From Guyanagaster necrorhizus (lineage: Eukaryota > Basidiomycota > Agaricomycetes > Agaricales > Physalacriaceae): 64,000 nucleotides of DNA. This document shows, in pieces, positions 1 through 64,000 of the stretch; positions within the stretch are counted from its first letter, which is position 1; each line of letters opens with the position of its first letter. The translations under genes were made by a program, and so were the position numbers. The DNA is taken from NCBI RefSeq assembly GCF_019112545.1, contig NW_025064895.1, positions 984,049-1,048,048 on the forward strand, read 5' to 3'. Below the pieces are notes generated by a model. It had not been told where the DNA came from, ran no database searches, and saw only the letters and a program-made list of their open reading frames with translations.

Positions 1-1
1 C

Positions 2-1494
2 TTTATATCAAAGGTGCTCACAATAACTGAGCACAATTATGAGATTTATGACAAGGAACTCCTTGCCATAATGCTTGCTCTCGCTGAGTGGTGGCATTAT
101 CTCATTGGAGCCAATCACACTTTTGAAATGTGGACCAATCATCAAAACCTCCGATACTTTCAACAATCCCAAAAGCTTAATCGAAGACAAGTCAGATGGG
201 TCATGGAATTATCTGAATATGAATACATACTGTACCACAAGGCTGGAGCAGCAAACAAGAAGGCTGATTTCCTCAGCCGCTGGGTGGATCATAACCAAGG
301 AGGAGATGACAATAAAGAGATTGTATTATTACAACCAGAACACTTCTGGGCTATGATCATGTCAATGAAAGAGGAGATGCACAAACACATCAAGAGCACC
401 ATATGAGATCCATATAAATGGGATCAAAGGATCACCCCATCACTCAATCATGAGTGGGAGCTGAAGAAAGAAGAAGGATTGATCTGCTATGATGGGCAGA
501 TATATATCCCAAGGGATCATAGGCTTCAAGGTGACATCATTGCCACCTGTCATGATTATGCAACTGCCAGACATCCAGAGATCACTAAGACAAAGGAACT
601 AGTCTTGAGGGAATATTAGTAGCTAAAGATAGACCATGATATCATCTGATATATCAAGGCTTGTGAAGTCTGCCAATGAGGCAAGACTTTAACACAACCC
701 AGGGCAGCTCCACTCCACCCAAATAAGGTCCCTTCATCATCATAGACCCATATCTCAGTGGATATGATAACTGGACTTCCCAAAAGTGATGGCTATAACA
801 CAATCATCATCATAGTCGATCACTTCTCAAAGACAATCATTCTGATCATCTGCTCAACAGAACTCACATCTGAGAGATGGGTGAAAATACTACATGATGA
901 GGTATATGCAAAATATGGCATATCTCAAGTAGTAATTTCAGACAGAGGATCACAATTCATGTCCAAATTCTTGGACAACCTATACCAACTCTTCAACATC
1001 AAATGAAATGCCTCAACAGCATATCATCCACAGACAGATGGCCAAATAGAATGGGCTAATCAAGAAATTGAAAAGTACCTCAGACTTTTCATCAGTTACC
1101 GATAGGATGACTGGATGGAATGGCTCACATTAGCTGCATTCCAACACAATAACAGAGTCCACTTAGCAATGGGCAAAACACCGTTCTTTGTGAACTATGG
1201 ACAGAACTCACCAGTCATGCAAATGGGATGGTTACATACAATGACATCAACATCAATAAACTTCACAACAACAATGGCAAAGATCCATGAAGAAACCAAG
1301 ACCACACTCGAAAAGGCTGCCACAATGATGAAGAAGCAATACAACAAACACTGACATCCAGCACATGAATATTCAACTAATAACAAGGTTTGATTAGATA
1401 CATCAAATCTCCATCTGCCATGACCAAAGCAAAAGCTCACAGACAAATAGACAGGACCATTCAAAATCGTTACCAAGATTGGCAACTCCATATA
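2..1494 (+). pseudogene. Element E1: 3' part of Ty3/gypsy pol (RNase H and integrase), broken
   Basis: The window opens inside a pol reading frame. RNase H is visible first (TEHNYEIYDKELLAI, then NHQNL, then ADFLSR near residue 90). The integrase follows: an HHCC zinc domain (His residues near 550-575, CEVC near 670), the core with VDMITGLP near 755, ISDRG near 940 and NQEIEKYL near 1060. One frame is kept throughout, with scattered TGA and TAG codons, for example two adjacent stops near 619 where related copies read Trp-Trp. All stops can be derived by transitions. The chromodomain is missing because the frame runs directly into LTR sequence at about 1494. It is closest to element A in this window. 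The element begins outside the window. Confidence 0.9.
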
Positions 1495-1813
1495 AACAGC
1501 ACAACACCAAGACAACAGCTTTTGTGGAGCACTTGGCAACAGCAGGGGTAACAGCTCTATGACAGACAATATCTTTTATGAACAGCTATTAATAGCCAGA
1601 TAACAGAACAGTATTTAAGTAGCACCATTTTCACTATAGTAGTTCCAGCATTAAGGTAAAGTTTATTCTTCACCATCTACTCTCAAGCTCAAGCTTCTTG
1701 CACCTTGAACCACTACCATTATTAACTTTGTGAACTCAGTCAGTCTAACCCAAAGTGCAAGGTTCTGAACTGTTTATCACATGTTGATAGTCATATGAGA
1801 TTTGGGCTTAATA
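1495..1813 (+). repeat. Element E1: 3' LTR, 5'-truncated
   Basis: Matches the last 320 or so bases of the two LTRs of element A (28480-28998, 36479-36997), ending gggcttaata where A reads cctaaca or cctaata. It contains tatttaag and the segment agcattaaggtaa, one base different from the self-priming segment of A. The first 200 or so bases of the LTR, the PPT and the end of pol are deleted. Confidence 0.85.
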
Positions 1814-2287
1814 AGAGGCAGTAGTAGGGTCAGGTGAGGGAGACTGCTGAAAGAAGTCTCCTGGGATGTTCTCATCCTCATAGTTGGGTGAGAGTTCTGG
1901 GATCTATAGATTTCTGAATCCTGAGATACAAGAGTCATAGTCTCAGCTGGTTTGTCTAAGAGGGTATTGATGTCTTTCTTCTTCTTGAATGTCCCTTTGA
2001 TGCAGGCTGCTAGACCCAGCTTTGGGTAGGAGGTCTGTCAAGAGCTGGTGGGATGTTCATCAGGATTTGGAGATGTCATGTAGAGAAAGGTCAGAGGTTA
2101 TATTTTATAGGATGTGTTGAATGTGTTAAAACTTGTTGTAATGTCTGATTGCCTAAGCAGTAATTGAATGGCATCCCTGGCACAGCTGGATGATCACCAA
2201 CAATCCCAACAATGTTCTGACAATAGAAGCAAGGAGTTCAAAGAACTTGTGATCAAAGTTCAGATCTGAGAGGTTGATAGAGGGCAT
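1814..2287 (-). pseudogene. Element E2: N-terminal part of the pre-gag ORF1
   Basis: Read on the minus strand from ATG at 2287, it starts MPSINLSDLNFDHKFFELL and continues into the hydrophobic stretch LASIVRTLLGLLVIIQLC, which is shared with elements F, G, I, A and C2. Several in-frame stops are present. The frame is cut at 1813 by the insertion of E1; the rest of E2 (gag, pol, other LTR) must lie left of the window. Function unknown; see ORF1 of element I for the most complete copy. Confidence 0.75.
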
Positions 2288-2330
2288 TTAGTTTCCTCTG
2301 CACTAATAGGTATGAGGAAAGAGAAGGGGA

Positions 2331-2343
2331 AGCTTCAAGCTAA
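2331..2343 (-). promoter_or_regulatory. Element E2: self-priming primer-binding site
   Basis: On the minus strand the 13-mer TTAGCTTGAAGCT begins one base inside the 5' LTR boundary. Its exact reverse complement lies in the E2 LTR at 2499-2511, just after the likely transcription start. Complementarity is 13 of 13. This is the arrangement known from Tf1, where the 5' end of the mRNA primes reverse transcription. Confidence 0.75.
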
Positions 2344-2344
2344 T

Positions 2345-2803
2345 TGTTAGACCTAAGCATCATATGAACAGAAACATGTGATAAACAGAAGCTGCCTCAC
2401 ACTTCAGGCAGTTGTCTGAGTTCACTAATGCACTTCTGAATCAGTGTGTCACAAGGCCAAGAAAAATTGGCTCAAGAGTAGAATAGTGTGAATAAACTTT
2501 AGCTTGAAGCTGGGAATTACCAGCAAGAGCAAGCAGTCTTAAATACTGTACAGGGTCAGCTATTACTACTATAACTAATTGTGTGTTTCTTGGTCCATTG
2601 TGCCCATTGTCCTAAGGTGTTGCTATTTTATATAAAAGACTGGTTGTGCATTGTCAGGCAATGCTGTTGCATCAAAAGATAATGACTGACTTGGCTAGTT
2701 GTGCTGACTAAGCCTCATCTCATGGTCCTAAGCACTTAGGTTAGGCACTCTGACTAAGCATAAATAGAGGTTAATCCAGGAAAAGAATGGAAAAATCATA
2801 ACA
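2345..2803 (-). repeat. Element E2: 5' LTR
   Basis: 459 bases, from tgttagacct to aaatcataaca on the plus strand, so TGTTATGATTTTT...TCTAACA in element sense. A minus-strand TATTTAAG-like TATA box lies about 35 bases before the self-priming segment at 2499-2511. The right flank is C1 LTR sequence, so E2 was inserted into that LTR. The second LTR lies outside the window. Confidence 0.85.
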
Positions 2804-3189
2804 AAGACTGTGGGACAGACTTAGTCATCATAATAAGGCCAAGTCTATCATTGTCTTTTGATATAATGATGCCTCTTGACAGTAGACAACAATGCTTTTG
2901 TAGATAGTAATGATGCTCAAGGACAAGAGCACAAAGACTTAGACAGACACAATTAGTAGTAGTATATTTATCTCAATGAATGAATGGTATATAAGTAGGA
3001 TAGTTCTCACTGTATAACCCCAGCTTTGAGCTAAAGTTTATTTCTTACCATTCTATCTTGAGCCTTTTGTAAATAGCCTTAGAATATAAAGCCATATAAA
3101 TGCATACAGTGAACTTAGGCATGACTGCATGAATACAATACAGCATCTATTTATCACATGTTTAGATCATATGCCACTTGGGCTTAACA
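2804..3189 (+). repeat. Element C1: probable 5' LTR, left part displaced by E2
   Basis: Resembles the last 390 or so bases of the C2 LTR: gactgtgggacag near the left end, tatataag near 2989, then agctttgagctaaag, and the end cacttgggcttaaca. The left portion is presumably beyond E2. It runs directly into mid-gag with no PBS or ORF1, so about 2 kb has been lost. Assignment to C1 is by position; similarity to the 3' LTR at 50658-50910 is only partial. Confidence 0.55.
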
Positions 3190-3206
3190 GAAGTTCACTG
3201 ACTCAG

Positions 3207-3847
3207 CAGTAGAAGACATATATAAAGCCAAAATGTATAAGCTCCAAATAGATAATAAAACAGCCAGCAAGTATTTCAGAGAACTTGAGTGACTGACCTG
3301 CTTTACTGACTTCCACCATGATATCAGCAAAACTAGTTACATGGTCATCACTCTGAAAGTCAGTGTTTCTCAGTCACACACTAAGATCATCTCAGATATT
3401 AGCATCAACATTCTTGAGAGGTATGATGTCTGGAAGGAATAGATCATCATCATAAACTATGAGTAATAATGCCAGAAGATGACTAATGTAATAAACTAAG
3501 GACATGACAAGAAAACTGGTTATAGCCATTCCTCTAAGATCAACATCAGATACCTGAAGATAATAGGCTTCAACATGACTACCACAGCCAAAGAGAAGAA
3601 GACAGCCATCAAAGTCACATATACAGATCAGAAGAAGTCCATAGACATTGACTAAATAAAGAAGAAAGAGAAATGTTTTAACTGTAGAGAGAAGAGTCAT
3701 CTCACAAAGAACTACCTGAAGAAGAAACAGATATATGAGAAAATACAAGCACAAATTGAGGAGTTTCAAAAGGAAGCTGACACTATGGAAGAAGAAAATA
3801 GCAAAGAGACAAAGATTGTAAAAGTAAAAGATAGAGCCAACAAGTGA
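3207..3847 (+). pseudogene. Element C1: gag, 5'-truncated
   Basis: The frame resembles the middle and end of gag in the other copies (MYKLQIDNKTASKYFRELE, then YDVWKE). It ends in a zinc knuckle reading CFNCREKSHLTKNY near 3678-3720, in which the last Cys of the expected C-x2-C-x4-H-x4-C is Tyr, a single G to A change. Several TGA and TAA codons interrupt it. The N-terminus is missing, with LTR sequence joined to it. The 3' end overlaps pol at agtgatgattcc, one base shorter than the junction seen in younger copies. Confidence 0.75.
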
Positions 3848-6248
3848 TGATTCCACTTGCTTAGTCTATAGATTAAATAGTGTGCCCTTGACAGCTGCTG
3901 GTTGGACTTGTGATACTTCTGTAAATACTTGTAAATTATCAATGCATTTGAATATACCCACCTCAACTCCAGCACTGAATCCACTGAAGGAATCAAAAAA
4001 ACTAAAAAATCAATTACTCATAGACTGAACAGACCTCTAAGAAATCTGCACCAGGATAGTTCAAACCATTCAGAACAGAGCAGACTTGGCATGCCATCAA
4101 ATATGTCAAAACAGAAGAAAAAGTGAAGGCCATACTCAAGAATTGGATACATAAAGCCTGAACCAAGGAAATAATCAATAAGATGATAAAAGAAATGAGG
4201 AAAGTGGAGAGAGCTTAGGCATTGAAATAGTTGGACAAGTTAAAGAAACTCCAGAGATATATTCAGCAACAAAAGGCTAGAGGAAGAGATCTATTAGTCA
4301 AAACACTGATTGAAACACTGAAGAGCCATGCCATCTATATGGCTACAGCCTTGATTAACAATAGCTGTACTGAGAGTTTGATCAATCAGGATTTCATTGT
4401 AAAGAATCACCTTCCTACTAAAGCTACTGCTGCTCTCATCCCAGTCTATAACATGGATGGAATCAGGAATCAGGCTAGATCCATCATGACATTTGTTGAG
4501 TTATATCTAGTAATTAGAGACTACACTAAGCAGATCAACTTGGCTGTCACCAACCTAGGCTTCAAGAAAATATTTTTAGGGCATGACTGGCTGATCAGAC
4601 ATAATCTGCTGATCAACTGAAAGACTGGTAGAATCATGTTTGCATAGTGCCAATGCTATAAAACCCTCTTCATCCTACCAGATGAAGACTCAGAAGACTT
4701 ATGAAACAAAGAGACAAAGAAAAGAGAGATGATCTTAGCAGTTGATGTTGAAGAAGCCATCTGCATATGAGCAGTACACTATGTTAACAACTTGGCAGCA
4801 AAGGCCAACACCACTAAGAAAGTTAAGACATTTGAAAAAATAGTGCCTGAATGGGCAAGAGACTTTCAGGATCTTTTTAACAAAGAGAACTTTGACAAAC
4901 TCTCTGACTTGAAGCCTTGAGATCACACTATTGAATTAATCCCCAACATGAACACCAACTTAGACTGTAAAGTCTATCCTCTCAACCAGTATAAACAGAA
5001 AGAGCTTGACAAATTCCTGGACAAGAATCTAATGAGTGGGCATATTCAACTCTCCAAATCTCCCATGGCACTGCTGTTTTTCTTTGTCAAAAAGAAGAAT
5101 GGCAAGCTATGACTCATTCAGAACTATTAAAAACTCAACAAGATGACAATCAAAAACTGGTATCTATTACCACTCATCTCTAAGCTTATAAACAAGCTAT
5201 GAGAGGCAAAGTACTATTTGAAACTCAATATATGATGGAGATACAACAACATCTATATAAAAGAGGGAGACAAATGGAAGGCAGCATTCTGAATTAATTG
5301 AGGATTGTTTGAGCCCATGGTAATATTCTTTAGACTCACTAATTCCTCTGCAATATTCTAGTGGATAATAAACAGCATCTTCAAAGAACTCATTGCCACT
5401 AGAAAGGTTACTATTTATCTTGACAATATTCTCATCATGTCTCATAAAAAGAAGAATACTGTCATCTGATCTGTCAAGTTCTGATGATTATGAGAAAGCA
5501 CAAGCTATTTCTCAAAGCAGAAAAATGCAAGTTTGAGATGCTCAAAATGGAATACCTAGAGGTTATCATCAGTAAAGAAAGCATTCAAATGGATCCAGTC
5601 AAGGTTTATGGCATAACTGAATGACCTGTATCCACCAAGAAAAAGAAGCTACAGTCATTCCTCAGATTTACCAACTTCTATTACTGATTCATCAGGGACT
5701 ACAGCAAAACCATATGGCCAATAACCCAACTCATGGGTAATACACTCTAGGCCTGGAGAATCATGCAGCTCAATGTCTTTGATCATCTGAAGAAGCAGCT
5801 AGCCAAGGGCATTGTTCTCACTATTCTGATGGAATAGGAGAAACTTCAGATAGAAGCAGATTCTAGAAAAGAGACTATAGGAGCTATACTGTTACAAGAG
5901 CAGAAGGAAAGATAATGATCAGTCATCTTCTTATCAAAGGCTTTCACAATAACCAAGTGGAACTATGAGATCTATAATAAGAAACTGCTAGCTATCATGC
6001 TCATACTGACAGAATGGCAGCATTATCTCATAGATGCCATCTAATGATTCAAAATCTGAACAGATCATCAAAACCTCTATCACTTCCATCTCTCTTAGAA
6101 GCTGAACTGACGCCAAGCTCAGTGGATCACAGAACTCACTGAGTATGACTTTACCCTCTAACACAAGGCTGATATAATAAACTAAAAAGCTGATCTCCTC
6201 AGTTGCCACACTGACTACAATCAAGGTCAGAATGATAACAAGAGAGTC
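3844..6248 (+). pseudogene. Element C1: pol, first part (protease, reverse transcriptase, RNase H)
   Basis: The aspartic protease region is open at 4231-4620: ALINNSCTESLIN corresponds to ALIDSGCTGSSIN of younger copies, so the catalytic Asp is now Asn. The reverse transcriptase follows (SPMALLFFFVKKKNGKL, then IYLDNILIMS near 5415, where YLDD has become YLDN), then RNase H (EIYNKKLLAIM near 5970). Many stops are present. The frame is interrupted at 6248 by solo LTR E and everything nested in it, and resumes at 49103. Confidence 0.85.
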
Positions 6249-6740
6249 TGTCATGCTACTATCAAACAATCACAAATGTCTGGCATTGCTTCCATTGGAG
6301 TCTGATTTTATATGCTGCTGGCATTGAAGGATGACAAGGATGATGAGATAAGCAATGATAATGAGAGGAATGAGTTCAGATGGCTGATAGATTATATTGG
6401 TCAGAGTGATGAGAATAATTACATCAGATAATCAGAGAGTTTAGTAGGTGTATTAAATCTTAGCTTGAGACTGAAGTACATTACTGTATCCTACTGTCTT
6501 AAATACTGTTTAAAAGCCTTTTGCCTTACAGATGATTATTGTCTGGTTTCCATGTCCTTTGCTCATTGTTTTAATAATAATAACTGTGCCTATGCCTTTG
6601 AGCATCATTGTCATCTGGTAGTGTCATTGCTATAGCAAGTTTTCTATGTGTCACAGCCTTTATTATGAAGAGAGCATGGGATAATGACTACTAGTATATC
6701 ATTACCAGCTGCTTATTGTGTGTTGATAAATAAGATGCAG
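6249..6740 (-). repeat. Solo LTR E, left segment
   Basis: Begins tgtcatgctac at 6249, after the 5-mer gagtc (6244-6248). Its other end, ...gaaaattgtgaca, is at 49102, followed by gaatc. It therefore has TG...CA termini and a 5-bp TSD differing by one transition. It lies inside the C1 pol frame, which continues on the other side. A minus-strand TATTTAAG and a segment similar to the self-priming region (near 6448-6460) suggest an LTR related to the TGTTATG group, in minus orientation. It is split by C2 at 6740. A short open stretch at 6684-6914 is incidental. Confidence 0.6.
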
Positions 6741-7194
6741 TGTTATGATTTTCTCTATTTTCTTCTCTTTTTTTTTTTTACCCCTATTCATGCTCAGTCA
6801 GAGCACCTAAGCCAGTGCTTAGGACTGTGGGACAGTCTTAGTCATCACATCAACAATTGCCTTGTGACATGTAGTGATGCTCTAACAATGAGACAATCCA
6901 CCTTTTGTAGGTAACTACAACATTCCAGGACAATGAGTACTATAGCACAGATGCTCATAATTAGTAATGCTATATTTATCTAAGAGATGAACAGTATATA
7001 AGCAGCATAGTTAGCAACATGTATCTCTAGTCTCAAACTATTCTTTATTCTACTATTTCTACTCAAGTCAACTAAGCATTGACTTTGAAATATAATACTA
7101 TCAAACACAAAAGTGAATTCAGATGTGATTGTATGAATGCAATACAGCATCTGTCTATCATGTGTATATAGTCATATGTCACTTAGGTCTCACA
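6741..7194 (+). repeat. Element C2: 5' LTR
   Basis: 454 bases from tgttatgattttctc to ggtctcaca. The TATA box tatataag lies near 6996. The segment agtctcaaactat at 7029-7041 matches the PBS at 12 of 13 positions. The partner LTR is 22489-22693 joined to 48722-48967. Confidence 0.9.
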
Positions 7195-7195
7195 A

Positions 7196-7208
7196 TTAGT
7201 TTGAGACT
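7196..7208 (+). promoter_or_regulatory. Element C2: self-priming primer-binding site
   Basis: TTAGTTTGAGACT starts one base after the LTR. Its reverse complement AGTCTCAAACTAA pairs with AGTCTCAAACTAT at 7029-7041 of the LTR. The pair differs in sequence from those of A and of E2, F, G and I, yet keeps complementarity. Confidence 0.75.
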
Positions 7209-7252
7209 TCTACTTCCCTTTTTTTATGCCCACTAAGAGTGAAGAAAACCAA

Positions 7253-8398
7253 ATGCCATCAATCAACATCACAACCACCAATCTCATAGATGACTTCTTT
7301 AAGCTACTGGCTTCCATTATTAGAATGCTTTTAAGCTCACTTGCCATCATCTAACTTTGCTGCAGACATTAATCAGTTATAGCTTGAGTAGTCAGACACT
7401 ACCATTCTTTCCAACAGATTCAGCAAATATTATGCAATGTCATCTCTGATCTCCCCCTCCATAATATCCCTCTCTCTACCAGAACCTTCTTTCAGCCTGT
7501 GTTTGGAATTATACCTAAAGCTGAGCATAGTTACCTGAGTAAAAGGCATGCTGAGAAAGAAGAAGAATCTAGACAATCTAATAAACTTCCTCAAACTACT
7601 AGCAGACACAATGAGCATTAGAACACAGAGTTCAGGAACCTCTGAGTCCTGCTGCATATCTCTGACCATAAAGATGAGGACCTCTCCAATAACTTCTTTG
7701 AGGAGTTGCTATCTCTTGACTCTTCCACCACTTCTCATGAATCCAGCATTGGAGACTGTGCCAGAGACTCTATTGATGAGGTTGGAAGACTTGCAGGCAG
7801 AGGATTCAGGTATGCCATCTCTTGAGAAAGTCCTATTCCCCTAACCCTCAGCCTGCTCTTATTGACCTCCAGCAATCTCTATAAGCACTCTTTCAACACA
7901 TCTGCAAGAAGAGAGTTTGAGGCAGAAGGGTACAACTTCAACAACTCAGGAATCTTTGACTGGCTGGATGCAGAAGAAAGAGAGCTTGATCATCAGCAGC
8001 AAGAGGCTGATAAAGCCTATTACAATGCACAGTACAGACAGCAAGCAAGAGAAGAACAAGCAGTAGAGTGAGGATCAGCCTCACCTGAACATTATAGATT
8101 ATATTCAGAAGATGAAGGAGATTTATTCTCAGGCATTCCTGCTAAAGAAGTCCAGCAAATTAGAGTTGCAAACCCTCCACTCTCTAGTTCCACCAATAGT
8201 AACAACAGCAGACCCCATGAGTGGGGTTCAGATAATGAAGACAGCTCCTAGTTAGAGCCAGCCACTGTTCTCACTGCAGATGAGGTCCAATGAATTGACA
8301 ATAACTATGAGCCCTCTCCTCCTACCTATAAAGAAAGCACCAGTGACAGCTCTCTTTTTAGCAATGCCAGCTCAATCCTTGGAGGCTATAGAATCTGA
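7253..8398 (+). pseudogene. Element C2: pre-gag ORF1
   Basis: Starts at ATG 7253 with MPSINITTTNLIDDFFKLL followed by the hydrophobic stretch LASIIRMLLSSLAII, the same N-terminus as in E2, F, G, A and I. The middle is acidic and Gln-rich (RREFEAEGYNFNNSGIFDW, then EERELDHQQQEADKAYY, near 7900-8040). The frame is held to TGA at 8396, with several stops inside. The next ORF (gag) is in the +1 frame and overlaps its end. No match to a family of known function; the hydrophobic segment could anchor the protein in a membrane or drive assembly. Confidence 0.65.
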
Positions 8399-10406
8399 GT
8401 ACCTCCAGAGGTCAGAATCTCTGACAGAGCCCTCTGATGATTCTTACATAGATGTATCACCACCCTCTTTCTCAATGAACAGTTCTACAATGACTTTCAC
8501 TGATATAGCTAGGAGATAGAGAGAAAAAGAGAGCCAGATTGAGGGGTCAGGCCTTTCTGACTTCATTGGCAGCCTTTTATTAGAACCTTCAGCATAAGCA
8601 CTCAACTCTGAACTGATAGAGAGCTCCCCAGCAACAGTTTGGGCTTCTGAGCCATCTATTTATGATCTGCCTGCTGATGTCCTTGAGGAGAGCAAGAAGA
8701 ACAATGAGGGGAAAGAGGAGGATGATGAGAATGAGAAGGACCTATCAGCTGAAATTGACCCTTAGATCCAGTATAGAGACACTGACAAAGAATAACTTGA
8801 GAAAGAGATTTAGCAGATCAGAGAAGAGGAATTTGAGGAGCTGTACTATGAAGGAACAGCAACATTATGGAAGGAAATCAGTTGGCTAATGATCCTTCTG
8901 GATAGAAGGTATTCAGCCACTGGTGATGATGAAAAAAGACACATTCTACAGTATGCTATGACTGACTATGCAATTTATATTTATAACAGAATACATTCAG
9001 AAAACTGGCTAAAGGTCCTACTGGCCTTTAAGTATGAGATTCAACTTATACTGAGGACTCCACTGGTTCTCTTTAAGCATGCTGTATATATGGCACTATC
9101 TATTCAAACAACCAGTATCTGATCTTTCTGGCCTATGACATCAAGCCAAAAAGCCACCTTCTGGGCTATACAGCCCAAACTTCAGAAACCTCTATGACTG
9201 ATCAGATTCTGAAATCCATAGACTGGCTCAAAAAGCCAACTACTTGAGGCCCAACCCCCTGCAGACCAGAACTCTGAAGAAGATAATCCTGAAGCCATAA
9301 AACTTGGGTTTATGATATGAAATAGACAGATCATACAGATGGAAGCATATTCTGAGGAAAATCCAGTATCTGATAATAGGTCTCTGCATTTGCTCCCCAG
9401 ACTCTTGGTAGAATGGCAATGACTACCCTTCAATGAATATCTCAATCTGATGGGCATATTACCACAGAACACTGCCATGCTTCAATGCAAACCAGACCTG
9501 CTTCAAACTCTCTGACCCTTTAAGAGTGTGTCAGATAACATTGACTGATTTATAGTTGACTGTGAACAATACTTTGAGATATACATTGTCTATCTCAGAG
9601 CAGACATGAACAAAGTCACTTTCACTGCCTCCTACTTTGAAAGTAAGGCCAAGTGATGGTGGATTCTGATTGCCCCAATACTATGCTCCACAATCTATCA
9701 GCATTACTGCTATCTGTCTTGGCCTGTCTTCAAGCAGATGATCCAAGACAAGTTCATTGATCCAGCTGTCTAGGAGGTGCACAAAAACAAGATGAAGGAG
9801 CTTTGTATGGGTGACAAAATTGCCAGCAAGTACTTCAATAAATTAGAATGGTTAGGGACACTAGCTGAAGTATAGGAAAGTACTGATGATGACAAGCAGA
9901 TAGTTAAGTACCTTAAGATGGGGGTGCCTCTATCTTATATCAGCATAATTTCTAATATAGGCACCAACATCCCAAAGAGGTATGATGCATGAAAGGCAAG
10001 AATCATAGAGATGAACAAGGAAAGACTGCAACAGTAGGCAGCTAATATGGAGATCATAACTAAACAGAAGAAGCCCCATCTGACCAACAATAGAAAGGGC
10101 ACTGGCAGCAGAACACCAGTAAAGAACAGCATAATATTGACTCCCTTCCATACCATGCAGAAAACTGGAACAGAGATCATGTATACAGATAGTGGAAAGC
10201 TGAAAGATATAGATTGCCTCAAGAAGGAGAGAAAGTGTTTCAACTGCAGACAGAAGAGCCATATATCATGAGATTGCCCTAAGAAGAAGCACATATAGGA
10301 GGATATTCAGGCTTAGATCATGAAGTTGCAGAAGAAAGCAGAAGGACTTGAGGATCTGGGAATAGAGACTTGGGTCAAGGAGGTAAAAGATGAGGCTGAC
10401 TAGTGA
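8364..10406 (+). pseudogene. Element C2: gag
   Basis: In the +1 frame relative to ORF1, the first in-frame ATG in the overlap is at 8364. An acidic N-terminal region (EESKKNNEGKEEDDENEKD near 8690-8740) is followed by the Ty3/gypsy Gag capsid-like domain: DNIDWFIVDCEQYFEIY near 9536-9590, then FTASYFESKAK, then FKQMIQDKFIDPAV. The zinc knuckle CFNCRQKSHIS*DC lies at about 10237-10278, with a TGA at one Arg position. The ORF ends with TAG and TGA at 10401-10406, overlapping pol. Confidence 0.8.
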
Positions 10407-11467
10407 GTGATTCCACTAGATCAGCCAAAGGACTTATTAGTGTGTCACAAGGAGCTGTGGGTCAGACTCATATACTCTCTGTATATAGTCATATTTATGT
10501 GCATTCAAATATACCCTGAGTTGCTTCTCCTACCATTACAAAAGAATCACATTAACAAACTCAATCACCCCTGGGCCAAACAAGAAAAGAGACCTCCAAT
10601 GAATGGTTGAAACCATTCAACACAGAATAGACTTAGTGATGCATTAGGAATGCCAAAACTAATGAAGAATCAGTTGCTGCCTTATGAGGATGGATCTATC
10701 AATCAAGAACCAGTGAAGTAGATGATGAACTAGTCTGAGAAATGAGGAAAGCAGAAGGAGGAAGAGCATTAGAATAGCTGGATGAACTCTGGAGCCCAAA
10801 AAGATTTATCTGATAGCAGAAGACATGAGGACAGGATCTCATGGTAAAAGCACAAATCCAAACACTCACAAACCAAGCCACCTTTACTGTCACTGTGTTA
10901 ATTGACAGTGACTGTACAGGAAGCTCTATCAACTGAGCCTTCATCAACATGCACCAACTCTCTATCAAAGCCACTGTGGCACCAATCTCAGTCTATAATG
11001 CTGATGGAACCAAGAATCAGGCTGGCTCAATTACAGAATTTATCAAACTCTGAATAACTATCAGGAATCATTCAGAGAGGATTGATTTAGCTATCATAGA
11101 ACTAGACACCAAAGAACTATTCCTTGAGCATGACTGGTTAATATGCCACAATCTGCTTATTAACTAAAAGACCCAACAAATTACCTTTGCCTGATGCCAC
11201 TGTTGAAAGGCACTATTCTTACTCTCAGACAGCAACCCTGAGAACTGATAGGATGAGAAGATGAAAGATGGTGAAACCATCCTTGCCATAGATATGAAAC
11301 ATGCATTACACCTACAGGAAATCCATCATGCTAATGGTCTGACAGCCAAAGTGAATGAGAAGAAGAAGACCAAGATATTTGAGGAGATAGTATCTGAATG
11401 AGCATGAGACTATTATGACTTGTTTGAAAAGAAAAACTTCAATAAACTCTCTGATCCTAAGCCATGG
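10403..11467 (+). pseudogene. Element C2: pol, first part (protease)
   Basis: Starts in the -1 frame relative to gag at the conserved junction GTGAGTGATTCCAC. The retropepsin motif reads VLIDSDCTGSSIN near 10898; the Gly of DSG is Asp. The downstream retropepsin segment FLEHDWLICHNLLIN is near 11130. The reading frame is interrupted at ccatgg by element F and resumes at 19651 with the reverse transcriptase. Confidence 0.85.
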
Positions 11468-11925
11468 TGTTAGACTCAAGCATCACATGAACAGACACAC
11501 ATGATAGATAGATATCACCTCACACTTTGAGTGATCAAATGAATCCACTGATGCATATTCTGATCAGTGTGTCACAAGGCCTGAAGAATCAGCTTGAGGG
11601 TAGAATGAGATGAATAAACTTTAGCTCAAAGCTGGAGTTTCCAGCAAGAGCAAGCAGTCTTAAATACTGTACAAGTTGTAGCTAACAATACTACTATCTA
11701 TTGTGTGTTGTCAAGTCCTTTGTGCTCATTGTCCTTGAGTGTTATTAGTGTATATAAAAGATTGATTGTGCATCATCAGGCAATGCAGTTGCATCAAAAG
11801 ACAATGACAAACTTGACCAGTTGTGATGATTAAATCTTGTCTCATGATCCTAAGCACTTGTCCTTAGCACCCTGACTAAGCATAAATAGGAAAGAAAATG
11901 AGGAATAAGGTGAAAAATCATAACA
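11468..11925 (-). repeat. Element F: 3' LTR
   Basis: 458 bases, tgttagactcaag to aaatcataaca on the plus strand. Compared with the 5' LTR over the first 115 or so bases I count about 20 differences, all transitions, many of them paired CA/TG differences. The adjacent polypurine tract reads CTTAAAGAGAAGG on the minus strand (11926-11940). Confidence 0.92.
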
Positions 11926-11958
11926 TTACCTTCTCTTTAAGACCATCATCCTGATGGC

Positions 11959-14900
11959 TTAATTCAGGGACAATTCATAGTCATGGATGGCCACATCAGC
12001 ATTTATAAATTTTTCATTTACCTATTAGTTGGATTCAGGCCCATATCCTTTTCAGCTGATCAAATAATCAACTGTTGTTGTTGTTCCTTCTCTCTGTGCT
12101 CTGACTTTTCATAATCTGTGGTTGAGGATCTGGTCAATCTTGTAGTGTTTCTTATCATCAATTAGTTCTAGAGAGGGATGTGGAGAGCATTCTTGGTTAG
12201 AGAAGGCAGATGCAACATACAGTGTCAGGAGGGATTCATTGAATATATCATGAATTTTTCAAAAAGTGGATAGGCAGAGTTTATATGCAGAGTCACCAAC
12301 TTTTTTGAGAATAAGAAACAGCTCTGTCCACTTGTCTGATAGCTTTTTCTTTGGTTGAGGGAGGTGAAGGTTAGTAGTATCCAACCAGACTTTATCATTG
12401 ACAGTATAAGTATGTGCCACCCATCAATATTTATCATATTGTGCCTTCATTGCAGAGGCTGCTTTGTTCAGAGCTGATTTGGTTTCAGCATGGATTTTTG
12501 CCATTGTTGAGGTAAAATCTGAGGATGTGGGGATGGTGGTGTGTTGTCAGTGAGTTTGAGTGATGTTTAGATGTCATCTATGGTTGACAAAGAATGGTGT
12601 TTTGCTAGTTGATGAGTGGACATAGTTGTTGTGTTAGAAGGCAGCAAGAGCCAACCATTCTATCCAGTCATCTTGTCAGTAATTAATGAACAATCAAAGG
12701 TATTTTTCAACCTTCTGATTGGCCCATTCAGTCTAATCATCTGTCTGCAGGTGGTATACCATGAATGCATTCTGTTTGATGTTTAATAGCTGATACAAGT
12801 CATCTAAGAACTTCAAGATGAACTGGGGGCTGTGATCTGAAATGATGACTTGAGGCATCCCATATTTAGCATAGACTTCATTGTGTAAAATCTTGGCCCA
12901 CTCTTCTGATAATAATTCAGTTGTACAAGCAATCAGGATTATAGCTTTTGAGAATCGGTTGATGATGATAAGGATGGTATTATACCTATTACAATCCAGT
13001 AATCCAGTGACCATATTGACTAAGATATGAGTCCATGATGATAATGGTATCTCATTAGAATTCAGAGGCATGAGACAGAACTGAGTTGATGATTTTTCTC
13101 TTTAGCATACTTCATATCTCTTGACATATGCAATGATGTCTTTGTCTATTTTTGGCCATCAATACTCCTATAGTATGAGTTTCTTGGTCTTGACAATACT
13201 TGAATGGCTGGCAGTCACATAGTTATAGCAATTGGTGATAATTTTGCCCTGAAGGATATGATCCCTTGAAATATAAATCTGCCTATTATAGCAGATTAGC
13301 CCATCTTCTTTTACCATTCCTCATTCATGATTGAGTGATGAGGCTATTCTTTGGTCTCACTTTTTAGTGTCACAGATAGTGCTCCTGACTTGCTTATGGA
13401 TCTCTTCCTCTGTTGGCATTATCATGGCCCTAAGGTGCTTAGGCTTCAATATCATCACCCTTTTATTATCATGCTCTCTCTGATCATGATCAATTCTTCA
13501 GCTAAAGAGGTCAGCTTTCTTGTTTGCTGTGCTGGCTTTATGATGTAGCATGTACTGGTACTGGCTGAGTTTGGTTACTCAGTGTGCCTGGTGTCAGTTC
13601 AGTTTCTGGAGCTGTCAGAAGTATTATAGGTTCTGGTGGTCTGTCCAAATCTTGAAGATTTCCATAGCCCCAATCAAATAGTGCTGCCATTTTTTCAGAG
13701 TGAGCATGATGGCAAATAGCTCTTTGTCATAAATCTCATAATTCTGCTCAGTAACTGAAAGTGCCTTAGAGAGGAATACTACAGGACACTATTTTCCATC
13801 CTGTTCTTAGGGCAAGATGGTGCCTATTGCTCTCTCACTTGAGTCAGCCTCCACACAGAATTTCCCTTTCTGGATAGAGATTGCAAGTATCATGTCTTCA
13901 GCAAGTCATCTTTTTAGGTTGTCAAATGCTGCCTGCTGAGATGGCCCCCAGGTCCAAAGGGTGTTGCTGGTCAATTGGGTCATTGGTTGAATGACCTTGC
14001 TATAGTCCTGGATGAATCAGCAATAAAAGTTTGTGAACCCAAGGAAAGACTGTAATTCTTTCTTTTTACTTGGTTCAGGCTATTCTGTTATGCCTGCCAT
14101 TTTGATGGGATCCATCCAGATGCTCCCTTCACTGATGATGATGCTGAGGTACTCTGTCTCCAGCACCTCAAACTCACACTTTTCTGCCTTGAGGAACAGT
14201 TTATGTTTTCTTATCAGGGCAAGCATCTGTCACACTAGCCTCCTGTGCTCTTCCTTTGTCATTGACATGATTAGAATGTCATCAAGATAGATGGTGACTT
14301 TTCCAGTAGAGATGAGATCCTTAAAAATGTTGTTCATCATCTATTGGAATGTGGCCAGAGAGTTGGTAAGTCTGAAGAATATCACTGTCAGCTCGAATAG
14401 TCTCTGATTAATGCAGAAGGCTATCTTCTATTTATCCTCCTTCTTGATTCATACATTATTGTACTCCTACTGAACATTGAGTTTGATATAGTATCAGATC
14501 CCTCATAGTTTATCCATTAGCTCTGAGATAAGAGATAATAAGTAGTGGTTTTTAATTGTCATCTTGTTGAGCCTTTGATAGTCCTATACAAGGCAGAGTT
14601 TACCATCCTTCTTTTTGATGAAGAAGAATAGTGATGCCATTGGAGATTTTGAAGGTCAAATCCTCCCACTGGACAAATTCTCATTGAAGAACTTGTCAAG
14701 TTCTTGTTGCTTATTGTGTCTGAGTGGGTAGATTTTACAGTCAAGGTTGGCATTAGCATTTGAGATTAACTTGATTGCATGGTCTTAAGGTTTGGGCTCT
14801 GGTAGTTCATCAAAGCTCTCTTTTTTGAAGAGATCTTTGAAGTCTCAAGCCCACTCGGATACCATTTTTTCAAATGTCTTTTCAGCCTTCTGTTCATTGA

Positions 14901-15869
14901 CTTTAGCTGTGAGGTTGTTAGTATAATGTATCACCCAAATGTGTATTTCCTTTTGAAGGTCAACAGCAAGAATGGTTTCTCCATTCTCCATTTCCTCATC
15001 CCAATAATCCTCAGGATTCTTATCTGGTAATTTGAACAGAAGTTTGCAGCATTTATATTAAATGAAAGTTACTCTTCCAGTCTTTCAGTTGATTAGCAGA
15101 TTATACCTGATCAGCCAGTCATGACCAAGAAAGATTTTTTTGGCTCTCAGATCAGTTACTGCAAGATTGATCCTTTTAGAATGATCTCTGATTGTGAGTC
15201 TGAGTTTGACAAACTTGGTAATTGAACCAGCTTGGTTTTTGGTTCTGTCAGCATTATAGACAGGAATTGGGGCTGCTGTTGTTCTGGTGGAAAGTCCATT
15301 CTTCTCGACAAAGGTTTAATTGATCAAGCTTTCTGTATAGCCACTATCGATCAAAGCAGTTACTGCATAAGTTGAACAGATTGTCAGTGTCTTGACTTGA
15401 GCTTTGATGAGGAGATCCCACCTAGGAGTCTTGGACTGATGAATAAACTTTCATGGTCCTTGTAGTTCATCAAGCCACTCCAAGGCTCAGCACCTTTCCA
15501 TATCTTTTAATCCTCTGATTGCTTTGTCAATGACTTCTTTGACTCTTGTTTTATGGATCCAGTTCTGGAGTATGGCTTTTGCTATTGCTTCATCCTTGGC
15601 ATCTTGGATGGCCCTCTATATCCACTTAATATTGAATAGTTTGAGCCATGTGGTTGGGCTTGCTGCTCTTGTTTGGCCTATAAGCATTTGAGCTTTCTTT
15701 TGCTGTGATTTTGCTGTGATTCTTTGGTGTGTGTGTTTGATGACTAGAGTATATTTGAATGTGTAGGTATGGTAGGCATAGGAGTAACTACAGGGATATT
15801 ATTAGTCCAACTAGTGGCTATTGATCACACACTATAAGATTCTTTGGCCAGCTCAGTGGAATCACTCAC
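11959..15869 (-). pseudogene. Element F: pol (protease, RT, RNase H, integrase, chromodomain)
   Basis: Starts at the conserved GTGAGTGATTCC junction (15869) and ends at TAA 11961-11959, at the same place as in G, C2 and I. The RT active site YLDD is at 14289-14278. RNase H lies around 13500-13760. The integrase core is open at 12733-13071 (THILVNMVTGL, then QVIISDHSPQF). A frame change between protease and RT shows at least one indel, besides many stop codons. The C-terminal chromodomain (12430-11970) is recognisable from its match to the other copies. Confidence 0.85.
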
Positions 15870-17760
15870 TGACTGGCCTTATCTTTTACCTCCTCAACCT
15901 TGGTTTTCATCCCAAGATCCTCCTCTTCTTTTTGTAGCTCAGTGATCTGAACTTGAATATCTTTTCAGGTTTGCTTCTTCTTTGGACAGTCTTTGGCTAT
16001 ATAGCCTTTTTGCCTGCAGTTAAAGCACTTTTCTTCTTTCTTTATCCAATCAATGTTCATAGGCTTTCCTGTCTCTGTGTATGTTGTTCTGGTTCCCATT
16101 TTCTGTGTTCCATAAGCAGGGACCATAGAGAGTCCTGATGATTTTCCAGCAGTTGTCTCTAATGACTTGTTCAGAATTGGTGGAGTTGATTTCTTCAAGT
16201 AATCTTGCAGGATTGACAATTCCACTTTCTGCCTTTGTCACTCCTTGTACATTTCAATGACTCATTCCTTTCACTCATTGTATCTGACTGGCATCAGGGT
16301 TTTAATGCTGATCACTGAAATTATTGTAATATATAAGGAGACTCCTTTCTTGAGAGTCTTGATCATCTTTCCCTTGTTTTCTGTGTTATCCCTAATACCA
16401 GCGAGCTTTATGAGCCACTCTAACTTGTTGAAATAGTCTGTAGCTGCCCTATCTTCCATTTTATAGTCTTTGATCTTTTGCTTGTGAATCTTCTGGACTG
16501 CTGAGTTGATGAACTTATCATAGAGCATTTGTTTAAATATTGGCTACAAGGAGTATCAGTAGTGTTCCTGAGTTGATGATTGGAAATTCAGAAAAATCAG
16601 GATCTACCAGGTGTTTGCCTTCTCTTTGAAGTATGAGGCAGCAAATACTATCTTATTCATGTCAGTCTCAAAAAATCTGATATAGACTTTGAAGTATTGT
16701 TTACAGTCAACCAGAAACCAGTTGATATCACCAGAGGCTCCTTTGAAGGGGTGAGGTTTATAGAGCAAATCAGGGTGGCATTGTAATATGATGGCATCAG
16801 CAGGTAATGCACCTATAGAGTTGGGCCAGTCAGAGAATGGAGGACATCACTATTCTGCTAGTGACTCTGGAAATGAGTGAAGAGAATTATTGTCTGTGAC
16901 TGGACTTCTCTATAGAGCAGCTTTCTTTCAGACAATAATCCATTCTGTACTGTGAAACCTAGATGGACAGCTTCAGAATCATCCTGAACTGGTTTCTTCC
17001 TGCTTCCTGTGGCTTTGTCTGATGAGAGCTGTGCTCCAAGAATCCAGCTCCCCTTGTTGGTCCATAGGTTTTGGTATGAGGTAGATGAGTTTGTCAGCTG
17101 TGGTTGGGACTTCAATAGTTGAGTTGCCATCAATTGAGATGAGGGGGCAGAGTATGAAAACATACTTTGGATAGATAAAGCTATATACATGGCTTGTTTT
17201 GGGGTGACAGGGAGTGTTCACAGCATTGGTCATATGGATTCTGGTATTTGATAGGCCAGCAGCTTTTGAAGTGGATCTTCAGGATGTTTTTTGTTGTACT
17301 GCATTGCAGCATATTCAGTTGCTGCATATCTTAGGATTTCTGTTCTTTCATTAGATGTAGAATGAATATATAACTGTCCTATCTGTGATGCTACTCAGAT
17401 AGCATTGCACCATAAAAAGTTTACTCTCTGCAGATAGAATTCCTGATATTTCTGTGCCCTCACTTCTTGTATTGCCCTTTCCAATTCTTCTTTATCAGTG
17501 TCCTCTTGAAGTCCATAAGTGAGCTTTTCCTCTGCACAAGATGGGTCACTACTCTCAGTTTTCTCATTCTCCCTGTTCTTGTTGCCCTTCTCTTCCTTGA
17601 AGAGAGAAGCAGTAGGCAGGTTGTAGAAACTCTCCATGCCCTCTTGTGGTCATACTATCAATCTACTGTCCTGGCTGGATACTGGGTCCAGCTGTGGGAC
17701 CCAAAAAGTCTGAGGCATTGAGGTAAGTGGAAGCTGGCTGACTTCCAATATCAGAGTCAT
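15866..17760 (-). pseudogene. Element F: gag
   Basis: The first ATG in the +1 frame relative to ORF1 is at 17760, within a TATGA context also used in G and I. An acidic region follows (KTESSDPSCAEEKLTY, then EDTDKEELERAIQEV near 17570-17450). The capsid-like domain is at about 16760-16270 (DINWFLVDCKQYFKVY, MLYDKFINSAVQKIHKQKI). The zinc knuckle CFNCRQKGYIAKDC lies near 16030-15980, with Tyr in place of the His. A frame change near 17230 and several stops make it non-functional. Confidence 0.75.
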
Positions 17761-19129
17761 ACTGATTCCCTTCTGTCACTTGTGCTGCTGCCACTTGCTT
17801 GTGATAGAGCTGAATGTTTCTTCTGTATCCATCATCAAGAAGCTGCCTGATCATCCAACTTCCAAGAAACCCTCAAAGAGCATGGACAGAGATGTGGATA
17901 GTGCCAGAGACTTGTAGTCCATAGAGTCCAAGGACAGACTCATCATCCCCAAGCATAGTGTCAGTGCTAGGAGTTTATCAGGGAGAGAGATATTATGGGG
18001 TTGGAGGGCACTGGACAGTTCTCAGAATGTTGTCCTGAGATGGAGGAGGATGGCTGGAGCTTCTTGCTCTGGCTTCTGCAGTAAGGACTTTGGCATTTAC
18101 CCAGACCTCCAGGGTCCAAGAGTCGGAATCAGTGCTTGGCTCTCTAAAGACTGGAGTTGAGGGCAAATGGTCAGCATAGATGAGTGTGAGTACTGATGTG
18201 ACTTCAGGTTGAAGTTCATACTAGGTGGATATATTGGCCCTTGCTAGTCAGTCCCTTTTGACATCCCATTGCTGCTCTCTATACTGGCAATCATACTCAG
18301 CAGCCCTCCTGGCATACTTTTGCTGGATAAGGTGCTTCTTGAGCTCACTTTAGGATGGCTGAAGGATATTTTGCTATCTTTGTTCTTCTTGCCAAAGAGC
18401 TTTATTGTGGTTGAAAAGTATATTGAGGTCCTATGCTAAGAATAATCAGTGAATGATTTTATTTCTATTTTCTTGGATTTGCCACTTGTCACTAAGTCAG
18501 TCTGAGGATGCCCTCCTCAGCTTACTGCTGGTTCTGACCAAGTGATGGTTTGAGAAAGTGGGACTATGAGGCTGGCTTCGAGGTGTTATGTGCTAGAGTC
18601 CTGCAGCCATCTGAGTGGAACTGAGGAAATCTTAGGTATAGTCACTAATCCCAAGGGTTCAAGAGGTTTCAGAATGGTTGAGAGATAGAGACTGCTAGAA
18701 GAAGTTCTTTGGGAGCTCTTCATCTTCATGATCAGAGGGTGGCTGCCAAGGGTTTCTGAATCCTGCAAGATGATGGTCACAGTTTTTACTGACTGGTCGA
18801 GAGGGGTATTAGTGTCTTTCTTCTTCTTAATCATACTCCTGATGTGAGCTGCTAGGTCCAGCTTCTGGTAGAGGGCTGGTCAGGGGCTGGTGAGATATTT
18901 ATCAGAATTCAGAGATGTCAGAGAGGAGTAGATCTGAGATTATGTTGTGAAGGATTTAGTGGATATGTTGGAATTCATTGTAATGTCGAATAGCCCAGAT
19001 GGTAATCAAGTGACATCTCCAGCACAGCTGGATAATCACAAGTAAGCCTAAAAGCATTCTGACAATAGAAGCTAGGAGTTTGAAGAACTCTCAATCAAAG
19101 TTGGAATCTGTAGTATTGATGATGGGCAT
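17663..19129 (-). pseudogene. Element F: pre-gag ORF1
   Basis: ATG 19129 (MPIINTTDSNFD) keeps one frame for 489 codons to the stop at 17665-17663, just after GPSIQPGQ. The hydrophobic N-terminal segment reads LASIVRMLLGLLVIIQLC. The middle is basic then acidic, with a conserved PSTPVFREPST stretch shared with I. In-frame stops are scattered. It overlaps gag by about 100 bases. Unknown function. Confidence 0.65.
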
Positions 19130-19172
19130 TCAGTTTTCTCTGCACTATAAGATATGAGGAAAGAGAGAAGGA

Positions 19173-19185
19173 AGCTTCAAGCTAA
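19173..19185 (-). promoter_or_regulatory. Element F: self-priming primer-binding site
   Basis: Minus-strand TTAGCTTGAAGCT next to the 5' LTR. The LTR segment at 19340-19352 reads AGCTTTGAGCTAA in the element sense. The two differ only at one CG position, decayed to CA on one side and TG on the other, consistent with an ancestral perfect 13-base pairing. Confidence 0.65.
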
Positions 19186-19186
19186 T

Positions 19187-19645
19187 TGTTAGACTCAAGT
19201 GTCACATGAACAGATATACATAATAGACAGATGTCACCTCACACTTCAGGTGATTGAATGAATCCACTGATGTGTATTCTGATTGATATATCACAAGGTC
19301 TAAAGAATCAGCTTAAGGGTAGAATGAGATAAATAAACTTTAGCTCAAAGCTGGGGATTTCCAGCAAGAATGAGTGGTCTTAAATACTGTACAAGTTATA
19401 GCTAATAATACTACTATCTATTGTGTGTTGTCAAATCCTTTGTGCTCATTGTCCTTGAGTGTCATTGGTGTACATAAAAGGTTGATTGTGCATTGTTGGG
19501 CAACACAGTTGCATCAAAAGACAATGACAGACTTGGCCAGTTGTGATGACTAAGCCTTGTCCCATGGTCCTAAGTGCTTATCCTTAGCACTCTGACTAAG
19601 CATAAATAGGGGAGAAAATGAGGAATAAGGTGAAAAATCATAACA
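19187..19645 (-). repeat. Element F: 5' LTR
   Basis: 459 bases, tgttagactcaag to aaatcataaca on the plus strand; partner of 11468-11925. Minus-strand TATTTAAG lies about 35 bases before the self-priming segment (19340-19352). Confidence 0.92.
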
Positions 19646-19650
19646 CATGG

Positions 19651-22455
19651 AACTATACTATCAAACTATTACCAAATGTGAATGCAAACCTTGATTGCAA
19701 GGTTTATTCTCTCAGACACTATAAACAAGAAGAACTTGATAAGTTCCTTGATGAGAACCTCACCAGTGGATGAATATGACCATCTAAGTCCTTGATAGCC
19801 TCTCTATTCTTTTTTGTCAAGAAAAAAGACAGCAAGCTTTGACTAATGCAGAACTATTGGAAGCTGAATGAGATGACCATTAAGAACCAATACCCTCTAC
19901 CACTGATATCAGAACTCATAGACAAACTCTGAGGAGCCTGCTATTACACCAAGCTCAATGTTTGATGAGGATATAATAATATATGAATCAAGAAAAGAGA
20001 TGAGTGGAAGGCAGCCTTCTGGATCAACTAAGGACTGTTTGAACTGACCATCATGTTCTTTGGACTAACCAACTCACTGGCAACCTTTCAGTAGATGATG
20101 AACAATATCTTCAAGGATTTAATCATCACTGGAAAGATAACAATTTATCTGGATGATATACTAATTATATCTCAGGACAAAGAAGAATATTGATGGTTGG
20201 TATGACAGGTCCTTGAGTTGATGAGAAAGCACAAGTTGTTCCTCAAGGCTGAAAAGTGTGAGTTTGAGATCCTAGAGACTGAATATTTAAAGGTGATAAT
20301 CAGTGAAGGAAGCATACAGATGAATCTGATCAAGGTAGCTGAGGTAACAGAATAGCCTGAGCCAATGAAGAAGAAGAAACTGCAATTGTTTTTAGGGTTC
20401 ACTAACTTCTACAGATGGTTTATCTGTGATTACAGCAAGATCATCTGATCTATAACACAACTCACTGGTAATGCCTCATAGAAGTGGGGCATTTTCCAGT
20501 CAGCAGAATTCAATGACCTGAAAAGAAAGTTAATCAAATATGTTGTCTTGGCAATCTCTACCTAAGAAGAGAAATTTAGAATGGAAGCAGATTCAAGCAA
20601 GAGAGCTATCAGCACCATCCTCTTTCAGAAGCAGGAGAGAAGGTGGTGACTGATGGCATTCCTTTTTAAGGCTCTATCAGTCACAGAAAGAAACTATGAG
20701 ATCTATGACAAGGAGCTACTAGCCATTATGCTGACACTAGTGGAGTGACACTATTATCTGATCAGAGCCATGCAATCATTCAAAGTGTGAACAGATCATC
20801 AAAACATATGCTATTTCTGTCTTCTTCAAAAGCTGAACTGATGACAGATCCAGTAAGTGACAGAGCTCACTAAGTATGATTACACATTATATCACAAAGT
20901 GGGAGCAGCCAATAAGAAAGCTGATTATAACCAAGAAGAATATGACAACAGAGAGATGATGTTACTGAAGCTGGAGCACTTCTGGACAATGATAATGCCA
21001 ACAGAGGAAGAGATTCATGACAAAATACACAGTGCAGTATGGCAATCAGGATTATGAGACCAAAGAATCATGATGTCATTAAATCATGAGAGAGGTATCA
21101 TAAAGTGTGACAACTTACTTGACTATGATGGATGCATTTATATTCTCTGACAGCCAGCACTGCAGAGAGAAATTATTGTCACATCACATGATCATATAAC
21201 AGCCAATCACCTGAGGATCTTGAAGATAAAAAAGCTGGTACTGAGAGAGTATTGGTGGCCAAAACTAGGACAGAATATTGACAAGTATGTGAAAGGATGT
21301 GAAACCTGCCAGAGGATCAAATCCTCCACATGAGCCTGACTGGCACCACTCCACCTGAATGAGATACTCACAACCCCCTGGACCCATATTTTCATTAATA
21401 TAATCATCAAATTACCTGACTGCAATGGCTACAATACAATCCTTATTATTATTGACTGCTTCTCTAAGGCTATCATTCTAATCATCTGTTCTATCAAATT
21501 ATCATTAGAAGAGTGAGTTAAGATCCTCAGAGATAAAGTTTATTTCAAGTATGGGATGCTGCAAGTTGTTATCTCTAATTAGGGCCCACAGTTCATCTCT
21601 AAGTTTCTTGATGACTTATACTGACTCCTCAGAATCTAGAGCAACACCTCTACCATGTATCACCCACAAATGGATAGACAGATAGAGCAGATCAATCAGA
21701 AACTTGAAAAGTACTTATGCATGTTTATTAACTATAGACAGGATGATTAGACAGAATAGCTTGCTTTCATGAGCTTTCAGCACAATAACTGTGTCTATTC
21801 AGCCACTGGGAAAACTCCTTTCTTTGTTAACTATAGGTGACACCCTAATATCACCATTATCATATGATTTCACACCTTCATACCTGCTTCTCTAAACTTT
21901 ACCACTGAAATGATGAAAATTCATCTCAAAATACAAACCACTCTTGACAAAGCCACTGTTACTATAAAGATGCAATATGATAAACACTGCTGAGCAGTGC
22001 ATACTTACTGCATCAATGATAAGGTTTGGCTCAACACAATAAATCTTCATCTACTTCACCCCAAATGGAAGCTGGCCAACAAATGAACTGGTCTATTTCC
22101 CATCTCAACAAAGATTAGTATCTCAGCATATAAGCTTTGGCTCTCCACCTTGTGGCATATCTATAACACATTTAATGAATCTCTCCTAACTCCATATATT
22201 GTGCCTACATTCTCAAATCAAGAATGATCTTCACCTCCACCCCCCAACCTCCTTGACAATAAGGAGCACTATGAAATCAACCAAATCCTCAATCACAAAA
22301 TATGCAGAGTCAAAGCATGAGACAGAGGTATGACAACAACTACTGACTATCTGATCAGTTGGAAGAAGTATAGGCCAGAGTCAAACCAGTAGGTCAATGA
22401 GAAATGCATGAACATGGACACAGCCATATATGATTATGAATTATCTCTAAATTAA
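19651..22455 (+). pseudogene. Element C2: pol, second part (RT, RNase H, integrase, chromodomain)
   Basis: Resumes immediately after the duplicated catgg, in phase with 11467 once F is removed. [14 protein letters not shown] near 19806 and IYLDDILIIS at 20143-20172. RNase H: YEIYDKELLAIMLTL near 20695. The integrase zinc domain is near 21190-21310 (CETCQ), and the core has ISN in place of ISD at the second catalytic Asp (near 21580). The chromodomain HYEINQILNHKI...DYLISWKKYRPESNQ is at about 22268-22400. One frame ends at TAA 22453-22455. Many in-frame stops. Confidence 0.88.
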
Positions 22456-22488
22456 ACCATCAGGATGATAGTCTTAAGGAGAGAGTAA

Positions 22489-22693
22489 TGTTACAAATTT
22501 CTCTATCTTCTTTTCTTTTCTTTTACCCCTATTCACACTTAGTCAAAGTGCTTAAGCTAGTGCTTAGAACCATGGGACAACCTTAGTCAGCATATCAACC
22601 ATTATCTCATGACATATAGCAATGCTCTAACAATGAGACAATCCACCTTTTGTAGGTAACCACAACATCTCAGAATAATGAGCACTATAGCAC
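22489..22693 (+). repeat. Element C2: 3' LTR, left segment
   Basis: Starts TGTTACAAATTTCTC directly after the polypurine tract CTTAAGGAGAGAG (22473-22485). Matches the 5' LTR to position 205 and is then interrupted at agcac by element G. The remainder is at 48722-48967. Confidence 0.88.
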
Positions 22694-23153
22694 TGTTAGA
22701 CCCAAGCATCATATGAGCAGAAACATATGATAAACAGAAGCTACTTTGCACTTCAGATAGTCATCTGAGTTCACTGATGTGCTTCTGAATTGGTGTGTCA
22801 CAAAGCTGAAGAGGATTGGCTTGAGAGTAGAATAGTGTGAATAAACTTTAGCTCAAAGCTGGGGTTTTCCAGCAAGAGCTAGCCTCTTAAATACTGTACA
22901 AGTCCTGTGCTAAATATACTGTTACTAATTGTGCATTATCAAGTCCTTTGTGCTCATTGTCCTTGAGCATTGTTACCATATATAAAAGGATGATTGTGCA
23001 TTATCAGGCAACACTATTGTGTTGAGAGACAATGACTGACTCAGCTGTTTGTGATAACTAAGCCTCATCTCACAGTCTCAAGCATCTGTATTTAGCACTC
23101 TGACTAAGCACAAATAGGGGTTAATCAAGAAAGAAAATGGAAAAATCATAACA
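22694..23153 (-). repeat. Element G: 3' LTR
   Basis: 460 bases, tgttagacccaagc to aaatcataaca on the plus strand; partner of 48256-48716. The next 15 bases (23154-23168) are the polypurine tract, CTTAAGGAGGGGGTAA on the minus strand. Confidence 0.92.
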
Positions 23154-23186
23154 TTACCCCCTCCTTAAGACTATTATTCCAATGGC

Positions 23187-26100
23187 TTAATTTAGAGACA
23201 GTTTATATTCATATATGGCATCATTGGCATTTATCTGCTTTTCATTGACCCATTGATTGGACTCTGATCCATACATTTTTCAGCTGACAAGATAGTCAAC
23301 TGTTGTCATTGAGCCACCCTCTTTTATATGGATTTTGCATAGTTTATGGTTTAAGACCTGGTCGACTTCATAGTGTTCTTTATCATCAACAAGATCAGGG
23401 GATGGTGGTGGTGGTTGGTCCTGATTTGGAAAGGCTGGTGCAATATAGGGCATTAACAATATCTCATTAAAGATATTGTAGACTTTCCAAGTGGCCAGTA
23501 ACTTGATTTTATAGGTGCTGGCCCCAATTTTGGCCAGGATCAGGAAGAGGCTAGTGTATTTGTCAGCCAACTTGTATTTTGGGTATAGAAGATGAAGATT
23601 TGAGGTGCTGAGCCATACTTTGTCACTGGTAGCATACATATGTGCCAGTCAGCAGTGCTTGTCATATTGGATTTTCATTGCTGATACAGCCTTTTCAAGG
23701 GTTGTTTTTGTTTCAGCATGAATTTTGGTCATAGTGACAGTGAAGTCTGTGGATGAGGGGGTTGTGATGTGATGCCATTCAGTGTGCATAATGTTTGGAT
23801 GTCATCCATGATTGATGAAGAATGGTATTTTCCCTATTGCCAAGTGGACTTGGTTGTTATGCTGAAAGGCTGTGAGGGCCAACCATTCTATCCAGTCATT
23901 CTGTTGGTAGTTAATAAAGAGGTGGAGGTATTTCTCCACCTCTTGGTTTGCACACTCTGTCTGGCCATCAGTTTGCAGATAGTATATGGTGGATATGTTT
24001 TGTTTGATATATAATAGGTGATAGAGATTATCAAGGAATTTTGAGACAAATTGAGGTTTTCTATCTGAGATGATGACTTGAGGTATGCTGTATTTGGCAT
24101 AGACCTCATCATGCAATATTTTGGCCCAGCCTTCAGAAGTTAGCTCAGTGGAACAGGCAATCGGGATAATAGCCTTTAAGAAGCGATCAACTATGACAAT
24201 GATTGCATCATAGCTATTACAGTCTGGAAGACCAGTGATCATGTCAACTGAGATGTGAGTCCATGGTGTTGCTGGAACCTCATTCAAGTGCAGTGGAGCT
24301 GCTCATGCCTGTGTCAATGATTTTCCTCACTAACAGACCTTGCATGCTTTGACATATGCAATGATATCATTGCCCATCTTAGGCCACCAGTATTCTCGCA
24401 ATACTAATTCTTTAGTTTTGGCAATGCTGGAATAGCTGGCTGTGGCATAGTCATGATAAATAGCAATGATCTCACCATGTAGCCCCTGATTCTAGAGAAT
24501 ATAGATTCATCTGTCATAGCAGATTAATTCTCCTTCTTTTACCATTCCTTGCTCATGATTAAGGGATAGGGCCACTTGCTGGTCCCATTTGTGGTTATCC
24601 TGAGTTATGCTCTTGATGCACTCATGGATTTCTTTCTGTGTTGGCATTATCATGGCTTGGAAATGTTTGGGCCACAATAATGTGACTCCCACATTGTTGG
24701 TTCCTCTTTGATTATGATCTGCCCTTCAACTAAGAAGGTCTGCCTTCTTGTTTGCAGTTCCTGCCTTGTGATGGAGAGTATACTGATATTGGCTGAGTTC
24801 AGTGATCCATCTGGCTTGATGGCAGTTGAGCTTCTGAGGCTGTCAGAAATAGCAAAGATTTTGATGATCTGTCCAGATCTCAAACACTTCTGCAGCTCCG
24901 ATCAGATAGTGCTGCCATTCCTCCAAGACAAGCATGATAGTGAGCAATTCCTTGTTGAAGATCTCATAGTTCTATTCAGTGATAGTAAGTGCCTTGGAAA
25001 GGAATGTGACTGGGCACCACCTTCTGTCCTGTTCTTGAGAGAGTATGGCTCTGATCACTCCCTCACTAGAGTTGACTTCTACTTGGAATTTCCCTTCCTG
25101 GGTTGGAATGGCAAGCACAATGTCTTTAGCTAGTCATCATTTTAGGTCATTAAAGGCATCTCACTGTAGAGGTCCCCAGGTCCAAAGAGCATTGTCAGTC
25201 AATTGTGTCATAGGTCTGATGACCTTGCTGTAGTCTTAGATAAATCATTGGTAGAAGTTTGTGAACCCAAAGAATGACTGTAATTTCTTTTTCTTGATTG
25301 GTTCTGGCCACTCTGTCACTTTTGCCACCTTGATCAGGTCCATGCAAATGCTTCCTTTGCTAATGATGACTCCAAGATACTCGGTTTTGAGTACCTCAAA
25401 CTCATACTTCTCCACTTTGAGGAACAGTTTGTGTTTCCTCATAAGGGTTAGAACCTGTCGTATCAACTCTCAGTGTTTCTCCTTTGTCTTGGACATGATT
25501 AAGATGTCATCAAGATAAATGGTAACCTTTTCAGTGGCAATGAGGTCCTTGAAAATGTCATTCATCATCCATTGGAAGGTTGCTGGGAAATTGGTTAAGC
25601 CAAAGAACATCACCATTGGCTCAAACAACCTCTGATTTATTTGAAATGCAGCCTTCCATTCATCCTCTTTCTTGATTTGAATGTTGTTATAACCTCATCA
25701 GACATCAAGCTTGGCATAGTATCTGGTGCCTTGGAGTTTGTCTATGGGCTCTGAGATCAAGGGGAGGGGGTAACAATTCTTGATTGTTATTTCATTAAGT
25801 TTCCAGTAATCTTGGATGGGTCGAAGCTTGCCATCTTTCTTCTTGATGAAGAAGAATGGAGATGCCATCAGAGACTTTGATAGTCAAATTCACCTACTGG
25901 ACAAGTTTTCCTCTAGAAACTTATTAAGCTTCTGTTGTTCATTATTGCCAAGAGGATAGATCTTGCAGGCCAGATTAGCATTTGCATTTGGGATCAGTTC
26001 AATCACATGATCCCATGGTTTGGGTTCAGAAAGCTCATCAAAGCTTTCTTTTTCAAACAGATCCTTGAAGTCTCACACTCATTCTGGCATCATTTCTTCA

Positions 26101-27083
26101 AATGTCTTTTTCTACTTCTGTTCATTTGCTCTTGCTGCTAGGTTGTTAGCATAGTGGACTGCTCATATGCAGATCTCTCTCTGTAGATCCACTGCAAGGA
26201 TTGTTTCCCTGTCTTCCATTTTCTCATTCCAATAGTCATTGGAATCCTTGTCAAGTAGTTTGAAGAGGATCTTTCAGCATTTGCATCTGGTGAATATGAT
26301 CCTTCTAGTCTTTCAGTTGACCAAGAGGTTGTAGCATATCAGCTAATCATATCTGAGGAAGAGTTTTTTGGTTTCCAGATCAGTTATGGCTAAGTTGATT
26401 CATTTGGAGTGGTCACTGATTGTGAGCCTGAGTTTGACAAACTTGGTAATCAAGCCAGCCTGGTTCTTGGTTCTATTGGCATTATAAACCAGAATTGGTG
26501 CCACTATGACTCACATTGAGAGTTTGTACTTGTCAATGAAGGCACAATTGATTGAGCTTCCTGTACAGCTACTGTTGATTAAGGCTGTGATGGCATAGCT
26601 TGAACAGGAGATGAGAGTCTCAATTTGGGCTTTAGCAATTAGGTCTCACCCTGAGGTTTTGGTTCATTGGATGTATTTTTGTGGTCTCTGAAGCTTGTTG
26701 AGCTATTCCAAGGCTTGGTTCCTTTCTGCTTTTTTCATTCCTTCTATCAGCTCATCAACCACCTCTTTGACCTGGGTCTGATGGACCCAGTTTTTGAGCA
26801 CAGCCTTTGCTGCTGCTTGGTCTTTGGCATTTCCAATTGCTCTCCAGGTCCATTTGGTATCAAATAGCTTGAGCCATGCAGTGGGGCTCTCTGTCCCTGT
26901 TCAGCCTGGAGGTGTTTGAGTTTTGTTTTTGTGCAATTCTGTGATGTGCATTGAAAGTCCAGGTATATTTGAATGTGTAGATACAGTGGGCATAGGCATA
27001 GCTACAGAAATACTATCAGTCTGCTCAATGACTGTTGTTTGCATACCACAAGGTTCTTTGGCCAGTTCAGTGGAATCACTCAC
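23187..27083 (-). pseudogene. Element G: pol (protease, RT, RNase H, integrase, chromodomain)
   Basis: Junction start GTGAGTGATTCC at 27083, TAA at 23189-23187, one frame at both ends. The RT active site YLDD is at 25517-25506 and the RT tail KAEKYEFEVLKTEYLG is near 25390. The integrase core is the best preserved, open at 23802-24287: HISVDMITGLPDC, then QVIISDRKPQF, then CANQEVEKYL, so the D, D and E positions can all be seen. The chromodomain is at 23420-23260 (HYEVDQVLNHKLCKI, then TTVDYLVS). Stops from Trp and Arg codons break it elsewhere. Confidence 0.9.
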
Positions 27084-28474
27084 TGACCAGCCACATCTTT
27101 TACTTCCTCCACCTTGGTTTCTGCACCAAGTTCTTCTTCCTCTTTCTGCAAGTCAGCAATTTGTGCCTGGATATCTTCCTGTGTTCTCTTCTTCTTTGGG
27201 CAGTCCTTTGCCATATGGCCCTTCTGCCTGCAATTGAAGTATTTTTCTTCCTTCTTCATGTGGTCTATGTCTATTGGCTTGCCCATCTCTGTATATGTAG
27301 TTCTCATCCTAGTCTTCTGTGCACCATAGGCTGGGGCCATAGAGGGTCCTGATGATCTTCCAGCAGTTGTCCCCAATGTTTTGTTCAGGGTTGGCAGTGT
27401 CAACTTCTTCATATAATCTTGCAGCATCATTGATTCTACTTTCTGCCTTTGTTGTTCCTTGTACATCTCAATAATCCATTTCTTTCACTTGTTGTAGCCT
27501 TTTAGCATAAGGGCACATATGCTGATTGCTGAGATCATCATGATGTAGGAGGAAGGGGCCCCTCACTTGAGGGCCTCAACCATCCTTCCATCATTTGCCA
27601 TATCATTCTGAATACTGGTGAGTTTGGCTAACTGTTCTAACTCATCAAAGTAGTCCATCACTATCTTATCAGCCATCTTGTACTCCTTGATCTTCTGTTT
27701 GTGTACTTTTTGTATGGCAGAATCAATGAATTTATCATGAAGCATCTGTTTAAAGACAGGCCATGAGGAGTATTGATAGTGCTCCCAAGTCGATGATCAG
27801 AAGTTTGAGGAAATCAGAATCCACCATGTTTTAGCCTTCTCTTCGAGGTAGAAAGCAGCAAAGACAACTTTATTCATGTTCATGCTGAGGTAACCAATGT
27901 ATACTTTGAAGTATTGTTTACAATTGACTAGAAATCGATCAATATCATTGGAGGCCCCTTTAAAGAGTCAGAGCTTCCATAACAGATCAGAGTGGCATTG
28001 AAGGATAGTGGCATCATGGAGTAATGCATCTATTGGATTGGGCCAGTCAGAGAATGGAGGTCATTGCCATTCTTCCAGTGGCCTGAGGAAGGAATAAAGC
28101 AAGTTATCATCTGCTACTAGGCTTTCTTGCAGTGGTTCTTCCTTTCAAACTATGACTCTATCTCATATAGTGAATTTCAGCTATACTGCTTCCAGATCAT
28201 CTCTGATCAGTTCTTTTCCAACACCACTCTCATTTGCTTAGTCAGAAGGGGGCTGGGCCTCTAGGATGCAGCTCTCTTTGCTGGTCCAAGAATTTTGATA
28301 GAAGGTCAGCACCTCTTTAGGCTGTGGTCAGGTTAGCAAGAGCTGTGTGGCCATTGATCAGAATGATGAGACAGAGTATGAAAACATACTTTAGACAGAG
28401 GGTGCTATATATATGGCTCATTTCAGGGTAACAGATGGTGACCACAGCATGGGTTGTATTGGTTTTGGCATCTG
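27080..28474 (-). pseudogene. Element G: gag, C-terminal two thirds
   Basis: Includes the capsid-like region (DIDRFLVNCKQYFKVY near 27940, MLHDKFIDSAIQKVHKQKI at 27745) and the zinc knuckle YFNCRQKGHMAKDC near 27243-27202, where the first Cys is Tyr. It ends at TGA 27082-27080, overlapping the pol start. The upstream part continues, across insertions A and D, at 37048-37003 and 45483-45036. Confidence 0.85.
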
Positions 28475-28479
28475 GTATG

Positions 28480-28998
28480 TGTTATGATTTTTCCTATTTT
28501 CTTTTCTTTTTCCTTCAGAAATGACCCTTATCTTTGCTTAGTCAGAGCACTTAGGCCAGTGCTTAGGACTGTGGGAACACTTAGCTCAGCAACCCAGTTG
28601 GTCATTATCTTATCATGCTGCTGTGTGCTGTGAAGAGAGAGACAATGCTCTTTTTGTTCCCAAATAGTGGTACAGCAGTAACAGCACAACAGCAAGACAA
28701 CAGCTTTTGTGGAGAGCCTAGCAACAGCAGGGGTAACAGCTCTATGACAGACAATATCTTTTGTGAACTTTTATTAATAGTTAGATAACAGAACAGTATT
28801 TAAGTAGCACTGTTTTTACTGTAGTAGCTCCAGCATTAAGCTAAAGTTTATTCTTCACCATCTACTCTCGAGCTCAAGCTTCTCATGCTTTGAACCACTT
28901 CCACTATTAACTTTGTGAACTCAGTCAGTCTAACCTGAAGTGTGAGGTTCTGAACTGTTTATCACATGTTGTTAGTCACATGGGATTTAGACCTAACA
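28480..28998 (+). repeat. Element A: 5' LTR
   Basis: 519 bases, TGTTATGATTTTTCC to GACCTAACA. TATA-like tatttaag at 28797-28804; the self-priming segment agcattaagctaa at 28832-28844 is 35 bases further on, at the expected transcription start. Identical in length to the 3' LTR. Confidence 0.95.
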
Positions 28999-28999
28999 A

Positions 29000-29012
29000 T
29001 TAGCTTAATGCT
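29000..29012 (+). promoter_or_regulatory. Element A: self-priming primer-binding site
   Basis: TTAGCTTAATGCT, one base after the 5' LTR. It is the exact reverse complement (13 of 13) of 28832-28844 in its own LTR. Pairing stops at both ends of this 13-mer. Compared with the minus-strand elements, three positions differ and the LTR segment differs correspondingly. Confidence 0.8.
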
Positions 29013-29053
29013 TATCATTCCCTTTCTCAAGCCCAATTGTGCTGAGGAACTGA

Positions 29054-30400
29054 ATGCCCCCTGCCTTTAATCCTTCTGACCCAAACTTTACCCACAAGTT
29101 CTCCAAACTCTTGGCTTCTATCATAGGAATCTTGATCAGTTTATTGGTGATCATACAGCTGTGCTGTAGATGCCAATCAATCATAGCTTGGACAATCAGG
29201 CACTATCATAAATTCCAATGCATTCAAACCATCCTCTGCAATGTCACATCAGATCTCCCTCTCTACAACATCTCTGCCTCTGCCCAACAGTCTTTCTGAC
29301 CCACAGAAGGAACAGACCCTGAAAATGTCCCTGGGAGCTTGACTCAGAAACATTCTAGGGAAGAAGAGGAGCAGTGTCAGCAGCACACATACCTCCCATG
29401 ACCCCCATCTGCAATTGTCTGAGATCCTGGAAACCTTTGGGCTACAGGATTTTGACAACTCTGATCCAACACCTCCAATCTGCCCTCTGAGCATAGTATC
29501 CCAGCAACAAGGATGACAAGCCCTGTCCCTAGCACTGGTATTAGGCACCATGCTAGAGACTTCTTGGATGCCCAATAGATGGCTTGAGAAACCATAGATT
29601 CCAGGGGCTGCAGGTCCCAAAGAACAATGTCAGCATGAAGCAGAAGTACTGACCACAGGACAGGAGTTGATAATGACCCCTATTGGAATGACAACAGCAA
29701 TGAGCACTACTGGTGGTAAACTGCTACCATTGAGGCCGACCAGTTGGAGCACCATGCAGCTAGCAGTGATACTAGCAGAACAGAGAGCATACAAATGGTT
29801 CCAACAGAAACACAACCAACTCTGACCCCCTCTTTGGTCCTCTCCAGAGAGGACCAAATTTGATGTGCTCAAAACCTTTTCAAGTACAGGCAGGAGCAGG
29901 CACACATCAACAATGAGATCACAAGAGAGAATGCTCTCTTTGGGTGGTACCTTCAGATATAAGCAGCAGAGGAGCATCAAAGGAATGAGGGAGGTAGTCA
30001 GACTACCACAGCCATTGGAACAACCACCTCCGACTCCTCATTCTAAGAACTGGCCACTCCTGCCACTGAGTCCAACCTCTGAGCAGACTCAGTCAGGAAT
30101 GAGACCTCAAGTTGCCTCAGTGACAGCTGCCTGTTATTGTATGAGAGTGATACCATTGCAGACACAGATGACATTCTCATATGGGAAAACAGGATACCAG
30201 AGGAGAGAGGAAGTATCAGAGGAGATGATGAGAGTATTGACCCCACCAGCGATCTCAAGAAGGTCCTTGATGGGAACTTTGCAGCTCTATTTCTCAGCCT
30301 GAAGTTTTACAGAAACTTCCACCAGTATCACAGAGCAATGGCATCAGAAACAACAAGTATCAAGGAGCTGCCAGAGCAGCTCAAGCAGTCTGCTCCTTGA
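29054..30400 (+). pseudogene. Element A: pre-gag ORF1
   Basis: ATG 29054, MPPAFNPSDPNFTHKFSKL followed by a strongly hydrophobic segment (LLASIIGILISLLVIIQLCC, about residues 19-38), then a Cys-Arg-Cys and a long hydrophilic region rich in Ser, Thr and Glu. The frame is held for 449 codons to TGA 30398-30400, with some internal TGA and TAG codons. The acidic part LLLYESDTIADTDDILIW is near 30130. It overlaps gag in the +1 frame. The hydrophobic segment looks like a membrane or assembly helix; function unknown. Confidence 0.7.
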
Positions 30401-32207
30401 CCTGGATCTGATGATGCTGGTCCCAGCATGCAACTCCAGCCCAGCCGTCTCAGAGGTCTTTGACCTGCATGACAGTTCTCTCCTAGAGGAAGAGAAGGCG
30501 ACTGATGCAGATGACAAGGATGAGGAGGATCCTGATCAGAAAGTCAGGGATCCTCTCTCTGAGTGAAAGGTAGGATTTAAGCCCCTAATAGAGGAGAAGT
30601 TGCGACAGAAAGAGCATAAGGCATGAGAAGCAGAATTCACTCAGTTATACCAGGAGCAGGTAGCTGAGTTGTGGAGGGATGACCGCTGGCTAAGATTGTC
30701 CATGGGACAAAGGTATGCCTCTGCTGATTTTATTGAGAAAGAGGAAATTTTACAATATGCGGCCACTGAGCAAGCCATTTTTAATTTTAATCAAAGATAT
30801 TTACATTATCAGATGGGACTGCTACCACTATACAAGCTGAAGTATGGCAGAAGAATAGTATTGATGCCATAGACACTGAGTGTGATGCCATCCAAATCAG
30901 CATACACAATGCCATCAATCCAATCAGTAGTGACATGATACTCCTACACTACATCAGCCATTTGCAGTTTGGCATCTTGGCTTTTTCAATATCCACTCAA
31001 GCCAAGTAGCCATTTTTCAAACCCGTAGAGGTTCTTGGTTCAGTGACCATTTGCCAGACAACTGCCATCTGATGAAGCTGAAGACAGTGAAGCAGCCCCT
31101 GTGGCTCCAGAAGGAGATGACCCAGATGCCACAGCCCAAGGCTGGACCATCCAGAACAGACGAATCATGCACAAGAAGCCTCCCCCACTGGAAAGCCCTA
31201 TTGCCGATGATGGATCTCTGCATTCATTCCCCAGCCCACTAGAAGGATGGGCAGGCCCACCTGGGAGTGTGCCTCTGAATCCAATGCCCTCTATTGCCAT
31301 AGGGGCACAGATTTTAAAGGTCACACCAACCTTAGTACAGGATCCACTCCCCTTTAAAGGGGCTTCAGATGACATTGATCAATTCCTTATGGACTGCAAC
31401 TAATACTTTCAAGTTTTCACCTCATACTTCCTACTCGATATATACAAGGTGACATACACTTCAACTTATCTGAAAGATAAGGTGAAGGTATGGTGGGTGC
31501 TTTTCACCCCTGCCTTCTGGTCAACCACACAACAACATCACTAATATTCCTCATGGCTGGTATTCAAACAAATGATCTGAGACAAGTTCACAGATTCAGC
31601 CATCCAAGAAGTCCATAAACAAAGGATGAAGGACTACAAGATGAGTGATAAAGCAGCCACTAACTACTTTGACAAATTGGAGCGACTTGGAAAACTCACC
31701 AGAGTATGAGAGAATGTGGCCGATACTGAGCAAATGGTCAAATATATGAAACGAGGACTGTCATCCTCATATCTCAAGACTATCTCCAATCTCAGCCATA
31801 GCATCCCAGTCAGCTATGAAGAGTGGAAGGCCAGAATCATAATCATGTGGTGAGAATGACAGCAGCAGAAGGTGGAATCATCCACCCTATCATAAGACAG
31901 ACATCAAACTCAGGAATAGGGCTGGAAGCCCTCTACCTCCCAGGCAACCACATCATCCAGACCTAGTGGCTCAGCCTCAACTTCTCAATATGCTGAGAAG
32001 TGAACTGTTATAGGCATGACATATACTGGAACAGGTAAGCCAATGGATATAGATCACCTCAAGAAGGGAAAGAAGTGTTTTAATTGTGGTCAGAAGGGCC
32101 ACATAGCATGAAACTGTCTTCAGAAGAAGAACAAGTGCATCTGAGAAGACATTTGGGTGCAGCTCGCTGAATTGATGAAAGAGGTAAAAGATGGGGCCAA
32201 GCAGTGA
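30327..32207 (+). pseudogene. Element A: gag
   Basis: The +1 frame relative to ORF1. The codon at 30327 that aligns with the gag ATG of G, F and I is ATC here, so the start is probably lost. An acidic stretch (LLEEEKATDADDKDEEDPDQ near 30480-30545) is followed by WRDDRWLRLSMGQRYAS at 30669. The Gag capsid-like domain is near 31350-31860 (DDIDQFLMDCN, FKQMI*DKFTDSAIQEVHKQ). The zinc knuckle CFNCGQKGHIA*NC is at 32076-32117. It ends at TGA 32205-32207. Confidence 0.8.
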
Positions 32208-35200
32208 GCGATTCCACTGACTCAGCTAATAAAACAAATAATGGGTCACAAACTGCTGGACAGACTGACATTTTATCCTCTGTAATACCACTCTCTATGT
32301 CTAAATTATGCATGCATTTGAATATACCTGACCCCATTATTCACTATTATGAATTGCCTAAGGAACTGACTCCAACAACTCAAGTGCCAATGAAGAGCCA
32401 AAGAGGAGCAGAGAGCCCCAAAGGTGCATCATCATCAAAAGTTCATCAAATTAAACATATGAAACAGACTCAATTGCCTATGAGCTGAACAGAGGTAGAG
32501 AACTCCACCAATTGGCTAAAGCCATTTGACACTGAGTGGACTTGGCAGACAATTAAGGACACCAAGGATGAAGCAGCAGCAAAGGCAGTACTCAAGAACT
32601 GGGTACACAAGACCTGAGCCAAAGAAGTGATCGATGAAATGATCAATAGAATGCAGACTGCAGAATGATGTCAAGCCTTGGAGTGGCTTGATGAATTACA
32701 CAGACCACAAAAATTCATCCGACAAACCAAATCTCCAGAATAAGATTTATTGGCCAAAGCCCAGATCAAGATATTGATGTCTCAATCTACTCATGCAGTC
32801 ACTGCTCTAATTGACAGTGGCTGCATGGGGAGCTCAATTAACCGAGCTTTTGTCAATAAGTATAAACTTCCCACTTGGGTAACAGCAGCACCTATCTCAG
32901 TCTATAATGTGGATGGAACAAAGAATCAGACTGGATCAATCACCAAATATGCAGAGCTTAGACTCACTATCAGTGATCACTCAGAATGAATTGATCTGGC
33001 AGTAACCAACCTGGGAACCAAGGAATTATTCTTTGGTCATGATTAGCTAATCAGACACAATCTGCTAATCAATTGAAAGACTGGATGCATTATTTTTGCT
33101 TGATGCTATTGCCAGAAGATTCTATTCAAACTACCAGATAAAGATCCTGAGGACCAATGGGATGAAGAGATAGAAGACAGCAAAACAATCCTCACTGTTG
33201 ATCTACAAAAGGCTATTAGCATTCGAGCAATACACCATACTAATGACCTAGCAGCAAAGACTAATGCTGGGAAGGAGGAAAGGACATTCAAGGAAATGGT
33301 ACCAGAATAGGCACATGACTATCAGGATTTATTTGAAAAAGAAAGTTTTGACAAACTACCTGATGCAAAGCCCTGGGACCATGCTATTGAATTAATCCCC
33401 AACTCAAACACCAACCTAGATTGCAAGTGTTACCCACTGGGCAATAATAAACAACAGGAGCTGGACAAGTTCCTCAAGGAGAACTTATCTAGTGAAAGGA
33501 TCTGACCATCAAAGTCACCAATGGCATCACCCTTCTTTTTCATCAAAAAGAAGGATGGGAAACTTCAACTGGTGCAAGATTATTGGAAGCTTAATGAGAT
33601 AACAATCAAAAACTGTTATCCACTTCCTTTAATTGCAGAGTTAATGGATAAACTCCAAGGCACCAAGTACTACACCAAATTGGATGTCTGGTGGGGGTAC
33701 AATAATGTGTGCATCAAAGAAGACAATGAGTGGAAGGCCACTTTTCAAACTAACCATGGTTTGTTCAAACCAATGGTTATGTTCTTTGGACTCACCAACT
33801 CACCAGCCACATTCCAGTAGATAATGAATGATATCTTCAAAGATCTCATTGCCATGGGGAAGGTAATAATCTACTTGGATGATATACTCATTATGTCCAA
33901 AACCAGAGAGGAACACCAAAGAATAGTATGACAAGTACTATCCCTGATGAGAAAACACTGACTTTTTCTCAAGGCTGAAAAATGTGAATTCAAGGTATTA
34001 GAAACCAAATACCTTGGAGTCATTATCAGCAAAGGAAGCATCAGGATAGACCCTGTTAAGGTGACAAGAGTAACTGAATAGCCGAAACTGACAAAGAAGA
34101 AGGAACTGCAATCTTTCCTTGGATTTACCAACTTCTACCGATGGTTTATCTGGGATTACAGCAAGATAGTCTGACCTATGATGCAATTAACTGGAAATTC
34201 CCCATAGACTTGGAGAATTTCCCAATGGGCAGCATTTAATGACCTTAAATGCCAATTAGCTGAAGACATCATCCTGGCTATACCAAGTCAGGATGGGAGG
34301 TTCAGAGTGGAGGCCAACTCTAGTGAAGGTGCTATCAGAGCCATACTCTCACAGGAACAAGATGGCAAATGATGATCAGTCACTTTTATATCAAAGGTGC
34401 TCACTATAACAGAATACAACTATAAAATCTACAACAAGGAACTCCTTGCCATAATGCTCACCCTTGCTGAGTGGTGACACTATCTCATTGGAACCAATCA
34501 CACTTTTGAGATCTGGACCAATCATCAGAACCTCTGATACTTCCAACAACCCCAAAAGCTTAATCGAAGACAAGCCAGATGGGTCACAGAATTATCCGAA
34601 TATGAATACATGCTTCACCACAAGGCTGGAGCAGCAAACAAGAAGGCTGATTTCCTCAGCCACAGAGCAGATCATAACCAAGGAGGAGATGACAACAAGG
34701 AGATCATATTACTATGACCAGAACACTTCTGTGCAATGATCATGCCAACAGAAGAGGAGATGCATGAATGTATCAAGAGTGCCACTCGAGATCCCCACAA
34801 GTGAGATCAGAGAATTGCTCTATCACTCAATCATGAGCAAGAGCTAAAGAAAGAAGGGGGAATGATCTGCTATGATGGATGGATCTATATCCCAAGGGAT
34901 CAGAGACTTCGAGATGACATAATTGCCATCTGTCATGATCACATGACTGCCAGACATCTAAGAATCGCTAAAACAAAGGAATTAGTCTTGAGGGAGTATT
35001 GATGGTCAAAGATGGACCATGATATCACTGGATATATCAAGGCTTATGAAGCTTGTCAATGAAGTAAGACTTTAATACAACCCAGAGCAGCCCCACTTCA
35101 CCTGAATGAGATCCCTTCATCACTATGGACCCATATTTCAGTAGACATGATAACTGGTCTTTCCGAAAATGATAGCTATGATGTAATCATTATCATAGTC

Positions 35201-36441
35201 AATTGCTTCTTGAAGGCAATCATTCTGATTGCCTGCTCAACAGAGCTTACATCCAAGGGATGGGTGAAAATACTATGTGATGAGGTATATGCAAAATATA
35301 GCATGCCTCAACAGCATACCATCCACAGACAGATGGCTAAACAGAATAGGCTAACCAAGAGATTGAAAAGTACCTCAGACTTTTCATCAGCTACCGACAG
35401 AACAACTGAATGGAATGGCTCGCATTAGCTGCATTCCAACACAACAACAGAGTTCACTCAGCAATGGGCAAAACACCATTCTTTGTGAACTATAGATGGA
35501 ATCCACTAGTTGCACAAATAGGGCAGTTACATGTAATAACACCAGCATCAATGGACTTTGCAACAACAATGGCAAAGATCCATGAGAAAACCAAGATCAC
35601 ACTTGAAAAGGCTGCAACAACAATAAAGAAACAATATGACAAACATCAACAACTGGTGTATTAATATTCAACCAATGACAAAGTTTGGTTGGATATTAGA
35701 AACCTCCACTTGCTAAGACCAAAGCAGAAACTGGCAGATAAATAAACAGGATCATTCAAAGTCATCACCAAAATTGGCAATTCCACATACAAATTGCAAC
35801 TACTTGTGACCTAGAAAGTTCATAATGTTTTTAATGAAACATTATTAATGCTATACATCACTCCTGCCTTTCCAAATCAAGAACAACCACCACCACCACC
35901 AGACTTCATCAAGGATGAAGAATATTATGAAATCGACAAGGTGCTAAACCACAAAATATGAAAGATTAAAGCACAAGGCAGAGGCATGAAAACAACCATT
36001 GACTATCTAGTCAGCTGAAAAGACTATGGACTAGAGTCAAACCAATGGGTCAATGAAAAATACATGAATGCAGAAGAGGTGATTTGAGACTACGAGCACA
36101 GGGTCAACAAGATAGACATAGAGGAGGTCATGTTTAACATTATCTCTGAGCAAATATGTTGACCTGCAGTCAAAGTCTTTATGAATCTGCAAAGACATCC
36201 TACAATGGGTTCAGCAGATCAGCCATGTGGGATCAGCAGAGAACATGTAGGAACATATAATGATGAGCTCATAGAGGATGGAGAGGCTGACACTGTGATG
36301 AATAAGCCAGAAATAGTGTGACAACAGAACCAAGGTATCTGCCACCTACAGAACAGCAACCAGGGGACATACAGCAAAGAGCAATCTCCAAATGAGGATG
36401 GAGACACTGACACTGTACCTGGATGGGACAACTTATCCTAA
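32204..36441 (+). pseudogene. Element A: pol (protease, RT, RNase H, integrase, chromodomain, acidic tail)
   Basis: Starts in the -1 frame at GTGAGCGATTCC. Protease: ALIDSGCMGSSIN, catalytic Asp at 32813. [13 protein letters not shown] near 33530 and YLDDILIMS with YLDD at 33872-33883. RNase H: 34390-34680. The integrase core starts VDMITGL near 35140, but 88 bases are missing at about 35304-35311, deleting the second catalytic Asp and shifting the frame by one. The rest continues in the new frame: FQHNNRVHSAMGKTPFFVNY, then the chromodomain YYEIDKVLNHKI...TTIDYLVS near 35926-36015. Unlike F, G, I and C2, it has a further 100 or so codons with two EDGxxDTV repeats before TAA 36439-36441. Confidence 0.9.
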
Positions 36442-36461
36442 CTTAACCATCAGGATGATGG

Positions 36462-36478
36462 TCTTAAGGAGAGGATAA
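36462..36478 (+). promoter_or_regulatory. Element A: polypurine tract
   Basis: CTTAAGGAGAGGATAA lies immediately upstream of the 3' LTR. The same CTTAAGGAG core precedes the 3' LTRs of C2, G and I (F has CTTAAAGAG), and a more decayed version (CTTAATAGAGGGG) precedes that of C1. It would prime plus-strand DNA synthesis. Confidence 0.7.
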
Positions 36479-36997
36479 TGTTATGATTTTTCCTATTTTC
36501 TTTTCTTTTTCCTTCAGAAATGACCCCTATCTTTGCTTAGTCAGAGCACTTAGGCCAGCACTTAGGACTGTGGGAACACTTAGCTCAGCAATCCAGTTGG
36601 TCATCATCTTATTGTGCTGCTGTGTGCTGTGAAAGGAGAGACAATGCTCCTTTTGTTCCTAAATAGCAGTACAGCAGTAACAGCATAACAGCAAGACAAC
36701 AGCTTTTGTGGAGAGCCTGGCAACAGCAGAGGTAACAGCTCTATGACAGACAATATCTTTTGTGAACTTCTATTAATAGTTAGATAACAGAACAGTATTT
36801 AAGTAGCACTGTTTTTACTGTAGTAGCTTCAGCATTAAGCTAAAGTTTATTCTTCACCATCTACTCTCAAGCTCAAGCTTCTTGCACCTTGAACCACTTC
36901 CACTATTAACTTTGTGAACTCAGTCAGTCTAACCCGAAGTGCAAGGTTCTGAACTGTTTATCACATATTGATAGTCATGTGGGATTTGGGCCTAATA
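36479..36997 (+). repeat. Element A: 3' LTR
   Basis: 519 bases, TGTTATGATTTTTCC to GGCCTAATA, the last CA being TA by one transition. Same length as the 5' LTR. Followed by the TSD gtatg. Confidence 0.95.
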
Positions 36998-37053
36998 GTA
37001 TGCCAGTGGCTGATGGATCTGGTCTTTCAGATGGTTCTTGTTGTATTGGATGG
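36998..37053 (-). pseudogene. Element G: gag fragment between insertions A and D
   Basis: A 56-base remnant of G gag, including the TSD copies gtatg and gatgg. It aligns with the region around 17240-17310 of element F (catctggtatttgataggcc...gttgtactgcattgc), which proves that A and D entered the same gag about 45 bases apart. Confidence 0.8.
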
Positions 37054-37551
37054 TGTTAAGAATGTGCCAATCGAGTGGGCTTGAGTGCACATGTGGAGTC
37101 CAGTGGAGTGTGTGAGCATTGACAAAGCTATTGGCAATGTCACCCTTGAGTTGGAGCCTAAGGATCTGGATGGGCAGAATGGAGTTCCATCAGGAAAGTG
37201 AATAGGAATATCCTTCAGAGCAGAATCCAACAGACAAGATAGAGAGTAGTTGAGGTGAGTGCAAAGTGCAGATAGCTTATCCAAGTTGATATTCGAACTG
37301 AGTAGTTATGATGATGTACATGGCTTTATATACTAATAGTAGCTAATTCTGAGTCGGGTTCTATTGGGTTCTGGTGTCAGTATTCACTACCAAGTTCAGG
37401 GTCTAGATATTACAATGAGAAATATGGATGTGAAATGATAATGGTGAAATGAAATTGGTAGGTAATAGGAAGCAGCTAGAGTCCAGTGGGTAGCATGATT
37501 GGATTCGTGGTTGGTTGAGATGACACAGAGGCTGGCAGCATATGCATAACA
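37054..37551 (-). repeat. Element D: 3' LTR
   Basis: 498 bases, tgttaagaatgtgcc to atatgcataaca on the plus strand (TGTTATGC...TTAACA in element sense). The 13-base length difference from the 5' LTR is one indel near 37417-37440. Other differences are transitions. Minus-strand bases 37564-37552 (AAGGGGAAGATAC) form the polypurine tract. Confidence 0.93.
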
Positions 37552-37612
37552 GTATCTTCCCCTTAGCATTCTTGCCCTCAAGAGTGCAGATTCCGATGGC
37601 CAGTGGGGCCAC

Positions 37613-38993
37613 ATGGAAAATTGTTGGTGGCCATGAGAGTTTTGCAGCTTGAACTGAAATCACCATCTTCACCTATGTCATCACTCATGCACTCCTGAGC
37701 CTCTGGTGAGGGGGTCCACCTCTGATGGCTCTGAAGAGACCAAGGAATTGTTTCATCTGGAGTGGTGAACTGTGAAGAAAGAATATGCAGAAGCCATAGA
37801 GAGCCATTTGGAATGGCAAGAGGAGTGGGAGCAGGAGGAGAGGGCTCAGGTGGACCATATGGCCTGGGAGTCACAGAAAAAGAAGCAGAGAGAGAAATTG
37901 GAGAGGAAGAGAGAGAAGGTTCGGCAGGCTGCAGAGAGGCAGGTGAAAGAGGCAGAGGAGGCATTGAGAGAGGTGGCTCAGAGGGAGGCTGAGGAGAGGG
38001 AGGCTGCAAAGGCAGTGGTGAGGGCTGAAACTGAGGGGGTAGAGCCAGGAGAGATGGTTATGGAGGATGGATTGCAAATGACCCCTGCAGAGGCCATTGA
38101 TTTCCAGCTGCATCAAGTGTTAGCAGAACAGTTTGGTCCTAGCTCTGGTCTTCACTTCAAGAAAGTGGCTTGCCCTGTGCCTCCAGGGTCCAATGATGAG
38201 CAGGACAAGGGGACTGAGAGGGACAATGAGTCTGAGGAATCCGAGAGGACTCTGGAGAGGAGAAAGAAGGTGTGGGAGGAGAAGAGAAGGGTAGTGGGTC
38301 CAGTGGAGAAGGGCTGTAAATGCAAGTTCAGATTGAGGAGTGTAGTGGATAGTAGTGGGACAGAGGTGGTTGTTAGCCCCAAAAAGTGGGTGAAGTTGGA
38401 AGTGGCGGGACTGGTGGAGGGTGAAGAATTGTTGGATGGTGAAAGTAAGTGTCTTGGTTTTCTTTTCTGGCTTAACTTAGCTTTTGTTTTCAGAGAGTTA
38501 TATGTGTTGTCGTCAAGATGGTGCATGGTGTTATGCATGACCAGTAACTGAAGGCACCAGTTGAGAGTGGACTTGCTCTTGCTGCAAGGTCAAGAGAACT
38601 ATCTGTTCATTCAACAAGGGCATCACCACGAGTGAGGTGATCAGCAGCATGGAGGTCTCCACTGGTCTCCACCAACTTTCAAAATTGATATGCAAGTTGA
38701 TGCATTGCATGGATGAGTTGGCAGATGAGATGGCAGATGTTTATAGTACTGTGGCAGATCTTCAAGATGACTATAGTTCCGATGATATGTCATCTCCTTT
38801 AGAGCTGTTTTCAGAGTCCAAGGTGGAGGCCTGGAAGAAGGTCTGACTGATTTTCAAGGATGAGAGAGATCAGGAGATGAAGGATCTTTAGGAGGTGATG
38901 TTGAAGAGGCTGGACGAGGATATAAAGGAGTTGAAGGAGCAGGGGGAGAGTTTGGGTTCTGGTGCAGGCCCGTCAGATTCCGCCTTTTTGTAA
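37613..38993 (+). pseudogene. Antisense spliced accessory gene of element D, Zn2Cys6-like
   Basis: Two exons, 37613-38444 and 38494-38993, joined in phase to give 444 codons; the total is an exact multiple of three. The ATG at 37613 is my choice (first in-frame Met downstream of the LTR). Exon 1 has a Glu- and Lys-rich coiled-coil region (EYAEAIESHLEWQEEWEQEE to about 38040) and a basic stretch near 38300. Exon 2 starts with a cysteine pattern: Y(38499)-x2-C(38508)-x6-C(38529)-x14-C(38574)-x2-C(38583)-x6-C(38604). The Tyr is one G-to-A step from Cys, so this is close to the fungal Zn2Cys6 layout. Two further helical charged segments follow (LSKLICKLMHCMDELADEM and LKRLDEDIKELKEQGE). Seven in-frame stops (six TGA, one TAG) are all explainable by transitions. 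The gene converges tail to tail on pol. Function unknown; a DNA-binding regulator is only an inference. Confidence 0.72.
38445..38493 (+). other. Predicted 49-base intron in the antisense gene of element D
   Basis: Donor GTAAGT at 38445-38450, branch-site candidate CTTAAC at 38471-38476, acceptor TTTTCAG at 38487-38493. Removing it joins phase 1 to the frame that carries the cysteine motif and stays readable to TAA at 38991. Size and signals are typical of filamentous fungi. Confidence 0.8.
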
Positions 38994-39179
38994 AATATTT
39001 GTACGAAGTATATAGAAAAGAGCATTGGATATTGGTAATGGAGAAAAAAAATGTAAATACAAAATTTTGATTTGAAAGTGTAAGAGTGATTGAAATGGTA
39101 GTAATTAGTGGTTAGAATTGAAATGGTAAAATAGGGTGCTGGTGGTGTTCAGAGTAGCATTGTATTAGGAATGGAATGT

Positions 39180-42100
39180 TTAAATGACTTTGGACAAGGG
39201 TCCTAGTTTGCCTGGGTATTGGTGGTGGAATTCTTCAATGAATTCATTGGCGGAGAACTCGGAGGCTGGTAACCATGCAAATTCTTCATTGGTACCTTCA
39301 TATCCTAGCCACTGGAGTTTGTACAACAGTGGGCAGCAAAACTGGCAGTCCAGTTTAGAGTCAAAGATTTGGGCTATTTTGAAATGTTCTTCTCCATTGA
39401 CTTTGACTGGAGGCAGTAGTAGTTGGATTTGGTTAGGAATGGTGTTTTCTTCTATGGGTTCCAATTGTGACATATAGAAGACAGGGTGAATAGACCAGAG
39501 ATCTGGCAGAAGCCTCAGAGTAAAGGAGTGGGTACCAGGTTGGACTATGATTTCAAAAGAACCAAGGTATTTTTTCAAAAATTTTCTGGTCAGGTGGATG
39601 GTTTTGATATGTTTAGAGCTGAGGTAGGCCTTGTCCCCCACTATGAATGGGGGTGCCGGAATCCGATGCTTATCTGCTTGGATCTTGTAGTGAGACTGAG
39701 CTTCAGAAATTTCATCCTTCAGTAATTGATGAAGTTCATCAAGGTTGACTGTGAAATCTTGGGCCTAGGCAGAGGCAATATCCCTTTCAGGGTGAACAGT
39801 GATGTTGGGGTGGTAACCCTTATTGGCAAAAAATGGGAAAATTCCAGTGGATGCATTAGGGACATTGTTGTAGGCGAATTCAGCAATGGGTAGGAGGATG
39901 TCCCAGTTGTTCTGTTGGTAGAAGCAGTAGATATGGATGTACTATTTCAGAGTTTGGTTTACCTGTTTGGTTTGTCCATCAGCCTCCAGATGGTAATCAG
40001 AGGTAAGATGGAGCTCCATGTCAAGAGTCATGACTAAGGCACAAGTAAATTGGGAGATGAATTTGGAGCCATGGTCAGATGTGATGTGACTGGGTACCCC
40101 ATGTTTGGAGAATACATGGATAAGGAAAAGTTGGGTGAGCTCCACAGAGTTAATGGTGTCATGAGTGGAAATGAAGATGGCTTACTTGCTAGTTTGGTCT
40201 ATGACTACTAAGATGGCAGTGAATCCATTAGAGTCCAGTAGTTGTTCAATGAAGTCCATGAAAATAGAATCCCATGGCCGTTTGGAAACTGGCAGAGGTT
40301 TGAGTAACCTATAGGGGTGGTGTCTAGATGCCTTATTGCATCCACAAACTGTGCAGGACTTAACATAGTGTCAGACATATTCATGCATCTTTAGCCAGGT
40401 ATAGTTCTGCTGGACTAGTTTCAATGTCTGGTTTTGACCAAAGTGGCCTGCCAAGATGTGGTCATGATTGTTCTGTAGTATATGGAGACAGAGATCTCTG
40501 GACTCTGGGACATAGATGTGGCCTTCAAAGCAGAGGATGTCTGATTTATCAATGGACCACTGAGAGGGAGAGGATTCTGAAGTGGCTTTAGCCTGGCAGA
40601 GACCATCAGAGGATGTAGGGTCAGAAGATTGTACTTGTTTGATATCAATGTGGAGCTTGTCAATGTCTATGATGGCACTGGCTCAGAGGGTAGGGCCTTC
40701 AAGATAGGTTGCATGGAGTGATGTGAAAAGTTGTTCTTGGGTGAACATAGGTCAGAAGTTGTGGGAGTTGACTTGGGCATATTGGCTATCTCCCTCTTTA
40801 GGGTAGATGTCCCATCATCTAGTGAGCACATCCAGTTTTCCACCAAGTTTTCCAGGGTGGAAACATATTACTAGATTGAACTGGGATAGGTATTCAGATC
40901 AGTGGACTTGTCTGCAGGTTAGAATCTTAGTGGTGGCAAAGTATTCAAGGTTCTTGTGGTCTGTTACAATATTGATGGAGTCCATGAAGCCTTCAAGATA
41001 GTGCTGCCAATGCTTAAAAGCTTCAAAAATGGCCAGGAGCTCCTTGTCATGGGTGTCATAGTTGAGCTCAGCATTGTGGAGGCTTTGGGAGCAGAATGCA
41101 ATTGGGTGAATTTCACCATCTTCAAGGCAGATGGAGAGGATAGCTGCAATGGCATAATCAGAGGCATTGGTCTCCATCACTATCTTTCAATCAGGGACCC
41201 AGTGAGTAAAAATGGGAGCATGTGTAAAGGCCTCTTTCAATTCATTGAAGGTGGCCAAGCATTTGTCATCAAATTTTCATGGAATTCCCTTGTGGGTGAG
41301 TCATGTAAGAGGAATGATGATGTCACTATATCCATGTATGAAGCGACAGTAGAAGTTGGCAAAGCCGAGGAAGGATTGGATGTCCTTGACTTTTTATAAC
41401 ACTGGCCAGTCAACAATGGCCTTGACTTTTTCTTCTGACATGCAAAGTCCTTCAGGTGATAGGATGTAGCCTAGGTACTCCATGGAGTCCTGGTTGAATT
41501 TGCATTTGGAGCTCTTGCAGTAGAGTCCATTAGCTCTAAGCCTGTGTAGGACCTCTTAAACATGTTTCTGATGATCTTCTGGGTTGTCAGAATATATGAG
41601 GATGTCATCGAGATAGACTACTACTGATATGTCAAGTATGTCAGAGAATATATCATTCACAAATCATTGGAATGCTGCTGGAGCATTTGTGAGGCCAAAA
41701 GACATGATATGCCATTTGAAGGAACTGTAATGGGTCTGGAAGGCTGTTTTCCATTCATCCCCCTTAGCTATGCAAATGAGATGGTAGGCATGCCTAAGGT
41801 CAAGTTTAGTGTAGATGCACATAGAGTGGGTGGAGTTGAGGAGATCAGAAATGAGAGAGAGGAGGTAGCAATCTTTCTTGGAGATTTTGTTTAGGCCATA
41901 GTAGTCAACACAAAGTCAGAGTTCACTAGTCTTTTTTTTGACAAATAGAACTGGAGCCCCATGTGAAGAGTGGGATGGAGTAATAAACCCATTATGCAGA
42001 TTATCATCAATAAACTCTCATAAGACCTTGAGTTCAGATTCTGAGAGAGAATAAATAGAGCCAAGTGGTGGAGATGTTTCTTTCTCAAGGTTGATTTTAA

Positions 42101-43031
42101 GGTCATATGGCCTGTGTTTGGGTAGCTTTTCAGAGAGGGTATCGCTGAAGACATCTGCAAAATCATGGTACTCTACTGGCACTGATGAAAGATCTGCTGG
42201 TTCTGCGGATATGGCTTTGGCTCTAATATTGGGCAAGGAAGGCTGCAGTGTGAACTGCTGAGCATCTTCTTCTGTACTGGCTCAGACAAATGCAGCAGTG
42301 GATATGATGGAGATCTTTGAGTGTGCTTTCATAGTAAAAGATTCTGAGGGAGGATAGGAGTAGATGGGTTTATACAGGAATAGAGTCTGCTGGTTACCTG
42401 GAGTTGATTTGGAATGAGGTGAAGCTCCGGAAGTTGGACTAATGGAGTCCGATGGGCACAAAAGTCCTGGATTTGAGCTGGAAGGCTTGGAGAGGGGTGG
42501 ACTATTGTCTTGTGAGCATAGAAGTCCCTGAGATGCAGTGGGAGCCATGAAATTGGTTGGAGTGAGGTCTTGGTAGCTTGAGCAGAAAATGATACTGTTC
42601 TCAGCCCAGTCAATCAGTGAATTGTAGCGAGAGAGCCAGTTGTATCCTAGGACAAGATTGCAAGATGAATCCAGAGGAGTGACATAGAAGTCAATGAAAA
42701 AGGTGTCTCCAGATGGAAAACAGATGGGGATGGTTGCAACTTGAGATATATGGCTCCTGATGAAACCATCAAATAATCGAAGTTGCACACTAGGAATGGT
42801 TTTAATGGAGATTTTATTGGCAGCTACATACTTAGTGTCAACAAAGCAGTGGCTAGAGCCAGAATCAATAAGAGCAAGAAAACATAGGATGATACAAGTT
42901 GGGGAACTATTGGGTTCCATAGTAGTCGGTAATTCTGCTGAGAGAGGAATGTGGAAGGAGTGGTTGGAAAGGGATGTTGCATTGAGAGTGATGACCTCCA
43001 GTGTGCAAATAGAGTCAATGCAACTCTGAAC
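39180..43031 (-). pseudogene. Element D: pol (protease, RT, RNase H, integrase, chromodomain-like end)
   Basis: One frame (-1 relative to gag) from about 43031 to TAA 39182-39180. Retropepsin: LALIDSGSSHCFVD near 42880-42840. RT: YHDFADVF and LPKHRPYDLKI near 42170-42110, with active site YLDD at 41615-41604. RNase H: TNASDYAIAAILS at 41175-41135 and DKELLAIFEAF near 41050. Integrase: HGVPSHITSDHGSKF near 40110-40065, then GQTKQVNQTLK where related integrases have Glu in QTLEQY, so the third catalytic residue appears to be Lys. C-terminal: WLGYEGTNEEFAWLPASEF near 39310-39250. Stops are fewer than in the other elements. Confidence 0.9.
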
Positions 43032-43057
43032 TCACATGAAGGGAACAGAGTTGCTTT

Positions 43058-44506
43058 CTAGTTTTCTGACTCTGTCAGGGCCAGTTCTACAGGAGCAGTG
43101 TTGACTTCTGCTACACAACCCTTAGCAGAGACTACTGCCTTCCGCTTATTGCAGTTCTCAGTCTTGTATTTGGCTCCACAGAACATGCAAAGGTTGTTCT
43201 GGCACCAGTGGTCTTTTTCTTCCTGAGTAAGATGGCCATCTTTGCCTAGCTTGTCAGCATAGAGCTTAGAGGTGGTAGATTTCGGTGTGGAGCTGGAGTC
43301 TGAGGAAGAAGTGTTAGACTCCTTGAATTTGGGATTGGGGGATTTATTGTCCCAGTTTTCATAGGCAATTTCAGTCTTCCAGGTCCAGTAGCAAGCATCA
43401 AGTTCTTGGGCAAGGAAGTGCATATCACAAAGGTTGTTTGGCTTCCTATGGTATGCTATGTCATTCTTGATATGGATGCAAAGGCCACAGTAAAAGGCAT
43501 GGTGGAGGGAGTTGTCTCTGTACTCAATTTGTGAAGCATACTGGTTGAATTGGACTATGTACTTTATGATCCAATCTCTATCACACATCTGAAGGTGTTC
43601 TAATGCATCTTCAGCATCCCTGATAGCATCAAAGGGGCTGAAGTTGCCATGAAGCTCATCTAGGAAAGCTGTGTAGGAGAATTGCCAGGCTGATGGATTC
43701 CACAGATTGGGATTAAAAATGTCTGATTCGAACCAGTTAAGTGTGGTGCCAGCCAGGAATGAAATAGCATAGTTAACCTTGTTAGCATCTGTTGCAAATG
43801 TGGTAGGTCTGTTATTGAAGTTCAACTGAAGGGAGACGATGAAAGCCTTCAGTTTGTGAGGGTCAGAGCCATCAAATAGTTCTGGTTTCTTGATCTTGGT
43901 GCAGATAGTGGCTGGTTTAGGGTTGTTAAGGGAAGCAGAGACTCCTTGTAGCAGGTTCATGAATTCTAGGAACATGTCCTGCTAGTTTGGATTGTTACTT
44001 CCTGCAGGGCCATCAGAGCTGCCTGAGCTATTGGGACCACCTGGTCCTTCTGGTCCTTCTGGTCCTCCTAGTCCATCTGGAAAAGGGTTTGGTGGATTGT
44101 CACCTGGTTCCTGTCAGATGGGAGTATAAGTAGGGGTGTCTTCATCTCTGCCCTCTGAGTCTGGGCTGTCTGGATCCCTGTGCATGTTGCCCAAGAATAA
44201 GGGGTTTATTGGAGGGTCAGTTCAGGCACCATACATCAGGCTGGTCTGTTGGGCCCCATTAGTTGGAATGCTGGTGGCATCAAAAGGGTTAGGGGAGTCG
44301 TCGTAATTAGATTGGTGGGCTGTGAAGCTAGAGTGATTGTAGGTTTCCCTATGGGAAGGTTGTCCTCCACTGGAGGCCGATCCAAAAAGGCCTGGTTGTT
44401 CCTTTGAGGTAGAGGCCAGAATGTCTTCCATGAAAAACATGTTTGAATGAGTGGGCTGGGTTTATTCAGGATCAGTTTCTGTGAGTTTGGTAAATGTGGT
44501 GGACAT
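43058..44506 (-). pseudogene. Element D: gag
   Basis: ATG 44506 (MSTTFTKLTETDPE) or 44440 (MFFMEDILAST); both are in the same frame, with a TAA between them that reads as a decayed CAA. A Gly-Pro-rich collagen-like spacer (GPEGPEGPGGP near 44060) precedes the capsid domain IKKPELFDGSDPHKLKAF at 43895-43840, which runs to NWFESDIFNP. The zinc-knuckle-like CMFCGAKYKTENC is near 43188-43150, with Tyr in place of His. It ends at TAG 43058. The 305-codon stretch 43058-43975 is free of stops, the longest intact gag in the window. Confidence 0.88.
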
Positions 44507-44532
44507 GATAAAATTTTCGACTCAAGAGTTTG

Positions 44533-44543
44533 AGTTCAAATAT
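44533..44543 (-). promoter_or_regulatory. Element D: candidate self-priming site
   Basis: Minus-strand ATATTTGAACT starts 2 bases after the 5' LTR. It can pair with AGTTCGAATAT in the LTR (44791-44781) at 10 of 11 positions, the other being a G-U wobble. The LTR segment begins 33 bases after the TATA box TATATAAAG (44824-44816), near the expected mRNA start. GTTCGAAT also resembles a tRNA T-arm, so a tRNA-derived primer cannot be excluded. Confidence 0.4.
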
Positions 44544-44545
44544 AC

Positions 44546-45030
44546 TGTTAAGAATATGCCAATCGAGTGGGCTTGAATGCATGCACAGAGTCCAGCAGAG
44601 TGCATGGGCATTGACAAAGCTATTGGCAATGTCACCCTTGAGTTGGAGCCTAAGGATCTGAATGAGCAGAACAGAGTTCCATCAGGAAAGTGAACAGGAA
44701 TATCCTTTGGAGCAGAATCCGACAGATGAGATAGGGAGTAGTTGAGATGAGTGCAAAGTGCAGATGGCTTATCCAAGTTGATATTCGAACTGAGTAGTTA
44801 CGATGATGTACATGGCTTTATATACTAATAGTAGCTAATTCTGAGTCAGATTCCATTGGGTTCCAGTGTCAGTATTCACTACTGAGTTTGGGGTCTAGAT
44901 ATTACAATGTGAAATGATAATAGTGAAATAAAATTGGTAGGTAATAGGAAGTGGCCAGAGTCTGGTGGATAGCATGATTGGATTCATGGTTAGTTGAGGT
45001 GACACAGAGGCTGGCGGCATGTGCATAACA
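44546..45030 (-). repeat. Element D: 5' LTR
   Basis: 485 bases, tgttaagaatatgcc to atgtgcataaca on the plus strand; partner of 37054-37551. TATA box on the minus strand at 44824-44816. Followed on the right by the TSD gatgg and the remainder of G gag. Confidence 0.93.
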
Positions 45031-45035
45031 GATGG

Positions 45036-45483
45036 TGGTATAGTTGGTTGTCACATACCTTAGGATTTCTGTTTTTTCATTGGTTAGTGACTGCAAATAT
45101 AATTGTCCTAATTGTGATGCCACTCAGGTGATATCACACCATAAAAAGTTTACTCCCTGCAGATACAACTCCTGATACTCCTGAGTCCTTGCCTCTTGTA
45201 TTGCCCTTTCCAATTCTTCTTCATCTGTATCTTCTTGCAGGAAATAAAAAAAGTCCTCTCTGGTGCAAGGTAGATCACTATTTTCAGTTTCCTCACTTCC
45301 CATGTCCTTAGTGTTCTCCTCTTCAAGAGAGATGGCAGGCAGGGCAGAGGAACTCTTCTCATCCTCTGGTGGTTGGACTGTTGTTCTGCTGCTCTGGCTG
45401 AGTGCTAAGGCCAGTGGTGGAGCTTGAGGCATTGGAAAGATCATGGTAGGCAGAGGTTGGCTGACTACTGATATGTTCATCAT
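45036..45483 (-). pseudogene. Element G: gag, N-terminal part
   Basis: Starts at ATG 45483 (MMNISVVSQPLPT), placed in the +1 frame relative to ORF1 at the same position as the gag ATG of I (61986) and F (17760). The acidic region MGSEETENSDLPC...EDTDEEELERAIQEARTQEYQELYLQGVNFLW is at 45310-45130. Interrupted by D at 45035. Confidence 0.75.
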
Positions 45484-46755
45484 ATTGGTTCTCTCCCATT
45501 GCTCTCACTGCCTCCACTCACTCACAATAGAGCTGGACATTTCACCAGTATCCATCATCAAGTAGCTGCCCAACCACTTGGCTCCTGAGAAATCCTTGGA
45601 GTGCATGAGCAGGAATGTGAGCAGTCTCAGGGACTCATAGCCTATAGTGTCTGAGGACAGACTCATCATCTCTGAACATAGTATCAATACTGGAGGTTCA
45701 TCAGAGAGAGGGATACTGGAGGGTTGGAGGGTGTAGGGGAGACTCAAAGGCTCTGTCTTCTGCTGTGAGAGTCTCATTTCACCAGCAGTTCTCACTCCAG
45801 CAGCTGGACTTGGTACTTGGCTTCCTGAAGACTGGGGTGGAGAGGGATGGGTCAGCTCATACTGAGGCAAGGACAGTGGTGCCTTCAGGCCAGAGTCCAT
45901 ACTAATTTGAGACATTGGCTCTTTTCAGCTGGACCCTCTTGACTTCTTGCTGCTTATTGCGATGCTGCTCATCATACCTGGTGGCTTCTCATCTCCATCT
46001 CCCTTTCTCAATGAGACACTCCTCAAGCTTGCTGCAAATTGGCTGTAGTGCAGTTTGTTGCCTCTGCTCTTCCTGTCTGAGGGTCTCATTGTAGTTGAAG
46101 AGGATGTCGGTGTTCCAAGTGGGAAAGTATCAGTGTATAACCTCATCCTATACTTCTCTTCCTCAGTGCTCATCATGGAGCCAGTCTGAGAATATCCTCT
46201 CTATCCCATCACTTGTCCTGACTGAGCATAGGGAGGTAGAGGTGAGGCTATAAGACTGGCCTCAAGGTGATGTTTGGCAGGATCTTGTAGCCAACTGAGC
46301 AGCATTGAGAGAATCTCTAGCATAGTTAGCAATCCCTCTGGTTCTAGAGATGGTGGTAGGGTCAGATGAGAGAGACTGCTGAAAAAAGTCTCCTGAAATG
46401 TCCTTGTCTTCATAGTTAGACAGGGGTCCTGGGATCCATGGGTTTCTGAATCCTGAGATGCGAGGGTCAAGGTCTTGGCTAGATTGTCTGGGAGGGTATC
46501 AGTGTCTCTCTTCTTCCTGAATGTCTCCTTGATGCAGGCTGCTAGATCTAACTTCTGATAAGGGGCTCATTGGGGGCTGGTGAGATGTTCATTGGGATTC
46601 GGGGATGTCATGTAAAGAGAGATCAGGAGTTACATTTCATATGATGTGTCAGATATGCTGAAACTTATTATAATATCTAATAGTCCAAGCAGTAATTGAA
46701 TAGTGTCTCTGGCACAGCTGGATGATTATTAATAATCCCAACAATGTTCTGATGA
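45359..46755 (-). pseudogene. Element G: ORF1 main part
   Basis: Continues the hydrophobic N-terminal segment (RTLLGLLIIIQLC near 46750-46710) after insertion J, in one frame down to TGA 45361-45359. Sequence shared with I and F: EDKDISGDFFQQSLSSDPTT, then ADPSLSTPVFRKPSTKS near 45850, then GQLLDDGYW near 45560. It overlaps gag from 45483 to 45359. Unknown function. Confidence 0.65.
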
Positions 46756-48130
46756 TGTGCTTGATAACAGCTAAGTGACTAAGAGAAGTGAATGAGGAAT
46801 GAACTCTCAAACACCAACATCTAACCACTCAATACACAATCACCAAATACAGTTGAGATCAGTTGTTTCAAGTACAATAGAAGCACTCTTGCAGTCTTAA
46901 GTAAAATCAAAGAAACAGTCAATAAAGACAGTTATTTAACTCTATCTTGCTTTCAAAGATGCAATACTCATGAGAGTAGTTTATAGCAATGTTTAAGTAT
47001 AATTAGGACTTAGAATCAACACCAAATTGNNNNNNNNNNNNNNNNNNNNNNNNNNNNNNNNNNNNNNNNNNNNNNNNNNNNNNNNNNNNNNNNNNNNNNN
47101 NNNNNNNNNNNNNNNNNNNNNNNNNNNNNNNNNNNNNNNNNNNNNNNNNNNNNNNNNNNNNNNNNNNNNNNNNNNNNNNNNNNNNNNNNNNNNNNNNNNN
47201 NNNNNNNNNNNNNNNNNNNNNNNNNNNNNNNNNNNNNNNNNNNNNNNNNNNNNNNNNNNNNNNNNNNNNNNNNNNNNNNNNNNNNNNNNNNNNNNNNNNN
47301 NNNNNNNNNNNNNNNNNNNNNNNNNNNNNNNNNNNNNNNNNNNNNNNNNNNNNNNNNNNNNNNNNNNNNNNNNNNNNNNNNNNNNNNNNNNNNNNNNNNN
47401 NNNNNNNNNNNNNNNNNNNNNNNNNNNNNNNNNNNNNNNNNNNNNNNNNNNNNNNNNNNNNNNNNNNNNNNNNNNNNNNNNNNNNNNNNNNNNNNNNNNN
47501 NNNNNNNNNNNNNNNNNNNNNNNNNNNNNNNNNNNNNNNNNNNNNNNNNNNNNNNNNNNNNNNNNNNNNNNNNNNNNNNNNNNNNNNNNNNNNNNNNNNN
47601 NNNNNNNNNNNNNNNNNNNNNNNNNNNNNNNNNNNNNNNNNNNNNNNNNNNNNNNNNNNNNNNNNNNNNNNNNNNNNNNNNNNNNNNNNNNNNNNNNNNN
47701 NNNNNNNNNNNNNNNNNNNNNNNNNNNNNNNNNNNNNNNNNNNNNNNNNNNNNNNNNNNNNNNNNNNNNNNNNNNNNNNNNNNNNNNNNNNNNNNNNNNN
47801 NNNNNNNNNNNNNNNNNNNNNNNNNNNNNNNNNNNNNNNNNNNNNNNNNNNNNNNNNNNNNNNNNNNNNNNNNNNNNNNNNNNNNNNNNNNNNNNNNNNN
47901 NNNNNNNNNNNNNNNNNNNNNNNNNNNNNCTGACTTAGGATTTTTATCCTTAGGCCATGTTATTTTACAAAGTCCCTTTTGGACTTAGTATTGGTGACTA
48001 GCATGACTATCAGCTCAGAGCCTCAGCCATAGTCCTTTACTGGCTAATGATTCTCAGTTACTAGTATATTCTAGTGTGTTATGCAGAATTTGCAAATTAT
48101 AGAGCTGGACATGTAGCCTGCATATCACCA
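46756..48130. mobile_element. Insert J in ORF1 of element G, containing the assembly gap
   Basis: Sequence unrelated to the neighbours, from tgtgcttgataacag to gcatatcacca, with TG...CA ends. The flanks are atga (46752-46755) and acaa (48131-48134), which correspond to one ancestral acga decayed in the two possible ways, so a 4-5 bp TSD is likely. About 475 bases are readable. It could be a solo LTR or a larger element collapsed in the gap. No coding capacity visible. Confidence 0.55.
47030..47929. other. Assembly gap (900 N)
   Basis: Exactly 900 undetermined bases. The true length is unknown; it sits inside insert J, so it was probably left by a repeat that did not assemble. Confidence 1.
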
Positions 48131-48198
48131 ACAATAGAAGTGAGGAGTTCAAAAAACTCATGATCAAAGTTTGGGTCTGAAGAGTTGATAGAGAGCAT
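48131..48198 (-). pseudogene. Element G: start of ORF1
   Basis: ATG 48198 gives MLSINSSDPNFDHEFFELLTSIV, cut by insert J in the hydrophobic segment. It aligns with the ORF1 starts of E2, F, A, C2 and I. Confidence 0.75.
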
Positions 48199-48241
48199 TC
48201 AGTTTCCTTCACACTAATAGGCATGAAGAAAGGGAAAGAAC

Positions 48242-48254
48242 AGCTTCAAGCTAA
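48242..48254 (-). promoter_or_regulatory. Element G: self-priming primer-binding site
   Basis: Minus-strand TTAGCTTGAAGCT beside the 5' LTR. The LTR counterpart at 48410-48422 reads AGCTTTGAGCTAA in element sense. As in F, the only mismatch is the decayed CG (CA against TG). Confidence 0.65.
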
Positions 48255-48255
48255 T

Positions 48256-48716
48256 TATTAGACTCAAGCATCATATGAGCAGAAACACATGATAAACAGA
48301 AGCTACTTCACACTTCAGGTAGTCATCTGAGTTCACTGATGTGCTTCTGGATTGGTGTGTCATAAGGCTGAAGAGGTTTGGCTTGAGAGTAGAATGGTGT
48401 GAATAAACTTTAGCTCAAAGCTGGGTGTTTTCCAGCAAGAGCTAGCCTCTTAAATACTGTACAAGTTCTGTGCTAAATATACTGTTATTAATTGTGCATT
48501 GTCGAGTCCTTTGTGCTCATTGTCCTTGAGCATTGTTACTGTACATAAAAGGATGATTGTGTATCATCAGGCAATGCTATTGTGTCAAGAGACAATGACT
48601 GACTCAGCTGTTTGTGATGACTAAGCCTCATCTCATAGTCTCAAGCATCTGTGTTTAGTGCCCTGACTAAGCACAAATAGGGGTTAATCAAGAAAGAAAA
48701 TAGAAAAATCATAACA
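48256..48716 (-). repeat. Element G: 5' LTR
   Basis: 461 bases from tattagactc (TG to TA at the end) to aaatcataaca on the plus strand. Partner of 22694-23153. Followed by the TSD agcac and the rest of the C2 3' LTR. Confidence 0.9.
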
Positions 48717-48967
48717 AGCACAAATGCTCACAATTAGTAACACTATATTTATCTAGGAGATGAACAGTATATAAGCAGCATAGTTAGCAACATATATTCC
48801 TAGTCTCAAACTATTCTTTATTCTACTATTTCTACTCAAGTCAACTAAGCATTGACCTTGGGATATAATACTATCAAACACAAAAGTGAATTCAGATGTG
48901 ATTGTATAAATGTGATATAGCATCTGTCTATCATGTGTATATAGTCACATATCACTTGAGTCTAACA
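48717..48967 (+). repeat. Element C2: 3' LTR, right segment
   Basis: Continues the LTR begun at 22489 (aaatgctcacaattag...), including TATA tatataag near 48769 and agtctcaaactat near 48803-48815, and ends at gagtctaaca 48967. Followed by the TSD tgcag at 48968-48972. The first 5 bases are the agcac duplicate made by G. Confidence 0.88.
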
Positions 48968-48972
48968 TGCAG

Positions 48973-49102
48973 CTATTATATTATCATAGTGCTATCATCT
49001 ATAGTTCTATGTGGTTTCTGCAAGATTTCTTCATGGCTGGAGCTGAGCTGTAAGGATTTATAAGTATTGGCAAGTTACAATTTAAAGATGAAAATTGTGA
49101 CA
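48973..49102 (-). repeat. Solo LTR E, right segment
   Basis: 130 bases from the C2 TSD to ...attgtgaca, which completes the 622-base LTR started at 6249. Followed by gaatc, the TSD partner of gagtc at 6244-6248. C1 pol resumes directly after it. Confidence 0.55.
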
Positions 49103-50617
49103 GAATCATGATCTTGAGATCAGAGCATTTCTGAGCAATGATCATGCCAACTGAGGAGGAAACACACAAGCACATCAAAAGTGCTATCAGAAGAATGAAG
49201 CTATGAGATCAAAAGATAGCCTCATTGATCAATCACAGCAGAGGAATGACAAAAGATGACCTCATTTATTATGATGGAAGGATCTATATTTTCTGGAACT
49301 ATGCACTCTACAGTGAAATCATTGCCTGCTCTTATGACTATATCACTGCTGGTCATCCAGAAATTGCTAAGACTATGGAACTAGTTCTATAAGAGTACTA
49401 GTGGCTGAAACTGAAGGAAGATATGAAGAGATATATCAAAACATGTGAGACTTATTAACAAACTAAAGTGAGCATACAGGCAAAGGCAGTATGAGAATCC
49501 AAACATGGTTCTCAGTTCTCATCAAACTATAGACCCATATCTCAGTAGACATAATTATCAGGTTATTTAAATGCCATGGCTTCAACACTATCATTGTCAT
49601 TATAGCTGCTTTTCCAAGGCAATCATCTTGATCACTTGTTTCACAGAACTGTCTTCTGAAAGATGGGCCAAGATCTTATATGATAAAGTATACACCAAAT
49701 ATAGAATGCTCCAAGTTATCATTTCAGACTGGAGACCACAATTTGTCTTTAGATTCATAGCAGACTTATGCCATCTGCTGCAGATCAAAAGCAATGCTTC
49801 AACTGCCTATTACCTACAGAGTGACAGACAAATTAAGTGCATCAACCAAGAAGTCAAAAAATAATTGCAGATATTCATCAACCACTGACAAGATAACTGG
49901 ACAGAGTGGCTCACACTCACAGCTTTTCAATATAACAACTATATCTACTCAGCCATAGATAAAACCCTATTCTTTATCAACTATAGACAACATCCAAAGA
50001 TCACATCAACTGAATGCTGTTCAGTCCAAATTCCTACATTCATCACCTTTGCCAACCAAATATCACAAATCCACAAGAAAACACAACCTGCTCTTGAGAA
50101 AGCCACTATCATGAAACTCTAGTATGACAAACAGTAAAAAATAACAATATCATATAATGTTGGCAATAAAGTTTGGCTCAACACCATAAATCTGCATCTT
50201 TTCAATCTGAAATGCAAACTTGCTAACAAACAGACTGCACTGTTTATGATCACAGTGAAGATTGGCTCAGCTACCTATAAACTCCCTCTTTCTCCAGATT
50301 GGAAAATTTATCTGATGTTCAATAAAAACCTTCTCTCCTCTTACTCACTGCCTGCCTTTCCAAATCATATGTGACCATCTTCTCTTGACTCTGTTCTCAT
50401 TGATAGCAAAGAATCCTATGAAATCAAAACCATTCTCAATACCTGCCTCCATAAAGTATAGAGACAATAGAGAGAAGGTTCTTTCACTATGATTGACTAT
50501 TTCATCAAGTGGAAAGGATATGGCCTCAAGTCCAACTAATGGATCAATGAGAAATAGCTATCTGCCAATGAAGCTATAACTGACTATCTCAACTGCCAAG
50601 ATCACTCCTCATTATAA
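49103..50617 (+). pseudogene. Element C1: pol, second part (integrase and chromodomain)
   Basis: Continues from 6248: SEHF*AMIMPTEEE, then the HHCC domain near 49330-49450 (CETY for CETC), then the integrase core SKAIILITCFTELSSERWAK at 49605-49665, QVIISDWRPQF near 49710-49745, CINQEVKK near 49840. A chromodomain-like end lies near 50415-50560 (ESYEIKTILNTCL, MIDYFIKWKGYGLKSN). TAA 50615-50617. Heavily mutated, with local frame changes before 49600. Confidence 0.82.
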
Positions 50618-50657
50618 ACTATTGCTATTGAGACAATAGTCTTAATAGAGGGGATAA

Positions 50658-50910
50658 CATTATAATTCTCTTACTTATCTTATCTTATCAAAGCACCTAT
50701 CATATCTATAGCAGACTAATAATCATGACTATATCAGACAACTATATCATTATGTTACAGCTTATGACCAATGCCTCACCAATAGATGATGCCTATTGTT
50801 CCATGCATATCCCAAGCTAAATACATATAGTTGACTCTAGCATGATTGTACAAATTCAATACAGTGTTAGTTTATTATATGTTTGATCCATATGATAAGC
50901 AGGTCTAACA
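50658..50910 (+). repeat. Element C1: 3' LTR, degraded
   Basis: Follows a recognisable polypurine tract (CTTAATAGAGGGG, 50641-50653). Starts cattataattctc, a decayed TGTTATGATT start, and ends caggtctaaca. Only 253 bases, so it carries internal deletions relative to other LTRs of the group. Confidence 0.6.
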
Positions 50911-51639
50911 GCATGTTTCTATGAACTAGAGCCATGTAAGCTTGAGCCACATTTTTAAACTATAGCAACTTGATTGAAGACTGCCTCCAATGCAATCTTC
51001 TCATAGCAGGCAGACTCAAAAACCCTCAAATAACTCTCATTATTACCAGCACATTTCTTTGATGGTGGTAGTAAGAAATCATCAATCATGAGGCTATCAT
51101 CATTTCAGATGATAGTAGTGCCTCCTTCCTTCTTGAAGGCAAAGAACTATGTAGTTGCTGAATGCAAATTTCAATGAACATGAAATCTCTCATACTCTAT
51201 AGAGCATGCTTGATTAGCCTCTCATTTACAGTTATGGAGATACTTGTCATGATGCAGGAACATCATGATCAGATCTCATAGCAGAGCTCAACTACTATTA
51301 GCCATAGAAATAATGAGAATTTCTGAATCCTTTGGAGTAAAGCCAGATATGACAACAGGCATGATGGTCTGCAAGATTGTGTGTAGCAAAGAGTGAGAGG
51401 TATTCTGAAAAAAAGCCTCAGAGCTATCACTAGCAGCACTCCTTATATCCTCAAATGATAGCCATATCATTTCCAAAAATTCCTCTATAGACTCCTGAGT
51501 TGATAAGAGAAGTTGAGTAGCATTCTGAATATCCAGAATATCAAAATAATCCTGCAGACAAGCAAATTTCTCAGCTTCAGAGAGAGGAAGCCATGTTACA
51601 TCACCAGATGATTATTCAGCCTGAAACAAAGCTTTAGAA
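50911..51639 (-). other. Element H: degraded 3' region
   Basis: AT-rich sequence between the C1 3' LTR and the H integrase. A 62-codon open stretch at 51288-51476 has no recognised motif. Presumably the end of H pol; no LTR of H is seen before C1 begins. Confidence 0.35.
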
Positions 51640-54600
51640 TTGTGACCTTTGTAGCCAATAAAGTGGTTCAATTTTTATTTGATAGTATCATTGGCCTCAG
51701 CCAAACTCGCAGTCACATCAGCACAGCTAGAAAATAAGATGTTGTCTGTTGGAATATGTATATGCAGCAAAAAACTGTGAAAAACAGAGTCTATTCTATG
51801 CTGTTTAAGCTTAGAGGACAGCTTCACTTCAAAAGAATCATTGCCAAAATCATGAACCAGTCAATATGAGCCAATAAATTTTAGAGCCAGCTTCTGGACT
51901 AGACTCTTTGGGAGCATCAAATGTTATATCAAAATATATGCTAAGTTGCCTGTAGCAAAAAGAGACAATCAATAACAATAGTTGGTATCTCTATTTTGTT
52001 TGACCCATGCAACTAGAATAGAGTCATGTGTGGCAAGAACAGTGTGCTTGATCTGTAGAGAAAACTCATGGACTTCAGGATAGATATTTTTCATTGATGC
52101 TATCCACACAACAGAGTGGAGCACTTAGCTATAATTCACATAGAACAGCACAAAGCCAGTGGATTTTGTAACAGAAGAGTTAATTGCAAACTCAATATTG
52201 GATAAGCATACAATTCAATCTTTTTGATCTAGAGATATGTATGTCTGAATCATCTGCATTATTGTTCAATTCACATGTTCAGTTGAACTGTCCATCTGAG
52301 GATGATAAGAGCTTGATATCTTCAAGATCACATCTAATAGCTTGTGGAGCTCCATTCAAAATTCACTTGTGAGAAGCACATCTCAGTTTAAGACAATACT
52401 CTCTGGTAATCCATATAACTTGAATACATTTTTGAACATCAGCTCAGCAACCTGAGGAGTAGTGTAATCAATCCTGCTCAGTATCAAATATACTATAGAG
52501 GAGAGCAAGTCAATTACCACAGTAATTGAGTTGAACATACTATTCCAATTCATGGAATTAGGTAGAGGACCAATAAAATCCACACCATTAGTTTGCCACA
52601 GATGAGTAGGCATCTGTTGTGAATTTAGCAGTTCAAACAGTTATTAGTTGTTTGATTTAGACCAGCAGCAAGTCTGACACCATGCACAAAAGTCCTGGAC
52701 ATCAGTGACTAAGGTCTTTCACTAATGATGTCTATACTTGTCTCACCAGATGAATGGTCTTCATCATGAGTGATAAACTCTGATTCAGCCCACACTGTTT
52801 TAGGACTATTGTTTGCATATATTTAGGATAAAGCATCACTCAAGATATTTTCAACTTCTGATACATAGATAACTTCAAAATTAGTCTCTAATTAACTCAA
52901 TCCAGTGAGCCTGATGTTCAGACAAGTTTTTCTGTCTCAGTAAGTGAATTAATCCTTTATGATCTGTATACTATTTGAAGTAGCAATCTAATAAGATATC
53001 ACAGTAGCAATACATTATCTCAATGCCTGCAAACATTTCAAGCTCATATATGAGATAATTCTACAGCATTAGCATTAGCTTGGCTGATAAGAATGCATCA
53101 ATCATTATCTTGACTGATGACATCTGAAATTCCAGTTGAGCAAACATCTGTAATCAGGTTAATTATCAGAGCATCATATAAATAGTTAAGAGATACTCAA
53201 CTATAGTTACAGAAATCTTGTATATGTTTTTTGATTTCATCAAAAGCCTGCTGATAAGTTGCTGTCCAGTGGAAAAGAACTATATTCCCTATTAGTCTAT
53301 ATAACACATCTATAGGAATCTGTATATTTACTACATTATCAGCCAGATATCCAACAGAACCTAAGAATGCATAGAAGAGATTTTGATTCATTGAAACCTT
53401 CTATGCTGTGATAGAGTCAACCTTTGCAGGGTCTATACATACTCCATTGTAATCTTTGATATATCCAAGAATATTGATTTTAGAAGCTAGAACATGATAC
53501 TTTTTTTTAGACAGATATAGCTATTCATGATGAAGGATATCAAACATAATTTTGCAATGCTAAATATAGGCCCTTAAGCTATCTGAGTACATCACAATAT
53601 TATCAAGGTAAACATCTACAAAGACCTCTATATGGGCTGAAAACAGATGATTCATCAAGACTTGATATATTACAGATGTGTTACAATCTCTTTGTTGTAT
53701 AATCAGGCTGATCATATTTCCATCTAGTATAGTCACCACAGTGCAGGGGATATATTCTATTATCACACAAATCTGTTTATATGCTGCCTAGAAGTCAAAA
53801 ATAGAATACCAACAGTGGCTAGCCACTCAGCTTAATATACCATCTATTGCTGCTAACAGAGCTATTATCTTGAACATATTTGTATTCTGTTCACACAAGT
53901 CAAATATAGTATAAAGTTTGAGCATATTTTTTTTTTGCTTATAGAACTTATAGATACAAAGTATTGGTACCATGTTTCTAATAGTAGTGATCTACTATCA
54001 ATCTGTCTTTAAGTAATCTGTCTTTTTCTGTATCTACAGTTATAATAAAGATTTTGGGCAATATGATAAATGCTAATAGTATGTCTTCTCCTCATCTTTT
54101 AAAGGAATAGAATGATTAATGGCATGAATAGATGATAATAGGAATCTAGCTGCATTCTCAAACAGTCTGGCTTTTCTGGCATAGTCTGTTATACATTGAC
54201 AGACTCTATTTATATAACCTTTGGTGACCTCCATTGATTTGAATAACAATTCACCAATATTTTTGCTTTCAATAGACAGTGATTCCATACTACTGATGTG
54301 TATATATACTAAATTAAATTCAAACAAGATCTGATGCTGAAATAAGAAAGGTGTTTCAAGAATAATATCATATTGAAACAGGTTACAAATGTCAAAATAC
54401 CATTATTTAAAATGAATGCTTTGGAATAATAATGTTGTTATAGTGTCAAAGTTTATATAAGATCTTGAGCCCTGAACAGTGAGATGTAAAATCATAGATT
54501 TTTCAAGTTCAATTTTTTTAATTCTCAGCTGATCCATTAGCATTATTGATATAAAGTCTTCTAATGAGCCATAGAGAATCTGCATTTCTTTTAAGACTGA
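51640..54600 (-). pseudogene. Element H: pol of a third Ty3/gypsy lineage
   Basis: Read on the minus strand. End of the protease region: LHLTVQGSRSYINFDT near 54490-54440. RT: HSIPLKDEEKTYY near 54110-54073, then MISLIIQQRDCNTSVIYQVLMNHLFS near 53715-53650, then VDVYLDNIVMYSDSL near 53610-53575 (YLDD is YLDN), then FLGSVGYLADNV near 53370. RNase H: YTDHKGLIHLLRQKNLS near 52960-52910. Integrase: THLWQTNGVDFIGPLPNSM near 52605, LYGLPESIVLN near 52390, then SSYHPQMDSSTEHVN near 52290. These motifs fit a gypsy lineage I associate with Agaricomycetes. Very many stops. Confidence 0.75.
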
Positions 54601-55703
54601 TTAAGAGCTCTTGACTAATGGATCTCAAATATACTCTTGAAGATATTATCTCCTCATAACTATCTAGTGCATATTATGATAGAGTGATCTGAGGTTTCAA
54701 GTTGATCTTCTTCTAATCAGTCTCCACTCTGTGAAGCCTAATTTAAAGATTATTTAATAGATTCTATCAAGAACTAAAAAACTCATGTCATTGAACATGA
54801 GTCAAGTACCAATTGAACAGCTGGAACTTTTAGCACTCTGCAGTCTTACATGTGAGCTTAAACTGATAATTCAGAAACTTATTCTGCACAATGAAAATAT
54901 TCTAGAACTGATAATTCATTATGAAGCATGCTATAAATTATGACTGCTCAGTTTAGCATTCAAGGATTCCTCAATAAAGGTGTGTAGTACATCACCCTCA
55001 TAACCAGTATAGCAGTCAATCTCAGAGTATTCTAGCTTTCTAAAGTAATAACTATAGTACCAAACTACAATTCATCCCAATTTTATTATGGAGATAGACA
55101 CAATAATATCTTCTCAATCATCATGTTAGTTGTCCAGAACTATATATTGGTCTCCCCTAACTTTATAGACTACAAAGCATTGTAGATGAGTGTCTGACCA
55201 AGTGATCTCATCTCTAGAGTAAAGTACATTATATGCTAAGTAATGTTTAGATACCAATTTATATACATCACTTATTAGTGTTTATAAGAATTTTACAGTC
55301 TGCCTATCAGACCAATTCAAACTGTCAGCCTTTTCTGTATCAAGTCTTAGATATTTGGTGTTTTTCCATAGCTACTGTTTTGATCTCCATTCATAAGGAT
55401 GAATAGGTATGGCTTCTATTAAATTTCTCTCAATACTGACCAGTTCAGAGATCTCCTCACCCTCCAACTCAGATCTATTGTCAGTGTCATGTTTACAAGC
55501 TGATCTATAGGCAGAATCACACATATTATTTATACAATACTTTGTGAAATAAGTGGACATAAGATTCAAGAGTTTGTGGATCTCTATACTATTTAACTAT
55601 GGGTCAAATTGTGTGCCAGTCTCACTTGCTAATTGAGTCACCCTATCAGCTTTCTTGAGAGCTATATGAATGCTGGCAGATAAAAGACCAGAAGAGCCTG
55701 AAT
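54601..55703 (-). pseudogene. Element H: gag to protease linker, degraded
   Basis: Lies between the zinc knuckle at 63849-64000 and the RT once I is removed. The fragment ALDSYEEIISSR near 54660-54620 may be the retropepsin active site with DSG altered. The 65-codon open stretch at 55372-55569 is acidic and unplaced. I cannot define the frame further. Confidence 0.4.
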
Positions 55704-55708
55704 GCTTG

Positions 55709-56173
55709 TGTTAGGCTCAAGCCACATGTGATCAACTAATATGTGATAAGCTAATATGGCTTTGTGTTCGAGCCTTCTGTTAGAGTTCACTTATTGTGCT
55801 TTTGTTGACTTCCTATGCTTCAAGGCTCTGTGTGACTAGCTCGAGAGTAGAATGAGGTGGAATAAACTTTAGCTTGAAGCTGAGTTTTCACCAGTGAGAG
55901 TGAGCTCCTTAAATACAAAACAAGATCCACTAATAATACTACCTACTTATTGTATATTCCCCTGTTTCTGTGCTCATTGTCCTGGAGCATTGTTATCATA
56001 CATAAAAGGCTAGTTGTGCATCATTGGGCAACACTGTTACATCAAAAGACAATGACAGACTCAGCCAGTTGTGATAACTAAGTCTTGTCCCATAGTCTTA
56101 AGCATTCATTCTGGCACTCTGACTAAGCATAAATAGGGGTCAACTCAAGAGAAAAGAATAAGAAATCATAACA
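55709..56173 (-). repeat. Element I: 3' LTR
   Basis: 465 bases, tgttaggctcaagcc to aagaaatcataaca on the plus strand; partner of 63379-63843. The polypurine tract CTTAAGAAGGGGGTAA (minus) occupies 56189-56174. Confidence 0.93.
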
Positions 56174-56206
56174 TTACCCCCTTCTTAAGACTATTGTCCT
56201 GATGGC

Positions 56207-59200
56207 TTAATTTAGGGATAGTTTATAGTCATATATGGCTTCATCAGTGTTCATTAGCTTCTTGTTTACCCACTGGTTGGATTCAGGCCTGTAACCTTTC
56301 CAGCTGACTAGATAGTCAACTGTGGTTGTCATGCCTCTCCCTTTTGCCTTTATTTTATATAGTTTATAATGTAAAACTTAATCGACTTCATAATGTTCTT
56401 CATTATCGATTAGGTCTGGCAGTGGTGGGGGTGGCCATTCCTGATTAAGGAATGCATGCATGATATATGGCATCAATAATGTCTTATTAAAGATATTGTG
56501 AATCTTCCATGTGGCAGACAGTTGGAGTTTGTAGGTGCTGGCCCCTACTTTTGAAGTAATAGAAAATAGTTCAATGTGCTTATCTGCCAATTTATGCTTA
56601 GGTCATAGTAAGTGGAGGTTGGTGGTATCCAATCAGACTTTATTGTTGATAGCATAATTATGAGCTGCCTGATAGTGTTTGTCATACTGAGCTTTCATGG
56701 CCTTGGCCATCTTTTTGAGAGCAGCCTCTGTTTCTTTATGGATTTTTGTTATAGTCACTGCAAAATCGCCAGATGCAGGAGTGGTCATTTGGTGTCATTC
56801 AGTTTGAGTGATGTTGAAGTGTCAACTGTAATTAACAAAAAATAGAGTTTTCTCTGTTGCTGAATGAATCTGATTATTATGCTAAAAGGTGGCAAGAGCT
56901 AGCCATTCTACTCAGTCATCTTATCAATAGTTTATGAAGAGATGAAGGTATTTTTCCACTTTTTGGTTTACATGCTCTGTCTGCCCATCAGTTTGAGGGT
57001 GATAAGCAGTGGATGTGTTGCATTTGATAGAGAGAAGGCGATAGAGGTCATTGAGAAACTTTAAGATGAATTGAGGTCCTCGATCAGAGATGACCACTTG
57101 CAGCATGCCATATTTGGCATAAACTTTGTCATGAAGTACTTTTGCCTATCCTTCTGAAGTTAATTCAATAGAACAGACAACAGGAATGATAGTCTTTGAG
57201 AAGTGATCAACTATGATGACAATTGCATCATAACTGTTGCAATCAGAGAGGCTGGTGATCATGTCAACTGAGATGTGAGTCTAAGATGCTGATGGAATTT
57301 CATTCAGGTGGAGTGGTGCAGCTTGTGTCTGATTTAATGATTTGCCATGTTAGCAGACTTTGCATGCTTTGATATATATGGTAATGTTGCTTTCCATTTT
57401 GGGCTACCAGTATTCTTGTAAGACTAGTTCCTTCATTTTGGCTATACCAGGGTGCCCAGCTGTAGTGTGGTCATAGCAAGTGGCTATGATCTCACCACAT
57501 AGTGCTTGATCCCACAGAATGTAGATGTGCCTATCATAGCAGATTAACCTCCCCTCCTTTGTCATTCCTTGCTCATGATTGAGGGATAGGGCCACTCATT
57601 GGTCCTATTTGTGGTTGTTCTGAGTCACACTTTTAATGTGTTCATGAATCTCTTTCTCTGTTGGCATTATCATAGCCCTAAAATGTTTGGGCCATAATAA
57701 CATCACTCTCTCATTATCAGTCCTCTTCTGATCATGATCCATCCATCAGCTTAAGAGGTCGGTCTTTTTATTAGCTGTGCCTGCTTTGTGATAGAGTGTG
57801 TATTAATATTGACTGAGTTCAGTGACCCATCTGGCTTGCTGGTGGTTCAGCTTCTGCAGTTGTTGGAAATACCATAAATTTTGATGATCAGTTTAGATTT
57901 TGAAAATCTCTGTTGCCCTGATGAGATAATGCCACCATTCTTCCAGGGTGAGCATAATGACAAGGAGTTTCTTATCATAGATCTCATAATTCTGCTCAGT
58001 GATTGTGAGTGCCTTAGATAAGAATGCGACTAGATGCCATTTCTTATCTTGTTCCTGAGATAGGATGGCCCCAATTGCTCCCTTGCTCAAGTCAGCCTCA
58101 ACTTGAAACTTCTCTTCCTGTGTGAGGATAGCAAGTACAACATCTTTAGCTAACCATCTTTTCAGGTCATTGAAAGTGGTTTGCTGAGAGAGGCTCCATG
58201 TCCAGAGGGCATTACTGGTTAGTTGTGTCATGAGTCAGATGATTTTGCTGTAGTCTTGAATAAATTGTCGATAGAAGTTGGTAAAGCTGAGGAATGATTG
58301 TAACTCCTTTTTCTTGACTGGCTCTGGCCATTCAGTTACTCCTACTACCTTGATGGGGTCCATTCAAATACTTCCCTTGCTTATGATGACTCTAAGATAC
58401 TCAATTTCGAGTACCTTGAATTCACATTTTTCAGCTTTGAGGAACAATTTGTGTTTCCTCATGAGAGCCAGTACCTGTTGTATCAGCTTTCTATGCTCCT
58501 CCTTGGTCCTTGACATGATTAAAATGTCATCGAGGTAGATGGTGACTTTTCTGGTGGCAATGAGGTCCTTGAATATGTCATTCATCATCTATTGGAATGT
58601 TGCTAGGGAATTAGTGAGCCTGAAGAACATGACCATTAGCTCAAACAATCTCCAGTTCATTCTGAATGCCACTTTCCATTCATCTTCTTCTTTGATATAA
58701 ACATTGTTATATCCCTACCAGACATCAAGTTTGGTGTAATATTTAGCACCTTGGAGTTTGTCCATTAATTCCAAGATTAACAGGAGCAGATACTGATTCT
58801 TGATCATCATTTTGTTGAGCTTTCAATAATCCTGGACCAGTCAAAGCTTACCATCCTTCTTTTTGACAAAGAAGAATGGTGAAGCTATGGGGGTCTTTGA
58901 GGGTCTAATGCATCTGCTGGACAAGTTTTCATCTAGAAACTTGTCAAGCTCCTGCTGCTCGTTATTCTCTAGTGGATATGTTTTGCAGTTTAAGTTGGTG
59001 TTCACATTCGGGATTAGCTTGATTGCATAGTTCTATGGTTTTGGTTTTAGCAATTCATCAAAGCTTTCTTTCTCGAATAGATCCTTAAAGTCACATACCT
59101 ATTCAGATACCATTTCTTCAAAGGTCTTCTCCTCCCTCCATTCATTAGCCTTAGTGGCAAGGTTATTGGCATAGTGGATTGCATGAATATGCAGTTCTCA

Positions 59201-60103
59201 TTGTAGGTTGACAGTGAGAATGGTTTCTCTGTCTTTCATTTTCTCATCCCACCAGTCCTCCAGGTCCTTATCAGGCAGCTCAAATGGAATTTTTTAGCAT
59301 CAGCATCTTGCAAATGTGATTTGCCCAGTTTTCCAGTTGGTCAGGAGATTGTGACATATGAGCCAGTCATGTCTGAGGAAAACTTCTTTAGTTCCAAGGT
59401 CTGTGACTGCCAAGTTGATTCATTTGGAGTGATCACCAATCATGAGCCTAAATTCTACAAACTTGGTGATCAAGTTGGCTTGATTTTTGGTCCTGTCAGC
59501 ATTATAAACTGGGATCAGGGCCACAGTGGCCCAGGTTGAAAGTTTGTACTTGTTGATGAAAGCATGGTTGATAGAGCTTCCCATGCACCTGCTGTCAATT
59601 AGTGTGGTTATGGCATGGGTGGATTGAGATGTGAGGGTTTCAATCTGGGCTTTAGTAAGTAGGTCTCACCCAGTCATCTTGGATCATCAGATAAACTTCC
59701 ATGGTCCATGGAGTTTGTTGAGCCATTCTAAGGCTCAGCACTATTCAGCTTTCTTTATTCCCTCTATCATTTCATCAATCACTTCTTCAGCTTGGGTCTG
59801 ATGGACCCAGTTTTTTAGCACAGCTTTTGCCATTGCCTCATCTTTAGCATTCCTAATGGCTCTCCAGGTCCATTCAGTATCAAATGGTTTGAGCCAAGTA
59901 TTGAGGCCCTCTGCCCCTGTTTGGCCCAAAGGCATTTGAGCTTTTTCTTGTGATTCTCTGGTGTGCAGGGTGTAAATCAGTGGTATATTCGAATGCATGA
60001 TATGAATGAGTATAAAGATAACTACAGAGGTACTATTAGTTTGACTAGCAGCTGGGGTTTGCACACTATAAAAGTTTTTGGCCAGCACAGTGGAATCACT
60101 CAC
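56207..60103 (-). pseudogene. Element I: pol (protease, RT, RNase H, integrase, chromodomain)
   Basis: A single frame of 1,299 codons from GTGAGTGATTCC at 60103 to TAA 56209-56207, broken only by point stops. Protease with LIDSR-like motif near 59600. RT: YLDD at 58537-58526. RNase H: FQVEADLSKGAIGAILSQEQ near 58110, EIYDKKLLVIM near 57980. Integrase: zinc domain near 57500-57360, VVISDRGPQFILKFLND at 57100-57050, then [24 protein letters not shown] at 57018-56947, where the E is kept. Chromodomain end: HYEVD at 56392 onward, then NQWVNKKLMNTDEAI near 56270. Confidence 0.92.
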
Positions 60104-61986
60104 TGGTCAGCCCCTTCTTTTACTTTCTCCATCTTGATTTTCTTTCTTAATCCTTTGTCTTCCTTCTGCAACTTGGTGATCTGTGCCTGAATGTCTTCAT
60201 GGGTTCGTTTTTTCTTTGGACAGTCCTTAGTCATGTGGCTCTTTTGCCCATAATTGAAGCATTTTCCCTCCTTCTTCATTCAGTTGATATCCATTGGCTT
60301 TCTGACTTCTGTATATGTGGTGCCCATTCCAATCTTTTGGCTTCCATAGGTGAGGGCCATTGAGGATCCCAATGATTTTCTGGCAGTTTGCCTCAGCTTG
60401 TTCAGGGTTGGCAGTATCAGCTTCTTGGTATAGTCTTGCAATGTTGTTGACTCTGCTTTCTGCCTTTGTCACTCCTTATACATCTTGACGATTTGTTCCT
60501 TCCACTCATTATATCTGACCAGCATTAGTGCTTTGACATCAATAGCCAAAATCATTATGATGTATGAGGAGGAGACTCCTCTCTTGAGGGCCTCCACCAT
60601 TCACCCATGGTTTGCTACATCCTCACAAATCCCAGTGAGCTTTGCCAGGCATTTGAGCTTATCAAAGTAGTCTATGGCTGCTTTATCTCCCATCTTATAC
60701 TCTTTGATCTTCTATTTATAGACCTCCTGTACTGCAGAGTCAATAAACTTGTTGTTTAGCATTTGTTTGAAGACTGGCCATAAAGAATACCAGTAGTGCT
60801 CCCAAGTTGATGATTGGAAGTTCAGAAAAATGAAGATCCACCATGTCTTTGCCTTTTTCTTGAAGTAGGATGCAGTGAACACTACTTTGTTCATGTCAGT
60901 CCTCAGATAGCTAATATAGACCTCAAAGTACTGCTTGCAGTCTATGAGGAACCAGTCAATGTCATTGGATGCCCCCTTGAAGAGGCAGAGTTTCTGTAAA
61001 AGATTAAAGCAATACTGAAGGATGACAGCATCATGAGGTAATACTTCTATCAGATTGGGTCAGTCAGGGAATAGAGGTCATTGCCATTCTTGAGGTGGTC
61101 TAGGAAATGAATAGAGTGAATTGTCATCAGTGATAGGGCTTTCCCATGGCAGTTCTTCTTTCTAGACAATCACTCTATCCTGAATTGTAAACCCAAGTCA
61201 TACTGCTTCAGGATCATCCTAAATAGGTTCTTTTTCTGCTCCACTTCTGCTGGCCTGATCCAGAAGCAGCTGTCCTTCTAAAAGCCTGCTTTTTTTGCTG
61301 GTCCAGAGGTTTCAAAATCCACTCAGCATCTCTTTTGATTTAGATCATGATCATACTAGCTGGGTAGCCATTGATTGGATCAAGAGGTCAGAGTACAAAA
61401 AAATGCTGCAGACTAATAGAGCTCAGTACTTGGCTCATTTTGGCACTATAGAGAGTGACTGTGGCATTGGTCATATAGAAAGTGTGGGTTGGTATGCTGT
61501 CGGCCAGCTAACTGGATCTTCTGGATGCCTTTGATTATATTGTTGGGTGGCATAGTCTATTGCCACCCATCTCAAAATTTCTGTTTGTTTATTAGTTTCT
61601 GAATGCAAATATAATTATCCTATCTGTGATGTCACTCAAGTGGCATTGCACTATAAAATGTTTACCCCTTGCAGGTAGTACTCCTAGTACTCCTGGTTCC
61701 TTGCCTCTCAAATCAATTTTCCTAGTTCTTTGTCATCTGTCTCCTCTTGTGAATCATATGGTGGTCTCCATGGGGAGTTGCTGCTTTTAGTTTCTTTCTC
61801 ACCCTCATTGTCTGCCCCTTTCCCATGGGGGAAGATGCCAGACAGGTCGTAGAAACTCCTCTTGCTCTCTGATGGTTGGACTGTCATTTCACTGCTCTGG
61901 CTGGATACTAGAGCCAGCAACAGGAGCCAAGGTGTCAGATGTGCTAGGATAGATGGCAGCAGGCCAGCTTCTAATATGTTTATCAT
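60100..61986 (-). pseudogene. Element I: gag
   Basis: ATG 61986 (MINILEAGLLPS) in the +1 frame relative to ORF1, then an acidic region (ADNEGEKETKSSNSPW near 61820). Capsid-like domain: ASNDIDWFLIDCKQYFEVY near 60975-60920, then NKVVFTASYFKKKAKTWWIF at 60894, then FKQMLNNKFIDSAVQEVYK. Zinc knuckle CFNYGQKSHMTKDC near 60263-60222, where the second Cys is Tyr. TGA at 60102-60100 overlaps the pol start codon. Confidence 0.82.
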
Positions 61987-63322
61987 ACCAGTTGCCTCCT
62001 GTTGCTCTCATCACCTCCACTCACTTGTGATAGAGCTGGACATTTCATCTGTACCTGTTGTTGAGTAACTGCCCAACAACTCAGCTCCTGAGGAATTCTC
62101 AGAGTGCATGAGTGGGGATGTGAGCAGTCCCAGGGACTCATAATCCATAGTGTCTGAGAACAGACTTATCATCACTGAACATAGTGTCAGCACTTGGGGT
62201 TCTTCAGGGAGAGAGATACTGTGGAGTTGGGGGGTGTGGGAGGGTTTCAGGATCCCCTCCTTCTGCTGCGATGGTCTTGTTTCTCCAGCAGTTCATGCTC
62301 CATTGGCTGAATTCTGTATTTGGCTCTCTAAAGACTGGAGTTGGAAGGGATGGATCAGCATAAACTAGAGTGAGGATGGTGGCCCCTTCAGATCAGAGTC
62401 TATACTAGTTTGAGATGTTGGCCCTCTCCAGTCAGGCCCTTTCAATCTCTCACTGCTTTTCTCAGTGCTGCCTGTCATATTCTTTGGCTTCTTGCCTTCT
62501 TTGTCCTGATTCAATGATATGTTCTTCAAGCTTGCTGCAAACCAGCTGCAGTGCAGTTCACTGTCTCTGCTCTTTCTGTCAGATGGCTTCATCATAGTTG
62601 AAGGAGGTGTTCATGTCCCAGATAGGGAAGTATCAGTGGATAACTTCATCTCATACCTTCCTATCATGCTGCTCATTGTGGAGCCAGGCCAAGAAAGTCC
62701 TCTCCATCCCACCACTTGTCTTGATTGAGCAAGGGAAAGTTGTGGTGGAGCTGTGAGACTGGCTTCTAAGAGTTGCATATTGGAATCTTTCAGCCATCTG
62801 AGTAAGACTGAGAGAGTCTCTGGCACAGTCACCAATCTCTCCAGTTGGAGAGGCAGGGGCAGAAGAGGGAGAGAGAGACTGCTGAAAGAAGTCTCCCAGG
62901 ATCTCTTCATCCTTATGGTCAGATGGGGGTCTATAGACCCACAGGTTTTAGAACCCTATAAGGCTAGGGTTGTAGTTTCTGCTAAGTCATCTGGGAGGGT
63001 ATTGGTGTCCTTCTTCTTCTTGAATGTCCCCTTGATGTGGGCTGCTAGGCTCAACCTCTGGTAAGGGGCTTGTTGGAGACTGGTGAGATGTTTGTTGAGA
63101 TTCAAGAATGTCATAGAGTGGGAGATCAGGGGTTACATTTCATAGGATATGTTAAATGTGTAAAAACTCATTATAATGTCTGAAAGCCCAGGCAGTGATT
63201 GAATGGCATCCCTGGCACAGCTGGATAATCACCAATAATCCCAACAATGTTCTGATGATGGAGGCCAGGAATTCAAAGAACTCATGATTGAAGTTTGGAT
63301 TTGAGAGATCAATTGAGAGCAT
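61889..63322 (-). pseudogene. Element I: pre-gag ORF1
   Basis: ATG 63322 (MLSIDLSNPNFNHEFFEF) followed by LASIIRTLLGLLVIIQLC, then SITAWAFRHYNEF. 478 codons in one frame to TGA 61891-61889. A helical charged region HIIESGQRRQEAKEYDRQH is near 62510-62450. The first 40 or so residues are the most conserved part across six copies in this window. The hydrophobic stretch contains one Arg, so it is not a textbook membrane helix. Overlaps gag by 98 bases. Unknown role; being upstream of Gag it could be an alternative or extended Gag N-terminus. Confidence 0.7.
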
Positions 63323-63364
63323 TCAGTTTCTCAGCACAATTGGGCTTGAGAAAGGGAAGGTGAT

Positions 63365-63377
63365 AGCTTCAAGCTAA
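63365..63377 (-). promoter_or_regulatory. Element I: self-priming primer-binding site
   Basis: Minus-strand TTAGCTTGAAGCT next to the 5' LTR. The LTR segment at 63551-63539 reads AGCTTCGAGCTAA; 12 of 13 pairs, the remaining one a G-U wobble. This LTR keeps the CG that has decayed in the other copies. Confidence 0.72.
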
Positions 63378-63378
63378 T

Positions 63379-63843
63379 TGTTAGGCTCAAACCACACATG
63401 ATCAACTAACATATGATAAGCTAACATAGCTTTGTGTTCAAGCCTTCCATTAAAGTTCACTTATTGTGCTTTTGTTGACTCTCTGTGCTTCAAGGCTCTG
63501 TGTGACTAGCTTGAGAGTAGAATGAGGTGGAATAAACTTTAGCTCGAAGCTGGGTTTTCACTAGTGAGAGTGAGCTCCTTAAATACAAAACAAGGTCCAC
63601 TAATAATACTACCTACTTATTGTATATCCCTCTGTTTCTGTGCTCATTGTCCTGGAGCATTGTTACTGTACATAAAAAGCTTGTTGTGCATCATTGGACA
63701 ATGCTGTTGCATCGAAAGACAATGACAGACTCAGCCAGTTGTGATGACTAAGCCTTGTCCCATGGTCTTAAATGCTCATTCTGATGCCCTGACTAAGTAT
63801 AAATAGGGGTCAATTCAAGAGAAAAGAATAAGAAATCATAACA
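63379..63843 (-). repeat. Element I: 5' LTR
   Basis: 465 bases. Minus-strand TATTTAAG about 35 bases before the self-priming segment. Followed by the TSD gcttg and H gag. Confidence 0.93.
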
Positions 63844-63848
63844 GCTTG

Positions 63849-64000
63849 CCAGAGATTATCTGCCCATCCAAGCATTTTCTAGACTTATATCCAGTTTTAC
63901 TGTACTAAAAACACCAGCCTTCAGTCAAGTATTCTGCTTTCTCCTTTTTGGATAGAGTCTTCTTATTCCAAAGCTTTTTCTTTTGATAGGAGTCATTCCA
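63849..64000 (-). pseudogene. Element H: gag zinc-knuckle region, cut by the window edge
   Basis: Minus-strand frame with LSKKEKAEYLTEGWCFYSKTGYKSRKC, a decayed C-x2-C-x4-H-x4-C knuckle (second Cys is Ser, His is Tyr). This is the other side of the I insertion; it joins 55703. Confidence 0.5.

Follow-up and report, generated by a model that had tools for sequence, protein, structure and literature searches.

We show that a decayed Ty3/Gypsy retrotransposon of the fungus Guyanagaster necrorhizus, here called element D, holds between the end of pol and its 3' LTR a degraded copy of an accessory gene that is genuinely protein-coding, has one intron and is antisense to gag and pol. Related copies keep the intron, the cysteine cluster and, in some cases, an open spliced frame, and substitutions among them bear the mark of coding constraint on this strand; the element thus carries an antisense, spliced gene. 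As to its role, we favour with moderate confidence a reading in which the intact protein would be a nuclear regulator that binds CGG-type motifs in the LTRs of its own element.

The window, i.e. the whole stretch of DNA analysed, consists of 64,000 nt of contig NW_025064895.1 (assembly GCF_019112545.1, positions 984,049-1,048,048 of the forward strand). Element D occupies positions 37054-45030 of the window, on the minus strand. It is a decayed Ty3/Gypsy element, with an LTR pair of 87.6% identity, a target-site duplication, a Ty3-type gag, a protease, a reverse transcriptase, an RNase H and integrase parts (Table 1). The rve core gave no match in the pol pieces tested, and Rfam no match. The outcome of a scan for bacterial promoters in the LTR was discarded as uninformative for a fungus. 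Next to element D, the GC content of the 46001-49000 region is 20-23%, compared with mostly 31-47% in the other profile windows.

Table 1. Features of element D and of its antisense gene (positions in the window).
Feature	Position	Strand	Remarks
Target-site duplication GATGG	37049..37053	.	second copy 45031-45035
3' LTR	37054..37551	-	edges TGTTA...TAACA
LTR motif copy 1	37094..37103	+	decayed CGGAGTCCGG type
LTR motif copy 2	37477..37486	+	decayed
LTR motif copy 3	37526..37535	+	decayed CGGAGGCCGG type
ATG matching the start codons of the other copies	37675..37677	+	out of frame: 17-nt loss just 3'
Exon 1	37675..38444	+	charged region and basic, NLS-like patch; in-frame stop 37766
Basic, NLS-like patch in exon 1	about 38303-38401	+	judged by eye
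Intron, 49 nt	38445..38493	+	GTAAGT...TTTTCAG, phase 1
Exon 2	38494..38993	+	in-frame stops 38538, 38562, 38844, 38889; natural stop 38991-38993
Six-Cys cluster	38499..38606	+	Y-x2-C-x6-C-x14-C-x2-C-x6-C; first Cys is Tyr in this copy
Helix after cluster	38655..38773	+	approximate; from alignment with the predicted helix of Armillaria P0016 (homologue only)
pol remnants: RVT_1, RT_RNaseH, Integrase_H2C2, SH3_Tf2-1	39180..42281	-	fragmented by stops
Protease (RVP_2) and gag (Ty3_capsid)	42285..43981	-	
5' LTR	44546..45030	-	
LTR motif copies in 5' LTR	44586, 44956, 45005		

The original prediction had placed a two-exon gene opposite to gag and pol, between the 3' LTR and the end of pol. This location was borne out, pol ending at about 39180. 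The same is true of the intron, whose two borders are where they were predicted and whose phase is exact (the splice-junction codon of the window copy is AAG), and of the spacing of the cysteines in exon 2. The predicted start at 37613 was wrong: the frame there meets stops at 37634 and 37655, and it is the ATG at 37675 that matches the other copies. The first 62 bases are therefore outside the gene. From this ATG on, five in-frame stops interrupt the window copy. Four of them are in exon 2, for which the prediction had named stops, and one is in exon 1, which is broken as well. The stops had also been described as being of the transition type. Checked at the level of the family, 75 of the 122 stops found in 48 aligned rows are one transition away from the commonest codon.

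Exon 1 had at least 151 matches in the 53.3-Mb genome, window copy included (best 150 of 308 candidates scored), and exon 2, searched with a distant homologue, at least 150 (of 260 candidates). The 30 best-scoring copies were fetched, and an alignment of 48 rows was made, representing 47 distinct loci, since L043b and L018 are one and the same locus; L052, which duplicates the locus of L028, was omitted. All 30 fetched copies have the intron, with a length of 49 nt (17 copies), 51 nt (10), 52 nt (2) or 56 nt (1), and in all of them exon 2 is in register across it. The GTAAGT donor is found in 47 of the 48 aligned rows and an AG acceptor in 46. The first cysteine, lost in the window copy, is intact in 28/30 fetched copies and 46/48 rows, each cysteine of the cluster being retained in 43 to 47 rows. 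Six of the 30 copies are open over the spliced frame up to the final stop, three of these having lost 17 nt near the start and one having ATA in place of ATG. On the retention of the intron, of the first cysteine and of an open frame by related copies, the prediction thus stands. The less decayed copies encode about 428 residues, with a charged region, a basic patch, a six-Cys zinc-cluster-like module and a helix.

Relative to L024, all 9 indels in exon 2 are multiples of three, as against 2 of 39 in the intron; in exon 1, 42 indels divide into 16 multiples of three, 16 occurrences of the 17-nt loss and 10 others (in all three counts, shared, inherited indels are counted repeatedly). With gapped codons uncounted, the gene frame has a mean of 2.54 stops per row, compared with 8.1-25.5 in the other five frames, and 12 of the 48 rows are free of stops in the gene frame compared with none in each other frame. 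The start codon is ATG in 34/48 rows. The loss next to it removes exactly 17 nt immediately 3' of this codon, where two short direct repeats flank the missing stretch, in the window copy (37675-37692) and in 16 of the 48 rows, which have lost the start frame. We rejected the idea that it marks a single subfamily: it is scattered on the tree, with 14 changes against 13.6 in shuffles (on a rapidly built tree in which many forks are weak and three branches are long). It thus seems that, in these sequences, the loss recurs, each time shifting the start out of frame.

Transitions dominate the differences among copies. At the pairwise level, 44% of them are at CpG-type sites (81681/186512, 30 copies), and 468 of 1810 variable transition columns are of the CpG type when decayed pairs are counted, or 106/1810 in a simple count. 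CpG decay is large, yet it makes up less than half of the transitions. The window copy has an observed/expected CpG ratio of 0.144; in the three other copies examined, the values are 0.67, 0.71 and 0.08. Such strong decay, seen over the whole family, suggests DNA methylation of the element. Because transitions dominate, much of them at decayed CpG pairs, Ka/Ks was estimated from transversions only and with CpG masked, either between five diverged rows and the 43 remaining ones or within the 43 rows; intervals are bootstraps over codons of pairs that are not independent, and one row, L059, is long and misaligned in part.

By transversions, Ka/Ks between groups was 0.25 (interval 0.15-0.42) in the gene frame and 0.87-1.85 in the other five frames; within the 43 rows, it was 0.36 (0.18-0.79) and 0.67-11.2, respectively. 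By non-CpG substitutions, the gene frame gave 0.48 (0.39-0.59) between groups and 0.72 (0.58-0.91) within. Here one frame of the opposite strand overlaps with it (0.59 between groups and 0.75 within), and is distinguished from it by transversions and stops only. Both tests give the lowest value to the gene frame, in support of the predicted coding constraint on the antisense strand. With transitions left unmasked, the gene frame does not stand out: between groups, 0.59 is to be compared with 0.60, and within the 43 rows, 0.79 with 0.72 for one frame of the opposite strand. As a control, pol from the same 30 loci gave a non-CpG Ka/Ks of 0.39 (0.29-0.54), its transversion value of 0.88 (0.41-2.92) being uninformative. 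Identity between groups is highest at second codon positions (0.765), then at first (0.704) and third ones (0.624), the order expected for codons. Divergence of the intron brings no clear support: between groups, identity over its core is lower than over the exons (0.601 vs 0.671 and 0.739), but within the 43 rows it is higher (0.942 vs 0.856 and 0.867).

At all 30 loci, the gene is accompanied by an LTR match and, on the other strand, by the C-terminus of pol; at the six loci with LTR positions given, the LTR is upstream of it. Six gene copies are contained in five longer stretches (four being extensions of loci among the 30), each adjoining pol in antisense orientation; three of the stretches have an LTR pair (92.2% identity in L040, 87.7% in L041, and 96.0% over 249 nt in L042). 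Starting from pol, we compared by eye the 30 best matches of its C-terminus (150 scored of 1888 candidates) with the list of gene copies: 26 have the gene alongside, on the opposite strand. Among the remaining four, exon 1 is partly preserved in one, a second has just a fragment of exon 2, and two, L060 and L063, are geneless. Given that the gene is absent or partial next to some pol copies and that a third of the aligned rows lack the start frame, it is not required in cis in every copy. These two geneless elements belong to the same family, the distance from pol to LTR being about 100-200 nt. L043 has two LTR-gene-pol ends of like orientation at a distance of about 4.6 kb, an arrangement that looks nested or tandem.

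Homologues are found in another genus. The spliced protein of one natural copy had a single match, in Armillaria solidipes, at 29% identity (7995 candidates scored). The cluster region of that protein in turn retrieved 24 proteins, itself included, of which 22 are from A. solidipes, A. ostoyae and A. borealis, and a profile search added 53. These Armillaria homologues are multi-copy, 29-33% identical to the Guyanagaster protein, and have a similar start, cluster and order of parts; P0001 has a similar start (MS...YR.S.TPEP) and can be aligned with it over the basic patch, the cluster, the FNK motif and the helix. Among the 53 proteins added by the profile, P0063, P0068 and P0069 are closer to L024 (40-42%), P0063 being 33-45% identical to the Guyanagaster copies. 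Many of the Armillaria proteins are named 'Zn(2)-C6 fungal-type domain-containing'; they differ from those described here by a middle linker of 8 residues rather than 14 (C-x2-C-x6-C-x8-C-x2-C-x6-C in 21/24) and by a longer C-terminus. The gene models of P0006, P0017 and P0018 have 16-18 extra residues just before the first cysteine, at the site of the intron here, which suggests the same intron as in the element D family. The multi-copy Armillaria proteins (P0001-P0024) may belong to mobile elements and not be regulators of the host.

We then come to the nature of the six-Cys module. With its C-x2-C-x6-C-xn-C-x2-C-x6-C spacing, its basic residues and the helix that follows, it is like fungal Zn2Cys6 domains of the Gal4/Leu3 type. 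It differs from them in missing the PF00172 (Zn_clus) cut-off, in the absence of a Fungal_trans match, and in the order of its halves; its linker of 14 is also beyond the 5-12 that the original prediction gives for fungal zinc clusters. No Pfam family reached the cut-off in a search with the gene product; among 28 homologues, PF00172 was matched by 6 at E up to 10, the best E being 1.3. In the genome, 39 matches to PF00172 were obtained at E up to 0.001, and none was at a listed gene copy (compared by eye). A profile of cluster and helix searched against PDB sequences matched the DNA-binding domain of LEU3 at E 0.0066, a designed coiled coil scoring similarly (0.0054). With another alignment, the LEU3 match weakened to E 0.14, below many coiled-coil matches, and with one sequence to E 7.9. 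In the AlphaFold model of P0016, pLDDT is weak over the cluster (43-59) and above 90 in the core of the following helix. Foldseek gave no match at E up to 0.001, so that the structure search yielded nothing usable.

In Gal4-type clusters, the basic CxxC[RK]xKK half comes first. This is the position of the CxxC[RK]xKKxxC half in 12 host Zn2Cys6 domains, whereas it is second in the cluster of the antisense gene. Scored against a profile made of these 12 domains, the native order obtained 26.9, within the range of sequences with shuffled non-Cys columns (mean 19.7, maximum 30.5 of 60), and the swapped order 35.2, above every shuffle (mean 18.4, maximum 32.1 of up to 60), so that the half that is first in host domains comes second here. 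At the sequence level, the module therefore resembles Zn2Cys6, short of the Pfam cut-off, and a half-swapped order fits it better. The original prediction spoke of a cellular-type regulator carried by the element, which is supported in part: an antisense spliced gene is indeed carried, and its product does not reach the cut-off of Zn_clus, the cellular Zn2Cys6 family.

Candidate targets for such a protein are found in the LTRs. A decamer, CGGAG(T/G)CCGG, is repeated near LTR positions 40, 417 and 466, and both LTRs of the window hold three copies of it, all CpG-decayed. In nine less decayed copies, the LTRs contain 12-23 CGG/CCG, compared with 7.9-17.4 in dinucleotide shuffles, an excess of about 1.6 to 3.2 s.d. 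per copy (the nine not being independent) for much of which the decamer accounts. The gene region of the same nine copies is at about -1.0 to 2.3 s.d.; some of these regions being above shuffles, the excess extends beyond the LTR. When CpG-decayed forms are included, the nine copies have 3-4 motifs per LTR, against 0-2 in the following 2.4-2.9 kb, and 30 LTRs have three motifs in 14 cases, four in 4, two in 9 and one in 3. The exact motif, picked after looking, occurs 2-3 times in three LTRs, where 0.001-0.004 is found in shuffles; in an unbiased count of repeats (13 nt, 2 mismatches), 0, 2 and 0 of 150 shuffles attained the observed number, while less strict settings gave 1-21 of 150. At six further loci, the 392-506 nt upstream of the gene contain at least one motif in four cases, three of them among the five diverged rows.

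Put together, these observations lead us to the reading given at the outset, that of a decayed, real antisense gene whose protein would act on the LTRs. An antisense transcript would start in or next to U3 of the 3' LTR, run away from it and be spliced. Its product, for which zinc and DNA binding are predicted, would enter the nucleus, bind the CGG-type motifs repeated in each LTR and regulate the transcription of the element, by analogy with the antisense regulators of complex retroviruses. The genomic RNA would carry the intron as its unspliceable reverse complement, which reverse transcription would copy. The intron would survive because the gene is antisense; a sense intron would be lost upon reverse transcription of a spliced RNA. 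A more elaborate version, which we put forward tentatively and consider rather unlikely in all its parts, is that of a fungal Ty3/Gypsy counterpart of the retroviral HBZ system: the half-swapped zinc-cluster product would bind CGGAG(T/G)CCGG-type operators and tune both promoters, the intron would have been long kept only through its antisense orientation, and the recurrent 17-nt loss between direct repeats would be an off-switch of the start.

Other readings were weighed. The best of them, though we rate it as fairly improbable, is that the protein is real and serves in the choice of integration sites, chromatin targeting or nuclear entry instead of LTR transcription. A basic patch, a six-Cys module and a helix would suit an adaptor of chromatin or of the pre-integration complex, and such roles have been suggested for plant antisense ORFs (PMC7264820); the repeated CGG-type motif of the LTRs would be left unexplained. 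Less probable still, the module might be another zinc fold, for instance ribbon-like, that binds RNA or protein, its likeness to Zn2Cys6 being a convergence of spacing. The missed PF00172 cut-off and the lack of listed gene copies among the PF00172 matches of the genome speak for this fold, as do weak Zn_ribbon_IS1595 matches (4/28 homologues, best E 0.32) and strands in the low-confidence cluster model of P0016. It is countered by six cysteines invariant in the seven sequences chosen for one alignment and nearly so in the 48 rows, by the LEU3 match at its best E, and by the half-swapped host profile scoring above every shuffle.

That the gene is a captured host gene riding along without function for the element, as its fungal-type domain and small intron might suggest, is very unlikely given the constraint between subfamilies (Ka/Ks below 1), its presence alongside 26/30 best pol matches and its conservation across genera. 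We give hardly any credit to the view that the antisense RNA alone matters, through dsRNA or silencing, the frame being incidental: LTR elements do have antisense transcripts that can work at the RNA level (PMC7264820), but the codon-level constraint, the in-frame indels of exon 2 and the retained splice sites contradict it. Chance, in whose favour we found nothing, is rejected as practically impossible by the intron kept in register in 30/30 copies, the Armillaria homologues, the splice sites, Ka/Ks and the stop counts.

The HBZ gene of HTLV-1 is spliced, and encodes a dimerising helix and a basic leucine zipper. It belongs to an animal retrovirus, and its likeness to the gene of element D is one of working, with no homology. 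HBZ is an antisense retroelement gene with a nuclear product that matters for the life cycle (PMC11963269). Closer in location are the antisense additional ORFs described between pol and the 3' LTR of plant elements (aORF-3R), namely gene23 of maize Grande, rice RIRE2, ORF4/TRP28 of Silene Retand and bean PvRetro13 (PMC7264820 and PMC11963269). They share with our gene location, orientation and retention in most copies of a family, and some of their products are nuclear or predicted to bind DNA; they differ in that the gene of element D is found in a fungal host, is zinc-cluster-like and has a conserved intron. The portions of text on aORF-3R that we consulted do not name a zinc cluster, and a term search of PMC11963269 gave no 'zinc' and no 'intron'. 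In fungi, brtn of the Boty-like elements of Botrytis cinerea is an antisense gene in an LTR element (PMC8365987 and PMC7264820); it differs in having an Ascomycete host. Among the papers surveyed by title or start of abstract, we found no antisense zinc-cluster gene in an LTR element. Antisense accessory ORFs are thus already known, and the zinc-cluster form appears to be new.

Antisense genes of LTR elements had been described in plants and Botrytis. Since the product of the present one resembles a DNA-binding module widespread in fungi and candidate sites are found in its own LTRs, its function is directly testable, in yeast or in vitro. If true, our reading would show how a retrotransposon can retain an intron over the long term, and would point to the multi-copy 'Zn(2)-C6' models of Armillaria as being genes of mobile elements and not host regulators.
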